64,000 nucleotides of DNA, from positions 372,001-436,000 of the forward strand of contig JANJTC010000005.1 in assembly GCA_024711325.1 (NCBI GenBank), read 5' to 3'. This DNA comes from Bacteriovoracaceae bacterium. Lineage in GTDB: Bacteria > Bdellovibrionota > Bacteriovoracia > Bacteriovoracales > Bacteriovoracaceae. The position numbers and the translations under genes are program-made. Below, in pieces: positions 1 through 64,000 of the stretch. Below the pieces are notes generated by a model. It saw nothing but the letters and a program-made list of their open reading frames with translations. It made no database searches and had not been told where the DNA came from. Positions within the stretch are counted from its first letter, which is position 1, and each line of letters opens with the position of its first letter.

Positions 1-16
1 TCTTGAGTACCTCGCT

Positions 17-1246
17 ATGACAGGTCTCAAACGGTTTGCACCTCTGGGTACCATTACCTGGGGCATGGAAGGAGCACCTCATGACGGGCGTTTTGTTTTA
101 AGAGAATTAGTTCATTTTATAGGAGATGAAAGAAGAATCCAGGACTATGGAGAAAAAATTCAGACTGTTACTAATTCAACCATTTTGAGGTCGCACTTTG
201 AAAATACTCCTCACCCCAGAGGATATATCTTCTCTTCTGGAGGAACCACCGGAGAGCCAAAGTTTCTACACTTCAGTTATGAAGAATTCGATTATATGAG
301 TGATATGCTGGCAGAAAATTTCATCCGTCATGGGGTTCGTCCCGGGATGACAGTGGCCAATCTGTTTGTTGCCGGAAATCTCTGGTCTTCTTTTTTATGT
401 GTAGAAAAGGCATTGGAAAAAGTTGGTGCGATTCAGTTACCCATAGGAGGAATTTGCTCCAGTGACAATGTCCTGCTTTATCTGAAGAAATTCAAACCTC
501 AAGTAATCATGGGCATTCCTTCAATGCTTGTGATGAACGCAGAGTACATGGAGACTAGTGGCGAAAAGCTGGAAATCCCAATGGTCTTTTATGCCGGAGA
601 GGCACTTTCTGAAATTCGCCGGGATTATCTGGAAAATGTTTGGGGAACAAAAGTCTTTGCTTCTGCCGGTTACGCTTCCGTTGATGCCGGAGTGATTGGT
701 TATCAGTGTCCCTCTTGCGGACCGGGTGAACATCACGTCTTCAGTGATTTAATAGAATTGAATATTCTGGAAGATGAGGCCGTTGTTACCAGTTTGGCCC
801 GTGAGAGTATGGGGGTTAAAAACTATCGCACAGGTGACAGGATTGAATGGATCGAAAAATGTCAGTGCGGAAGTGAAGATAAGCGCTTCAAGCTTTTAGG
901 AAGAATCGATAATGTGATTCAAATCTGGTCCTGTCGTTTACTCACCAGTGATGTTGAATCCGCCATGAATGACAAAGGTATCCTGACTTTTCAATTAACT
1001 ATTACCGAGGCCCGTGAGGCCAATTTAGTCCGTGAAAAGCTCCAGATTACTTATGAGAAACCTCATTCCGAAGTTGATGTCGAAATGCTCCTGATTGATA
1101 TCTATCAGCGGTCTCGTGACCTCAAAGACACCCTTAAATTTCAAGAGTTTAAGAAAGATGTGTTAATCAAAGCGGTGGCCTCTGGGGAAATTCCTCGAAA
1201 TCCCAGAACTGGAAAAATAGGGTTGGTAGTCGATCAACGGCGCTAG
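17..1246 (+). CDS. PaaK-like AMP-binding (adenylate-forming) enzyme, probably 5'-truncated by the window edge
   Basis: SSGGTTGEPK nucleotide-binding motif and YRTGDR-like motif; frame stays open upstream of the first ATG to the window edge. Confidence 0.75.
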   Translation: MTGLKRFAPLGTITWGMEGAPHDGRFVLRELVHFIGDERRIQDYGEKIQTVTNSTILRSHFENTPHPRGYIFSSGGTTGEPKFLHFSYEEFDYMSDMLAENFIRHGVRPGMTVANLFVAGNLWSSFLCVEKALEKVGAIQLPIGGICSSDNVLLYLKKFKPQVIMGIPSMLVMNAEYMETSGEKLEIPMVFYAGEALSEIRRDYLENVWGTKVFASAGYASVDAGVIGYQCPSCGPGEHHVFSDLIELNILEDEAVVTSLARESMGVKNYRTGDRIEWIEKCQCGSEDKRFKLLGRIDNVIQIWSCRLLTSDVESAMNDKGILTFQLTITEAREANLVREKLQITYEKPHSEVDVEMLLIDIYQRSRDLKDTLKFQEFKKDVLIKAVASGEIPRNPRTGKIGLVVDQRR

Positions 1247-1331
1247 CCCTGTAACCTTTTTATGGGTCAACATTAAATCTGTTGGTAAATAACGTTCCGT
1301 GTTATTTCTTCTCCACTATCCAGGAGAATAT

Positions 1332-2438
1332 ATGAAAACCCTAGCAGTTCTATCTCTCGCCCTAACCATGTCAACCGCTTTTGCGGCCCAGGAGTTTGGG
1401 GGAATCTCATTTCATTCATCCGTTCCTCAGGAGCAGGTAGATGCACTAAAAGTTGATATTAGTTATCTTTATCAAAATCCGGTCACAAAGTCTGATCCCG
1501 AATTTCTGGCCATGAGTGGTCTGCCAGTTGCTGATGGAGCTAATATGCACAACTGGCTGGTGAATCGAGTTAAACACATTATTGGTGAGGGCTTCGAACT
1601 AAATGAAGAAAACATCGCTGTTTGGCTATTCCATAGCTTCCCTAAAACACCGCTACCTGATGCTTTCAAAGAAGTATCTGGAAAAGAAGAAGTTACCACG
1701 ATCATGTCCAATATTGGGACGGCCTTATATCTGGTTGGGAAAAAAGAAGATCTTTTATTCGGTCTTAAGCTCGATGGTGACAAAGTTTACGCTAAATCAT
1801 CACGTGTAGGAATTCTGCAAGTAGGTAAGGGTCTCTTTCTGGAAAGATTCCGTTTAAATAAAGATCTGAATGCTCCTGCAAACTCAGTCTCAAGATTGGG
1901 AACACTTTTCCATGAGGCCCGTCATAGTGATGGTAATAGCGCTCATACAGGATTCACTCATGATATTTGTCCATCAGGTCATGCTTATGAAGGTCACGCT
2001 GCTTGTGAAACTTCAAGCAATGGTTCTTATTCATTAGGAGCAGTGGCAGAAAGAAATCTTCTGCAAAATTGTGCTTCTTGTAGTGTCCCTGAATTGGCAG
2101 CCCTCTCTGCTGGAGTGGCAGATGGTTTTAGCCGCGTCGTTGATTTTAACCTAAGTTCAAAAAGAGCTGTTCTTGAGTCAGAAATCAAAACTTACGGGGA
2201 ATTGATAAAGACTTATGAAGGCATGATGATTGGATCAACTGTTCCTGAAGTCAGAGAAATATTTGAAGCTGAAATTAAAAAGCTAAAAACAAAATTAGAA
2301 CTCCTCAGTGTAGAACTTGAGGCCCTGAAAGATGTTAAGCCAGTAAATCTTCCGCTAGACCCAACGCCTGAAGGTAAATATAGTGAACTGGCCTTGAAAA
2401 AATCAATTAAACTAATGAATAGATCTTTAGAGAAATAA
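1332..2438 (+). CDS. Secreted putative zinc metalloprotease-like protein
   Basis: Signal peptide MKTLAVLSLALTMSTAFAA after an AGGAG SD; HEARH (HExxH) motif at about 1911-1925; several Cys residues. Start moved downstream of the ORF-track start. Confidence 0.55.
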   Translation: MKTLAVLSLALTMSTAFAAQEFGGISFHSSVPQEQVDALKVDISYLYQNPVTKSDPEFLAMSGLPVADGANMHNWLVNRVKHIIGEGFELNEENIAVWLFHSFPKTPLPDAFKEVSGKEEVTTIMSNIGTALYLVGKKEDLLFGLKLDGDKVYAKSSRVGILQVGKGLFLERFRLNKDLNAPANSVSRLGTLFHEARHSDGNSAHTGFTHDICPSGHAYEGHAACETSSNGSYSLGAVAERNLLQNCASCSVPELAALSAGVADGFSRVVDFNLSSKRAVLESEIKTYGELIKTYEGMMIGSTVPEVREIFEAEIKKLKTKLELLSVELEALKDVKPVNLPLDPTPEGKYSELALKKSIKLMNRSLEK

Positions 2439-2974
2439 TGAAGAATCAAAAGCTTTTACTACTCATAATCATCACCCTGACTATCGGGGTGATGATTTTT
2501 ATAAATGATAGATCAGCTACCGAGACTAAAGTTGAAGAAGATGTTGAGACTGTTAAGGTCAATCAGAATAAAGAGATTCTAACAAAAGTCGAAACTGAAC
2601 CTGAAATCACTCCAGAGGAAGTTAAAACGAATAAACTGGAAGAAGAGCTTTCTGAAAAAATGAAGGCCTTACCGAAAGTTTCAGATCTAAAAGACCTGGC
2701 CGATGAAGAGGTTCATCACACACCCATGATGGTAAAAGAGGGTGGTATCCTGATCGGCCGTATGCATGAAGCTGCTCAGGTTAATCCCAAACGAAGAGAA
2801 GAGACGCTTAAATTCTTTAAGAGTTGCGCTGAAAATGATGAACTTTTGCCCGCTATCAGGGCCCTTTGCTGGAAAAGAACCACTTCGCAAATCATTGAAT
2901 GGAAAATATTTCTTCCAATCTCAGATGCCCAGGTTTCAGAAGAAATCAAAGCGCTTGCAACCAAGATTCCCTAA
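2438..2974 (+). CDS. Hypothetical membrane-anchored protein
   Basis: ORF with N-terminal hydrophobic helix; ATG overlaps the stop of the previous gene (TAATG). Confidence 0.6.
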   Translation: MKNQKLLLLIIITLTIGVMIFINDRSATETKVEEDVETVKVNQNKEILTKVETEPEITPEEVKTNKLEEELSEKMKALPKVSDLKDLADEEVHHTPMMVKEGGILIGRMHEAAQVNPKRREETLKFFKSCAENDELLPAIRALCWKRTTSQIIEWKIFLPISDAQVSEEIKALATKIP

Positions 2975-3537
2975 ATTTTATCCCAGAGAGCAAGAAGAGC
3001 TAAGGGGATAGGTGACTTTTCCCAATCTAGTTTAAATTCCTCGCGAATTTGGTGATTCATCTCCACTTCTTCGGGATGAAGCTTTTCTCTTTCAATCAAA
3101 ACATCTTTTTCCGAATAGCAGTGTTCTCCGGCCTTAAGGGTCGGATGATGAGAATCAAAGGCCAGGCAACCATAAGGCTTAATTTCTCGCGGGAGAGGAC
3201 AGCCCAGCTCAATAAATCCAAAAAAGGGACAAGTATAAGTTTTGCGTAAATAAGAACGGCGTCCATTGAGATATTTAGGCTCAAGTCGATAATCAGAGAT
3301 GTTTTTCTGAAGCTTATTTTTTAATTCATCATTTAGCAGGTAATTTTCTTTAAGATAAGTGATGAGCTCCAGCGCTTCCAGTGGAGTCAGCATCATGGAG
3401 TTGGCCTCAAAGGTACAACAGGTTCCCTTACATCCTCGGCATCCCATTTCCTGGGCCTCAAGGTCCTCCATCTTCTTAATTAATAGCTCACGTCTATTTG
3501 GTCGTGTCATAAAAAGGCACATTATGGCAGTGAGCAA
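2971..3537 (-). CDS. YkgJ-family cysteine cluster protein
   Basis: CRGCKGTCCTFEANSMMLTPLEALE motif, later conserved cysteines; the true start may be the internal MTRPN. Confidence 0.7.
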   Translation of the reverse strand: MLTAIMCLFMTRPNRRELLIKKMEDLEAQEMGCRGCKGTCCTFEANSMMLTPLEALELITYLKENYLLNDELKNKLQKNISDYRLEPKYLNGRRSYLRKTYTCPFFGFIELGCPLPREIKPYGCLAFDSHHPTLKAGEHCYSEKDVLIEREKLHPEEVEMNHQIREEFKLDWEKSPIPLALLALWDKI

Positions 3538-3679
3538 ATTACGTCAAGTGTTTGGGATAATTGAGTTGATGCAGCATATATAATTATTTTTTTTTGAGTC
3601 ATTTCAGATTTACTAAAAAGGTCAGATTTAGTACAAAACTCTATACATTTTTTTTTGGCTACTTTTTAGGGAGATCAGC

Positions 3680-5746
3680 ATGATGGAATCTTGGTTGATG
3701 TGGATTAAAACGCCTGTGATCTTTGGCGTTGTTGGGTTGGTTATCGCTGCCTATTTCTATTTTCAAGTTATGCGACTTGGAAGAGGAACAGACACAATGG
3801 AGCGTATCGCGGGTTATATCCGTGAAGGTGCTATGGCCTTCTTGTTCAGACAGTACAAAGTTCTCGCCATTTATGGTGTGGTTGTTGCTGCTCTTATTGG
3901 TTACGGTTTAGGAGGTCTTGCTGCCGGATCTTTCATCCTGGGCGCTTTCCTTTCTCTTCTTGCTGGTTTTATCGGCATGAAGGCTGCAACTTACGCTAAC
4001 GTAAAAACAACTCAAGCTGCCCGTACAGGTTCAAGACCTTTGGCACTTCTAACTGCTCTGGATGGTGGTGCGGTTATGGGTCTTTCTGTGGCCGGTCTGG
4101 GAGCTATCGGACTTGGTGTTCTTTATCTGATCTTTGAAAAAGAAAGTGATAAAGTTCTTTCTACGGTTCTTCACTCTTTTGCAGTGGGTGCTTCATCGAT
4201 TGCTCTTTTTGCTCGTATCGGTGGTGGTATCTATACTAAGGCCGCTGACGTTGGTTCGGATATTGCTGGTAAAGTAATTGAAAATATTCCTGAAGATGAT
4301 CCTCGTAACCCGGGTGTTATCGCTGATAACGTCGGTGATAACGTTGGTGACGTGGCAGGTATGGGTGCGGATATTTATGAATCTATGGTTGCTGCAATTG
4401 TAGCTGCCATGGCGATTGCGATCACATCATCTGAGCTTCCGGTTCTTATGGCGAATGTAGATGCTTCAATCAATAAAATGGTTGCCGTTGGACTTCCACT
4501 GGTTCTTTCAGCTGTGGGCTTAGCGGTTTCAATTCTTTGTATCTTTGCCGCTCGAGCAATGAAAAATTTTGATCCAGCTAAAGTTCTTCGTGGTGCTTTG
4601 ATTCTTCCTCCAGTTGCTCTGGCAATTGCTTCTTATATCATCATGGCCTCGCTTGATATCACTCAGTCCGTGACAGCGATTCTTACTTTTGGTGCTATCG
4701 GCGGTACAATTATCGGTCTGGTAACAGACTACTATACCTCTTCAACTCCTGTTGCTCGTATTGCTGAATCGGCCAGAACAGGTGCCGGTACAAACGTGAT
4801 TCAAGGTTTGGCAGTGGGAATGGAATCTGTTGCGATTCCTATGATCGTGGTTGCTGTTGTGGCCTTCCTTGCTAATAAATATTTAGGTCTTTATGGTATT
4901 GCGCTTTCCGCGGTTGGTATGCTTGGTGGTACAGCGGTTGTTATGACTGTTGATGCCTACGGCCCAATCTCAGATAATGCTGGTGGTATTTCTGAGATGT
5001 CAGGTCTAGGTCCTGAAGTTCGTGCCATCACCGATGAGCTTGATATGGTTGGTAACACAACTGCTGCTATCGGTAAGGGTTACGCTATTGGTTCAGCGAT
5101 TCTAACAGTGCTGGCCCTCTTCTCAGCATTTAACATTGAAATTAACCATGTTCGTTCAATGAGTGGTTTAGGCGCTGTTGAATTGGTTTTAACTGATCCT
5201 AAGATTCTAATCGGTATTCTACTGGGTTCTATTCTGCCTTTCCTTGTTGGTTCAACAACAATGCTTGCTGTAGGTAAAGCTGCTGGTGCTATCGTTGTCG
5301 AGATTGGTCGTCAGTTCAGAGAGATTCCAGGTTTAATGGAACTTAAGGCAGAGCCTGAGCCGAAGAAAATTGTGGATATCGCAACTACTGCAGCTCTAAG
5401 AGAAATGATTCTTCCAGGTATGATTGCAATTCTTGCTCCGGTACTTGTTGGATTCTTCATGGGCCCGGCTTCACTCGCTGGTCTCTTGGCCGGATCTCTT
5501 GCGGTTGGTGCTACTATGTCGCTTTTCATGGCGAACGCTGGTGGCGCTTGGGATAACGCTAAAAAATACATTGAGAAAGGTCACTTAGCTGGTGAGAAGA
5601 AGGGAACTGACACTCATAAAGCTGCTGTGGTTGGTGATATGGTGGGAGATCCGTTCAAGGATACTTCTGGTCCAGGTATTGCGATCCTTATCAAGGTGAT
5701 GTCGGTAGTTTCACTCCTCATCGCTCCTCTAATCGCTCTTCTTTAA
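3680..5746 (+). CDS. hppA: Membrane-bound ion-translocating pyrophosphatase
   Basis: Multi-TM 688 aa; [46 protein letters not shown] and [14 protein letters not shown] signatures. Confidence 0.95.
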
Positions 5747-5758
5747 AACTGATACTTA

Positions 5759-5787
5759 AGGCCACCTTCGGGTGGCTTTTTTTTTTA
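5759..5787 (+). terminator. Rho-independent terminator after hppA
   Basis: GCCACC-TTCG-GGTGGC followed by a T run. Confidence 0.85.
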
Positions 5788-5788
5788 C

Positions 5789-6679
5789 TTAACCACCAAA
5801 TAAGACTTCAAGCTGGAACGTAATGAAAGGTGTTCTTCTGAAGGACCAGACCTTAGGGAAATCCAGGCCGGTAATAACATCTAAGTAGATCCATTGCTTA
5901 TAAAGATTTCTCCGGAAATCGACTGCTATCTGATAATTATCTACAAACCAGATTCCATTATCTATGACTGAATGGAGAGTAGTCGAGTAGCCCAGGGCTT
6001 CATCCTCACTTACTTGATGAAGCAGAGTTGGCCCATGGTTGGTTTCGAAATCTTTTTTGAGAACCTGCCAGCGTTTATTATTAATGAAACGAAAAACCAA
6101 AGAATCGCTGAATACGTGATCCGAATCAAAAGTTGTCTCTTCCACCAATCCACTTTCATCTGTGATGTAGGTTAATTGTTCCGCAAAACGGTGAATAAAT
6201 GTTCCAGTCGTAAATGATTTTCTGACCCGGGCACGGGTAATTAATTTGGGAGGAATGGCAGCACTCACACCCATGTCAGCGTTGAAGAGCCAGCTGGATT
6301 TGATCCGATTTTTCTTTATCTTCTCTTTTGCCTCATCTTCGGTCTTATCTTTTTCATCCTGGTAATATTCATATTTAAATTTTTGTTCAAGATGCGGAAG
6401 GCGCAGGTTAATCCGGTACTGATTATCTAGATCTGAAATGGCCCGTTCTCTTAGCTTAAATTGGGAACGAATGCGTATCCGACTTCGTCCAAATTCATCA
6501 TCGGCACGCTCGGTAGCAAAAAAGGAGTCCAGGCGGTTGGCAACTTGATTGGCACGGACACCAAATAACTCCTGGGCCGTCTCCAGAATGGGAATACCGC
6601 CATCTTCCCGTTCTTCCGCAGGAGAAGAAAAGACTGAATTAGTTGATAGGAGAAAAAGCAAGGCGAGAGTATATCTCAT
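5789..6679 (-). CDS. Hypothetical exported protein
   Basis: Likely start MRYTLALLFLLSTNSVFSS (signal peptide), 20 codons inside the ORF-track start. Confidence 0.55.
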   Translation of the reverse strand: MRYTLALLFLLSTNSVFSSPAEEREDGGIPILETAQELFGVRANQVANRLDSFFATERADDEFGRSRIRIRSQFKLRERAISDLDNQYRINLRLPHLEQKFKYEYYQDEKDKTEDEAKEKIKKNRIKSSWLFNADMGVSAAIPPKLITRARVRKSFTTGTFIHRFAEQLTYITDESGLVEETTFDSDHVFSDSLVFRFINNKRWQVLKKDFETNHGPTLLHQVSEDEALGYSTTLHSVIDNGIWFVDNYQIAVDFRRNLYKQWIYLDVITGLDFPKVWSFRRTPFITFQLEVLFGG

Positions 6680-6857
6680 TGAATTATTGTAGCTGAATAT
6701 TCTTATCTGCCAATTCTTGATGGCAGACTTTCTAGGCATCTTTGTTCACCTTTTTAAACAAACCTTTGGATTCATGCGTTTTCTTCATTATTTTCTTTCT
6801 TCTTTTGCAATTGGCGTAGAATGAACGCGTTTAGCACTACTTCCACGGGGGGATCTT

Positions 6858-7712
6858 GTGAAAAATAAACAGGCCATTATCTCGGCTGCATGTCTATTGG
6901 CCGTTGTTACTGTCTCAGCTGTATGGCTCCTGGCCAATCCAAAAACCGTCCAGGTTGAAGAAAGAAACTTAAGTGATGAAGCCTTGCTTGCACTGATTAA
7001 GAATGATCAAAAAGCTTTTGAAAGCTTTATATCAGCTGGTGGTAAGCTGCATAATTCGCTTCCATTAATTGATGGTCAAATCTACACCATCGCTGAAGGT
7101 ATGGCCTATTTTGACAGGGTTACTTTCATGAAGCATGTTCAATCCAAAAAGATTTCTTATGTCAAACAAACCAAGGGCAAAGAATTCGATATTATGACTC
7201 TGGCAATTGCCAAGAATAATCCCGAACTACTGAATCAACTTGTACTTGAAAAACCAGATTTTAAATTTACCTATGGAAAAAAAGAGTGGTCTCTTTTGCA
7301 TGTTGCAAGTGCGGCCTGTTCACATAAGCTGACGGCCATCCTTCATGAAAAAGGACAATTGAACTGGAACCTTAAAGCTAAAGATGGTTCTACTCCGTTG
7401 ACCCTGGCCGCTCAGAATGATTGCCTCCCGATGCTTTCATATTGGAAAGATCAAAAAGCCGATTTTAATCTTAAAGATGGAAGGGGTCTAACGGCCCTGG
7501 GCATTTTGAAGAAAAAGAAAGATGCGGCCTTATTGGCCTTTGCAGAATCTTTTGAATCCAGGAAAGTGGCTTCCGCAACACCTGTTCCGGATTTCTATAA
7601 AAAGCGTAAAATTCCTAAGGATCAAATCGTAGACTATTCGGCCTTAATCGAGCCGGAAGAGCGTCCCTTGGAGGCTACAGAAACTGCTGAGTTCTCGGAG
7701 TTTGCTGATTAA
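6858..7712 (+). CDS. Ankyrin-repeat protein with N-terminal membrane anchor
   Basis: GTG start after a GGGG-rich SD; hydrophobic N-terminus; repeats such as DGSTPLTLAAQNDCLPMLSYWKDQKADFNLKDGRGLTALGI. Confidence 0.7.
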   Translation: MKNKQAIISAACLLAVVTVSAVWLLANPKTVQVEERNLSDEALLALIKNDQKAFESFISAGGKLHNSLPLIDGQIYTIAEGMAYFDRVTFMKHVQSKKISYVKQTKGKEFDIMTLAIAKNNPELLNQLVLEKPDFKFTYGKKEWSLLHVASAACSHKLTAILHEKGQLNWNLKAKDGSTPLTLAAQNDCLPMLSYWKDQKADFNLKDGRGLTALGILKKKKDAALLAFAESFESRKVASATPVPDFYKKRKIPKDQIVDYSALIEPEERPLEATETAEFSEFAD

Positions 7713-7832
7713 AGCTCATATTCAATACTAAAAGTTAAAGACTCAACTTCTTTTAGTATCAAATCCCGGCCCTTTCATTGATGCTTGCGCAAAATGCTTT
7801 TAGCATTAGAATAAATAGGAAAGGGAGGCGAC

Positions 7833-8072
7833 ATGGAAGTTGTCCGAAGAAGTAATGCTGAAATTGAAAGAGAAATAGGAACAGTTGCTTATTTTATTCG
7901 TAAAAAGAGAAAGGACCAGGGGTTCACGCAGGAGCAGCTCGCAAAAAGCTCAGGTGTAGGATTGGCCTTTTTGAAAAGACTTGAAGGTGGAGATGAAAAT
8001 CTTCATCTGGCCAAAGTCCTTCAAGTCTTAAGACATCTAAACGCGGATTTATTTCCTAAAGAGTACCAGTAA
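7833..8072 (+). CDS. XRE-family HTH transcriptional regulator (HipB-like)
   Basis: IRKKRKDQGFTQEQLAKSSGVGLAFLKRLEGGDENLHLAKVLQVLRHL helix-turn-helix; GGGAGG SD. Confidence 0.8.
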   Translation: MEVVRRSNAEIEREIGTVAYFIRKKRKDQGFTQEQLAKSSGVGLAFLKRLEGGDENLHLAKVLQVLRHLNADLFPKEYQ

Positions 8073-8796
8073 CAGTGCTCTTCTTACGGTAGCGCATATT
8101 TAAAAGCTCTACCGTAAGAGAGAAGGCCATCGCAAAGTAGATATACCCTTTGGATACATGGGCCCCCATGCCTTCAGCTACCAACATCACACCAATTAAG
8201 AGTAGGAATGAAAGAGCAAGAATTTTGATCGTTGGATGTCTTTCCACGAATGAGCTTATCCTGCCGGCAGAGACCAACATGATGATCATGGAAATAATCA
8301 TGGCCGCCACCATGATGGAAACCTGATTGGCCATTCCTACGGCGGTGATAACTGAGTCAAGTGAGAAGACAATATCAAGCACCAGAATCTGCGCCAGCAT
8401 CATACCGACACTGGCCTTTTTCTTTTTATTCATATGCTCAGCTTCATGCAAATGAATCTGCGGATCGCCTTCGACCTTATGATGAATTTCAAAAGTTGAT
8501 TTTCCTAAAAGGAAGAGACCACCGACCAGAAGAATTAAATCACGTCCGGAGAAAGCATGATCCAAGACCTCGAACAGAGGTTCTTTTAATGTCATGATCC
8601 AGCTGATCGAGAATAGTAATATGATCCTGATGAGTAGAGCTAAAAATAGACCAATGTTACGGGTTCTCGCTTGCGATTCGGCAGGCAGTCGTGCCACCAA
8701 AATGGCGATGAATATAATATTATCTATTCCCAGAACAGTTTCCATGGCCGTCAATGTCACCAGGGAAGTTAGATTTGCGACTGTTAGTTCAAACAT
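8056..8796 (-). CDS. TerC-family integral membrane protein
   Basis: LTAMETVLGIDNIIFIAILVARLP and DIVFSLDSVITAVGMA signatures; multi-TM. Confidence 0.85.
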   Translation of the reverse strand: MFELTVANLTSLVTLTAMETVLGIDNIIFIAILVARLPAESQARTRNIGLFLALLIRIILLFSISWIMTLKEPLFEVLDHAFSGRDLILLVGGLFLLGKSTFEIHHKVEGDPQIHLHEAEHMNKKKKASVGMMLAQILVLDIVFSLDSVITAVGMANQVSIMVAAMIISMIIMLVSAGRISSFVERHPTIKILALSFLLLIGVMLVAEGMGAHVSKGYIYFAMAFSLTVELLNMRYRKKSTVTGTL

Positions 8797-8975
8797 AAAA
8801 CTCCTCTATACGAACTTCGTTTTAAATATTCTCCAAGATTGCTCTTTTTGACCATGTTATAATGATGACAATTTACCGCTGCATTGTGTTTAGAGCAGCG
8901 CTTAGTGAATCAATGTCTGGCCGATATGGGTTTTCAGGTTATAGGCTTGGATTAATTTTTTTAGGAGATCGATAA

Positions 8976-9362
8976 ATGAAATTCTTACACACCATGATCA
9001 GAGTTAATAATTTAGATGAATCAGTGGATTTTTATACCAATGCCCTTGAAATGAATGTGATCTCTAAAAATGATTATCCTGAAGGCGAGTTTACTCTCGT
9101 CTTTTTAAGTTACGGCACGAGTAAAAATGATCCATGTATCGAACTGACTTATAATTATGGAAAACATTCTTATGAGCTGGGAAATGCTTTTGGTCATATT
9201 GCTCTGGGAACTCCGGACATTAAAGCGACTTGCGAAAAAGTCAGGGCAATGGGGTACAAGGTTGTCAGAGAACCGGGTCCCATGAAGCATGGAACAACCG
9301 TCATCGCTTTCATTGAAGACCCGAATGGATACAAAATTGAACTGATTGAAGGCCGGGCCTAG
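8976..9362 (+). CDS. gloA: Lactoylglutathione lyase (glyoxalase I)
   Basis: FLHTMIRVNNLDESVDFYTNALEM and FIEDPNGYKIELIE; VOC superfamily; GGAG SD. Confidence 0.9.
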   Translation: MKFLHTMIRVNNLDESVDFYTNALEMNVISKNDYPEGEFTLVFLSYGTSKNDPCIELTYNYGKHSYELGNAFGHIALGTPDIKATCEKVRAMGYKVVREPGPMKHGTTVIAFIEDPNGYKIELIEGRA

Positions 9363-9363
9363 A

Positions 9364-11655
9364 ATGCTTATTCAAACTGACTTGAAACAACTTGTTTCCC
9401 AGTCCGTTAAACTTCTCGGTGAAGCTTTAAGGGAAGTCCATGGGAAAAGATTATATCTGGAGATAGAAGCTTTAAGACAAGAGATGAAGAAGGTCAGAGG
9501 AAAAGAACCTGCAGTGGTCCAGAAGGCGCTGGAGCAGGTTTATAAGAAGCTAAGTAAGAATTCCAGCGAAGATCTTCATCATAAGGCCAAGGCCTTCTCT
9601 CTTATGCTGGAGTTGATTAATTCTTGTGAAGCGGCCTATCGTTCTCATCGCTTAGGCCATTATAAAATCAACGCTAAGGTTAGGCCCGAGGCGATCATTT
9701 ATGTCTTTACCAGCCATCCAACTGAATCCCGCAGTCAGAAGTTTTTGAAGCTCATGGGTTCCATTGAAGAGCTTTTAATTGAATCACTAGAGGAAGATTT
9801 CGAATCAATCCGAGAAAGGCTTTATTATTTTCTGAAACTTTCGGTGCGCTTAAACCTGGCCAATAACCGAAGGCCTGAGGTGCGGGATGAAATGGAACAG
9901 GTGTTTCATACCGTATTGGATCCGGCCATTCTTAGAGAGCAAATAAATCTTAATAAGAAAGGATTAAATATCAGCTTCAGAACCTGGGTAGGTGGAGATA
10001 AAGACGGTCATCCCAAGGTGGGAAGCTCTACTATGATTGAGAGTTTTAATTTATCCCGTCAAAAACTATTGAGCTTTATTCATCACGAATTAAAGAAGTT
10101 TCAGCAAGAAATTATTCTGATTGAAGAGGGTCAGTTCATCAAAAAAGAACTCTCTCAATTTAAAGAGGCTTTGCACGCTTTAAAGAAAATCTCATCTGGT
10201 GATGGGAAACGGGTAGTTAAGCTTAAAAAGAGTTTAGAAGATCTCAGGAAGGTGAGTGATAAACATCAACTGATGGCGCCTTTTATCACCGATATCGAAA
10301 AACTTATTTGGTTTTTTCCAGCACTGGTGCTGCCTTTGGAAATCCGGGAAGACAGTGAGAAAATTAAAAACGCACTTAATGTTAAAAGCGAACCCATCTT
10401 AAAGATGCTGGCGACCTTAAAATCAGTCTCCCAGGGTCTTGAGCCAAAATGGTATGTGAGGGGATTTGTGATCAGCATGTGCCAGGCAGCCGAGGATATG
10501 CTGGCCGCAACCACCATTACTCGTCGAACCCTGGGCTCCTTACTTATTCCGGTTATTCCTCTATTTGAAAATGAGCAGGGGCTTTTAAATGGCTCAAGTA
10601 TTCTGGAAGAATCTTTTAAAGCGTCTCCTTTTCAAAAAGAGCATAAGGAAAAATGGGGCAAACGTTTTGAAGTCATGGTTGGTTATTCGGATTCCAGTAA
10701 AGAGAACGGGGTATTGCCGGCCCGCCTGATGATTGAGAAAGCGCTGTTTGAACTGGAAACATTTCTCTTGAAGAAAAAACTCATCCCGGTCTTTTTTCAC
10801 GGTTCAGGGGGCAGCACCAGTCGAGGTGGAGGAACCGTTCTCGAGCAGATTGCCTGGTGGCCCCAAACCGCTTTAAATATTTTTAAAGTCACCATACAAG
10901 GTGAGATGGTTCAGCGTAATTTTAATAACCCCTTGATCATGCGCTCTCAGGTGGGGAAAGTAGTTGAAGGCTATCAGGAGTTCAAACCCAAGAAATGGAA
11001 AGACCATCCTGAGATGAAGTCGTTCTCTGGTAGTATTCAAAGCTCCTATCGGGAGCTGGTGCATGATCCTGACTTTCAAAAACTCACAACGCTTGCCACT
11101 CCCTATGATTATCTGAACCTTTTAAAAATTGGTTCAAGACCGGCTAAACGTTCGGCCAAAGGGACTTTTGGTTTGAGGGCCATTCCCTGGATCCTGTGTT
11201 GGACCCAAACTCGGCTTCTCCTTCCCATTTGGTGGGGAACAGGCAAAGCGTGGGCCGGACTTTCTCAGAGCGATAAAAAAAGAGTTGGGAAGTATTTCCA
11301 AGGCTCACCCTTGATGCAGTCTTATATTAAAAATCTTGGCTTCACACTGGCCAAGGTTGAAATGGGTGTATGGAATTTTCATTTGGAGCATTCAGGTCTC
11401 GAGCTAGAAGAGAAAAAATTGTGGAGAGAAAAGATTACAAAAGAATTTGAACTCAGTGTCGCTTTCTTTCAAGAGATCAGCGGCCAAAAAGATTTTACGT
11501 GGTTTAGACCGTGGTTAGGGGAGAGTATTTATTTTCGCTCCAGTATGATTCATCCACTGAATGTGATTCAGAAACTTGCCTTAGAGAGAAAGGATCATGT
11601 CCTGTTACGGGAAACGGTAACTGGAATTGCTTGTGGGATGTTGACCACGGGGTAG
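9364..11655 (+). CDS. ppc: Phosphoenolpyruvate carboxylase
   Basis: VFTSHPTESRSQ, TWVGGDKDGHPKV, VGYSDSSKENG, FHGSGGSTSRGGG, GSRPAKR motifs; C-terminus GIACGMLTTG. Start placed just after the gloA stop. Confidence 0.92.
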   Translation: MLIQTDLKQLVSQSVKLLGEALREVHGKRLYLEIEALRQEMKKVRGKEPAVVQKALEQVYKKLSKNSSEDLHHKAKAFSLMLELINSCEAAYRSHRLGHYKINAKVRPEAIIYVFTSHPTESRSQKFLKLMGSIEELLIESLEEDFESIRERLYYFLKLSVRLNLANNRRPEVRDEMEQVFHTVLDPAILREQINLNKKGLNISFRTWVGGDKDGHPKVGSSTMIESFNLSRQKLLSFIHHELKKFQQEIILIEEGQFIKKELSQFKEALHALKKISSGDGKRVVKLKKSLEDLRKVSDKHQLMAPFITDIEKLIWFFPALVLPLEIREDSEKIKNALNVKSEPILKMLATLKSVSQGLEPKWYVRGFVISMCQAAEDMLAATTITRRTLGSLLIPVIPLFENEQGLLNGSSILEESFKASPFQKEHKEKWGKRFEVMVGYSDSSKENGVLPARLMIEKALFELETFLLKKKLIPVFFHGSGGSTSRGGGTVLEQIAWWPQTALNIFKVTIQGEMVQRNFNNPLIMRSQVGKVVEGYQEFKPKKWKDHPEMKSFSGSIQSSYRELVHDPDFQKLTTLATPYDYLNLLKIGSRPAKRSAKGTFGLRAIPWILCWTQTRLLLPIWWGTGKAWAGLSQSDKKRVGKYFQGSPLMQSYIKNLGFTLAKVEMGVWNFHLEHSGLELEEKKLWREKITKEFELSVAFFQEISGQKDFTWFRPWLGESIYFRSSMIHPLNVIQKLALERKDHVLLRETVTGIACGMLTTG

Positions 11656-11731
11656 GTTTGACGCGTCGTTTCGATACGGCGCTTGTTGCTGCATGGTTCA
11701 AAACTGATTAAGGTCAGCCAAAAGGACCTTA

Positions 11732-13063
11732 ATGTATAAGAAGAATGATTTGAATCGTCGCAAGATGCTTATTTTGAGTTTAGTCGGATGTTTACTTGGA
11801 CTCTTGTCGACTGTGATTGCGAAAGTTTTGTTGGCCTCCATAAATTTTGTCACTCACCTCTTTTGGTTTCATGAGTTTTCCTTAAAACCCATTGAATTAG
11901 TTAATCACCAATTTTCTCCCATTTATATCCTTGTTCCTGTTCTTGGAGGCCTGTTGGTGGGAATGATGGCCCGCTTTGGCAGTAAGGCCATCAGGGGTCA
12001 TGGTATCCCCGAGGTAATGGAAAATATTCTGACTAAAGAAAGTAAAATTCCAAGAAGAATGACCTTCTTAAAACCTTTATCCGCTGCCATTTCTATTGGC
12101 TCTGGTGGACCATTTGGTGCGGAAGGTCCCATTATTGCGACAGGAAGTTCCTTGGGTTCTTGGTTGGGAAGACATCTCTATTTCAAAGAATATGAGAGAA
12201 AAATTTTATTGGCCGCAGGTGCTGCGGCCGGAATGACATCTATCTTCGGTACTCCACTTGCAGCAGTATTTATTTGTATTGAACTCCTCCTATTTGAATT
12301 CAGTGCAAAATCATTCATTCCTGTTCTCATCGCAGTTTCAACTGCCTATTCGGTCAGACTGGCAAGTGGTCACGTCGGCCCTGAATTTCCTATTGGAGAT
12401 TATCAAGAAGTAGTTGGTGGATGGAATTCGCTTTTCTATTTCTGTGCCGGTGCCTTCGCTGGTGGTGTTTCAATTGTTGTCTCTAAGCTAGTCATATGGA
12501 TCGAAGATACCTTCGAGAAATTACCGATTCATTGGATGTGGTGGCCCATGCTTGGGGGAATTTTCGTCGGGATCATTGGATATTATGATCCGCGAACTTT
12601 GGGAGTTGGATACAGTAATATTACTGATGCTCTTCAAGGTAAGCTTCTTTTAATTCCTGCCCTGACTCTTTTAGTTTTCAAATTCCTCTCATGGGCGATT
12701 GCTCTTGGCAGTGGGACATCCGGGGGAACACTCGCTCCACTTTTAACTTTTGGAAGCAGCCTAGGCGTGGTTTTAAGTATTGTCGGTCAATATTTTTTTC
12801 CTGAAATAGGCATTGCGACTCAAGTAACAGCATTGGTTTGTATGTCATCCATGTTTTCAGGAGCAACCAGGGCCGTGTTAACTTCTACCGTGTTTGCTTT
12901 AGAAGTAACCGGTACAAGTTTTGGTATTGCCCCTCTTCTGTTGGGCAATAGTGCCGCTTTCCTTATATCTATTTTCTTTTTGAAAGAAACGATCATGACA
13001 GAAAAAATCGTCAGACGAGGAGTGTATGTTCCGAATGATTACTATTCTATCAGAAAAGTATGA
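11732..13063 (+). CDS. ClC-family chloride channel/transporter
   Basis: GSGGPFGAEGPIIATGSSLGSW and GSGTSGGTLAPLLTFGSSLG; multi-TM. Confidence 0.9.
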   Translation: MYKKNDLNRRKMLILSLVGCLLGLLSTVIAKVLLASINFVTHLFWFHEFSLKPIELVNHQFSPIYILVPVLGGLLVGMMARFGSKAIRGHGIPEVMENILTKESKIPRRMTFLKPLSAAISIGSGGPFGAEGPIIATGSSLGSWLGRHLYFKEYERKILLAAGAAAGMTSIFGTPLAAVFICIELLLFEFSAKSFIPVLIAVSTAYSVRLASGHVGPEFPIGDYQEVVGGWNSLFYFCAGAFAGGVSIVVSKLVIWIEDTFEKLPIHWMWWPMLGGIFVGIIGYYDPRTLGVGYSNITDALQGKLLLIPALTLLVFKFLSWAIALGSGTSGGTLAPLLTFGSSLGVVLSIVGQYFFPEIGIATQVTALVCMSSMFSGATRAVLTSTVFALEVTGTSFGIAPLLLGNSAAFLISIFFLKETIMTEKIVRRGVYVPNDYYSIRKV

Positions 13064-13066
13064 CGA

Positions 13067-13651
13067 TTATTTAACGATCATCCACTGATGTTCAAAACCA
13101 GCTCGCGCTTGAGTGTTAAGTGTGCACCTAACTTCTTCAAAAGCAGTTTGATGAACAACACCTTCAACATTCTCAAAGAAAGTTTTTTCTTGATACTTAC
13201 TCAGGTCATGAACTGAGCCATCTTGCAGCACCTTTTTATTGGCCCTTTGATAAAGGATGCTCATAACAGGTGAATACTCCATATAGTATTCGGTCTGATT
13301 TTCATCAGTGTGGGAAACCCGGTCCTTAAATTCCACCGGCTCACCGATTCTGACGAGAAAAGAAATTTCCTTCTCATTAACCTTGTATTTCAAAATCTTG
13401 AGCAAAGACATCTCATGGGGAATATCCCATACGAACTGATCAACGAGTTGAGAATTCACTTCTACCTGACATTTGAGTGAGATTTGATCATTGTATTTTA
13501 ACTTGAGAATTTCGGCCTTGCTCTTTCCAACAATCGCTTCCGGCGTCACAATTGGATTACCTGAAGCATCAGTGTGAAAGGTAGGCTCTTTCGGGGCCTT
13601 ACCACAGCTTAAAACGAGTAGAAGAAGTAGATAAGCATACATTCTCATCAT
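13067..13651 (-). CDS. Hypothetical lipoprotein
   Basis: Lipobox LLVLSCGK after short hydrophobic N-terminus. Confidence 0.6.
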   Translation of the reverse strand: MMRMYAYLLLLLVLSCGKAPKEPTFHTDASGNPIVTPEAIVGKSKAEILKLKYNDQISLKCQVEVNSQLVDQFVWDIPHEMSLLKILKYKVNEKEISFLVRIGEPVEFKDRVSHTDENQTEYYMEYSPVMSILYQRANKKVLQDGSVHDLSKYQEKTFFENVEGVVHQTAFEEVRCTLNTQARAGFEHQWMIVK

Positions 13652-13816
13652 AGACAGAACTCCTGAGTGCGACCTAGTTACCGAATAAATCTCTGGATGT
13701 AAAATGGGTGAAGAGTGGTTCGTATTTTAAGGGGCTTGCATGAGTTTCATAAGATATCTTTACACTGCAAAAATGCTGCGCTATTGCTTTCAACGTCGGA
13801 ACCGCTAAATGAATAA

Positions 13817-14278
13817 TTATGTTCTGCTCAGTTCCACTGTTAATGGTATATTCCATAACGTCCTGGCATGAGTGATTTGTCTCTCGCAGGAGACACCACT
13901 GATACGATAATGACATTCCAACATGATTTTGAGCACCGATTCTCTAGATGGATTCTCAGGTTGAATTATCCCATAAGGTTCTAAATTCAGACTTTCACAT
14001 TTTTCCTCAAGAGATTTGATAATGGATTTGGCAAAATGATTCCCTCGCATTGACTCTTCCACTGCTAATGATATTTCGCCTCTCCGGTCTTCATGCGTTT
14101 CTATCCAGCCAAAACCTATCAGCTTGTCATCCTGATGAAATCGTATCCAAATTTGATTTTCTAGAGGGTCACCAATATTTGGTATAGAATCGAAATGAAA
14201 TGAAGTGAATGACTGCTCTTTGATAATCAGTTCTTTTTCTTTATCCCAAACTGGATTCTCTTCAATACTATTTAACAT
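13817..14278 (-). CDS. GNAT-family acetyltransferase
   Basis: Core IGFGWIETHEDRRGEISLAVEESMRGNHFAKSIIKSLEEKCESLNLEPYGIIQPENPSRESVLK; starts 3 nt after the thioesterase stop. Confidence 0.65.
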   Translation of the reverse strand: MLNSIEENPVWDKEKELIIKEQSFTSFHFDSIPNIGDPLENQIWIRFHQDDKLIGFGWIETHEDRRGEISLAVEESMRGNHFAKSIIKSLEEKCESLNLEPYGIIQPENPSRESVLKIMLECHYRISGVSCERQITHARTLWNIPLTVELSRT

Positions 14279-14281
14279 CTT

Positions 14282-14656
14282 TCAAACTTCTTTTTTTGAT
14301 TTATTGATTGATACAAACACGAAGCTTCCATGTAAGGCAAGTACTCGGCTTTCTGAGTACATGTCTTCTCTATAAACATCGACATTAATTTCGAGACTTG
14401 TATTTCCCACTCTTACGACTTGGGCATCTAACTCCACGATACTGCCACTCAGGATGGGTATTTTGAAGTTCACTTTATCGCTACTGACAGTCACCATCTT
14501 TTCTCGTGTGAACCGAGTGGCCGCAATGAAAGCTGCTTCATCCATCCACTGAAGTGCAGTGCCGCCAAAAAGAGTGTCATAATGGTTTGTATCGCCTGGA
14601 AATACTGTTTTAAAAACTCGGGTGCGTGAACTTGCAATTCTAGAATCGAGTGACAT
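14282..14656 (-). CDS. Acyl-CoA thioesterase (hotdog fold, YciA/BACH-like)
   Basis: FPGDTNHYDTLFGGTALQWMDEAAFIAATRF and SDKVNFKIPILSGSIVELDAQV; GAGG SD upstream. Confidence 0.85.
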   Translation of the reverse strand: MSLDSRIASSRTRVFKTVFPGDTNHYDTLFGGTALQWMDEAAFIAATRFTREKMVTVSSDKVNFKIPILSGSIVELDAQVVRVGNTSLEINVDVYREDMYSESRVLALHGSFVFVSINKSKKEV

Positions 14657-14659
14657 ACA

Positions 14660-14750
14660 TACCTCGTGTTGTAATCCTAGGGCGATCGGACTTTACCGTT
14701 GCGGGACAGTGCTGGAATTTCACCAGGCTTCAGCTGACTAGGAAGTTTAA
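14660..14750 (-). ncRNA. Cobalamin riboswitch-like aptamer
   Basis: Reverse strand: CTTCCTAGTCAGCTGAAGCCTGGTGAAATTCCAGCACTGTCCCGCAACGGTAAAGTCCGATCGCCCTAGGATTACAACACGAGG. GGTGAAATTCC, CTGTCCCGCAAC(G)GTAA and AGTCCGA match the cobalamin riboswitch core; outer TCCTAG/CTAGGA pairing closes it. Confidence 0.75.
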
Positions 14751-14845
14751 TAGATGGGTGATTTTTTAGCATAAATGGACTAAAGGAGAAATAAAAAGCC
14801 CTACAAAAAGCAATATCATTTGGTTAGCTGGGGAAGTTGCCCGTA

Positions 14846-14863
14846 TGTACGTTTTAATGTACA
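14846..14863. promoter_or_regulatory. Putative operator upstream of the toxin-antitoxin pair
   Basis: TGTAC-GTTTTAAT-GTACA dyad about 30 nt upstream of the antitoxin start. Confidence 0.4.
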
Positions 14864-14892
14864 CTTAAAGGGTGATAAAAGAGGAGATTAAG

Positions 14893-15177
14893 ATGAAACC
14901 ATTTAAGCGTAAAACGATTACTGAGCTAAGAAGTAGTTTGTTCGAAACATTTGATGAAGTTTTATCAGGTGAGTCTCAGATAATTACTCACAAGAGTGGA
15001 AATGCCGTGGCATTAATTTCTCTTTCGAAAATTGAGGAAATGGAAAGAGAGATTGAGCTGCATAAGAACTTAGCAATTGGGTATGCTCAAGCGATGCGTG
15101 GAGAAGGTATCTCAACGAATGATCTTAAAATCAAAATGAAAGAGAAAGAAAAAAAGCTAAGAGCAAAGTATGGTTAG
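14893..15177 (+). CDS. Phd/YefM-family antitoxin
   Basis: RKTITELRSSLFETFDEVLSGESQIITHKSGNAVALISLSKIEEME; ATG after GAGGAG SD (upstream GTG at 14872 also possible). Confidence 0.85.
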   Translation: MKPFKRKTITELRSSLFETFDEVLSGESQIITHKSGNAVALISLSKIEEMEREIELHKNLAIGYAQAMRGEGISTNDLKIKMKEKEKKLRAKYG

Positions 15178-15478
15178 GTGGACACCCAAGTCCGAACAAG
15201 ACTTGGATAGTATCAGAGAGCATATTGCAGAGAACTTCAATGTTGACCTTGCAATTGAAACAGTTAATGAAATAATTGATCAAGTCGAGTCTTTGCTTTC
15301 TCAGAATCCTCTTGCCGGAGCTATTCTTGAAAGTAATCTGTTTTTTTCAAAACTCGTCATTCTGGGCAATTCCGTATTTTATTGTGAGAACCCCAAAGAT
15401 CGACATTTATATGTAGTATATGTTCAGGCCCGAAATACAGATCTTCAAACAGGCCGATTAACTAAAAGTGAAATTTAA
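15170..15478 (+). CDS. ParE/RelE-family toxin
   Basis: WTPKSEQDLDSIREHIAENFNVDLAIETVNEIIDQVESL..PLAG; overlaps the antitoxin by 8 nt. Confidence 0.85.
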   Translation: MVRWTPKSEQDLDSIREHIAENFNVDLAIETVNEIIDQVESLLSQNPLAGAILESNLFFSKLVILGNSVFYCENPKDRHLYVVYVQARNTDLQTGRLTKSEI

Positions 15479-15483
15479 GTGAC

Positions 15484-15512
15484 AAAAAAAAAGCCTCTGT
15501 TTCCAGAGGCTT
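15484..15512 (-). terminator. Terminator of the tRNA transcript (may also serve the TA operon)
   Basis: GCCTCTG-TTTC-CAGAGGC hairpin with an A run on + (T run on -). Confidence 0.8.
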
Positions 15513-15522
15513 CTTATAAATT

Positions 15523-15600
15523 TGGTACTCCCAAGGGGATTCGAACCCCTGTTACCGCCGTGAAAAGGCGATGTCCTAGACCGGGCTAGACGATGGGAGC
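15523..15600 (-). tRNA. tRNA-Glu (TTC)
   Basis: Minus strand GCTCCCATCGTCTAGCCCGGTCTAGGACATCGCCTTTTCACGGCGGTAACAGGGGTTCGAATCCCCTTGGGAGTACCA; anticodon loop TTTTCAC, encoded CCA. Confidence 0.93.
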
Positions 15601-15634
15601 GTAACCGGATTTTGCTCAAAATGTTTTCAAAAAA

Positions 15635-15711
15635 TGGTGATCTCTCTGCGACTTGAACGCAGGACCCTCTCCTTAAAAGGGAGATGCTCTAACCAACTGA
15701 GCTAAGAGACC
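15635..15711 (-). tRNA. tRNA-Lys (TTT)
   Basis: Minus strand GGTCTCTTAGCTCAGTTGGTTAGAGCATCTCCCTTTTAAGGAGAGGGTCCTGCGTTCAAGTCGCAGAGAGATCACCA; loop CTTTTAA, encoded CCA. Confidence 0.93.
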
Positions 15712-15862
15712 ACTTTAGAATCGAAGGTCTACAAATTATTGTTTCTGAAGAATTTTGTCAAACACAAAAATAGGAAAAATGTTATTTTTTTTCGGACTAA
15801 ACCAAGATTTTTTACCCATTTACTCTGCTTAAACTAAGGCTTTCTCAAGATTCTAAGGGGTT

Positions 15863-16936
15863 CTATTTTTTATCGAGATAAGTCAGACCAAAGGCATTTT
15901 TAGAGAACACATCCTCACTGATCCAGCAGGCCTCAACGATATTGTCACCATCATTGTGAAGCTCTTCCTGGCAGTCATCCAAAAACTTACCCGTCTTACG
16001 ACTTTTACAAAGGCACTTACGGTCTTTATTGGATGAATGAAATCCGCTTCCCCATGAATTGCGCAGAAGAAAATGGCATTTGCCGTTAATTTGTTTTTTT
16101 CCGGCAATAATGGATTCATGATTTGAGCAATCAGGTTTAACTCCTAGTGGAGTAGTGGCAGTTTTCCGATTCACACCATCATAGCTCTCATCATAAAGCC
16201 CTCGGGCGCAATACGAGACAGCAATAGGTGCATTAAGTTCATCGAGCTTAGAATCTATCGCTGGAATCCACTGTTCATCCTGGGCCGGTAAGTTAAACCG
16301 AGGATTCGTTATGGAAATGCGAGAAGGCTTATTACAAACAGGCAGGACCAGATTGCTAAGAAGCTTTCGGGAGCTGAGTAAGCTTAAGGACCTGAGCTCA
16401 GGCATTAATTGATTCCAACTGATATTGGTTGAACAATAAGGCGAATGTTCTTCAATCGCTGTTGCAATCATCTCATCAACAACATCCTGATGAACCTTGG
16501 TATTTAAGAGCCCAAGTTTAGGTGCCAGCTTCTCGACCAGTCCCATGATTTCAGACTCAGAAGCATTGGTTTTTTTTGTCCAGGTACTGATGGCCTCATC
16601 AAAGGATTTTAAGTGGCAGTTTCCTGCATCTTGAATGGCCTTAATGGCATAATAAGTGGTTCCGGAAGAAATGCTTTCCTGTTTAGCAGAATCGGCAAAT
16701 TTCAGAGCTCCCCATAAAGGATGAACAATCCTGTCCTTGTTCCCTTTCTTCATGAGTTGATAATCTATCAACTGAGAAGCAGTGTAAGAATAACAAATTC
16801 CCAGACCATCCTGATCAAAGACCGGAATTTTATTAAAAGGCGAATCTTTTTGAGTGATGAGATTTAAAGGAGCGCAGCTATTTTGTGCCCAACTCGAAGT
16901 CACCGTAAAGATAAAAAGAAGAATGATCATTTTCAT
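15863..16936 (-). CDS. Secreted papain-like (C1-type) cysteine protease family protein
   Basis: Signal peptide; PVFDQDGLGICYSYTASQLIDY (Q..Cys), CSNHESIIAGKK (His), FLLRNSWGSGF (Asn) arranged as in C1 peptidases. Confidence 0.75.
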   Translation of the reverse strand: MKMIILLFIFTVTSSWAQNSCAPLNLITQKDSPFNKIPVFDQDGLGICYSYTASQLIDYQLMKKGNKDRIVHPLWGALKFADSAKQESISSGTTYYAIKAIQDAGNCHLKSFDEAISTWTKKTNASESEIMGLVEKLAPKLGLLNTKVHQDVVDEMIATAIEEHSPYCSTNISWNQLMPELRSLSLLSSRKLLSNLVLPVCNKPSRISITNPRFNLPAQDEQWIPAIDSKLDELNAPIAVSYCARGLYDESYDGVNRKTATTPLGVKPDCSNHESIIAGKKQINGKCHFLLRNSWGSGFHSSNKDRKCLCKSRKTGKFLDDCQEELHNDGDNIVEACWISEDVFSKNAFGLTYLDKK

Positions 16937-17307
16937 TTAACATTTCTCTCTATGGCATTGGCATCTATCATCGACTGGTCTTTGAACCTGCAGAATGATT
17001 GTTCTTGATTGAGAGAATCTTTAAGGATGAGAACTTCTAACTTCAATTGATGGCAAATCAGTGCAGCGGGATTTTGTCCATTGATACCTAATGGGCGAGT
17101 AGGCATACTGATTTTCGATAAGAAAAGTTTTTTCGCCTGGCAGGTTTGACCTTCATCCAGACAAGAAGCTGTGATCCAGCCGCGGATTGATTGACTCCAA
17201 CAAAGCTTTTCTTTTAATTGATGGCCCTGAAAGATTTCACAATTAGCAGCGAAGGCGCCACTTGAAAGCGATATAAGAAAGAGAAAACTAAGTTTTAATA
17301 CGTTCAT
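16933..17307 (-). CDS. Hypothetical secreted protein, coupled to the C1-like protease
   Basis: Signal peptide MNVLKLSFLFLISLSSGAFA; stop overlaps the start of the protease gene. Confidence 0.55.
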   Translation of the reverse strand: MNVLKLSFLFLISLSSGAFAANCEIFQGHQLKEKLCWSQSIRGWITASCLDEGQTCQAKKLFLSKISMPTRPLGINGQNPAALICHQLKLEVLILKDSLNQEQSFCRFKDQSMIDANAIERNVK

Positions 17308-17369
17308 AAAAATCCTACCTTCTTCATTATGTCTTAAGGTTGAAGACATACGAAGAAGGTAAGATTTGC

Positions 17370-18692
<1,323 letters not shown>

Positions 18693-18693
18693 T

Positions 18694-18730
18694 CAAATAA
18701 AAAGAGGGAGAAATGTTTCCATTTCTCCCC
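18694..18730 (-). terminator. Terminator between the 18767-19111 gene and purA
   Basis: GGGAGAAATG-TTTC-CATTTCTCCC hairpin; minus-strand T run (CTCTTTTTATTT). Confidence 0.7.
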
Positions 18731-18766
18731 CGGGAAAGGCCTAAACACACCTGGGAGGAATAATGT

Positions 18767-19111
18767 TTAGGCTATCGATCTGAGTTCTAAACGACTTTGC
18801 AATGTGTCGAGAACAGTCTGGAATTCACTCAGAGAAGGCAAGTTACCGAAATGAGTGTTCTCATGCATGTTCATCGAAACAAAATCAAAAATTTCCACTG
18901 GTGTTGATTTCTCATGGCCTTTTTGAAAGGCGCGCCAGTTGGATTTTCCTGTCTTTCTATAATTATCGAAAAGGTTCTCCACCATTTCCTGTTTGGTCTT
19001 GACACCGACTCCAACCACTTGCCCGCTTGAGTCGATCTCCAGATACCAGACTCGATAATCATTCTGATTTTTGGGGTGCTGTTTTGATTCCACTGCGATG
19101 GCCAGAAACAT
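18767..19111 (-). CDS. Hypothetical protein
   Basis: ATG (MFLAIAVESKQ) preceded by strong AAGGAGGT SD; ORF-track start is 26 codons further upstream. Confidence 0.65.
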   Translation of the reverse strand: MFLAIAVESKQHPKNQNDYRVWYLEIDSSGQVVGVGVKTKQEMVENLFDNYRKTGKSNWRAFQKGHEKSTPVEIFDFVSMNMHENTHFGNLPSLSEFQTVLDTLQSRLELRSIA

Positions 19112-19484
19112 AAGGGACCTCCTTGCTCTCGCGAAAGATGCGACATCTTGTCGATCTAATTCCGTGTGTGTGTTTGGAAGGTCATCCACAGCGTCCCCAT
19201 CCTAGAGATCCGGATGACCTTTCTCGCATCCTGCTTATCTTAAGGATTCCTTATGCCCCTACGATTGTAACGAGAATTTCACTAACATCAACTCATCTGT
19301 TTTAGAGAGAAAGACAGAGTGAAGTAGAGTCAAAAAGGGACTTGCTCAACTGTTTCTGAAGTTCTGAGGACTTGCCCCTATCAGTGGTAGGGGCGAAATA
19401 GGACCAAATCCTGAGTGAAAAACTTTAAATGTTTGTGTTTCCAAAAATTCTTCTTCGAGCGAAACTACCCTGCATAGGAGTTCT

Positions 19485-21044
19485 ATGTCGGTTATTCGTT
19501 CTAGCATTAAAATGGCGATTGCTACTTTTTGTTCTCGTATCCTGGGACTCGTCAGAGAACAGGTGATGGCAGCTTATTTTGGTGCTTCCGGAGTGACGGA
19601 TGCATTCCTGGTGGCCTACCGAATTCCCAATTTACTGCGTGATCTTTTTGCTGAAGGCGCTTTTTCCTCTGCCTTCGTACCCACCTTTGTTGAGGCCAAT
19701 CAAGAGTCACAAAACGAATCCCGCCAGCTTTTGTGGGCCCTATTCTGGATGCTATTTTTTATTACTGGAACCATTTGTCTTGCGACTATGATCTTTGCTC
19801 CAGAATTGATTTCACTTTTTGCTCCCGCTTTTATTAAGGATCCTGAGAAATTTCAAATCACAGTTAATCTGACCCGAATCATGGCCCCTTTTTTAACCTT
19901 TGTTTCTCTGGCCGCCTTATTCATGGGTGCCCTTAATTCTTTGAAAATATTTTTTGTGCCGGCCCTGGCCCCGGCTTCTTATAATGTGATGAGCATTCTT
20001 TCTATGGTGGGACTTTCCGGGGTCCTTCATAAGATGGGTTATCATCCGATTTACTCTCTCGGCATTGGAGCAATGTTGGGTGGTTTCATGCAGGCGATCG
20101 TGCAACTGCCACTGATTTGGCGCAAAGGTTTCAAACCCCTGTGGCCTAAAAAATTCTGGACTCCGCGCTCGACAAAAGTCTTTAAACTCCTGGGGCCGGG
20201 ACTCATTGGTTTTGCAGCGACTCAGGTGAACTTACTCATTACCACTATACTCGCCACTCCCATTATCGGGGCGACTTCATGGCTTAACTATAGTTTTAGA
20301 TTATTTCAGCTTCCCGTGGGGATTCTTTCGGTTTCCATCGGTAATTCCAATCTGGTTCACTTCTCTGAGGCCTGGAAGAAAAAAGATATTGCGGGGGCCA
20401 AGGCTTCCTTACAGCAGAGTTACTATCTTTCTTTTTTAACGGTCATGCCCGCGCTGGTGATTCTCTTTTGTTTATCTGAGGAAATTGTGAATCTGATTTT
20501 TGAGCGGGGAAGGTTTTCCCGGGAAAGCACCCTCATGACGGCCGAAGCCTTAAGGATGTATGCTCTGGGACTGCCTTTTTATGGTCTTTATAAAATTTGG
20601 GTTCCCACTTTTTACGCCCTTGACCGCCAAAAAATTCCTGTTCTGGCCTCTATCTTCTCCATTGCCTTTAATATTGCTTTTTGTTTACTCCTGACACCTT
20701 TCTTTGGATTTAAAATCCTGGCCTTAGGAACCACTCTTTCGGTCTTAGTGAATTCTGCCTTTCAAAGTTGGATTTTAAAGAAAGACCTAAATCTTTCATG
20801 GGGATTTTTCTTTTCGAAACGTATTTTTAAGGTGGTTGGAGCAACGCTCGGTTCCGCCATCATAGCGGAAACCCTTCTCAAAGTAGATTTTTTATCTCAA
20901 CCATTATTGGTTAAATGTTTATATTTAGGACTTCAAATACTCGCAATTGCTACTCTATACCTAACATTCTTACTGCTGATGGGAGAGCGGAGCGCCGTCA
21001 ACGCACTTCTAGAGAAAATCTCAAAAAAGTTAAAGCGAAAGTAA
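19485..21044 (+). CDS. murJ: Lipid II flippase MurJ
   Basis: FCSRILGLVREQVMAAYFGASGVTDAFLVAYRIPNLLRDLFAEGAFSSAFVPTF; multi-TM MviN family. Confidence 0.95.
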   Translation: MSVIRSSIKMAIATFCSRILGLVREQVMAAYFGASGVTDAFLVAYRIPNLLRDLFAEGAFSSAFVPTFVEANQESQNESRQLLWALFWMLFFITGTICLATMIFAPELISLFAPAFIKDPEKFQITVNLTRIMAPFLTFVSLAALFMGALNSLKIFFVPALAPASYNVMSILSMVGLSGVLHKMGYHPIYSLGIGAMLGGFMQAIVQLPLIWRKGFKPLWPKKFWTPRSTKVFKLLGPGLIGFAATQVNLLITTILATPIIGATSWLNYSFRLFQLPVGILSVSIGNSNLVHFSEAWKKKDIAGAKASLQQSYYLSFLTVMPALVILFCLSEEIVNLIFERGRFSRESTLMTAEALRMYALGLPFYGLYKIWVPTFYALDRQKIPVLASIFSIAFNIAFCLLLTPFFGFKILALGTTLSVLVNSAFQSWILKKDLNLSWGFFFSKRIFKVVGATLGSAIIAETLLKVDFLSQPLLVKCLYLGLQILAIATLYLTFLLLMGERSAVNALLEKISKKLKRK

Positions 21045-21123
21045 AATAAATCAACGCTTTATCTTGTATCACAGGGCCTTTTTAGTTATCCTGTTAATGA
21101 AATACCTATTTAAGGAAGTTTTG

Positions 21124-21567
21124 ATGAAAACTGATTTTGAAACGCTTAAAGCGCTGTCCACATACACGATTAACCATCTCAAACAAGCTGAGATGATCGA
21201 GTTTGCTGCTGACTGCCGTGCTGAATTGATTGAAGCACTTGCTACTGAGTATGGTGTAAGTTTTGCGACTGACGAGAACATTAAAGAGCAGGCGATTGAA
21301 GAAGTTGAAGAAAAATTCGGCGAAGATATCCCTGGCGACATTACTGAAACAGAAATGTTCAATCACGCTCGTAAAGAAATCATCAAGTCATTCAATGGCG
21401 AGAACATTGGTGGGCTTTATCTTATGGAATCTCTCCATAATATCGCTATCCGTGTAAAAAACTTTCTTCTTTCAAATGATCTGATCGAAGACGTTTTTGC
21501 CTCTGATGAAGAGTTAATTGATTTTACTATTGATAAAATTCGCGGATTTGCGCCTAAGCGTAATTAA
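21124..21567 (+). CDS. Hypothetical protein
   Basis: MKTDFETLKALSTYT start after AAGGAAG SD. Confidence 0.55.
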   Translation: MKTDFETLKALSTYTINHLKQAEMIEFAADCRAELIEALATEYGVSFATDENIKEQAIEEVEEKFGEDIPGDITETEMFNHARKEIIKSFNGENIGGLYLMESLHNIAIRVKNFLLSNDLIEDVFASDEELIDFTIDKIRGFAPKRN

Positions 21568-22163
21568 GCTTTTCCTGCTTGGGATTCACGGATGAAACTT
21601 AAGCAGGCAAGGCTCTCTTCAAAATAGGGGCCTTCAAGTGCTCCGTTTAAAACTGAACTCTTACTTTCAAAGATAAAATAACCAGAGTCATCTAGTCCTC
21701 TCATTAAATAAATATCGTAATAAATCCGGTCCACTTCATTTTTAGAGCCTTTTCCTTCAACCCTGATCATTTCCTGAAAATACTCCTGAATCTTGGGATC
21801 TCTAAATGCCACCCTTGAATCAGTTTCAAACACCACATCCATATCAAATTCAATTTTTTCCAAATTGAGTTTATCTTCCAGGAGGTCAGGCATGCTTTTT
21901 CCCTGATGATCGGGAATGTAGGTATAAAGGGCGTACCATTCATACTTAGTGTCGGTCCGCTCAAAACGCAGTTGTGTATTATTCTGCTCAACTAATGTCC
22001 ACCAACTGGGAATATCAAGGGAGAGGTTACCAAATTGAACCTCATAGGACTCTTCCTTAAAGGTGGTCTTTTCTTGTCCGATAACTTTTAAGGTATAAAA
22101 AGCTGCCCCCAGAACCCCCAAGAGCATTAGCCAATCAAAAATGTGGTTCGAAAAAATATCCAT
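21564..22163 (-). CDS. Hypothetical protein with N-terminal TM segment
   Basis: Open reading frame with hydrophobic N-terminus, convergent with the preceding gene. Confidence 0.55.
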   Translation of the reverse strand: MDIFSNHIFDWLMLLGVLGAAFYTLKVIGQEKTTFKEESYEVQFGNLSLDIPSWWTLVEQNNTQLRFERTDTKYEWYALYTYIPDHQGKSMPDLLEDKLNLEKIEFDMDVVFETDSRVAFRDPKIQEYFQEMIRVEGKGSKNEVDRIYYDIYLMRGLDDSGYFIFESKSSVLNGALEGPYFEESLACLSFIRESQAGKA

Positions 22164-22341
22164 AACTGCCCGAGACTATAGCATAGGTAAAGCTAAAGTT
22201 TCTTCTGATTTCTTCCGATAGTGAAACGTCGTGGGCCTTAAGGTTGGACAATTTTGCCTAACATAGTCCCATTCTGATCAAGTGTTATCATGTTAATTAG
22301 AATTCTCCCCGGGTAGGGAGATCAATATTGGGTAGGACACT

Positions 22342-24561
22342 ATGAATAAGTTTATCCCTCTTTTCTTGGGCTTAATGTTTCCTCTAACGGGAGCATTTGC
22401 TGACACCTTCACGGATGAGGCGGTTGAATTCTGTCGCTCCAAAGGTGGTTCTTACTCCATGGGAAGCATGGTGGAAGAAGGGGAGAATTACTGCAGACAA
22501 GTTATCTGTAAGAAAACGACCTCTGACAAATATGAGCTGAAGGAAGGCGATAAAGGTCCTGAGGCCAACGTTGAGGCCACTAAACGGGTTTGTGTGAAAA
22601 AATCTGTTGTGGATGGGAACTTTGATACTGCCGGTTCTGGCAACTCGTCTGGTTCAGGATCAACTTCTGGTTCTGGTTCAACCGGTGGAGCAACTTCTGG
22701 TTCTGGTTCAACCGGTGGAGCAACTTCGGGTTCAGGTTCGACTGGTGGAGCAACTTCTGGTTCGGGTTCGGCCGGTGGAGCGACTTCTGGCTCAGGCTCT
22801 GGCTCAGGTGATGCTTATTACTGCGAAGAACTTGAAGGTGAAGGTCGAATTTTGCCAGGCAGTCTTTGTTATAATGAATGTAAACCTAAGCGTGATTGGA
22901 AAACACTTTGGACACAAAAGAAATCAGGCTTTGAAAGAGCATCGTGTGTTGAGTGTCTCTTGAAGTATCCAGGGGTGTATCGAGTTAAACGTGAATTTTT
23001 ACCGGTCGGTAAAGATGGCAGAGTCATCGGTGATGTCAGTGTAGATCTCGGAAGAGGTGTGACTGTTAAAACTGGTGTGATCGTCTGTAAAGATAGCAAA
23101 GGTAATATTGTTAATGTTAACGGGACCTCTTGTCCTACTGGAACGACTCTTGTAACTGGCGGTGCTGGAAGCGGCAGCGGTGGAACACTTGTCATTGGTG
23201 GCGGCGCCGTTGGTGGAGCCGTTGGTGGTAGCGGTAATGGAGTTGGTGTCGGTGGAAGCATTGGCATTGGCGGAGGAGTTCAACTTCCTGCTTACTGTCA
23301 CTCTACAAAACAAAAAGATATCGATAAGTGTAGTGCATGGATGCAAGCTAACAAGCGCTTCCTTTGCTCTTCAAGTGGAAATCCATCGCTTTGTATGGGT
23401 AGCGAATATAATGAAATCTCGGCCCGTTATGACACTCAAAATTGTGTGAATTGCGGAGTTGGATCTCGTCAGCAAAGTACTCTTTCTGGAATTGCAGAAA
23501 TAGTAGGTGCCATTGCTCCACCACTGGCGCAGTTTGGTTCGGCCTATGTAGGTGCTAAGGCCTATCAAAGATCAAATGAAGCATGGGCCGGAGCTGCAGA
23601 AGCAGGCTTTGAGCAGTGTCGATTGAATCAAGCGAATTATTTGCAGTATCTATCTTCGAATGAGTTACCAGGCCTAACTCCAGCTCAACAATCTCAAATG
23701 AACTGTAATGGGTTCCAGTTGGGTGGTTATGCTGGTCTTCAAAATCCAGGTCTTGGTGGATACTACGGCGCTGGTTATACTCCCGGCTTTATTGGTGGGA
23801 TGATGGGACCTTACGGTGGCTATAATCCATATGGTGGAGGCGGTTACGTAGGCGGTGCTGTTGGTGGATACGCCGGTGGCATGAATGGCGGGATGGCCGG
23901 CGGATACCCTGGCGGAATGGCTGGCGGATACGTAAACGGTATTTCAATCGCTGGTGGAATCAATGGTGGCTACGCTGGCGGATACCCAGGTGGTTATGCA
24001 GGTGGTGGAGTCGGCGGAATGACCGGTGGATACCCAGGTGGTTATGCTGGCGGAATCGGCGGATACCCTGGTTATGCTGGTGGTGTCGGTGGAGGAATCG
24101 GCGGATACCCTGGTTATGCTGGTGGTGTTGGTGGTGGAATCGGCGGTTATCCTGGCGGCGGCATGGTAGGTGGTATTTCAATCGGTGGTGGAATCGGCGG
24201 CGGATACCCTGGTTATGCAGGTGGCGTCGGCGGTGGAATTGGTGGATACCCAGGCGGATATATGGGTGGTGGACAAGTTGGCGGTGGATACGGCGGCGGT
24301 TACACTGGTGGATACCCGGGAGGCTATGCTGGCGGATATGCTGGTGGTGGTTTCGGTGGTGATCTGGCCGGAAGTCAGCAAGCAGCTAACTATGACCGTA
24401 TGATGCAACAGCAAGGTGCCTCTTACCAGATGGGTATGGGTGGACTTGGTGGTTACAATGGTGGTTACAACACTCAAGCTGGAATGTACCCATCTAATTT
24501 AGGTATCGGCCTCAGTGGACAAGTAGGAATTGGAATTGGCGGAAGTTTCGGAATGTACTAA
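22342..24561 (+). CDS. Exported Gly-rich repeat protein
   Basis: Signal peptide MNKFIPLFLGLMFPLTGAFA; (TSGSGSTGGA)n linker; Cys-rich middle; long GGYPGGYAGG-type C-terminal repeat region. Confidence 0.8.
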   Translation: MNKFIPLFLGLMFPLTGAFADTFTDEAVEFCRSKGGSYSMGSMVEEGENYCRQVICKKTTSDKYELKEGDKGPEANVEATKRVCVKKSVVDGNFDTAGSGNSSGSGSTSGSGSTGGATSGSGSTGGATSGSGSTGGATSGSGSAGGATSGSGSGSGDAYYCEELEGEGRILPGSLCYNECKPKRDWKTLWTQKKSGFERASCVECLLKYPGVYRVKREFLPVGKDGRVIGDVSVDLGRGVTVKTGVIVCKDSKGNIVNVNGTSCPTGTTLVTGGAGSGSGGTLVIGGGAVGGAVGGSGNGVGVGGSIGIGGGVQLPAYCHSTKQKDIDKCSAWMQANKRFLCSSSGNPSLCMGSEYNEISARYDTQNCVNCGVGSRQQSTLSGIAEIVGAIAPPLAQFGSAYVGAKAYQRSNEAWAGAAEAGFEQCRLNQANYLQYLSSNELPGLTPAQQSQMNCNGFQLGGYAGLQNPGLGGYYGAGYTPGFIGGMMGPYGGYNPYGGGGYVGGAVGGYAGGMNGGMAGGYPGGMAGGYVNGISIAGGINGGYAGGYPGGYAGGGVGGMTGGYPGGYAGGIGGYPGYAGGVGGGIGGYPGYAGGVGGGIGGYPGGGMVGGISIGGGIGGGYPGYAGGVGGGIGGYPGGYMGGGQVGGGYGGGYTGGYPGGYAGGYAGGGFGGDLAGSQQAANYDRMMQQQGASYQMGMGGLGGYNGGYNTQAGMYPSNLGIGLSGQVGIGIGGSFGMY
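22661..22790 (+). repeat. 30-bp in-frame tandem repeat encoding TSGSGSTGGA
   Basis: CAACTTCTGGTTCTGGTTCAACCGGTGGAG repeated from 22661 with period 30 (about four full copies; first two identical). Confidence 0.85.
24058..24250 (+). repeat. 42-bp-type in-frame repeats encoding GGYPGYAGGVGGGI
   Basis: GGCGGATACCCTGGTTATGCTGGTGGTGTCGGTGGAGGAATC recurs with small changes. Confidence 0.7.
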
Positions 24562-24591
24562 TTATTTTGTACGAGACTTACGTGTAGAAAT

Positions 24592-24621
24592 AAAAAAGGG
24601 AGCTTTAAGCTCCCTTTTTTT
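24592..24621. terminator. Bidirectional intrinsic terminator
   Basis: AAAAAAGGGAGCTTTAAGCTCCCTTTTTTT between convergent genes. Confidence 0.85.
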
Positions 24622-25039
24622 ATGGTTTGTTATGAACCAGTGTTTTTATTTCATGCCGAAAGATGACTTCAATTTTATCATCCACGACTTTTTCTACAAT
24701 ACCGGGACCAAATTTAAGATGATCGATAATATCACCTTGATGAAATTTTCCATCAATGGCGTATGGAGTAGATTTCTTCTTGGTACTCGACATTTTTTCC
24801 ATCCACAGATCGGAAACAGAAATGGCCTTAGAAGGAGCGGATGCTGTTTTACGAGTTCGTGTTTTATTTTGCTTAGAAGATACTGAAGGATCTTTATATG
24901 CCTGCATTGTATTGCAGGTATTGCATTTTACCTTAGCAATATGCTTGGAATCTTTCATAGCAACGATGGTATGACCAAGGTTTAGTTTACATTTCGTGCA
25001 GTATGAAAGCACATCCTTGCCTACCGTTAACTGGGACAT
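24620..25039 (-). CDS. Zinc-ribbon protein with C-terminal GDxIxHxxFGxGxV (Tudor-like) motif
   Basis: CTKCKL...CNTC Cys pairs and GDIIDHLKFGPGIVEKVVDDKIEVIF. Confidence 0.6.
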   Translation of the reverse strand: MSQLTVGKDVLSYCTKCKLNLGHTIVAMKDSKHIAKVKCNTCNTMQAYKDPSVSSKQNKTRTRKTASAPSKAISVSDLWMEKMSSTKKKSTPYAIDGKFHQGDIIDHLKFGPGIVEKVVDDKIEVIFRHEIKTLVHNKP

Positions 25040-25131
25040 ATTTTTCCTTTTGATTTAGAATCAGATCAGAGAGTAACGACAACCCATCTATTGTAGCCCA
25101 TTGCACATCGTTACGTAAAGTGAACTCCTCT

Positions 25132-27003
25132 ATGAAGAAGACTGAAGAATTACTCGAGAAAGCTAACTCCCTGCCACAGCAACCTGGTTGTTATCTAATG
25201 AAAGATAAAAATAGTCGGGTGATTTATGTGGGTAAGGCCAAAAAACTTAAAGCACGAGTAACCTCTTATTTTAATAAGTCAGTTAAAGGATACAAGACTG
25301 ATTACATGGTCAGTCATGTTGATCATTTTGATTTTATCATTACGCGCTCTGACGCTGAGTCTTACGTTTTAGAAAATAATCTGATTAAGGAGCATTCGCC
25401 TAAATATAATATCCGGCTGCGTGACGACAAATCTTATCCTTATCTTCAGGTTAATTGGAATGAACCTTTTCCACGGTTGGAATATGTCAGAAGGCCTAAG
25501 AGGACTAAAGGGAAAGAGCTATTTGGACCATATCCTCCAGGCTCTAATATCTCCATGATCATGAGGGTGTTAACTAAATCATTTGGTTTAAGAGACTGTA
25601 GCTTGAGTGAATTTAAGTCCAGGAAAACTCCCTGTTTGTTATATCAGATGAAGCAATGTAGTGCTCCATGTGTAGGGCTGCGTTCAGCGGCCGAATATGA
25701 GAATGATTTGCAAAGTGCTGTGAGTTTTTTTCAAGGTCCGATTAAGGCCAGAAGAACCATTCAAAAACTTCAGGAAAAGATGCATCAGTATGCAGAGGCA
25801 GAAGAATTTGAAATGGCCGGTATCATCCGTGATCATATTCAACTTCTGGATGATTTTCTTCAAAAGAGTTACGACCAAAAAGTTGAAAGCATTCAGAGCG
25901 ATAAGAATATTGATGTCTGGTCTTACTGGAATGGTGATGAGGAAGTGGATATCTCCTTGTATATGATTCGTTCCGGTTTACTTTTAGGACAGAAGAATTT
26001 CCATTTCGTGAAAGGTGAGTTGATCGAAGAATTGAGCGATGAAATTTTGCAGAAGATTGTTCAGTATTACTCTGATCCTGAAGAGATGAATCCGGATATC
26101 TTGGTCTTGGATTTTGAGGAAGAAGAAATTAAAGATGTCAGCATCGCTTTAAATACCTTCGGAGAGATGAAGGTTTTAGGACTTTCCAAAAAGTACTATC
26201 CTTTAATTGAGATGTGCCGGAAGCACGCAGAAGAGTCCCAGCGAATACGTATAGCTAATGCTGACAGTGTCTATATGGGACTGCATAAACTGAAAGATCT
26301 TTTAAGTATGAAAGAGCGACCTCGAGTGCTTGAATGTTATGATGTGGCCATCTGGCAGGGTCTATCACCAACGGCTTCACAAGTGGTGTTTGAAGAGGGA
26401 AAACCGAATAAAAAGAAATACCGGTATTATCATCTGGAAACCAGGCCTGAAGGGAATAATGACTTTGCTATGATGAGAGAAGTTATTTCCAGAAGGCTGG
26501 ATAATGGCGATCTGCCTGATGTCTTGGTCATCGACGGTGGAGTCGCTCAGGTTAATACGGTTACTGCTGTCTTAAAAGAATTCAATGTCGAAATTTGTGT
26601 CGTGGGGATTGCAAAAAGCCGTGATTTGACAGATTTTAAATCTGTTGAGGTTGAGCGGTCTGAAGAGCGTTTGATTATACCTGGCAGAACGAATCCCTAC
26701 ATTTTAACTAAGTGTCCTCCATTATTTAAAATCATTGTATCTATGCGTGATGAGGCCCATCGTTTTTCCAGAAAACTTCACCATAAAGCTGAATCAAAGA
26801 GAGTCTTGGCAACTTGGTTGGATGATGTGAAGGGGTTGGGAGAGGAAACGAAAAAGAAAATACTGACAAGTCTATCAATGTCCAAGACTGAACTTAAGGC
26901 CTATACAGTGAATGATTTGATGAATTATTTTGGAATAAAAAATCCTCAGGCAAAAGCGCTTTGGACGCATTTACATGAGGATTCAGATGTTTCTGAAAAT
27001 TAG
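25132..27003 (+). CDS. uvrC: Excinuclease ABC subunit C
   Basis: LPQQPGCYLMKDKNSRVIYVGKAKKLKARVTSYF GIY-YIG domain; CLLYQMKQCSAPCVG; VLVIDGGVAQVN. Confidence 0.96.
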   Translation: MKKTEELLEKANSLPQQPGCYLMKDKNSRVIYVGKAKKLKARVTSYFNKSVKGYKTDYMVSHVDHFDFIITRSDAESYVLENNLIKEHSPKYNIRLRDDKSYPYLQVNWNEPFPRLEYVRRPKRTKGKELFGPYPPGSNISMIMRVLTKSFGLRDCSLSEFKSRKTPCLLYQMKQCSAPCVGLRSAAEYENDLQSAVSFFQGPIKARRTIQKLQEKMHQYAEAEEFEMAGIIRDHIQLLDDFLQKSYDQKVESIQSDKNIDVWSYWNGDEEVDISLYMIRSGLLLGQKNFHFVKGELIEELSDEILQKIVQYYSDPEEMNPDILVLDFEEEEIKDVSIALNTFGEMKVLGLSKKYYPLIEMCRKHAEESQRIRIANADSVYMGLHKLKDLLSMKERPRVLECYDVAIWQGLSPTASQVVFEEGKPNKKKYRYYHLETRPEGNNDFAMMREVISRRLDNGDLPDVLVIDGGVAQVNTVTAVLKEFNVEICVVGIAKSRDLTDFKSVEVERSEERLIIPGRTNPYILTKCPPLFKIIVSMRDEAHRFSRKLHHKAESKRVLATWLDDVKGLGEETKKKILTSLSMSKTELKAYTVNDLMNYFGIKNPQAKALWTHLHEDSDVSEN

Positions 27004-27209
27004 TTCAGGATATGAATCACTCTGCGGTTTCCGCAACCGCAATCCATACAGCGGGCCGTTTCCTGTACCAGAAGATTTTTGTAATCCGGCATATGGGATA
27101 AAAGAAGCTTAGAACCGCAGACTTTACATTCATCTATGGTTTTCTTTACTTGTTCCGCCCCACCAAAATATTCTTCAAAACTCTCAAATTTAAAATCTAC
27201 ATCAGACAT
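27000..27209 (-). CDS. Small zinc-ribbon protein
   Basis: CKVCG...CMDCGCG motif in a 69 aa ORF, with an AGGAG SD. Confidence 0.55.
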   Translation of the reverse strand: MSDVDFKFESFEEYFGGAEQVKKTIDECKVCGSKLLLSHMPDYKNLLVQETARCMDCGCGNRRVIHILN

Positions 27210-27313
27210 ATGTTTCTCCTCACTTACCTACTACTTTTCGGCTTAAAGGATTTGTGAGTTTAAAAGATTTTTATCACTAGGAAAGAAGGGCCTCTTCATG
27301 TTAGAAAAAGGGT

Positions 27314-28156
27314 ATGGATGCTCTTTTTAAGCAAAAATTATTGAGTCTCAGGAACCCTGGAACACCAAAATCTTTTGGTGAGGCCTTGCTGGGGGAAACT
27401 TCCTGGATCAAAAAAGATGCCGTTAAATCAAACTTGATGAAGGCCCCTTCCAAAGAGACTTACTCTGAGAAAGTTCAGGTGATCGAGTCACTGGAACGCT
27501 TTGCTCAGGAGAAAACAACTGAACTGCAGACCAATATTATTAAGCTCGATGGCGGAGAACTTCATGTCCGATCGGAACCGGGGTGGGATGATCTTGAGCA
27601 CTTTGAAACAGCTGAGAATCTGAAAACTCATTTGAAGCTGGATCCAAGACTTCTGGAGATTATTTTAAATGGAAAGCGCCCTAAGATCGTGAAAGCTTTG
27701 TTTGTGTCGGAAACTTTTCGCTCTTGGGAAGAGGTTTCTCCTGAACTTAAGTCGGGTTTGATCGACGAGCTTCTGGCAGGTTTTCCTCTTAAGACTGCTG
27801 AATTATTTGAGCGCATGATTCGTGCCATGAAACTAGAAGCTTCCGAGGTTCTGATTTATCCGGTTGAAGGGGAAAATGAAATTGATTTCGCCAAAGATGT
27901 CATGGAAATAGCAGCTTTCTATCAACCAGAAGTCATCATCACCTTGGGCGCAAAAGCGACTCATAAAATACTTAAGAATAATGATCGGTTATCTCTAGTG
28001 CATGGCCAGTTTTTCAATCGTCGAATGGGGGAGAGAGGTAATTTTCAAGTCGTCCCCCTTTTTCATCCCAGTATCATTGAAACAAATCAGAACATGAAAA
28101 AAACTGCCTGGGCCGATATGCAGAAAATAATGAAGCATCTGAAAAAACTCCCATAA
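27314..28156 (+). CDS. Uracil-DNA glycosylase superfamily-like protein
   Basis: C-terminal PEVIITLGAKATHKIL..HGQ..VVPLFHPSIIETNQNMKKTAWADMQKI resembles family-4 UDG; canonical N-terminal motif not recognised. Confidence 0.5.
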   Translation: MDALFKQKLLSLRNPGTPKSFGEALLGETSWIKKDAVKSNLMKAPSKETYSEKVQVIESLERFAQEKTTELQTNIIKLDGGELHVRSEPGWDDLEHFETAENLKTHLKLDPRLLEIILNGKRPKIVKALFVSETFRSWEEVSPELKSGLIDELLAGFPLKTAELFERMIRAMKLEASEVLIYPVEGENEIDFAKDVMEIAAFYQPEVIITLGAKATHKILKNNDRLSLVHGQFFNRRMGERGNFQVVPLFHPSIIETNQNMKKTAWADMQKIMKHLKKLP

Positions 28157-28220
28157 ATTCAGCTAAATTGTGGTTAAATGATGGAGGATATTTTTTTAAT
28201 TTCCAAGGATAAGGGAATTA

Positions 28221-29363
28221 ATGCTGAAGACAGGATGTTTGGTTCTTTCAATTTTCATGGCAGCGCCAGTTATGGCAGCTGTTCCTTCGGTCAAAGTTCT
28301 GATCGCTAAATCACTAAAAAAAATCATAGTTGAGGGAATTGATCTCCAGAAAACGATTCATACACAAAACAGGTCTCAACAATATCGCGGAAGAAAGAGT
28401 ATCTCTTTTGACTGCAGACCCAGTAGCACTACCCGGAAAAACTTCCCCAAAAGCCCTTTATTAGTAGCTTCCTTAAGTTCCCCTACCGGACTCATCTCCT
28501 GGGGCAAAAATAAATATAACGGTGAATTACAGCTTCTAACCAATCCGGGAATGGAGAGTTGTGATCTGGTGAATTTAATTCCCATGGAAGCATATCTCAC
28601 GACCTTGCTTTCTAAAGAGATGAATGGAACCTGGCCAGTGGAAGCCTTAAAGGCCCAAGCTGTAGCTGCCCGAACTTATGCTTATGACAGAATCAGAAAA
28701 GGTCAGGGCATAGAAGCTGAGGATAAACTTTATCATCTGGAATCTTCAGAAAAAGATCAAGTCTCAGGGACATTTATGGATGTTACTGCCAACACCATGA
28801 AAGCTGCACGGGAAACTCATGGAGAGATTTTAGTTGGACCTTCCGGGAAAATTGCCCCTGTTTTTTTTCACTCTAAGTGCGGTGGTAAAACCCTAAGGCC
28901 AGATCAGGTTTGGGGTGGAGTTGAAGAAGGTTACCGATCGGTAAATTGCACATTTTGCAATAAAACCGGAATGAAAGACTGGAAACATCATATGAAAGGC
29001 GAGAAGCTAACAACTATGGTGGATAAAGTTTTGAAACGTTATTACGCCGATCAGACAGTTGGAAGTGAGATAAAGTTAATGCCGGACTCAACTGAAAATT
29101 CCGAGCTAAGACTTTATGTTGGTGATCGCCTGCATATCATTAAAAAATCTTATCTCAGGAATCTGGCCGGTCGTGAATTATTGCCTTCAAATAATTTTGT
29201 TATGACAATGAATAATGAAGAGGTTCATGTGAAAGGACAAGGTTACGGCCACGGAGTGGGTCTTTGTCAATTGGGAGCTCTGGAGCTGGCCAAACGCGGT
29301 TATAACTATCGTCAGATTCTGTCCCATTATTTTCCACGCCATAAAATGAAAAAAGCTTATTAA
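28221..29363 (+). CDS. SpoIID/LytB domain protein
   Basis: IPMEAYLTTLLSKEMNGTWPVEALKAQAVAARTYAY and GYGHGVGLCQLGALELAKRGYNYRQILSHYFP. Confidence 0.9.
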   Translation: MLKTGCLVLSIFMAAPVMAAVPSVKVLIAKSLKKIIVEGIDLQKTIHTQNRSQQYRGRKSISFDCRPSSTTRKNFPKSPLLVASLSSPTGLISWGKNKYNGELQLLTNPGMESCDLVNLIPMEAYLTTLLSKEMNGTWPVEALKAQAVAARTYAYDRIRKGQGIEAEDKLYHLESSEKDQVSGTFMDVTANTMKAARETHGEILVGPSGKIAPVFFHSKCGGKTLRPDQVWGGVEEGYRSVNCTFCNKTGMKDWKHHMKGEKLTTMVDKVLKRYYADQTVGSEIKLMPDSTENSELRLYVGDRLHIIKKSYLRNLAGRELLPSNNFVMTMNNEEVHVKGQGYGHGVGLCQLGALELAKRGYNYRQILSHYFPRHKMKKAY

Positions 29364-29365
29364 TC

Positions 29366-30088
29366 ATGCGCTCACTTATCTTACTTTTTATTTTTCTCAG
29401 TCTTCCTTGTTTTTCCAAAGTGGTATTAATTGATCCTGGCCATGGAGGAGAAGAAGTTGGAGCGATTGGGCATCTGGATGGCAATAAAAGAAAGAAAGTT
29501 TATGAGAAGGAATTGTCCCTCCGCTTGTCTAAAAAAATTAAAGACGAACTAAGCAAAAGCACCTCAGCGTACTTAACCCGAAGTGTTGACCGGACTGTCA
29601 GCTTGCAGGAACGTGCTGATCTGGCCGATCTGGTAAAAGCGGATTTATTCTTATCTATTCATTTCAATTCTTCGCCGAATTCCAGAAGCCACGGCTTTGA
29701 ACTTTATTACCTCGACAATAACTCCAATGTTGCCGCCAATAAGGTTGAACGTGCGGAAAACTTAAATCTTCAAGGTGAAGAGTTAATTGTAAATCAGATT
29801 CTGGTCGATCTGGTGGTTCAGCAAACGGTGACTCATTCTAAGCAGCTGGCCGGAGCGGTTCATGAACATGTAAAACCTGTCATCCGACGGCATAAAATAG
29901 ATGACAGAGGGGTTAAGCCTGGTCTTTTCTATGTGCTGGCGCTGTCAAAGCGTCCAGGACTTTTAGTGGAAGTGGGATTTGTTTCAAATCATAAAGAGTT
30001 AAAAAAAGTTCGGGAAGAGAAATTCTTAAATGAGATGGCCAAAGCTATCTCTTCCGGTGTTCTGGCCTTTATTAAGGCCCAAAAATAA
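29366..30088 (+). CDS. N-acetylmuramoyl-L-alanine amidase (Amidase_3)
   Basis: VVLIDPGHGGEEVGAIG, KADLFLSIHFNSS, RPGLLVEVGFVSNHKE. Confidence 0.9.
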   Translation: MRSLILLFIFLSLPCFSKVVLIDPGHGGEEVGAIGHLDGNKRKKVYEKELSLRLSKKIKDELSKSTSAYLTRSVDRTVSLQERADLADLVKADLFLSIHFNSSPNSRSHGFELYYLDNNSNVAANKVERAENLNLQGEELIVNQILVDLVVQQTVTHSKQLAGAVHEHVKPVIRRHKIDDRGVKPGLFYVLALSKRPGLLVEVGFVSNHKELKKVREEKFLNEMAKAISSGVLAFIKAQK

Positions 30089-30117
30089 AAAACCCACATA
30101 CAAGATGTGGGTTCTCT
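30088..30117. terminator. Intrinsic terminator-like hairpin
   Basis: AACCCACAT-ACAAG-ATGTGGGTT between convergent genes. Confidence 0.65.
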
Positions 30118-30141
30118 AAAATGCTTAATTAAATTTAAAAA

Positions 30142-30714
30142 TTAGAGGCAGAGTGGAGCAGGGAAACGGGTTCCTTGTGAAGATCCGCCATCCATCCATC
30201 TAAACTCGGCAGTGGCCCCACCTGGGAACATAACTGTCGCTGCTGTAATAGGTTTGAAGCTACAACGTGAGTATGATCCGATTTTAACACCCAGAAGTTG
30301 TCCCTGACCATTTGGTGCAAATGAACGTTGACACATATAACCCACAAAAAGTGGAGGTTGTCCTGTGGCCTGACCGGCCAGAACTGCAACGTCGCCGTAA
30401 GAAGTCACACCAACATAAATATCACCTGCCGGAATGACGGTTGGGAATTGAGTTAATGGAATCTGAATTTGAAGTCGCTGATTAGTGAATTGTCCTGTAC
30501 TGCTTCGACAGGGATTCTGGTTCATGACATCGGCCACTTTTAAATTTCCATAAGAATAGGGCGAATTTATATTGGTATAATTCACGCCATATGGACTGGT
30601 ATAAGGGTTATTATAATTCCAGGAATCTTTCTTCCCAGACTCATTTTCCTTACCACAGGCAATAAGCATGGTTAAGAGAGTGAGATGTAATAGCCCTAGG
30701 CCTATAGATTTCAT
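30142..30714 (-). CDS. Hypothetical lipoprotein
   Basis: Signal peptide with lipobox LTMLIACGK. Confidence 0.65.
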   Translation of the reverse strand: MKSIGLGLLHLTLLTMLIACGKENESGKKDSWNYNNPYTSPYGVNYTNINSPYSYGNLKVADVMNQNPCRSSTGQFTNQRLQIQIPLTQFPTVIPAGDIYVGVTSYGDVAVLAGQATGQPPLFVGYMCQRSFAPNGQGQLLGVKIGSYSRCSFKPITAATVMFPGGATAEFRWMDGGSSQGTRFPAPLCL

Positions 30715-30867
30715 GATAAGACTCCTTCGTCTTAGACGATTCTCGTCTCCTATCGGTTACTACCCCCTTGTGACTTTAGCTTTTTTTGAAAACGGTACCA
30801 AATAGTCAGGTATAGCTCAGGTTTTAAAGCCTAAAACTGCCTAGTTTTAAGAGTTTAGAAATCCTTT

Positions 30868-31839
30868 ATGATAAGAGGGGTGCGACCAAAAATTATAACT
30901 TATCCCATTTCTCAACTCAAACGGGTCTTCAAAACTGAAGACAGTCGGTTCATTGCCATCGTAGGTTTAAAGATTTCCAGCATCTCTTTTGGGGTGACGC
31001 TGATTGTTTACTCTTTTTTATTTGAAGTCATTCGTCTAAATCATGCTTTTTTTCAGGCCCATGGTTTTATTGAACTAAGTGATGAAAGCTTTTTTTATGA
31101 TTTTGTTATTCAAGAAGCTTTAGAGAATGCCACTCTCTTGTTTAGTTTTCACATTTTTTTGTTTTTCATCGGGGCCTATGCAGGGTGGTTGATCCTCAGA
31201 CCGTTCAGAATCATCTCTGAATATTGTGAGGCGGTCATTGAAAATCCCAATGCGGTTTATCGGGTAGAGGAATTTAGTACCTATAATCTTTTAACCCGTT
31301 TCTCCGAATTCTTCTTTGAGTTTTTAAGAGAGTCCCGCAAGAAAAATGAAATAATTTCTAACAGTATTCCTCCTCAATACTCAAGGATTCATAAGCCGGT
31401 ATTTGACAAGATATTCATGCTGCATTTTGGAATCCTGCTGGTCATTGTCTCTTTGACCAGCGGGCTGTTTATTATTGAGAATGCCTCTTCGATTTATATG
31501 TCGATGATTGAACTTGCCACCACTTCCTTACCAGAATCCAAGGCTGTGGGACAATTTTTTGGACAGCAGATGTTTATTCTGGACGATATTGTGTGGCTAA
31601 CTATTATCCTCCTGGCCTTTAGCTACATTCTTTTAGGATTTCATCTTTATGCTAAAGTTTCGGGAGCAGCATTTGGTATTTTTTCTACGATGCGTGCTTT
31701 TATGAAAGGGAACCATTCTAGTCGGGTACATCTAGTGGGTTTTGCCTATGTTCGGGATTACACCAGGAAATTGAACAAATACTTAGACTATATTGAAAAG
31801 AATTTAAGTAAGAACAAGGCCAAGAATTCCAATTTATGA
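30868..31839 (+). CDS. Hypothetical multi-TM membrane protein
   Basis: Several hydrophobic segments in a 323 aa ORF. Confidence 0.55.
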   Translation: MIRGVRPKIITYPISQLKRVFKTEDSRFIAIVGLKISSISFGVTLIVYSFLFEVIRLNHAFFQAHGFIELSDESFFYDFVIQEALENATLLFSFHIFLFFIGAYAGWLILRPFRIISEYCEAVIENPNAVYRVEEFSTYNLLTRFSEFFFEFLRESRKKNEIISNSIPPQYSRIHKPVFDKIFMLHFGILLVIVSLTSGLFIIENASSIYMSMIELATTSLPESKAVGQFFGQQMFILDDIVWLTIILLAFSYILLGFHLYAKVSGAAFGIFSTMRAFMKGNHSSRVHLVGFAYVRDYTRKLNKYLDYIEKNLSKNKAKNSNL

Positions 31840-31883
31840 TAATTTATTACTGAAAACTAACCTAATGGTAGAAAAGGAATGAC

Positions 31884-32663
31884 ATGAAAAGAATGATTTT
31901 TCTTGCAGCTGCATTGATTCTTGCAACTGCTTGTACGTCAAAAGACGATCTTAAAAAGATGCTTAAAGAGAATCCGGATATTATTACTGAAGCCATTGAA
32001 GCGAATCCAAATAAATTCATCGATGCTTTAAATAATGCTGTCAAGGCCGCTCAGGAAGGCGAAGGCAAAAGACGTGAAGATGAAGAGAAGAAAGCTCTGG
32101 AAGAAAGTTTCAATAATCCACTTCAGGCCGAAATTCGTTCTGATGAAAGTTTCCGCGGTAACAAAGATGCTCCGATCACATTAGTTGAATATTCTGACTT
32201 TGAATGTCCATTCTGTGCTCGTGGTTACAATACTGTTACAGAACTTATGAAAAAGTATGACGGAAAAATCCGTTTTGTTTATAAACATCTTCCTCTTAGT
32301 TTCCATCCACAGGCGATGCCTGCTTCTCAGTACTATGAAGCCATCCGTCTGCAAGATCCTAAGAAGGCCTGGGAATTCCATGACCGTATTTATAACGATC
32401 AACGTAAACTTCAAAATGGTGAAGCTTTCTTGAAGTCAATTGCGAAAGATCTTAAAGTTGACATGAAGAAACTTGAAAAAGACATCAAGTCAGAAGTTGT
32501 TCAAAAGCGTATTGATGCAGACATGGCAGAAGCCGCTAAATTTGGTTTTCAGGGAACTCCTGGATTCCTTTTAAATGGTATTCCAGTTAAAGGTGCTTAT
32601 CCTGCAAGCCATTTTGATGGAATTATTGAAGAGCTAAAAAAACGCGGAAAAATTAGTCTTTAA
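31884..32663 (+). CDS. DsbA-family thiol oxidoreductase, predicted lipoprotein
   Basis: Lipobox LILATAC; LVEYSDFECPFCARGY (CPFC active site); GFQGTPGFLLNG. Confidence 0.88.
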   Translation: MKRMIFLAAALILATACTSKDDLKKMLKENPDIITEAIEANPNKFIDALNNAVKAAQEGEGKRREDEEKKALEESFNNPLQAEIRSDESFRGNKDAPITLVEYSDFECPFCARGYNTVTELMKKYDGKIRFVYKHLPLSFHPQAMPASQYYEAIRLQDPKKAWEFHDRIYNDQRKLQNGEAFLKSIAKDLKVDMKKLEKDIKSEVVQKRIDADMAEAAKFGFQGTPGFLLNGIPVKGAYPASHFDGIIEELKKRGKISL

Positions 32664-32692
32664 GAAATATCTCTTATATTGAGATTTCATCA

Positions 32693-32720
32693 GGCCCGGC
32701 TTTGCCGGGCCTTTTTTTTG
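32693..32720 (+). terminator. Rho-independent terminator after the DsbA-like gene
   Basis: GGCCCGGC-TTT-GCCGGGCC followed by T8. Confidence 0.92.
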
Positions 32721-32760
32721 TATCCGAGCTTGATCCGAGTAAAACGGTGGTCCATTTTTA

Positions 32761-32902
32761 ACGGCAGAATTTGCCGAAAGTCACGGCAATGACAGTGGAA
32801 TCGCCCAAAACGGCAAATTGTACCCAATCCCAGGGGCAATCCTTGATTCAAATGCCAATGGAAGTTATAATTTTGACTAAGCCCAAGGATTGGGCATTTT
32901 TC
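32761..32902 (+). promoter_or_regulatory. Candidate structured cis-regulatory leader of the flagellar operon
   Basis: AATTTGCCG (32768-32776)/CGGCAAATT (32811-32819) stem with internal GTCA/TGAC hairpin; GCCCAA-GGA-TTGGGC-ATTTTT terminator-like hairpin (32881-32901); upstream CCCAATCC (32823-32830) and CAATCCTTG (32837-32845) complementary to that hairpin. Confidence 0.45.
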
Positions 32903-32914
32903 TTAAAGGTAACA

Positions 32915-33454
32915 ATGGCTGAAGAAAATAATCCAGGACAGGTTCCACCCTCCTCTAAAAACCCCTTACTCACAATACTTATGATTGTGAACATCGTTGC
33001 AATGGGCACAGTCGCTTATTTCCAATGGCGCTTTATGGATATGGAATCCAAGCGTCCGGAACTCACAACACTCCTGAAAGAAAGCAACTCTTCTTCAGGT
33101 GCATCGGAAGATGCAGCTGGCGAACAGAAAAAAGTTGAGACGGTAAAGCAGGATAATCTACTTACGCTTGATAACTTTACGGTGAATCTCGCTCAAGGGG
33201 ATGGACCACGACGCTATGTTCGTCTCGATGCTGTTTTAAAAATGAGTGACGATGCTCAGAATGCAGAATTTGTTGCGAGAAAACCCCAGATTCGCGACAC
33301 CATCATCAGTATTCTGAACACAAAAAGACCGGAAGACCTTCTTAAAAAAGAAGGTAAGAGTTTTTTAAAAGAAGAGATTAAAGCTTCTATCAATTCATTT
33401 TTGATTGATGGAAAAGTGGAAGATATTTACTACATCAGCTTCCAAATCAACTAA
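32915..33454 (+). CDS. fliL: Flagellar basal body-associated protein FliL
   Basis: Single TM then DNLLTLDNFTVNLAQGDGPRRYVRLDAVLKM..; MAEENNPG start after AAAGG SD. Confidence 0.88.
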   Translation: MAEENNPGQVPPSSKNPLLTILMIVNIVAMGTVAYFQWRFMDMESKRPELTTLLKESNSSSGASEDAAGEQKKVETVKQDNLLTLDNFTVNLAQGDGPRRYVRLDAVLKMSDDAQNAEFVARKPQIRDTIISILNTKRPEDLLKKEGKSFLKEEIKASINSFLIDGKVEDIYYISFQIN

Positions 33455-33496
33455 CTAGCAGGACGCTTCTTAGTTTAAGTCCCAGGAGGGGAAATC

Positions 33497-34498
33497 ATGG
33501 CCCAAGTACTGAGCCAAGACGAAGTAGACGCATTATTAAATGCCGTCAACGATGATGGAGATTCGGGTTCCTCTGGTGATTCTGGTGGGATGGATGGATT
33601 TGGTGAAGTCGAAGAGAACGATGCCAATATCCAGCCTTATGACCTGACTAACCAGGATCGAGTTATCCGCGGCCGAATGCCGATCCTTGAAATTATTTAC
33701 GAGCGATTCATTCGTCAGTTTCGTGTGTCTCTCTCAAACTCCCTTCGCAAAATCTCAACGATCTCAATGATTTCTACCGATCTTTTAAAGTTTGGTGAAT
33801 TTGTAAATACTCTTCCGATTCCTTCTTGCATGTGTATCATGCGTTTTAACGAATTACGCGGCCCTGCTCTGATCGTATTTGAATCAAAACTTGCCTATGC
33901 GATCATTGATTCATACTTCGGCGGAACGGATCGACCTTTCACTAAAATTGAAGGAAAAGAATTTACCTCCATTGAACTTTCTTTCATGAGACGTGTAATG
34001 GATATGGCCATTAATGATCTGGAAGAAGCTTGGGCGCCAGTTCACAGAATTGATGCTCAATACGTACGTACTGAAATTAACCCGCAGTTTGTGGGTGTGG
34101 TTCCTCCTTCAGACGTAATTATCACGACTACCTTCGAAGTAGAGTTTGAATCTGCTTCAGGTACCATCATGGTGGTTATCCCTTACTCAACCATCGAGCC
34201 GATTAAACAAAAACTTTCATCAAGTTATCAGACTGATAATGATGTTGTGGATACTCTCTGGACTCGTTCAATGCAGGAACATGTTCAACATGCCCATGCA
34301 ACAGCAGTCGTAAAACTGGGTGAAACAGAAATGACAATTGGAGATCTTATCGGCCTTCAGGTCGGTGATATCATTCCTTTGTCTCAGGAAGTTTCCGGCG
34401 AACTGGATTTAGAGATTGAAGATGCAAAAAAACTAAAATGTTTGATCGGCGTATACAAGGGCAACCGCGCTGTTCAAGTCACCCGTAGAATCACATAA
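33497..34498 (+). CDS. fliM: Flagellar motor switch protein FliM
   Basis: N-terminal [13 protein letters not shown] and FliM core; AGGAGGGG SD. Confidence 0.96.
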
Positions 34499-34509
34499 AG
34501 GACAAGAAC

Positions 34510-34866
34510 ATGACGTCATCAGAAATGTCAGAGAACAACAAAGATGCTATTCGCGAACTCGCGGACCAGATTAAAGCGGGTGATGATGCTCTTAATAAGC
34601 TTAAGGTTCAGAACCTTGACTTTATCCTGGATATTCCACTTAAGGTGAGTGTGGAACTTGGAAGGGCCAAAGTGATCATTAAAGATTTATTACAATTAGG
34701 TCAGGGATCTGTCCTGGAACTGGATAAGCTGGCCGGTGAACCTTTAGAGGTTCTGGTAAATGGCAAGCTGGTTGCAAGAGGGGAAGTCGTGGTGGTGAAC
34801 GAGAAATTCGGAATCCGACTCACAGATATTATTAGTCCTCTTGAACGTATTGAATCGCTTAAGTAA
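34510..34866 (+). CDS. fliN: Flagellar motor switch protein FliN
   Basis: [69 protein letters not shown]. Confidence 0.95.
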
Positions 34867-34906
34867 CTGTTGGATTTTTCGGTAGTAAACCAGGAAGGAT
34901 TACTCT

Positions 34907-36046
34907 ATGAATAGGAAGCTCATTACTCTCATCCTTTTGACTCTGGCATCATTAAGTGCCCAGGCCGGTGTCAAAGTGACGTCTCTTAATCTGAAAACCA
35001 ACGGTTCAAATGGATATTTTAATATAGCCCTGGAAGGCCGCTCTGGCGAACTTCCTGATTATAAAGTCACTGGTAAAACAATTGAAGTTACACTCAGTGA
35101 CGCTGAAGCCTTTAATGGCATTTATAGGAATGTAAGTGGTGCTCAACTTTCTGCGAATGTTTTAAATGGTAAGGCCGTTATCAAAATCGTTCTGCCTTAT
35201 GAAGTGAAAGCTGAAGGCGTGAACCTTGGATGGAAGAATAAGAACATTGAAGTCATTTTCCCAAGAGGTACTGTTGCCCGGGTAGAAAGTGACAAGCCGG
35301 TTATTCCGACTAAACCAGCAGCTCCTAAGAAAACTGAAAATAAAGTTTTGGCAAAAATAGAAAAGAGTACAGTCGCAAAAGAAACTCTAAACGAGGATTA
35401 TCTTAATAATCTGGTAAAAGAAGAAACTGCCAAAACTGCTCGACGTGATACTGATATTCCGAAGCCTAATGAAATAAAAAAAGACGAAGTTAAAGTGAAC
35501 CAGGCGGCGATTGCGCGAACTGAAATTCCGGCCAATGATAATTTTTCTTTTGCCGGATACGCTGTTAAGTTTGGGATTTTCTTAGCAATGGTCTTGGGTC
35601 TGTTTTATGGAGTGGTTCAGCTTTTGAAAAAAGGTGTCTTTAACCGTGGGAAACTAGGTTTTTTAAATAACACACAATTGATTCAGGTTTTAAGCACTAC
35701 TTATGTGGCACCTAAGCGTTCACTTATGGTTGTTAAGGCCCATAATCAGATCTTTCTAGTGGCCAACTCTGAAAGCGGACTGACGTTTCTGTCAGAAATG
35801 ACGGATACAACGGGTCTGATCAAAGAGGGGGAAAAGTTTGTAACAGGAACTAATTTTGATTTAAATCTGGGGACAGCTGAGAATTCATCAACTGCTCCAG
35901 AGTTTAAAATAAAAGAAAATATTAATGAATCAACTCCTGTTCCGGAAGAGAAGGGAATTGCTGCTCTATCTGCCAAAGATATCGTTAAGTTTTCTGATGA
36001 GTTAAAGAAGAAGGCCAAGAAGCTTAAGCCGATTGAGTTTAACTAA
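34907..36046 (+). CDS. fliO: FliO-type flagellar biosynthesis protein with extra N-terminal periplasmic domain
   Basis: Position between fliN and fliP; TM FLAMVLGLFYGVVQLLKK followed by FliO-like IQVLSTTYVAPKRSLMVVKAHNQIFLVA; N-terminal signal peptide and beta-rich domain. Confidence 0.75.
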   Translation: MNRKLITLILLTLASLSAQAGVKVTSLNLKTNGSNGYFNIALEGRSGELPDYKVTGKTIEVTLSDAEAFNGIYRNVSGAQLSANVLNGKAVIKIVLPYEVKAEGVNLGWKNKNIEVIFPRGTVARVESDKPVIPTKPAAPKKTENKVLAKIEKSTVAKETLNEDYLNNLVKEETAKTARRDTDIPKPNEIKKDEVKVNQAAIARTEIPANDNFSFAGYAVKFGIFLAMVLGLFYGVVQLLKKGVFNRGKLGFLNNTQLIQVLSTTYVAPKRSLMVVKAHNQIFLVANSESGLTFLSEMTDTTGLIKEGEKFVTGTNFDLNLGTAENSSTAPEFKIKENINESTPVPEEKGIAALSAKDIVKFSDELKKKAKKLKPIEFN

Positions 36047-36789
36047 TGAAAAGATTCTCTCAGTTTTCTCTCGCACTTCTTGCGCTGGTAGCGTCCCAGT
36101 CCGCTTTTTCACAACAGGCCAACCTTCCAGGGGTGGCCGTAAACTTTGGCCAAGGAACAAATCTTGTCGACACACTTGAAGTCCTTCTCCTCTTTACGAT
36201 CCTTACCCTCGCTCCAGCAATTATTATTCTTTGTACTTCTTTTACTCGTATCGTAGTTGTTCTCTCATTTATGAGGCAAGCCCTGGGAACCCAGAACATG
36301 CCACCCAATCAGCTTTTGATTGGCTTTGCCTTGTTCCTTTCGGTTTTTGTCATGATGCCGACTGGGAAATCAATTTATGAGAACACAATAAAGCCGTATC
36401 AGGCCAAACAAATTGATGCCACTCAGGCGATCACAGGTTTAGAAACTGATTTACGTGCTTTCATGGAAAAGCATGTGAGAAAAGCCGATATTGGTCTTTT
36501 TTATGATGTGACCAATGCAGCTGCCCCAGCGGATATTAAAGCTGTGCCCACTCATTATTTGATACCGGCCTTTATTATTTCAGAACTTAAAACGGCCTTC
36601 CAAATCGGGTTCCTGCTTTATATTCCATTTATTGTACTGGATATGGTGGTGGCATCAGTACTTATGGCCATGGGGATGATGATGCTTCCTCCAATGCTGG
36701 TTTCCATGCCTTTTAAACTGTTACTTTTTGTATTGGTCGATGGTTGGCAGCTGGTGACAGGTGCAATCCTCAGATCATTTAATACTTAG
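36046..36789 (+). CDS. fliP: Flagellar export protein FliP
   Basis: FTRIVVVLSFMRQALGTQNMPPNQLLIGFALFLSVFVM signature. Confidence 0.97.
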   Translation: MKRFSQFSLALLALVASQSAFSQQANLPGVAVNFGQGTNLVDTLEVLLLFTILTLAPAIIILCTSFTRIVVVLSFMRQALGTQNMPPNQLLIGFALFLSVFVMMPTGKSIYENTIKPYQAKQIDATQAITGLETDLRAFMEKHVRKADIGLFYDVTNAAAPADIKAVPTHYLIPAFIISELKTAFQIGFLLYIPFIVLDMVVASVLMAMGMMMLPPMLVSMPFKLLLFVLVDGWQLVTGAILRSFNT

Positions 36790-36800
36790 GGAGTCTTCAA

Positions 36801-37073
36801 GTGGAAAATGAATTTGCCGTTGAAGTGGTTAACCAGGCGATTAAAGTCACTCTTTTGCTGGCGGCACCAATGCTCATTGGTGCTCTGGTAGTGGGTATTC
36901 TTGTTTCGATATTTCAGGCCGTGACTCAGATTAATGAACAAACTTTATCATTTATACCAAAGATCCTTGTGATCATCGTGGCGCTGGTTATCTTCAGTCC
37001 CTGGATGATGGAAACCATGGTGACTTACACCCAGGACCTTTTCACAAGTATTCCGGAATTGATTAGGCGTTAA
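36801..37073 (+). CDS. fliQ: Flagellar export protein FliQ
   Basis: Short two-TM protein with ILVSIFQAVTQINEQTLSFIPK. Confidence 0.95.
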   Translation: MENEFAVEVVNQAIKVTLLLAAPMLIGALVVGILVSIFQAVTQINEQTLSFIPKILVIIVALVIFSPWMMETMVTYTQDLFTSIPELIRR

Positions 37074-37852
37074 TGAATTTTACCATTGCCGATCACACAG
37101 CCTTCTTGGCCTTCTGGCTGAGTTTTTCCCGATGGATCGCGGTTCTCTTTCAGTTACCACTGTTCGATAATGTGGCCGTACCAAATCTGGTTAAAGTTCT
37201 TGCAAGTTTCGTCATCTCCTTTGCTTTTTTTCCTGATCTTCGCGGCACGCTTGTTGCAGAAATTAATATGGTCGGAGTGGATAACATTTGGATTCTCCTG
37301 ATGTTTCATACCACTACCGGTCTAATTATTGGATTTTTGGTGAAAAGCATTATGACTCTATTTGTATCAGCTGGTAGCATTCTGACTCAGCAGATTGGTT
37401 TTGCATCTGTGAGCTATTTTGATCCCACTCAGGGTCAACAGATAGGTCCATTCGAACGGTTGATTGAATGGACTTTGCTTATCTTGATTCTTACTTCCGG
37501 GGCCCTGGTTCCCATGTTTAAAGGAGTGTTTCAGTCGTTTTATTCTGTCAATTTCTTAAACGCAGATAAAATGCTCAAAACGCCGGAATATTTCGTGTTA
37601 TTCTTTAAGTCAGCTTTCAGTGCTTCGATCCTTCTGGCCGGACCACTGATATTTGCAAACTTACTCATGAACCTGGTAATGGGAATTGTCGCCAGAACTG
37701 TTCCTCAAATGAACGTGTTAATGGTGAGTTTCGTAGTGAACATAGGTCTGGGACTTCTGCTCTTTTTAGGAATATCAGAGGAGTTTTTCCAGGTGAGTTT
37801 TGATTTATATGTTGAAAAACTAGGGTACTGGTTTCAATTCCTTTCACCTTAG
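37073..37852 (+). CDS. fliR: Flagellar export protein FliR
   Basis: Multi-TM ORF in conserved order; GIVARTVPQMNVLMVSFVVNIGLGLLL. Confidence 0.93.
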   Translation: MNFTIADHTAFLAFWLSFSRWIAVLFQLPLFDNVAVPNLVKVLASFVISFAFFPDLRGTLVAEINMVGVDNIWILLMFHTTTGLIIGFLVKSIMTLFVSAGSILTQQIGFASVSYFDPTQGQQIGPFERLIEWTLLILILTSGALVPMFKGVFQSFYSVNFLNADKMLKTPEYFVLFFKSAFSASILLAGPLIFANLLMNLVMGIVARTVPQMNVLMVSFVVNIGLGLLLFLGISEEFFQVSFDLYVEKLGYWFQFLSP

Positions 37853-37872
37853 TCCCATCATAAAGGCATAGG

Positions 37873-38949
37873 ATGGCCGACGAGAACGACGACGAAAAAA
37901 CCGAAGAACCCTCCCAACACAAGATTGATGAATCTCGTAAGAAGGGTGATGTTGCTTCTTCCAAAGAGCTTTCATCCGTATTGATTCTTACTGGATCCTT
38001 ACTCACATTAATCATCTGTGGTGTTTTTATTTATGAGCAGTTCACGGAATATATCGATTGGCTTTATCGCCAGGACTTCAGAACGGCCTATTCTCAGGAA
38101 AAATTCACGGATATTTTTCGACACACTATCTGGACATTGGTTAAATGTGTGGCCCCTTCCTTCGGTGCTTCTGTTTGTCTGGGAGTCTTATCTCAATTTA
38201 TGCAAATCGGTTTTCTTTATTCGCCGGAAATTTTAAATGCTGACATAGAACGATTGAATCCGATTAAAGGTTTTGGGAAACTGTTTTCCAAGAAAGCGGT
38301 CGTTGAGGCGATTAAAGGTGTTTTTAAATTCACGGTGGTAATCCTCATCACTTATTCAGTGATGAGGGATAACGTCGGATCATTCCTGGGATTCCTGCAT
38401 TCTGATGCCGGTCAAAGCTTGATGTTCGGTAAGTACCTGATGGCAAAACTTGGTTTTTCTATCTTGCTTGGTTTAGCGGTAGTGGCACTGGCCGATTTTG
38501 CATGGGAAAAGTGGTCCTACCGTCAGAAGATGATGATGACCAAGCAACAGGCCAAAGAAGAAGCCAAAGAGAAAGATGGAAATCCGGAAGTGAAGCAAAA
38601 GATCCGTCAGATTCAAAGGCAAATGGCCCAGAAACGGATGATGGATGATGTAAAGAAAGCAGACGTAATTGTTACAAATCCAACTCATATTAGTGTAGCA
38701 TTGAAGTATGATGGTCAGACGATGGTGGCCCCATCGGTGATGGCAAAAGGTGCCGATCATTTGGCCCTTCGCATTCGAGAGATTGCCAAGGAAAATGATA
38801 TTCCGATTGTAGAAAACATCATGCTAGCGCGGACTTTATATAAAACGGTGAAGGTGGGACATGGAGTTCCTAGAACACTGTATAAGGCCGTAGCAGAAAT
38901 ACTGAGCTTCGTTTACAAATTGAAACGTAAACAGAAAGCTCTGAAATAA
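37873..38949 (+). CDS. flhB: Flagellar export protein FlhB
   Basis: DEKTEEPSQHKIDESRKKGDVASSKEL and NPTH autocleavage motif. Confidence 0.96.
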   Translation: MADENDDEKTEEPSQHKIDESRKKGDVASSKELSSVLILTGSLLTLIICGVFIYEQFTEYIDWLYRQDFRTAYSQEKFTDIFRHTIWTLVKCVAPSFGASVCLGVLSQFMQIGFLYSPEILNADIERLNPIKGFGKLFSKKAVVEAIKGVFKFTVVILITYSVMRDNVGSFLGFLHSDAGQSLMFGKYLMAKLGFSILLGLAVVALADFAWEKWSYRQKMMMTKQQAKEEAKEKDGNPEVKQKIRQIQRQMAQKRMMDDVKKADVIVTNPTHISVALKYDGQTMVAPSVMAKGADHLALRIREIAKENDIPIVENIMLARTLYKTVKVGHGVPRTLYKAVAEILSFVYKLKRKQKALK

Positions 38950-38988
38950 TTTTTAGCTCAGGATGAGCGACTCTTTTGAGGAGATACC

Positions 38989-41061
38989 ATGGATAGGTTT
39001 TTTGAAAAGCTCAAAGTCTTTTCTCAAAATTCAGAATTAGCGCTGGCCCTCGGTTTAATCATCATCTTAGGTGTGATGATTGTTCCGTTGCCTCCAGTGA
39101 TTCTGGATTTATTCCTGGCCTTATCAATCGCGATTTCAGTCGGTATTTTATTGATGTCGGTTTATGCCAGAAAGCCACTGGATTTCTCGACTTTTCCTTC
39201 CATCCTTTTGATCACGACTTTATTAAGGCTTTCTCTAAACGTGGCCTCAACACGTAATATCCTTTTGAAGGGAGCTGCAGACGGAACCAAGGCTGCCGGG
39301 CATATCATCGAAGCTTTCGGTGAATTTGTGGTCGGTGGTAATTATGCTGTTGGTATCATCATTTTTCTAATTTTGGTGGTCATTAACTTTATCGTTATTA
39401 CTAAAGGTGCTGGACGAGTTGCTGAAGTAAGTGCTCGATTCACCTTAGATGCAATGCCTGGTAAACAAATGGCGATTGACGCTGATTTAAATGCCGGATT
39501 GATTGATGATAAAGAAGCTAAACGTCGTCGTGCTGAAGTGGGACAAGAAGCTGACTTCTACGGTTCGATGGATGGTGCTTCTAAGTTCGTACGAGGAGAT
39601 GCTATTGCGGGGATTCTTATCACTGCCATTAACATCATTGGAGGGATCATTGTAGGTGTGGCCCAGAATGATATGACCTTCTCTGATGCTGCCCGAACCT
39701 TTACTCTCTTAACTGTGGGGGATGGTCTGATTGCTCAGATTCCGGCCCTGATTATCTCAACTGCTGCCGGTATTATCACAACCCGTAACACGAGTTCAGA
39801 AGCTCTTGGAAACCAGGTTAATAAAGAGTTCAGCGCTCATCCTAAGGCCTTTTATATTACAGCTGCAGCGATTACAGTTTTTGGTTTAATCCCAGGATTT
39901 CCAGGTTTGCCGTTTATGATGATCGGGGCCCTGATTGGTTTTGCTGGATTCCGGATTGAGAAGAATAAGGAAATGGTGACGGCCGCTGAAGTAAGTAATG
40001 CAGTATCTGAAGCGAAACCAAAAGAAACTCTTGAATCACTGTTACCAGTTGAATTGGTTCAACTGGAAGTAGGATACGGAATTGTCAGCATTGTCGATGC
40101 TGAACAAAATGGCGATCTTCTCGAGAGGATTTCTCATATTCGTAAGCAGTTTGCTCTGGATTGGGGGATTATTATCCCTTCAGTTCGAATTAAGGATAAC
40201 CTGGAACTCAGACCGGGTGGATATTCCATCAAGCTCAAAGGAATTGAAATCGCCAAGGGTGAACTGATGCCTGATCATATGATGGCCATGGATCCTGGAA
40301 CAGTGATTGAGAACATGGACGGTGTTGAAACCAAGGAACCGGTCTTTGGACTTCCTGCCATCTGGATTACTGATGATCGGAAGGATGAAGCACAATATAA
40401 CGGTTATACCGTGGTAGATCTTTCAACCATTGTAGCAACCCATTTAACTGAAGTTCTTAAAACAAATCTTTCCGAACTTTTTGGCCGTCAGGAATTGGTT
40501 AAAGTTCTGGATAACTTTAAAGAAGAAAATCCTAAAATTGTTTCTGATCTCGTTCCGGACATCATGCCGCTTGGTACGGTGCTTAAGGTTCTGCAGAGTC
40601 TTTTGCGTGAAGGTGTCTCAGTTCGGGATTTACGAACTATTCTTGAAACTCTGGCCGAATTCGGATCAGCTTCAAAAGATCCGGAAGCCCTTACAGAATA
40701 TGTCAGACAGGCGCTCTATAGAACCATCACGGAAAGAATCAAAGGTTCTCAAGGTGACGTTCCCTTATTCACTCTGGACCGAGGTCTTGAGGAAGCAGTG
40801 GCCCGCTCTATCATCCACACCGATCATGGTTCCCAATTAAACTTAGATCCGAAAGTGACTCAAACCATCCTGGCTTCACTCAATGAAAAAATTGAAGAAG
40901 CTACTTCGCAAGGAGAGAAAATGGTCGTTCTTTGTTCACCAGTCATCCGCCGTCATTTCAAGAAGTTGACTGAAAAATTCATTCCCAACATGATAGTGGT
41001 GAGCCATAATGAACTTAGTCCAGAAGTCAATATCAGATCTCTCGGTACCGTGAGGTTGTAA
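38989..41061 (+). CDS. flhA: Flagellar export protein FlhA
   Basis: RRAEVGQEADFYGSMDGASKFVRGDAIAGILI; 690 aa. Confidence 0.97.
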   Translation: MDRFFEKLKVFSQNSELALALGLIIILGVMIVPLPPVILDLFLALSIAISVGILLMSVYARKPLDFSTFPSILLITTLLRLSLNVASTRNILLKGAADGTKAAGHIIEAFGEFVVGGNYAVGIIIFLILVVINFIVITKGAGRVAEVSARFTLDAMPGKQMAIDADLNAGLIDDKEAKRRRAEVGQEADFYGSMDGASKFVRGDAIAGILITAINIIGGIIVGVAQNDMTFSDAARTFTLLTVGDGLIAQIPALIISTAAGIITTRNTSSEALGNQVNKEFSAHPKAFYITAAAITVFGLIPGFPGLPFMMIGALIGFAGFRIEKNKEMVTAAEVSNAVSEAKPKETLESLLPVELVQLEVGYGIVSIVDAEQNGDLLERISHIRKQFALDWGIIIPSVRIKDNLELRPGGYSIKLKGIEIAKGELMPDHMMAMDPGTVIENMDGVETKEPVFGLPAIWITDDRKDEAQYNGYTVVDLSTIVATHLTEVLKTNLSELFGRQELVKVLDNFKEENPKIVSDLVPDIMPLGTVLKVLQSLLREGVSVRDLRTILETLAEFGSASKDPEALTEYVRQALYRTITERIKGSQGDVPLFTLDRGLEEAVARSIIHTDHGSQLNLDPKVTQTILASLNEKIEEATSQGEKMVVLCSPVIRRHFKKLTEKFIPNMIVVSHNELSPEVNIRSLGTVRL

Positions 41062-41064
41062 AGA

Positions 41065-42597
41065 ATGTTCGTAAAGAAGTTCGAAGCTGACACATTAGAA
41101 GAAGCCCTGAAAGCTGTTAAGGTTGAGCTCGGTCCTGATGCCATCATTCTTAAAACCATCACCAACAACGGTTTCAAAGGTGCCTTCAAAAAGAAGCGCA
41201 TTGAAATCACAGCGGCCATCTCAGAGCGAAGTTTTGAGAAGAAGGCAAAGGTGGATAAAGTTTTGAATAATGAACAAAAAGAAGCTTTTTATCAAAAGTC
41301 TGCCTCTTCAATTAAAGAAACCATCACCAAGTACAATGGATTTGAAACTCAATCCGGAGGATACGGGAGTATGGGGTTGAATAAGGTTGTAAATACTCTT
41401 GCCAAGGGGTCTGCTGGACTGGCCGATATGACTACCAAAACTTCATCCATGATTAAGAATAGTCTGGATGATTTTTTGACTGATAACGAAGATTCAGGTT
41501 TTGATATTGATTCAACCGATGATACTCCAATGCCTGCACCCCGGTCGCAAAACCGCGGCAAGTACGCTGAACCACCTCTGAGAGAAGCTCCGATCAGACA
41601 GGCGCGCCCTCAAAGACCTCAAGTTGATGATACGGTTGATATCACCCGTAATCCGTTGCGGGAACCGGCCCCAGCACCATCGCAAGCCAGCATCGTCAGC
41701 CGTGAAGCCTATAATGAACTTAAGCAAGAACTCAGAACCACACAGCATAAAATGGAACTTTTAGAACAAAAGCTTCAGGAACTCTCTCAGAATTATCAAT
41801 TCAATCAAAAACATCTCAATGAAGCCAAAGGCATTTTTCAACTTCGTACGACTTTGAAGACATTGGATGTGGATGAATCACATATCTTAGAGCTGATTAA
41901 AAAAGCTAATTACGAATTATCGAAAGAGGATTTAGAAAATCCTGACATCATTTTTGAATTTGCCCTTCAGGAAATGGCAAGTTCAATTAACACCAGCATT
42001 CCTCTGTTTGCTAAAATTGAAAATGGTGATTCTGTGATCACGGTACTCGTTTCGGAAGCAGCTTCTGGTCAGAGCACGATGGGAACTAAGATTGCAGTCT
42101 TAAAGAAAGACGTCGTACTTATTCAGTACTCTCAGGATGCCCAGAATAATGCCTCAACAGATTTTGCTGCCCAGGTATTTGGAATCAAGGTTGAGAAGGT
42201 TCAAAACTTCTCAGAAGTCGTAGGCCTATGTCGGAAAGCAGTGGAAGCCGGCAAATCTGTCCTGGTGGATGTTCGCCTCAACAGTAGATTCTCAGATGAA
42301 ACAAAAAAATTCATTGAGACTCTTAAACGTGGTTTCCAGCATGTAGAAGTCTTATGCACACTTTCAGCGATTCACTCTGAACTTTATAACCGAAAAATAA
42401 TTGCCCGATACAAGGACGTTGTAGACGGTGTTATCATTTCACATGTGGATCTCTGTATGAACTTTGGAGCTCTCTTCAATGTTCACAAGGCCCACAATAA
42501 GCTTCCTCTCAAATTTTTCGGAACAGGCCCAGTCGTTCCGGATGATATCGAAGGAGCAACCGCTGAAAGGTTGATGTCGGGTCTCTTTCAGTTCTAA
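41065..42597 (+). CDS. flhF: FlhF-like SRP-family protein with degenerate GTPase motifs
   Basis: N-terminal MFVKKFEADTLEEALKAVKVELGPDAIILKT; position between flhA and flhG; C-terminal domain alignable to FlhF but Walker A and other G motifs not canonical. Confidence 0.85.
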   Translation: MFVKKFEADTLEEALKAVKVELGPDAIILKTITNNGFKGAFKKKRIEITAAISERSFEKKAKVDKVLNNEQKEAFYQKSASSIKETITKYNGFETQSGGYGSMGLNKVVNTLAKGSAGLADMTTKTSSMIKNSLDDFLTDNEDSGFDIDSTDDTPMPAPRSQNRGKYAEPPLREAPIRQARPQRPQVDDTVDITRNPLREPAPAPSQASIVSREAYNELKQELRTTQHKMELLEQKLQELSQNYQFNQKHLNEAKGIFQLRTTLKTLDVDESHILELIKKANYELSKEDLENPDIIFEFALQEMASSINTSIPLFAKIENGDSVITVLVSEAASGQSTMGTKIAVLKKDVVLIQYSQDAQNNASTDFAAQVFGIKVEKVQNFSEVVGLCRKAVEAGKSVLVDVRLNSRFSDETKKFIETLKRGFQHVEVLCTLSAIHSELYNRKIIARYKDVVDGVIISHVDLCMNFGALFNVHKAHNKLPLKFFGTGPVVPDDIEGATAERLMSGLFQF

Positions 42598-42658
42598 TTT
42601 AAAGCTCTAGTTCTCAAACTACCAGACAGGATGTCAGGTAGAGTGTTCCAGGAGGGAT

Positions 42659-43537
42659 ATGCACAAGACCAGCGAATGGTTACAGTCTTTTAGCACCAGC
42701 AATAACCCGATTCAACAATCTGAGTTACGCCGGGCCAGTGATTTTGCCTGTACTAAAGTTTCCATTACAGGTGGAAAGGGCGGAGTGGGTAAAACCTCTA
42801 TTGCTCTTCGAACCGCAAAGGAACTGGCACTGGCAGGCTTCCGCACTCTGCTGATCGATTGTGATTCTAATCTCTCAAACACCGCCATAAAACTTGGTTT
42901 ACCTCTTGATAATAAATTTGAAAAAATACTTTCCGGAGAAGCTTCTTTTCAGGAATGTCTAATTCAAAGGGGTAACTTTCATCTTCTGCCTGCCTGCAAT
43001 GGCTCAGTCGAAGTTTTTGAATCAAAATTAAATTTTGATGAAATCATCATCGATATCATTTCTTCTCATGAACATGAGTATGATTACATCCTTCTGGATT
43101 GCCCTGCCGGTGCCGGTCGGGAAGTGCTTACTTTAAACGCTTATTGTGATCACCGCTGGATTGTAGTGACTCCTGATAAATCTTCCATCACAGATTCTTA
43201 TTCACTGGTAAAACTGCTCTCAACTCGTTTTGGGATCAAGGAGAATCATCTCCTGGTGAACATGTACCAGTCTGAAAAACAGTTTCAAAAAGTCGTGCTT
43301 ACCCTGAGTGAAACAATCGAGAATTTCCTGGGCGCCAGGACGCATATCCTGGGCGGCATCCAGAAAGTGGATGTTTCTGCCGAGGGATTTGATACTTTTT
43401 TCCTCTCTGAGAACAAAAATGAGTTTCAGCGGAACTTCGCTAAACTTTTATATGGGTTCACCGAAAAAGTAGGTGGACCGCTGAATGTTCCTAAAAATGG
43501 AATACATCAGTTGGCCTATGAACAAGATGTTCACTAA
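42659..43537 (+). CDS. flhG: MinD-like ATPase FlhG
   Basis: VSITGGKGGVGKTSIALRTAKELALAGFRTLLIDCD; location flhF-flhG-fliA. Confidence 0.93.
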   Translation: MHKTSEWLQSFSTSNNPIQQSELRRASDFACTKVSITGGKGGVGKTSIALRTAKELALAGFRTLLIDCDSNLSNTAIKLGLPLDNKFEKILSGEASFQECLIQRGNFHLLPACNGSVEVFESKLNFDEIIIDIISSHEHEYDYILLDCPAGAGREVLTLNAYCDHRWIVVTPDKSSITDSYSLVKLLSTRFGIKENHLLVNMYQSEKQFQKVVLTLSETIENFLGARTHILGGIQKVDVSAEGFDTFFLSENKNEFQRNFAKLLYGFTEKVGGPLNVPKNGIHQLAYEQDVH

Positions 43538-43562
43538 ACGGAAATGCTAAGGAGAGCTCTCA

Positions 43563-44348
43563 ATGTCATCACTCACGGCCAAATTAAAAAATTTAAAAGA
43601 CTACCGCTCGACTGTTGAACCTAAGGTTAAAGACGAGATTATTTTAGAGTATGCTCCATTAGTTCGCTATATCGCTCAGAAGATCGCTTCGCGCCTTCCG
43701 CCGAACATCGAGCTGGATGATATGATTTCTTGTGGAGTGATCGGTTTGATGGATGCCATCGAGAAGTTCGATCCTACCCGTGATAATAAATTTAAAACAT
43801 ATGCTGAATTCCGTATTCGTGGTGCTATCCTCGATGAACTTCGTTCTCAGGACTGGGTCCCTCGTTCTGTCCGTGAAAAAGCAAAAATTGTAGAGAAGGC
43901 CTATGCCAAGCTTGAAAAAGACTTTGGTCGTCCGGCCTCTGATGAAGAGATGTGTGAGCATCTTCAGTGCTCAATGGAAGAGTTTCATGAGCTGATCAAT
44001 AAATCGAAATCAGTCTCTCTCATGAATATAGATGATGCTGCAGCGATGAGTAAGGGTGATAAGAAGCTTATGGTGTCTCTGATGGAGACTTCCCGTGGAG
44101 CGAATCCTCAAACGGCCGTAGGTTATAAGCGTGCCCAGGAAATCATTAAGGACGGTATTAAAACCCTTCCTGAAAAACAGCGTCTGGTTCTTTCTCTATA
44201 TTATTTTGAAGACCTTAACCTGAAAGAAATCGGCCAGGTGTTAGATGTGACTGAGTCACGTGTCTCTCAGCTGCATACGCAGGCGATTCTAAAGCTTAAG
44301 GCCAAACTCCGAAATCAATTTGATTCTTACGAAGATCTGGCAAGCTAA
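43563..44348 (+). CDS. fliA: Flagellar sigma factor sigma-28 (FliA/WhiG family)
   Basis: YAPLVRYIAQKIASRLPPNIELDDMISCGVIGLMDAIEKFDPTRDNKFKTYAEFRIRGAILDELR; LNLKEIGQVLDVTESRVSQL. Confidence 0.95.
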   Translation: MSSLTAKLKNLKDYRSTVEPKVKDEIILEYAPLVRYIAQKIASRLPPNIELDDMISCGVIGLMDAIEKFDPTRDNKFKTYAEFRIRGAILDELRSQDWVPRSVREKAKIVEKAYAKLEKDFGRPASDEEMCEHLQCSMEEFHELINKSKSVSLMNIDDAAAMSKGDKKLMVSLMETSRGANPQTAVGYKRAQEIIKDGIKTLPEKQRLVLSLYYFEDLNLKEIGQVLDVTESRVSQLHTQAILKLKAKLRNQFDSYEDLAS

Positions 44349-44374
44349 GATAAACTTTTCAAATTTCCTCTTAA

Positions 44375-44407
44375 AAGCCCGAGCCACAAGCTCGGGCTTT
44401 TTTTATT
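44375..44407 (+). terminator. Terminator at the end of the flagellar operon
   Basis: GCCCGAGC-CACAA-GCTCGGGC followed by T run. Confidence 0.9.
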
Positions 44408-44493
44408 TTCAGGACTTTCGTCTAAACTCTTTTCAATCCACCTCTTATTGTCAGAAAATTAACTATCGGAATTTACTTAAAAGGGTGACTTCA

Positions 44494-46788
44494 ATGGATT
44501 GGATAAAAACCTTTAATCGTGGGCAGTGGGTCATACACGGTATCTTTATTATCGCTGTGGTCTTTGGTGTGGGCTCGACGGTCTTCGCTTTACGTTTAAA
44601 TCATTTGCAGAGTACGGAAGAAGAAAGGGGATTGAAGATTAATTCCCTTATTCATCATTTCAAGAAAGACATGAGCTTTGAAAAAATTGGGAAGCTTCTT
44701 TCATGGACTGAAGCCGATAAGGCCAATGATAAAATTCGTGAACTTTCACAGAAAATTGCAGAGACGGAAGAATTACTGGAAATTAAATCATCAAAAGATT
44801 TGAGTCTGGGTATGAGAACTTTTAATCGTCTCATAAATAATACTTCCGGGATGTCAGATCCTTCTGATGCACTTAAAGTTTTTCGTAATAAAGTTTCCAG
44901 TTTAAATGATTTTGCTGAATTAAAAAAATATTCAACAGTTTTATCTATCTCAGGAAAGATGTTGGCACGATTAGACCAGCTGACTCCGAAGAACGTCGGT
45001 AGTTCTATTCAAGTCAGTTACCTCCGCTCAGATTTAAAACGCTTGCAACAGGTTGTCGCCGGATCATCCCTTACGGACAATGAGAAGGATGCACTTAATT
45101 CAAGATTCAATTCCATGCAGGCCGAAATTGAATTGCTTAGCAATCTGAATTCTCAGGCCCGCGATATTAAAGCACATGTCACTCAAGCTTCCCTTGCTCT
45201 TTCACAGTGGATGATAGATGTAGAGAAAAAAGCATCTGACCTCCAGGGAATTCGTTTTCAGAAACAAAATCAACTGGTGCTGATGCTGGCCGGGATGGTA
45301 GGTTTTATGATCGTTGCCTGGATGGGACTGGCCTATCTTTTTCGCTGGCAGAAACTGCGAATTGGTGAGCAAGTTGAGATGGAAGTTAAAGGGGTGATTG
45401 AAAAAGGTATCATGGGAGACCAACGTTTCATGATGGATCATTATTCTGATCTTACCCGGGATGATATTATTCGTTTATTAGATGAATTAAAAATTAAACT
45501 CAATCTTGGAACCATGTTACATACCGGTCTTCCATTTGCCGGATGTATGGTGGACACTAATTTTAAATTAACCTGGAACAATCATTTATTCCTGGAGCAG
45601 TTCTATCTTAGTGAGGAAGAAGTCAGGTCTGATGCTTTTAATTGGGACTATCTTCGTGATTATCTCAATATGGATGAAGATCCGGTCTATCAGGCCTTGG
45701 TAAATAAAATTGCCGGCATTTATCCGGTTAAAGTGAAACAGGATGAGTTTGCTCCTGCTCAGCCTTACGAGATGTATGTCACACCTATTAATGTTAACCG
45801 TGAAGACCGTGTGATGATCTTTTTCTATCCTCTGGTTTCCGTCCAAGAGGCGATTAATGAGCAGGTGAGTTTAGCTACAGATGCCATGACCCGCTTCATT
45901 GGTCATTGGAATAATGATTCTATGGATGAAGATCAGATCCGCTTACTTGAAAAAGATTTTAAGAACAATGATCTGAATGAAATGTATTCAGAATTAGTGA
46001 CTCTCTATGAACGGGTTAGTGGAGAGAAAAATGAATGCCTTCGGACGATCAATGACCTGGAAAAAGAAAATAACACCTATCAGGAAACCATAAGTGAAAT
46101 GAAAGTTATTGAAGAAGAAAAAATCAGCATCATCCGTCAGGAATTTCAGTTAACGAATGAACTTCGTTCATCTTTTCTGGGTTCAGTCGAGAGGATAGAA
46201 TCCCTGATGCATATTAATCGAACCATTCTTCAGCAAAATGATGATTTGAAAACGGATGCTCAAAAAATGCAGCAAATTTCCATTGAGTTGACTAAAAAAA
46301 CGAAGGAAACTTTGGATATCATGGGTCAACTTGAATTCGTTAAGACTGATTATAAAAAACTTAAATTCGAACTGTTGGAAGTTAAGGCAAAACTCATTTC
46401 CATCAATAATTCCCTCTTTGGACAATTACCACCTTTTGATGAAGTTCAGCAGAAGCTGGCCACCCGTTATAAAGATGAGTTGGCGCGGTTAGATTTTAAT
46501 GTGACAACGCTGGATAAAAAACTCTCGCAACTTGATGTTCTTTTGGCAAAACTTCAAATGATGCATGAGAAGTCACCAGTAGAACAAACACATTTCAATT
46601 TTCAAACATCCCAGAAAGATCATGAGTTAAAGGATACCTTGCTTTCACTTCAGAAATCTCAAGGCTTGGAGGAATCAAAAATTATCGAGAATTTTAAGAA
46701 TCTCCATGTTTTGATGAAAAAAGATCTCAATAAAGTTCATGAGGCCCGTGAATCAGCTTCGGAAAATTTAGAGGCTTTTCTCTCTTAA
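44494..46788 (+). CDS. Membrane-anchored PAS/coiled-coil protein
   Basis: Two hydrophobic segments flanking a periplasmic helical domain, PAS-like GCMVDTNFKLTWNNHLFLEQF, long coiled-coil C-terminus. Start placed at MDWIKTF. Confidence 0.6.
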   Translation: MDWIKTFNRGQWVIHGIFIIAVVFGVGSTVFALRLNHLQSTEEERGLKINSLIHHFKKDMSFEKIGKLLSWTEADKANDKIRELSQKIAETEELLEIKSSKDLSLGMRTFNRLINNTSGMSDPSDALKVFRNKVSSLNDFAELKKYSTVLSISGKMLARLDQLTPKNVGSSIQVSYLRSDLKRLQQVVAGSSLTDNEKDALNSRFNSMQAEIELLSNLNSQARDIKAHVTQASLALSQWMIDVEKKASDLQGIRFQKQNQLVLMLAGMVGFMIVAWMGLAYLFRWQKLRIGEQVEMEVKGVIEKGIMGDQRFMMDHYSDLTRDDIIRLLDELKIKLNLGTMLHTGLPFAGCMVDTNFKLTWNNHLFLEQFYLSEEEVRSDAFNWDYLRDYLNMDEDPVYQALVNKIAGIYPVKVKQDEFAPAQPYEMYVTPINVNREDRVMIFFYPLVSVQEAINEQVSLATDAMTRFIGHWNNDSMDEDQIRLLEKDFKNNDLNEMYSELVTLYERVSGEKNECLRTINDLEKENNTYQETISEMKVIEEEKISIIRQEFQLTNELRSSFLGSVERIESLMHINRTILQQNDDLKTDAQKMQQISIELTKKTKETLDIMGQLEFVKTDYKKLKFELLEVKAKLISINNSLFGQLPPFDEVQQKLATRYKDELARLDFNVTTLDKKLSQLDVLLAKLQMMHEKSPVEQTHFNFQTSQKDHELKDTLLSLQKSQGLEESKIIENFKNLHVLMKKDLNKVHEARESASENLEAFLS

Positions 46789-47624
46789 TGAAAACTTACA
46801 AATCCGCAGTCAGTAAATTTTTTCCCCAGGGCGCAAGGCTAGGGGATTTCCTTACCAAGCTCACTAATCTCACCACGGCAGAACTAAGCGATGCTGCTGC
46901 CAAGGGTGCCGTATGGGTGCAGCGACGTGGAAAAGGGAAAATTCTGCGGATTAGAAATCTTCAAGAGAGAGTCTCTCAGGAAGATATCATTCAACTTTTT
47001 TATGATCCAAAAGTCCTTAAACTTCCTGAAGTCTCCCAGCTTGAAGCAGTCTTTGAAAGTTCTCATTACGGTGTCTGGATTAAACCAGCGGGAGTCGTAC
47101 CTCAGGGATCTCAAGCAGGTGATCATGCCTCAGTCCTACGTTATGTGGAGAAAGCAAAAAAGAAAGAGGTCTACCTGGTTCATCGTCTGGACCGAGAAAC
47201 CTTGGGGCTGATGCTGGTTGCTTATGATTCCAAGGCGGCCGCCTTACTCAGTCATTTCTTTTTAAAAAATGAGATTAAAAAAGAATATGAGGCCATCGTC
47301 TTGGGCGAAATGGAAATTGGTCATAAAGAAACGATTAAGGCCTCCCTTGATGATAAAGAGGCCATTACCCACATCGAAGTTCTTGATTCAAAGAATAATC
47401 GAAGCCATTTGAGGGTTATGATTGAAACCGGTCGTCTTCATCAAATCCGGCGACACCTGGATTTCATCGGTCATCCCGTAATGGGTGACCCAAAATACGG
47501 TAAAGGTAATAAAAATCGAGAAGGATTAAAGCTGGTTGCCTCATCTCTTTCATTCACAGATCCATGGTCTCTCAAGGTGCAAACTTTCTCACTTGATCCT
47601 GTACTCAGCCTTAACTCATTGTAA
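46788..47624 (+). CDS. RluA-family pseudouridine synthase
   Basis: VYLVHRLDRETLGLMLVA; ETGRLHQIRRHLDFIGHPVMGDPKYG. Confidence 0.9.
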   Translation: MKTYKSAVSKFFPQGARLGDFLTKLTNLTTAELSDAAAKGAVWVQRRGKGKILRIRNLQERVSQEDIIQLFYDPKVLKLPEVSQLEAVFESSHYGVWIKPAGVVPQGSQAGDHASVLRYVEKAKKKEVYLVHRLDRETLGLMLVAYDSKAAALLSHFFLKNEIKKEYEAIVLGEMEIGHKETIKASLDDKEAITHIEVLDSKNNRSHLRVMIETGRLHQIRRHLDFIGHPVMGDPKYGKGNKNREGLKLVASSLSFTDPWSLKVQTFSLDPVLSLNSL

Positions 47625-47748
47625 TTTAAATAGTAAAACAAGCTTTAAAGGCCATGAACACTATAAATTTTACCCTTTCAGGGTCTTCCCTTAGATTTTA
47701 ATTCATATTGCCAGTACATTTAACGCAAAGCGCTATTTGGAGATTTAT

Positions 47749-49191
47749 ATGTTTAATTATCGATGTTTGTTTTTAGCAGCTCTGTGCTCTTTTCCGGCTT
47801 TAGGAGCAGTCGACCTGAACGAAAAGCAGGTCAGAATCGAATACCTTGAAGAACTAAGTAAAACCGCTACATCGATGAACATAGAAGCATTCAGACGTGA
47901 ATTGAAATATGAAGAAAGTGGCCTCACCCTTAAAAAGCGGGCCGAAAATGAAGCCCAGCTTCTGGCGGAAAAAATCAAACTTCAGGTAATCAGTGCTTAT
48001 GAAAAAGCATTGGAAGAAACAGGTAACTCACAGGAAGCTGCGGAAGAAATACGCAGAGAAATTGAAAAAGACATTGTTCTGATTGATATCTCTTTGCAGG
48101 AAGATTTACGGGAATTAGCTCTTAGAACCTTGGATAATGTTCAAAGAGGAGAGATCACTCCTACGGATGATCTTCAAAATCTTCAATCTAATATGCTGCC
48201 GGCAGTAAAAAGCCGATCGGAATATTTAAACCAGGAACTTGGTCTTCATAAATCGACTATCAGTAATGAGAAAGTTAATTATAAAGATCAGAAGGAAATT
48301 CTGGATTCCCTGGTTTCAGACGGGGAGAATGCTCGAAGACCTCTGACTTCCCATACCAATCTTAAATCAACTAATGTGACTAAGGTTGATGCAAAAATTA
48401 GTCTCCAGGTGAAAGTTAACTTTTTAGGAATTGCTGTTGAGGCAGGACCTACCATCAGTTTTAACCGACAATACATTACAAATTTTGACCTGCTCTCAGA
48501 TGGTCTTCATCCAGCGCTTAGTCCGGAAGGCCGTTTTGATTTTTCAAAGCGTGATAAATCAGGAAATGTTGTCTATAAGAATGGAAAGCCACAGAAAAGA
48601 TTCATCTCATTTGCTTGTGAAGCTGCACTGAATTTTTCAACAGATTATTCTGGTTCGGGTGGCTTCAGCGTGATGGGTGTGGGCGGTGCCGTAAACGTTG
48701 CCAAAATATATTCCAATACAGTGAATTTGATTTCCCGTAGAGTGGCCGTTCCTGAAGTCATTGACGGCAAGTTGATGAACTATAAATTATTATCTGATCT
48801 GTGCCATGACAGTTTTTTAAAGGCCCGGATTACTAATAATCTCTCCGTTGCAAATTCTCTTAATGTCATGATGAAAAATGTAGTTTCAGGACTTAGTTTC
48901 TCACATCCTAAAACTCAATGTGCCGTCGATTCCCATTGCAATAAATGGTTCAACAGTCTTAGCTCTTATGTCAAAAGAAACTCTGTCCCCCGATGTGTTG
49001 AGAATGCTAAAGAAAAATATATGGCGTGCGAGCTTAGAGGACGGCAAGGTCAGTTATGTCCAGTCTACAATAAGTATGGGCGTCGCGTATCAGGCGGTGG
49101 TTTTGAGTTAAAGTGCGATAAAGGACTTCGCTGTAAAACTGTCAGTGCTGAAAGTTTTTTCTTCACCGCCATAGGTAAATGTTCTCGATAA
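47749..49191 (+). CDS. Hypothetical exported protein with Cys-rich C-terminus
   Basis: Signal peptide MFNYRCLFLAALCSFPALG; multiple C-terminal cysteines. Confidence 0.6.
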   Translation: MFNYRCLFLAALCSFPALGAVDLNEKQVRIEYLEELSKTATSMNIEAFRRELKYEESGLTLKKRAENEAQLLAEKIKLQVISAYEKALEETGNSQEAAEEIRREIEKDIVLIDISLQEDLRELALRTLDNVQRGEITPTDDLQNLQSNMLPAVKSRSEYLNQELGLHKSTISNEKVNYKDQKEILDSLVSDGENARRPLTSHTNLKSTNVTKVDAKISLQVKVNFLGIAVEAGPTISFNRQYITNFDLLSDGLHPALSPEGRFDFSKRDKSGNVVYKNGKPQKRFISFACEAALNFSTDYSGSGGFSVMGVGGAVNVAKIYSNTVNLISRRVAVPEVIDGKLMNYKLLSDLCHDSFLKARITNNLSVANSLNVMMKNVVSGLSFSHPKTQCAVDSHCNKWFNSLSSYVKRNSVPRCVENAKEKYMACELRGRQGQLCPVYNKYGRRVSGGGFELKCDKGLRCKTVSAESFFFTAIGKCSR

Positions 49192-49833
49192 TTAATCAAT
49201 AATCTGCAGCAGAAGTGAATCAATTTCTGCTGCTAATTCTACTAAAGTTCCTGAATTGTTAATGACAAAATCTGCTAATCCTTTTTTTTCTTCGATGTCC
49301 ATTTGTGCCTTAAGTATTCTGATTGCAGCGTCCTGTTTCATCTGATCCCGATCGATCAAACGAGCTAGTTGGATATTTTCAGGTGCATAAACCACAATGG
49401 TAAGATCCACTTGCTGGTGAAGGTTCCTTTCAAATAGCAGGGGGACATCATAAAGATAAAAATCCTGATCAAGTACCTGTTGAGCTGCCTTTTGAAAAGC
49501 ATCTGGTAATCGCTTATAGAGATAGGCCTCAATGGATTCTTTCACTTTTTGATTCTGAAAAAACAAAGCACGAAGTTTAATGAAGTTTATTTCATTATTT
49601 TCCCAGACTTCAGGGAACTCAGTCTGAATATACTTTCTGGTTTCTTGAAGTGAATAAATAGACTTAACCAACTGATCAGCATCAATGATCTTAAGGCCCT
49701 TTTGTTCCAGTATTCTGGTTACCGTGCTTTTACCGGTAGCGATTCCACCCGTAATCGCTACTAAGGGCCTGTCGTATTGGTACAGACGCTCCTGAGGCTT
49801 TAACTTATAAAATTTGGATTTAAGCTTTTTCAT
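49192..49833 (-). CDS. coaE: Dephospho-CoA kinase
   Basis: LVAITGGIATGKSTVTRILEQKGLKIIDADQLVK; LLFERNLHQQVDLTIVVYAPENIQLARL. Confidence 0.93.
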   Translation of the reverse strand: MKKLKSKFYKLKPQERLYQYDRPLVAITGGIATGKSTVTRILEQKGLKIIDADQLVKSIYSLQETRKYIQTEFPEVWENNEINFIKLRALFFQNQKVKESIEAYLYKRLPDAFQKAAQQVLDQDFYLYDVPLLFERNLHQQVDLTIVVYAPENIQLARLIDRDQMKQDAAIRILKAQMDIEEKKGLADFVINNSGTLVELAAEIDSLLLQIID

Positions 49834-50615
49834 TTTCTTTTCACTTTTATCCAGTACTCTTCCAACTCTTGTTGGGTTGTCTCTGATAAAGTCCGCCCTG
49901 ATTCTTTGGCCAAGTCTTCAACTTTTTTAAATCTTCCGATAAATTTCTTATTGGCATCCCTAAGGCATTCTTCTGGGTTTAATCCTAAGTGCCTTGCGAG
50001 TTGGGCCACACTAAATAGAAGATCACCGATTTCTTCTTTCACTCTTTCGCTATTATATTTTCCGGTTGGAGGTAGTTCTTCTTTTACTTCTTGCCATTCC
50101 TCTTCAACTTTCATCACTACTTGCTGATAATCTTCCCAGTCAAAATTTACAGTCGTTGATTTTTTGCCGATTTTAAAGGCCGATTCCAAAGCTGGAGCAT
50201 GGAGGAGTTTTTCATCAATGCTGTACTGCTTTTCACCCTTTTCAATATTTTTTATTTTTTGCCAGTTTTCAACCACCTCTTCTGAAGTTAGAGAATTACT
50301 GTCTTGATTAAAAACATGAGGGTGTCGCCGGATAAGTTTATCGGCCAGTTTTTTAGCGGCCGATTCAAGCGTGAATTTGCCACTTTCTTCGCCCATATTG
50401 GTATGGAGTAGAACTTGAAATAGCACATCGCCGATTTCTTCCTCCATATGCTCAGGATCCTGGTTTTCAACCGCTTCTACGAATTCATAAGCTTCCTCTA
50501 TCAGATATTTTAAGAGGGATTCATGAGTCTGTTCCAGATCCCAGGGGCATCCAGTTTTTGGATGACGAAGGCTTTTGATCACCTCAATACATCGATCAAG
50601 CTCAGGACGGGACAT
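49830..50615 (-). CDS. mazG: Nucleoside triphosphate pyrophosphohydrolase MazG
   Basis: LRHPKTGCPWDLEQTHESLLKYLIEEAYEFVEAVE; EEIGDVLFQVLLH. Confidence 0.95.
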   Translation of the reverse strand: MSRPELDRCIEVIKSLRHPKTGCPWDLEQTHESLLKYLIEEAYEFVEAVENQDPEHMEEEIGDVLFQVLLHTNMGEESGKFTLESAAKKLADKLIRRHPHVFNQDSNSLTSEEVVENWQKIKNIEKGEKQYSIDEKLLHAPALESAFKIGKKSTTVNFDWEDYQQVVMKVEEEWQEVKEELPPTGKYNSERVKEEIGDLLFSVAQLARHLGLNPEECLRDANKKFIGRFKKVEDLAKESGRTLSETTQQELEEYWIKVKRK

Positions 50616-50656
50616 GACAACTCCTTATATTGCAGAAGATTTACCAAAAGGATAAC

Positions 50657-51184
50657 ATGGCCTTTATGAAGAAACATCCTTTCCTCCTGGTGGATTATCA
50701 TTCGACAGTTAAATTTAAGCCTTCTGAAGAGCGTCAGCTCGATCAATGGCTCTTTATGGCAGGGGATGTATTACAATTCATGCTGCAGAATAAAATCATT
50801 AAGACCAAAAAACTCAAGAGTCTTCATGTCTCCCTTTTAATTTGTGGAGATGCCCGGATTCGTGAGCTTAATCATGAGTACCGGCATAAAGATAAAGTCA
50901 CCGATGTTTTGTCCTTTCCTGCCCATGAGAATCTGCGCAAAGGCGTCTTTTCTGAACAAGTCTTATTCCTGGGGGACCTGGCGATCTGCCATCCTCAAAC
51001 TAAACGTCAGGCCAAGAAATTTAATATTGGTTATTTCGATGAATTCATTCATCTCTTTTTCCATGGAGTCATCCACCTGATGGGTTTTGATCATGAGTTA
51101 AGTTTAAAGGAAGAAAAATTAATGGAGAGATGGGAACAGGAAGCTTTAAAGAAATTTAGTGAGATAAAAAAAAGGGCCCAGTAA
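50657..51184 (+). CDS. ybeY: Endoribonuclease YbeY
   Basis: LNHEYRHKDKVTDVLSFP and FFHGVIHLMGFDHE; start after AAAAGGA SD. Confidence 0.93.
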   Translation: MAFMKKHPFLLVDYHSTVKFKPSEERQLDQWLFMAGDVLQFMLQNKIIKTKKLKSLHVSLLICGDARIRELNHEYRHKDKVTDVLSFPAHENLRKGVFSEQVLFLGDLAICHPQTKRQAKKFNIGYFDEFIHLFFHGVIHLMGFDHELSLKEEKLMERWEQEALKKFSEIKKRAQ

Positions 51185-51200
51185 AGGGCCCTTTCATTTT
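51171..51200. terminator. Bidirectional terminator between ybeY and the protease gene
   Basis: AAAGGGCCC-AGTAAA-GGGCCCTTT; T-rich on + and T run on -. Confidence 0.85.
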
Positions 51201-51207
51201 TAGTTGA

Positions 51208-52557
51208 TTAACGTCTAACTGACTTAGCTTTTTCCAAAGCGGCCTTAAGATTAATACGTCCGCCAGAGACCAGCTGGTTTTTGAAAGCTGGAACTGGAGT
51301 CACTGTATTCATAAGAATCTTCTTAATCGAGTTTACTTTAAGGTTAGGGTAGTAACCCATAACCATCGCCGCAACACCAGAGGCATTTGGAGCTGCCATT
51401 GATGTTCCAGAAGCCATTGAGTATTGGCCGTTATTTATAGTTGAGTAGATGTTTGATCCAGGAGAAGCAACATCAACGCCAACCTTACCAATATTAGAGA
51501 ATGAAGACATTTTACCATCACTTTGAGTCGAAGCGATAACAATCATGTTAGCTGAATCAAATGAAGCTGGGTATTTCAGGTTAGTATCAATATCGTGCCA
51601 GCTAAAAGGGCCCATAGAATCGTTACCCGCTGATACCACTACCAAAACACCCTTCTTAGCAATTGCATTGATAGTGTCTCTTACAACCATGCCGCCTTCG
51701 TTATTTTTCTTACCGAAAGAGCAGTTGATGATTTTAGCACCATTATTGGCAGCATATAGGTAGCCTTCAACAATGTCTGAATCTAGTTCATCAGCATCGT
51801 CAGGCACAACTCTGATTGCCATGATTTTTACGTTGTGAGCAACACCAGCAATACCTACACCGTTGTTTTGAGTCGCTGCGATTGTTCCGGCAACGTGAGT
51901 TCCATGCCAGTGAGAGGCCATCGTGTTCATGGTAGCGCGACCTTGAGCATCTCTTACTAGAGTGTTGATACCATGGATGTCATCAATATAGCCGTTGTTG
52001 TCGTCATCAATTCCATTTCCTGGAATCTCTTTTTCATTTGACCACATAATATCTTTAAGATCTTCGTGATTATGATCAACACCAGTATCGGCCACGGCAA
52101 CTATGATTTCTTTAGCTGTGTGAGCTGGCAATGAATCATAAGCGCCCAAAATATCCATTCCGTTTTTTTCAGCAAAGGCCCAAAGTCTTGAAGCCGCTGG
52201 ATCATTGAATGAAGTTGAGAAATCAAAATTCTGAAGTTGCTTCATGAGCAGTCCACCTTCATTCAGAACTTCATGCTTAGGCATTGATTTTTTGCCAGCA
52301 TAGAAATCTTTCTGGATGTACTCAATCGATGCAGAGTCGGCAAGCTTTGCCGCTAACTGGTCAGCATTGGTGGTATTTACGAGGTAAAGGCTACCAAATA
52401 TTTTCTTAGAGCTCTTGATAAGAGGTGACTCTACCAGTGTTTCACCGGCCTTCATTTTGATGAAGAGGTGATTTGGGTGGTAACGGTTAATTTCGGCATG
52501 CGCAGAGCCTAGAACTGCGATTAGACCCATTAAAATTCCAGTACTTAGCTTTTTCAT
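51208..52557 (-). CDS. Secreted subtilisin-like serine protease (S8)
   Basis: Signal peptide MKKLSTGILMGLIAVLGSAHA; VADTGVDHNHEDL, HWHGTHVAGTIA, SGTSMAAPNASG triad motifs. Confidence 0.93.
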   Translation of the reverse strand: MKKLSTGILMGLIAVLGSAHAEINRYHPNHLFIKMKAGETLVESPLIKSSKKIFGSLYLVNTTNADQLAAKLADSASIEYIQKDFYAGKKSMPKHEVLNEGGLLMKQLQNFDFSTSFNDPAASRLWAFAEKNGMDILGAYDSLPAHTAKEIIVAVADTGVDHNHEDLKDIMWSNEKEIPGNGIDDDNNGYIDDIHGINTLVRDAQGRATMNTMASHWHGTHVAGTIAATQNNGVGIAGVAHNVKIMAIRVVPDDADELDSDIVEGYLYAANNGAKIINCSFGKKNNEGGMVVRDTINAIAKKGVLVVVSAGNDSMGPFSWHDIDTNLKYPASFDSANMIVIASTQSDGKMSSFSNIGKVGVDVASPGSNIYSTINNGQYSMASGTSMAAPNASGVAAMVMGYYPNLKVNSIKKILMNTVTPVPAFKNQLVSGGRINLKAALEKAKSVRR

Positions 52558-52797
52558 TGGACAGAATCCTTTTAGTTGAGTGAAAAGGTACGGCTGGATA
52601 TTAACTTTTGACCTTGTTCTGGGCAATTAAAAACTTCTGTCTTTTGAAGAGTTTACAGATGTCGCTTGGCCTGACAGGGGACTGTAAGCTTTACATGGTA
52701 GTGGGAGTGTCCACCCTTGCCTTGATATGATGCGTTAATAGAAAAGTCAGATTTCAGAGATAATTATAAAGAATTAATCTTAAGAAATAGATGAAGG

Positions 52798-54138
52798 ATG
52801 GGTTACCCAGTGGTTAGTACCTTTCAGAAATGTGCCTCACTTAGCTTAGTTTTCATAACTTGTACTGGTTATGGGGCTTCCGATTATATCCAAGGTCATC
52901 TTGGCGCGCTTAGTAATCAAGTCAGTGAGCAGGTAGGGAATGTCCCAGGTAACAGGTATAATGCTGACTTTGAATTTGATTTTCATCGTAATCCTACGAC
53001 TTCATATAGAAGAGGTTTAGAGAGCCGCTTTACTGCGGCTGCCATGGTTAATGATCAAAGTTTAACCATGTATTCGCTCCAAGAAGCTTATATAGGTGGA
53101 AATCTTACATCTAAGGATCACCTAAGGCTCGGTCGTCAGATCCTAAATTGGTCCCAAATTGACCATACCTGGGGTTTCGGAAAGTTAAACAATCGTCGTA
53201 ACTTTGATTACTTCACGCCAGGGCAAGAAGGGCTGATTGGTCTTTCATATGAAAGAAAATCTTCAAACGGAATGCGCTATCGGGGATTTGTATCAGGATT
53301 ATATGTTCCTGAACTAAATCCTTCTCTTGATATTGATAAAAAAGAGCGAACAATTACCAGCCGCAGTCATTGGGCCGATGCTCCGGCGAGTAGTGCTGAT
53401 GTTGAAGGCCGTCAGATGCCGGTTAAGTATGATGTTGATTATCCTGAAATTTCAGAAGTTATCTATCGTTATACTGTTGGCGCTAATATTGGCTTCGAGA
53501 GTAAACACTGGGTTCTCGATAACTTCATCATGAGAAAGCCGGAAAACACACTTACTCCAAATGTAGATGTAAACGTTAGTTTCACTGAAGGAGTTGTGAC
53601 TGCTGCGATTGATCCGCGTTTTTATTATCACGATGTTTATGGTTCCACTCTGAAATACAGAAATAAAGATTTAGAGATGTATGTCTCAGGCATTGCGATT
53701 CGTCCTAATGAGTATCCTGATGTTGACGAACAGGTTCGTTACACTGAAATCAAAAGCAAAAAGCAGCGTGAAGATTATGTTGGCGGTGGAATTTCCAAGT
53801 CAAATGATCTTTATACACTCGCTTTTAACTATGTTGCCCGTTTGAGTCCTTTTGATAGAGAGAAAGATGACCTCGCTTTGGATCCTCGTTGGAATCAGGC
53901 CATAAATTTAATTGCGTCCAGAAACTTTGGTCGCCATTTCAGTCTTTCCGGCGATGTGAAATTTGACATGCTGACAACAGACAGATTAGTCATGGTGCGA
54001 GGAAATTATAATGTATCCCGGGATCTTCAAATGAATCTTGGTGTGAATATGATCGGAACTCCCACAGATGGGAAATCGTTCTGGTCACCATATACAAATA
54101 ACGATGCTATTTACGGTGGGTTAAGATATGTCTTTTAG
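52798..54138 (+). CDS. Predicted outer-membrane beta-barrel protein
   Basis: Signal peptide-like N-terminus, alternating beta strands, terminal aromatic (…GGLRYVF). Confidence 0.6.
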   Translation: MGYPVVSTFQKCASLSLVFITCTGYGASDYIQGHLGALSNQVSEQVGNVPGNRYNADFEFDFHRNPTTSYRRGLESRFTAAAMVNDQSLTMYSLQEAYIGGNLTSKDHLRLGRQILNWSQIDHTWGFGKLNNRRNFDYFTPGQEGLIGLSYERKSSNGMRYRGFVSGLYVPELNPSLDIDKKERTITSRSHWADAPASSADVEGRQMPVKYDVDYPEISEVIYRYTVGANIGFESKHWVLDNFIMRKPENTLTPNVDVNVSFTEGVVTAAIDPRFYYHDVYGSTLKYRNKDLEMYVSGIAIRPNEYPDVDEQVRYTEIKSKKQREDYVGGGISKSNDLYTLAFNYVARLSPFDREKDDLALDPRWNQAINLIASRNFGRHFSLSGDVKFDMLTTDRLVMVRGNYNVSRDLQMNLGVNMIGTPTDGKSFWSPYTNNDAIYGGLRYVF

Positions 54139-56503
54139 ACAAATAACTTTTCTTCTTACTCTTTGCATGATGCTCATCCTTTCAGGATGTGGGGATCTAC
54201 TCGGATCCAAAGTTAATAAACGTCAGCTTGAAGGTCTGCAGAACGCAATCCAGTGTGAGCTGGACGTTGAACGCTTCAATGAAATCATGAATGAAAACAT
54301 CGAAAATCAAATTCGTTGTCTCGGTGAAAATCTAAATTTTTTCATTAAGATTGTGAAATCTGGGAAACCTGGCTATTTATCCCGCGTTGAGCTTGAACGT
54401 TATCTGGCCGACTACCGTCCCGATGTAAAACCTGAAGTGGTTAAAGCACTAAAATCTATTTTTGATATCGGTCACTTAATTACCGGTGAAGATCCGGATT
54501 ACATCTCTAAAACTACCGTAGATAAAGTTATTGATTTTGGTATCATTTTTAATCGTGAATCTGCCCTGATCTTGGGAGAGCGATTTAAAGACGAAAATAC
54601 AGCTTCGTGGACTTTGCATAACATCCAAAGGGGAGAAATCTCCGGCTCTAATAAGGCCATCATCCAGGGCCTAAGGGTGATTTTTAATCAGGATCGTCAG
54701 GGACAAACCCATAAACTTAATATTCTTCAATTAATTGATAGCTTCTCAACGGAATCAAATCGTGAAACTCTGGAGAAAGCTAAAAAAGTTCTATTCCTGA
54801 AGAAAATTCTTTTAGGTGGTGAAGAAGAAATCATTACTCACCAGGAATTAGAAAGACTCATTCTTAATTTTGATCATTTAGTATTAATTGGATTTGATAT
54901 CGTTCGATATAAATTCATCCAGCTTGATCAGAATTCCATTCTGCAAATGCTAAAAACTGATGTGAATGATCTTTACAAAATTGTTACTCAAGGTTCACTT
55001 AATGACCGTGACAATGAAGTTCTTTTCACTTTAAATCAGGCCATTAATGCAGTTAAACTTTTTATCGAAATTGAAGACTTTGACATCGAACAGTTCAGAA
55101 AACTGATCTCAGAAGCTAAGATCATCGCCCTGAAAGGTAATGGAGAAGAGGTTAAGGGTTCTGAATTAAAGGCCTTGTTTGCCCATGCCAAGTCACTACT
55201 TCAGACGGGTACGGTTTTTCACCGTATCTATGACAAATTCAGCGCTCAGTTGGAAAGCCCTGAACCTGTGACCATTAATTTTGAAGAATATCGTCATACT
55301 TATCCTGAACATCAGGCGGAATTAGACCAGTTCGAGCGAATTGTTAAAAAGTACCGTTTCATGAAGGGGCGTTTTCTTTCTTCTTATTATATCCGTGGTT
55401 ATAAGCGGAATTCTGATGGAGTTTTTGAAATTGCTCTGATTGAGTATGCGATGAAACTTTTCTTTGCTCATTATGGCAAACCAAGTCCAAATGCTGATGC
55501 GGTAGGCGGCTATTCAGTTGATCAGAAGCAAATGAGACAGATTGTTGCAGACTTTGAAAACGAATTGATTGAGTTAAATATCCTATTGCCTCAAAGGGTG
55601 AATGGTACGGCCGATAACGTCTCCCTTCTTGGAACACTCTTTCAGTATCAGTCTGATAAGAATGGATTCCTGGATGTTAATGAAGGGACTGAGTTTGCCG
55701 TAAGTTTATTTTCATCACTCAATGTTGCCGATGACCTGTATCTCTATCTGGAAGAACAAAATTGCCCGAAAGATCAGTTTGATCGTTTTGAGCCGGCCTG
55801 TGTTCGTGCCAATTTCTGGAATGGGCTTTGTAAAAACTATCAAAAAGAGTTCCCTCTGATGTTTAGTTCAATGAACATTTCTGAGAATTGGTGTAAGAAT
55901 AACGATTTCGTGAACACTGAAGCCACTGCCCTTTTCCTTGATCGCGCGATTCAGGCAGCTCGGACTTGCGACTATTATTCTGATGGGGAAAAAGAAGAGA
56001 TTCCTTATTCAAAGAGTGATTTCATGACGATCATGATTGCTCTTATGCATGTTGAAACGACGGTCCTTCGTTGGGACACAAACTTTAATAACATCATGGA
56101 TGCCAAAGAAGTTGATAACGCTTATTCGATTTATTCTCCTGCCTTGGATGGATTCCTTAAAGATAAGAGTCCGCTTATCAAGAGTTTCAAAAAGCAGATT
56201 TATCAGTACATGATCAAATATGAAAAGATTCCTGATGAAAAAGATTACGGAAGCATCTGGAAGTTCATCAAATTCCTGATGAGTTTTGACAAAAAAGCGC
56301 CGGCCAACCGCAAAACCATTGCTTCTCTTTTGGTGGCAATCGGCGAGCAAAATAAAATCATGGATACCAGTCCCCAGTTTAACTGTAATTTACTCAGAAA
56401 TCCGGATGCTATTCCTCGCAATCCTCAACCTTCAGCTCCGGTTAAAGATCTCAGACCTGATTACAGCTATCTTTTGACCCCTTATCTTCATCTCGCGGAT
56501 TAA
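54128..56503 (+). CDS. Predicted lipoprotein with EF-hand-like motifs
   Basis: Lipobox LILSGCGD; DTNFNNIMDAKE and QSDKNGFLDVNE loops; overlaps the barrel gene by 11 nt. Confidence 0.65.
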   Translation: MSFRQITFLLTLCMMLILSGCGDLLGSKVNKRQLEGLQNAIQCELDVERFNEIMNENIENQIRCLGENLNFFIKIVKSGKPGYLSRVELERYLADYRPDVKPEVVKALKSIFDIGHLITGEDPDYISKTTVDKVIDFGIIFNRESALILGERFKDENTASWTLHNIQRGEISGSNKAIIQGLRVIFNQDRQGQTHKLNILQLIDSFSTESNRETLEKAKKVLFLKKILLGGEEEIITHQELERLILNFDHLVLIGFDIVRYKFIQLDQNSILQMLKTDVNDLYKIVTQGSLNDRDNEVLFTLNQAINAVKLFIEIEDFDIEQFRKLISEAKIIALKGNGEEVKGSELKALFAHAKSLLQTGTVFHRIYDKFSAQLESPEPVTINFEEYRHTYPEHQAELDQFERIVKKYRFMKGRFLSSYYIRGYKRNSDGVFEIALIEYAMKLFFAHYGKPSPNADAVGGYSVDQKQMRQIVADFENELIELNILLPQRVNGTADNVSLLGTLFQYQSDKNGFLDVNEGTEFAVSLFSSLNVADDLYLYLEEQNCPKDQFDRFEPACVRANFWNGLCKNYQKEFPLMFSSMNISENWCKNNDFVNTEATALFLDRAIQAARTCDYYSDGEKEEIPYSKSDFMTIMIALMHVETTVLRWDTNFNNIMDAKEVDNAYSIYSPALDGFLKDKSPLIKSFKKQIYQYMIKYEKIPDEKDYGSIWKFIKFLMSFDKKAPANRKTIASLLVAIGEQNKIMDTSPQFNCNLLRNPDAIPRNPQPSAPVKDLRPDYSYLLTPYLHLAD

Positions 56504-56512
56504 TTATCAGGT

Positions 56513-56545
56513 GCTTACTCCCTTCGGGGGGTAAGAACCTCTTTT
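56513..56545 (+). terminator. Possible terminator hairpin
   Basis: CTTACTCCC-TTCG-GGGGGTAAG imperfect stem; weak T tract. Confidence 0.45.
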
Positions 56546-56593
56546 CAAAGTTCATTCCTCTTTGTTACAGTGTGGTTTTCCGGAAGGTACTGC

Positions 56594-57746
56594 ATGGATG
56601 ACTCACTGAGCCTTAAGCTCACAGATTATAAATCTCGATTTGCTGAAATCAAATCTACTCTCGAAACAATTCGGAGGTCGCTTTGACGTCGATCGAAAGA
56701 AAAACCGACTCAGAGAGATAACTGAACTCGAAGCCTTAGATGGTTTCTGGAACGATTCCCAAAACGCTTCTAAAATTCAAAAAGAACGTGCTCTACTAGA
56801 GGACGTGATCAAACTTTACTCTAAGGTCAGATCTCTTTCAGATGATTTTGAAGTATTGTGCGAGATGAGTGATGAAGGGGATGAGTCTTCCGCCAAAGAA
56901 GCGCTTGAACTTTTTCCTAAGCTTGAAAGTGCCCTTTCTGAAGCTGAAAAGAAGGCCCTGCTTTCAGGAGAAACCGATCCTAATAATGCAATCGTCACCA
57001 TTAACTCCGGGGCCGGGGGGACTGAGTCCTGTGATTGGGCCGGAATGCTCTTAAGAATGGTTACCCGTTGGTGTGAACGTAAAGGTTTTAAGACCCAGGT
57101 CATGGATTTCCAATATGGAGATTCGGCGGGAATTAAATCTGCCACATTAATGGTCTCAGGAAATTATGCCTACGGGTTATTAAAATCTGAAATTGGCGTT
57201 CATCGTCTGGTGAGAATTTCTCCTTTTGATTCCAATGCCCGAAGACACACTTCTTTTGCTTCTATCTTTGTGAGCGCGGAAGTGGATGACACGATTGAAA
57301 TTGAAGTGCTGGATAAGGACCTCAGGGTTGATATTTATCGCTCGGGTGGTGCTGGCGGTCAGTCCGTTAACACGGCCGACTCAGCAGTTCGTTTGACTCA
57401 CTTACCAACTGGTATTGTGGTTGCCTGTCAGAACGAGCGCTCCCAGATCCAAAACCGGGCGATGGCAATGAAAATTTTGAAATCGCGTCTATACGATTAC
57501 GAGCTTCAAAAGCGTAAGGAAGCTCAGGATAAAATTGAGAACACTAAAAAAGATATCGCCTGGGGATCTCAGGTCAGATCTTATGTTCTTCACCCTTACC
57601 AATTAGTAAAAGACCACCGAACTGGATTTAGTTCTTCCCAGGCCGCCACTGTTCTGGATGGAGACTTAGATGATTTTATGAAAGCTTACCTCCAGTGGAA
57701 ATCACTTGGCGGAGAAGTACAAGATACAGGAATGGATGATTTATAA
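56594..57746 (+). CDS. prfB: Peptide chain release factor 2 with programmed +1 frameshift
   Basis: Zero-frame ATG at 56594 reads 30 codons to CTT TGA C at 56681-56687, then +1 frame gives the RF2 body (RSGGAGGQSVNTADSAVRLTHLPTG). Confidence 0.95.
56672..56687 (+). promoter_or_regulatory. prfB: RF2 programmed frameshift signal
   Basis: CGGAGG-TCG-CTT-TGA-C: internal SD, 3-nt spacer, slippery CTT and in-frame TGA. Confidence 0.95.
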
Positions 57747-59308
57747 TGGATGAGAAATTAACTACCTCGGGGAAAATTATGACAGACAAACACGTAAGCC
57801 GCTGGACTGAACTCTTTTCTGAACAGATGGAAGTACGTCTTGATAAACGTAAGAAGCTGGAAGAGTCAGGATCTAGTCCATATAAGAACGGCTTCACGCC
57901 AAATACGTCTTTTAAATATCTGACTGAGCAGTATGGTGAAAAGGCCAAGGAAGATATCGGTGAAACACCAACTTATAAAGTTGCGGGCCGGGTAATGATG
58001 GTGCGTGATTTCGGGAAAGCTGCTTTCCTCCAGTGTGATGATGGCTCTTCACGTTTTCAGTTATATGTAAAAAAAGAGGTTACCTCTGAAAAAGGTTTCG
58101 CTGAATACAAGCTACTTGATTATGGCGATATCGTTTATGCAGAAGGAGATGTCTTTAAAACGATGAAAGGCGAACTTGCCTTAAACGTTAAGGATATGAC
58201 GATTCTTACTAAATCCATCCGTCCACTTCCTGAGAAATTTCACGGTCTAACCGATGCTGAACTTCGTTATCGTATGCGCTATGTGGATATGATTATGGAT
58301 CCGGAAGTTCGAGCTAAACTTAAAATGCGTTCTGAAATCGTTCGTTATATCCGTGAATATTTTTACAAGAATGACTTCCTGGAAGTTGAAACTCCAATGA
58401 TGCACTCGGTGGCCGGTGGAGCAACAGCTAAACCATTCAACACTCATCACAATGCACTTAACATGGAACTCTTCATGCGTATTGCGCCTGAACTTCATTT
58501 AAAGCGTTTGATCGTTGGTGGATATAATAAAGTTTTTGAGATGAACCGTTGTTTCCGTAACGAAGGTCTTTCACTTAAACATAATCCTGAGTTCACAACG
58601 ATTGAATTCTATTGGGCCTATGCTACCTATCTTGATCTTATGGACTTCACTGAAGAACTAATTTCAGGAATTGCACAACACGTGATCAAGTCTGAAGTTG
58701 TTAAATTCGGCGAAAATGAAATTAATCTAAAAGGCCCTTATGCCCGTCTCACAATGAGAGAGGCCGTTGCGAAGTATACCAACTCGACAATTGATCAAGT
58801 TAACGACCGCACCCACCTTCTGGGTCTTCTTAAAGACGTTGATCAGGATCCAAAAAAGGTTCAAGCTCTTTCATGGGGGCGTTTGTTGGTTCTGGCTTTT
58901 GAGGAATTGGTTGAGTCTAAACTCATTCAGCCAACCTTTATTACAGAGTATCCAACTGAAGTATCTCCGCTTTCAAGACGTAATGATGCAAACCCTGAGT
59001 TCGTCGATCGTTTTGAATTTTTCATGAATGGTTGGGAAGTGGGGAATGCCTTCTCGGAGCTTAATAATCCAACGGATCAGCTTGAGCGTTTCGCTGAACA
59101 GGCAAGACAAAAAGAGGCCGGGGATGACGAAGCTTCCGATGTGGATTACGACTTCGTTCGCGCTTTGGAATACGGTATGCCGCCTACAGCTGGACAGGGG
59201 ATTGGCATTGATCGTCTGGTTATGATCCTGACTGATAGTCCAACTATCCGTGAAGTGATCATTTTCCCATTACTTAAGAAAGAGCATTTCTTCTCTGAAG
59301 AAGAATGA
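57746..59308 (+). CDS. lysS: Lysyl-tRNA synthetase (class II)
   Basis: FLEVETPMMHSVAGGATAKPFNTHHNALNMELFMRIAPELHLKRLIVGGYNKVFEMNRCFRNEGLSLKHNPEFT. Confidence 0.97.
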   Translation: MDEKLTTSGKIMTDKHVSRWTELFSEQMEVRLDKRKKLEESGSSPYKNGFTPNTSFKYLTEQYGEKAKEDIGETPTYKVAGRVMMVRDFGKAAFLQCDDGSSRFQLYVKKEVTSEKGFAEYKLLDYGDIVYAEGDVFKTMKGELALNVKDMTILTKSIRPLPEKFHGLTDAELRYRMRYVDMIMDPEVRAKLKMRSEIVRYIREYFYKNDFLEVETPMMHSVAGGATAKPFNTHHNALNMELFMRIAPELHLKRLIVGGYNKVFEMNRCFRNEGLSLKHNPEFTTIEFYWAYATYLDLMDFTEELISGIAQHVIKSEVVKFGENEINLKGPYARLTMREAVAKYTNSTIDQVNDRTHLLGLLKDVDQDPKKVQALSWGRLLVLAFEELVESKLIQPTFITEYPTEVSPLSRRNDANPEFVDRFEFFMNGWEVGNAFSELNNPTDQLERFAEQARQKEAGDDEASDVDYDFVRALEYGMPPTAGQGIGIDRLVMILTDSPTIREVIIFPLLKKEHFFSEEE

Positions 59309-60504
59309 AGTCATACCTATCTATTCTTAAAATTGTCCTTCATGGTCGTTCAGCAGGAAAAATCCTGCTGGCGACTATATTAAGTTTTACTTTCTCCATT
59401 GCCGTCATTCTTTGCACTTTTGGTCTAATGGATGGCTTTGATCACTTATTAAAATCAGGCTTGAGACACTCATCGGGTGATCTTCTTATAACTAGTCGAA
59501 AAGGTTTTTTTAATCTTACTCCGGAACTTCAGGATATTTTAAAAACAGTAAAACCTGAGGCCGTGGCACCTGTTATTCAAACGGAGGCTTTTGCACTAAG
59601 AAATGAAGTCAGTAAGGGGGTTCTCGTTCGTGGAATCGAGGGTGGGAATTTTTCAGCAGCAACCGGCCTGACTATTAACTTATCACAAGGCGAGATAGTT
59701 ATTGGGAATGAACTGGCCAAGCAACTGAGAGTAAAAAAGGGTGACCCACTGGCCCTTACTTTCGGAAGAGGCAATGAATCAGGAGAGTCTCTTCCTATGA
59801 TTCAGCTCTTTACTGTTGGTGGAATCATCAAGCACGGTATCTATCAGAAAGACTTGAGATTTGTTTATTTAAACCGTTTGGAATTAGCTGAGCTTATGGG
59901 GCTAAATAATAAAGTAAACCTTGTGATCCTCGCCACTCAACCAATCAATAAACCCCTTCAAACCCTGGAATCTATAAAAGCCCAGCAGAAAACTTTGAAA
60001 GGGAAATTGGGTTCCGAATATCTGGTCCGCCCTTTTTGGAATGAGTATGATTTTTTAATTGAGGCAGTAAGAGTGGAAAAATTCTCCATCTCTCTTATTC
60101 TTCAACTCATTGTTGTGGTAGCGGTCTTTAATATTATTGCGTTTGTTATTTATATTATGGAAAAAAAGGCTCAGGATTTCTTCTTCTTAAGAGCAGTCGG
60201 ACTTTCGCTGACAAGCCTTAACCGCTTTTGGTTTATTTCAGTTGTGATCATCTGGAGTGTATCTTGTGTGGGTGCACACTTACTTTCTCAATTATTTAAT
60301 TGGTGTCTCCAGAATGTTTCTTTTCTCCAGATTCCTGGGGAAATTTACGTTTTATCCTCTCTTAATATCAAGCTTGATTTCATGGCATATGTGACTGTCT
60401 ATGGAGTATCCTTGCTTTGGATATTGATTGCGGCCTTTGTTGGTTATCTTAAACTGAAAAAGAAGCCCATCATTGAAGGACTTAGACAGGAGTTTAGTGC
60501 ATGA
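59305..60504 (+). CDS. LolC/LolE-family lipoprotein-releasing ABC permease
   Basis: MacB-PCD/FtsX architecture with 4 TM; adjacent to LolD-like ATPase. Confidence 0.85.
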   Translation: MKSYLSILKIVLHGRSAGKILLATILSFTFSIAVILCTFGLMDGFDHLLKSGLRHSSGDLLITSRKGFFNLTPELQDILKTVKPEAVAPVIQTEAFALRNEVSKGVLVRGIEGGNFSAATGLTINLSQGEIVIGNELAKQLRVKKGDPLALTFGRGNESGESLPMIQLFTVGGIIKHGIYQKDLRFVYLNRLELAELMGLNNKVNLVILATQPINKPLQTLESIKAQQKTLKGKLGSEYLVRPFWNEYDFLIEAVRVEKFSISLILQLIVVVAVFNIIAFVIYIMEKKAQDFFFLRAVGLSLTSLNRFWFISVVIIWSVSCVGAHLLSQLFNWCLQNVSFLQIPGEIYVLSSLNIKLDFMAYVTVYGVSLLWILIAAFVGYLKLKKKPIIEGLRQEFSA

Positions 60505-61160
60505 GCTTTATTGAACTTTCGAATGTTGAGAAATCATTTGGTAAAACGAAGGTGTTAAGAGGGCTTAACATTGAGATTGAGGCAAGAGAACTTGTGGCCA
60601 TTCGGGGAGCTTCCGGTTCCGGTAAATCCACACTTCTCTATTTGCTCGGTGGTTTAGATCATCCCACTTCAGGGAAGGTTACTATTGACGGTAAGAATCT
60701 TACATCTATGAGTGATGAAGCCTTGGCCCACTTCAGAAATTCTCATGTTGGGTTTGTTTTTCAGTTTCATTTTCTTCTTCCCTCAATGACATGTAGAGAC
60801 AACATTCTTTTACCTGCCAGAATTGGTGGGAAGGAAACGAAAAAAGTTGAAAAAGATGTGGAGGAATTGGCGCGTATACTGGGAGTTACCCATTGTTTAC
60901 CAAAGTTTCCATTTGAAATTTCAGGCGGTGAGCAGCAACGCGTTAATATTATCCGCGCCTTATCCTTAAGGCCAAAAATTCTACTTTGTGATGAACCAAC
61001 TGGAAACTTGGATTCAAAAAACTCTGAGAAAGTTACAACATTACTTAAGAATCTTGCAGCTGATTTTGCCGCTACTTTGTTGGTTGTAACTCATGATGAT
61101 AAGGTTGCTTCTTTCTTTCCACGTAAAATAGTCATTGAAGATGGTCAGATAATTGGCTAG
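60501..61160 (+). CDS. lolD: LolD-like ABC transporter ATPase
   Basis: GASGSGKSTLLYLLGGLDHPTSG, SGGEQQRVNIIRALSLRPKILLCDEPTGNLDS. Confidence 0.9.
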   Translation: MSFIELSNVEKSFGKTKVLRGLNIEIEARELVAIRGASGSGKSTLLYLLGGLDHPTSGKVTIDGKNLTSMSDEALAHFRNSHVGFVFQFHFLLPSMTCRDNILLPARIGGKETKKVEKDVEELARILGVTHCLPKFPFEISGGEQQRVNIIRALSLRPKILLCDEPTGNLDSKNSEKVTTLLKNLAADFAATLLVVTHDDKVASFFPRKIVIEDGQIIG

Positions 61161-61215
61161 AATTTCTCCGCAAATAAAATTAATTACATAGCTTTTCGCG
61201 TTAAGGAATCTTGGG

Positions 61216-63519
61216 TTGAAAAAAGCGCATTTCGTTCTTTTTATATTTTGTTTTCTGATTGGGCTTAATTCAGCTTTTGCTCAAGAGATCATAGGTCCCA
61301 TTAAGGAAATGTTCCGAGTGGATTCCATTGAATTTGAGGGCAACCGTAAGGTTGAATCAGAAGCTATTCTGGAAAAACTTGGTACTCGTCAGGACATGAT
61401 GCTTGATAACTATCTTCTTCGCAAAGACCTCTCTCGTATATATGAGATGAAGTATTTTGAAGAAGTAGAGGCCTATCACAAGGTCTATAGTGATAAAAAT
61501 ATTCTTCTCTTCAAATTAAAAGAAAAGCCTATTATTTCAAAAATTAGTTTCTCAGGTAATGATGAAATTAATGATGATGATTTGAAAGAACAGATTAAAA
61601 CTAAAGAATTTAACATCCTGGATATCTCAACCATCAAAAACGATGTCCTTCTTCTTCAGAAACATTATGAAGAAAAGGGTTATTTTCTGGCCCTGGCTAC
61701 CTATAGCCTGACTGATAATGCCAATGGTTCGGTTGAGGTAAAGTTTAAAATTAAAGAATGGGATAAAGTTCGAGTTAAAAAAATTACCTTTCTTGGTAAC
61801 AAGGCCATCCCTGATGAAGAGCTCAAAAACTTTATGCAGACTCGTGAGGAGTCTTACTTCTCTTTTTTATCTGGTTCCGGAAATTTCAAAGAAATAAATT
61901 TTCAGACGGATATAGAACGACTTAAGTACTTTTATAAAACTCGTGGTTATTTACAAATCAATGTACAAAATCCTGAAGTCACAGCTTCAGAAGATAAGAA
62001 GTGGATCTTCATTACAGTCAGAATGCAGGAAGGTCCTCAGTTTTCAGTTAACAATATTTCATTCAACGGTGAGCTTCTTTTCACTGAAAATGAAATGATG
62101 GAAAAACTTAAACTGAAAACCGACGACATCTATAATGAAGAGAATCTTCGTCTTGATATTCAAAGCCTAACTGAGATGTATCAGGATAAGGGATATGCTT
62201 TTGCCAACGTTCTGAGAACTTTGGAAGTCGTGCCGGGCGAGAATAAAGTAGATGTCATCTTCTCATTTGAAAAAGGTGTAATTGCTTATTTTGGTAAAAT
62301 CACCATGAAAGGCAATACCAAAACACGTGATAAAGTTATTCGTCGTGAATTAAAAATTCACGAAGGTGAAATGTATTCGGGCTCCAAACTGCGTACTTCC
62401 AAAGACAATGTGAACAGACTTGGTTTCTTCCAGCCGGAAAGTGTGGTCTTTAATACCATCACTCGTAAGGGAACGGATAATGTCCTTGATGTTGAGGTAT
62501 CCATTAAAGAGCGTCCTACTGGTCAAATCTCTCTAGGTGCCGGTTACTCAACTGCCACTAACGGTTTTGTTCAGGCCTCAGTTGCTCAGAATAACTTCCG
62601 CGGTCTTGGGCAAAATATTAATATGAACTTGTCTTATTCGGACAAGCAGCAGATTTATAACTTAGGTTTCACTGAGCCCTATCTCTTCGATACGAAATGG
62701 ACGGCAGGAGCCGATTACTATCAGACTGTTTCTTATTTTATCCGCTCATTTGCTTATCGTAAGCATGGGGGAGATGTTCGGGTTGGCCATCCTATCTTTG
62801 AATACACCCGCCTCTTCCTGACTTATCGTTATGAAGACAATAAAGTAGATGATGTTATCAATGATGCCATTGATCCTAAGATAGAGAATGGTTCATCCTC
62901 TTCTATTCAAGCTTCAATTATCCGCGATAAACGTAACAATATCTTTGAGCCTTCTAATGGTTACTATGCTTCAACTTCACTGGAATATACCGGTTTAGGT
63001 GGAACTATGCGCTGGATGAAGGCTGAGGTTGAAGGGCGTTACTATCGTCCGGTCATTGGAGATCTGGTCTTGCGTTCCCGTATGCAGGCCGCTCAGTTAT
63101 TTAAAACCACTAACAGAGACATCCCAAGAGTTGAGAAGTTCTCAATGGGTGGCGCGCGTAATATGCGGGGTTTTAATCTCGAGGATATTGGTCCTATAAA
63201 ACTGGCGCGAAACACGGATACTGGTGAATTAGAAGACTTTAACTTTGGGGGTCTTTTCAGTTTATTAGGTACCCTGGAATTTGAACATCCGCTGATCAAG
63301 GAAGCCGGCCTTAAATGGGTTGTTTTCTATGATGCCGGAAACGTTTATGAAAAACGCATTGGTGAAGATGGTAACTATGCTTTACGAAGTAACTATGGTT
63401 TTGGCTTCCGTTGGTTCTCACCGATCGGTGTTCTCCGGTTTGAATTCGGATTCCCGATCAATCCACGTGAGGAAGAAGCTTCTAACCAGTTTAACTTTGA
63501 CATAGGACAATTATTTTAA
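61216..63519 (+). CDS. bamA: Outer membrane protein assembly factor BamA
   Basis: TTG start after AAGGA SD; signal peptide; repeated POTRA domains; C-terminal barrel with GGARNMRGFN and INPREEEASNQFNFDIGQLF. Confidence 0.95.
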   Translation: MKKAHFVLFIFCFLIGLNSAFAQEIIGPIKEMFRVDSIEFEGNRKVESEAILEKLGTRQDMMLDNYLLRKDLSRIYEMKYFEEVEAYHKVYSDKNILLFKLKEKPIISKISFSGNDEINDDDLKEQIKTKEFNILDISTIKNDVLLLQKHYEEKGYFLALATYSLTDNANGSVEVKFKIKEWDKVRVKKITFLGNKAIPDEELKNFMQTREESYFSFLSGSGNFKEINFQTDIERLKYFYKTRGYLQINVQNPEVTASEDKKWIFITVRMQEGPQFSVNNISFNGELLFTENEMMEKLKLKTDDIYNEENLRLDIQSLTEMYQDKGYAFANVLRTLEVVPGENKVDVIFSFEKGVIAYFGKITMKGNTKTRDKVIRRELKIHEGEMYSGSKLRTSKDNVNRLGFFQPESVVFNTITRKGTDNVLDVEVSIKERPTGQISLGAGYSTATNGFVQASVAQNNFRGLGQNINMNLSYSDKQQIYNLGFTEPYLFDTKWTAGADYYQTVSYFIRSFAYRKHGGDVRVGHPIFEYTRLFLTYRYEDNKVDDVINDAIDPKIENGSSSSIQASIIRDKRNNIFEPSNGYYASTSLEYTGLGGTMRWMKAEVEGRYYRPVIGDLVLRSRMQAAQLFKTTNRDIPRVEKFSMGGARNMRGFNLEDIGPIKLARNTDTGELEDFNFGGLFSLLGTLEFEHPLIKEAGLKWVVFYDAGNVYEKRIGEDGNYALRSNYGFGFRWFSPIGVLRFEFGFPINPREEEASNQFNFDIGQLF

Positions 63520-63554
63520 TTTTGTGATAGAGTTTTTGCTCTAAGGAGATACTT

Positions 63555-64000
63555 ATGAAACTAGTTCTAGGGTTATTGCTATTAACTTTTAGCTTCTCTT
63601 CATTTTCCGCGACTTTAATCGGACTGGTTGATATTCAAAAAATCATCACGACTATCAAAGAAGGAAAGGGAGTCCAAAAGACTCTTGAGAAATCTTTCAA
63701 TGATAAAAAAGCTTTGCTGAAAAAAGATGAAGATAAGATTAAAAAAGCTCAGGAAGATTATAAAAAACAGTCGATGGTCTTGGCGGAAGCTGCTCGTGCT
63801 AATAAAGAGCGTGAAATGCAGGAGATGATGATGAAACTCCAAAATAAAACGATGGAGTATCAGCGTGACATCCAAAAGATGGAGCAGGACATGAAAAAGC
63901 CAATTCTTGAAAAGCTTCGTCCAATCATCGATGAAGTATCTAAGGCCAATAAAGTAGACATGACCTTTGAACTTTCCGCTGCTCCGATTGTCTATGCTGA
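63555..64000 (+). CDS. OmpH/Skp-family periplasmic chaperone (truncated by window end)
   Basis: Signal peptide MKLVLGLLLLTFSFSSFSA then IGLVDIQKIITTIKEGKGVQKTLEKSF and coiled coil; AAGGAGAT SD; follows bamA; open to window end. Confidence 0.85.
   Translation, partial: MKLVLGLLLLTFSFSSFSATLIGLVDIQKIITTIKEGKGVQKTLEKSFNDKKALLKKDEDKIKKAQEDYKKQSMVLAEAARANKEREMQEMMMKLQNKTMEYQRDIQKMEQDMKKPILEKLRPIIDEVSKANKVDMTFELSAAPIVYA

Follow-up and report, generated by a model that had tools for sequence, protein, structure and literature searches.

The window, the whole stretch of 64,000 nucleotides that was analysed, belongs to a genome assembly of 3.55 Mb in 7 contigs and carries a compact cobalamin riboswitch just before the gene of an acyl-CoA thioesterase (TE). 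The features of this locus are as follows.

14675-14743, minus strand: cobalamin riboswitch aptamer, AdoCbl-II type without the P6 extension (cmscan, RF01689)
14738-14743, minus strand: 5' strand of the closing helix, UCCUAG, paired with CUAGGA at 14680-14675 in the cmscan alignment
14714-14724, minus strand: stem-loop of the aptamer core, GGTGAAATTCC, read from the sequence and kept in an alignment of 12 TE leaders
14709-14693, minus strand: core motif CTGTCCCGCAACGGTAA, read on the strand
14702-14706, minus strand: loop L5, UCCCG, the aptamer half of the kissing loop, equal to the L5 consensus (PMC10653944)
14693-14686, minus strand: core motif AAGTCCGA, read on the strand
14681-14693, minus strand: B12 box AAGTCCGATCGCC, from the sequence and the cmscan alignment
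14675-14680, minus strand: 3' strand of the closing helix, CUAGGA, paired with UCCUAG at 14738-14743 in the cmscan alignment
14662-14666, minus strand: CGAGG, proposed L13 half of the kissing loop, lying over the Shine-Dalgarno sequence GAGG (14665-14662); CG[N]GG in relatives
14282-14656, minus strand: TE, 124 aa, acyl-CoA thioesterase of YciA-like hotdog fold (PF03061 4HBT, 69.6 bits)
13817-14278, minus strand: GNAT-family acetyltransferase (PF00583, 29.1 bits), 3 nt after the TE

The TE start codon, the ATG at 14656, is positioned 18 nt downstream of the aptamer and 5 nt from the Shine-Dalgarno sequence, in agreement with the first-pass annotation, which had placed GAGG and a start codon in succession here; a further ATG at 14660, 1 nt past the Shine-Dalgarno, opens a frame of 6 codons. 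The TE exceeds the gathering score of the 4HBT family (69.6 against 20.6 bits) and its relatives of solved structure are acyl-CoA hydrolases, some of them of the cytosolic ACOT type. The GNAT gene is probably co-transcribed with the TE, and a simple promoter scan found none. Divergent from the riboswitch-TE unit, a gene pair for a Phd/YefM antitoxin and a ParE-type toxin occupies 14872-15478 of the plus strand.

Aptamer and expression platform

Comparison of the window with all Rfam families by cmscan identified an AdoCbl-II (RF01689) match on the minus strand, 14743-14675, which covers the full model (1-81) end to end and exceeds its curated gathering cut-off (40.7 against 36.5 bits; E = 2.8e-6, computed for 64 kb and 4227 families). 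The sole other matches in the window were two tRNAs and, in a search of the whole genome, the TE-leader RNA was the top RF01689 match (E = 3.7e-8). The core motifs quoted in the first-pass annotation are all present on the minus strand and its assignment of the RNA to a compact cobalamin class stands: the RNA before the TE is unexceptional within an established cobalamin riboswitch class. Among orthologous leaders the closing helix differs from one to the next, and in 12 compact TE-leader aptamers, a modest sample in which the outer closing helix aligns poorly, double changes that preserve pairing were seen in the closing helix and in a second helix, at 4 of the 13 pairs predicted. The folding energy of the 105-nt leader by itself was no better than that of shuffled sequences (z +1.1) and is uninformative, so the case for the RNA is made by its match to the family model, by its conservation among relatives and by covariation.

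Two further convincing cobalamin riboswitches were identified in the genome, giving three in all: one precedes a gene for a btuB-like TonB receptor, for which the B12 receptor is the top model with a score below its cut-off, and the other precedes nrdG-nrdD, whose class III reductase has RNR_anaer_Bdell as its top model, in keeping with a placement of the genome in Bdellovibrionota. The metE, nrdBA, nrdDG and btuB-like genes are standard targets on B12 shortage. Given that the two other targets in this genome are of this standard kind, the organism deploys its B12 riboswitches as usual.

Corrinoid riboswitches work via a kissing loop between L5, of consensus UCCCG, and L13 (PMC10653944). In 26 of 28 TE leaders the pentamer CG[N]GG, where N is A, C or T, was found, nearly always fused to the Shine-Dalgarno sequence as CCCGNGGAGG, and the 21 occurrences of CCG[ACT]GG among 184 leaders (the same loci and window) fall nearly all in TE leaders. 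Provided that one base is bulged, CG[N]GG is complementary to L5 UCCCG; the L5-L13 kissing loop that ties the RF01689 class to its expression platform is thus present at the level of sequence, with the bulge assumed. In the metE leader of P. megaterium the L5 CCG/L13 CGG pair has been proven by compensatory mutation, and the kissing loop of env8HyCbl is a bulged, mismatched version, which the one-nucleotide bulge implied here resembles (PMC10653944). The position of CG[N]GG at the Shine-Dalgarno and its complementarity to L5 support translational repression through a kissing loop, in keeping with the kissing-loop platform beside the ribosome binding site, and the translational control, that had been suggested on first reading. 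It is proposed that upon binding of a corrinoid, probably adenosylcobalamin, L5 would kiss the CG[N]GG element, with CG and GG pairing around the single bulged base, hiding the ribosome site and blocking ribosomes, and that the thioesterase would be made when B12 is scarce. Repression of TE translation by the riboswitch is very likely.

Recurrence in two phyla

Among 146 related genomes the TE forms a sharp group of 16 orthologues of 52-100% identity, the next thioesterases being at most 44% identical, and none of these more distant thioesterases was seen by eye beside an RF01689 match among the matches listed for those genomes. A profile built from the orthologues found the TE in 34 of 379 genomes of the phylum, and in 31 of these 34 a cobalamin riboswitch lies upstream on the same strand, which answers in the affirmative the question of conservation before orthologous thioesterases raised by the first-pass annotation. 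Rfam models account for 30 of the 31 (13 above gathering) and the core motif for one (G209), while neither the Rfam models nor the core motif detected a riboswitch upstream of the TE in G041, G082 and G298. The distance from riboswitch to TE start is mostly about 100 nt or less and reaches 300-500 nt in G035 and G080, and the most divergent TE homologues, those of G270 and G359, are likewise preceded by a riboswitch. A tree of the TEs had too few columns to separate its deep forks and does not fix how many times the riboswitch was acquired.

Several of these leaders have features of their own. In the related genomes G080 and G035, an RF00174 riboswitch (55 bits) is separated from the TE by repeated segments (L174:1200-1500, plus strand, and the equivalent in L175). 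In L170 and L176 the Shine-Dalgarno of the riboswitch drives an open reading frame of 7 codons (MNFIITS and MNISSDL) and the TE start follows about 100 nt downstream. In G119 (L160) a terminator-like hairpin, CCCGAGACTTGGGTTTTTT, sits between riboswitch and TE and suggests that the switch has a transcriptional version here. A secreted DUF4430 protein (PF14478, 37.9 bits) is encoded immediately past the TE in G003 (L046:1041-1475, minus strand), and a secreted protein that resembles it, with no Pfam match, past the TE in G015 (L044:1863-2312, plus strand); the DUF4430 domain resembles the C-terminal domain of transcobalamin and so could bind corrinoids.

The nearest TE orthologues outside the phylum are from Bacteroidota. 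In Hymenobacter the TE is present in 43 of 61 genomes, and an RF00174 riboswitch above gathering was found just upstream in 26 of 30 loci examined. A profile search of 78 other TE loci, a list that includes two from Bdellovibrionota (L072 and L073), found 51 of them preceded on the TE strand by a cobalamin riboswitch and detected none in about a third. The riboswitch lies 120-510 nt from the TE in 19 of the 51 (Pontibacter, Chryseobacterium, Galbibacter and others) and approximately 2.5-3.3 kb upstream in the remaining 32, where the intervening genes are metE in 28 and nrdB-nrdA in one (Myroides, L140), with the intervening gene unassigned in three. The near-leader, metE and nrdBA layouts place the TE behind cobalamin riboswitches in at least three arrangements. 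One record, L115 (CP034120.1), is labelled Glaciecola amylolytica (Alteromonadaceae) and its TE groups with those of Flavobacteriales (95/95 support); it is likely to be a mislabelled record or a transfer. Taken together, the riboswitch-thioesterase unit is almost certainly real.

Role of the thioesterase and alternative readings

The pairing occurs again in most relatives of this predatory-type bacterium and in many Bacteroidota, often with known B12-shortage genes, with which the TE is grouped in the metE and nrdBA operons; the TE thus seems to belong to the bacterial response to B12 shortage, a membership hitherto overlooked. It is suggested that adenosylcobalamin-dependent acyl-CoA mutases, namely methylmalonyl-CoA mutase and the fused IcmF-type mutase, would in the absence of their cofactor allow their acyl-CoA substrates to accumulate and to trap CoA, and that the TE would hydrolyse the backed-up esters (of the propionyl-, methylmalonyl-, isobutyryl- and butyryl-CoA types) to free CoA, acting as the acyl-CoA counterpart of MetE and the B12-independent ribonucleotide reductases. 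The fact that YciA hydrolyses methylsuccinyl- and mesaconyl-CoA (PMC10560148) provides a precedent that fits the release of stalled acyl-CoAs by the TE, and a study cited in that paper carries a title on the cobalt-deficient production of acids derived from methylsuccinyl- and mesaconyl-CoA. Relief of CoA trapping as the role of the TE on B12 shortage is given an even chance, and the full explanation, a riboswitch-repressed TE made on B12 shortage that relieves CoA trapping behind the mutases, is judged somewhat more likely than not.

An acyl-CoA mutase protein (PF01642) is present in all 34 genomes of the phylum that carry the TE. Given that PF01642 is found in 348 of 379 genomes of the phylum and in 60 of 61 of Hymenobacter, where G436 has the TE and no PF01642 match, the mutases are near-universal and their co-occurrence with the TE proves little; as evidence in Hymenobacter it was dropped. 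Furthermore, four Bdellovibrio-type TE genomes (G200, G202, G204 and G209) contain PrpD of the methylcitrate cycle and, as their sole mutase, one of the IcmF type, which rules out methylmalonyl-CoA as a universal substrate and weakens methylmalonyl-CoA mutase alone as a rationale for the TE. Viewed by eye across the 379 genomes of the phylum, PrpD and a full-length methylmalonyl-CoA mutase appear for the most part to exclude one another, and Bdellovibrio-type genomes combine PrpD with no mutase match but that of the IcmF type.

Given this lack of discriminating power in the mutases, and given that YciA/ACOT-type enzymes are broad and that the solved relatives include ACOT-type cytosolic acyl-CoA hydrolases, it is conceivable that a riboswitch-repressed TE acts in the quality control or turnover of fatty acids, either by clearing the odd-chain or methyl-branched acyl-CoA primers that arise when propionyl- and methylmalonyl-CoA accumulate or by recycling long-chain acyl-CoA instead of relieving CoA trapping at the mutases. 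This is the less likely role, though one to be taken seriously; by itself it explains the shared operons with metE and nrdBA no better than relief of CoA trapping does.

The direction of control could also be reversed, if with no ligand bound the 3' strand of the closing helix and the Shine-Dalgarno formed a hairpin with the first part of the TE coding sequence (CUAGGAUU...CGAG with CUCG...GAUUCUAG), such that the ligand would switch the gene on. The hairpin concerned is the predicted minimum-free-energy fold of a 52-nt segment. However, such an ON switch is very improbable for three reasons: first, the hairpin is no better than those of shuffled sequences (z -0.68); second, the conserved pairing of CG[N]GG with L5 predicts repression; third, the metE and nrd genes likewise controlled in Bacteroidota are classic OFF targets. 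It is no more credible that the riboswitch governs the TE and GNAT genes as a unit, with the acetyltransferase as the relevant output, as might be supposed from the GNAT start 3 nt past the TE stop. The first-pass annotation had named this pair as the controlled unit, but a GNAT gene follows the TE only in the window genome (G000) and close behind it in a near-identical relative (G011), whereas all other TE loci examined carry another gene downstream (for MsrB, DUF4430, a flavin reductase, AAA_28, a pirin or a nitroreductase) or none on the strand. No conserved functional partner was found downstream among these loci and, as the neighbours vary, the conserved unit is the TE by itself, not the pair. 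Lastly, that the RNA is a chance resemblance or a functionless relict, a reading to which only the unexceptional folding energy of the leader inclines, is close to inconceivable in view of the RF01689 E-value, the riboswitches before orthologues in 31 of 34 genomes and again in Bacteroidota, and the pair-preserving changes in the aptamer helices.

Comparison with known systems

The categories that PMC3766115 gives for the cobalamin regulon are confined to synthesis, B12 transport, cobalt transport and isozymes, and the function of the TE falls outside them. The first-pass view of an unusual regulon member is therefore upheld as regards category, but the case is no one-off, being recurrent in two phyla. 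A full-text literature search found no report of a cobalamin riboswitch tied to a thioesterase, and an earlier mention in a regulon table is possible. It may be that a dedicated, B12-repressed TE constitutes a widespread safety valve of the CoA pool for when adenosylcobalamin-dependent acyl-CoA mutases stall, and with it a hitherto unrecognised category of the regulon in at least Bdellovibrionota and Bacteroidota, brought under riboswitch control in several operon contexts, a proposal for and against which the balance is about equal. If true, the TE would handle a metabolic back-up, whereas known cobalamin regulons make, import or bypass B12, and it would offer a bacterial parallel to the acyl-CoA stress of methylmalonic aciduria. 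The proposal also offers a role that can be tested to an abundant class of hotdog thioesterases of no assigned function, and points to the acyl-CoAs that should be assayed.

In its core motifs, L5 UCCCG and compact aptamer, as well as in the Shine-Dalgarno inside the L13 element and the closeness to the start codon, the RNA is like other members of AdoCbl-II (RF01689; clan mates RF01482 and RF00174), and it differs from them in its target, an acyl-CoA thioesterase. The TE shares the hotdog fold of YciA (HI0827; PMC10560148), which is its top NCBIfam model, but scores below the cut-off of that equivalog (NF007970; 48.5 against 162 bits), and the substrates assigned to it here are predicted ones. 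The leaders of G189 and G163, in which the CG[N]GG Shine-Dalgarno drives a short open reading frame before the TE, are like the metE and ppe2 B12 riboswitches of M. tuberculosis with their upstream short open reading frames (PMC11260477), and by analogy a coupling of leader frame and TE is possible in L170 and L176; the window leader differs in that the TE follows the riboswitch directly, with no short frame between. Finally, the regulons of B12-independent isozymes (metE, nrdAB/nrdDG under cobalamin riboswitches; PMC3766115) are repressed by B12 and expressed on shortage, as is proposed for the TE, which in Bacteroidota lies in common operons with metE or nrdBA. Nevertheless, the target here is a 4HBT thioesterase and not a B12-independent substitute: the TE replaces no B12 enzyme and would instead remove the stalled substrate of one.
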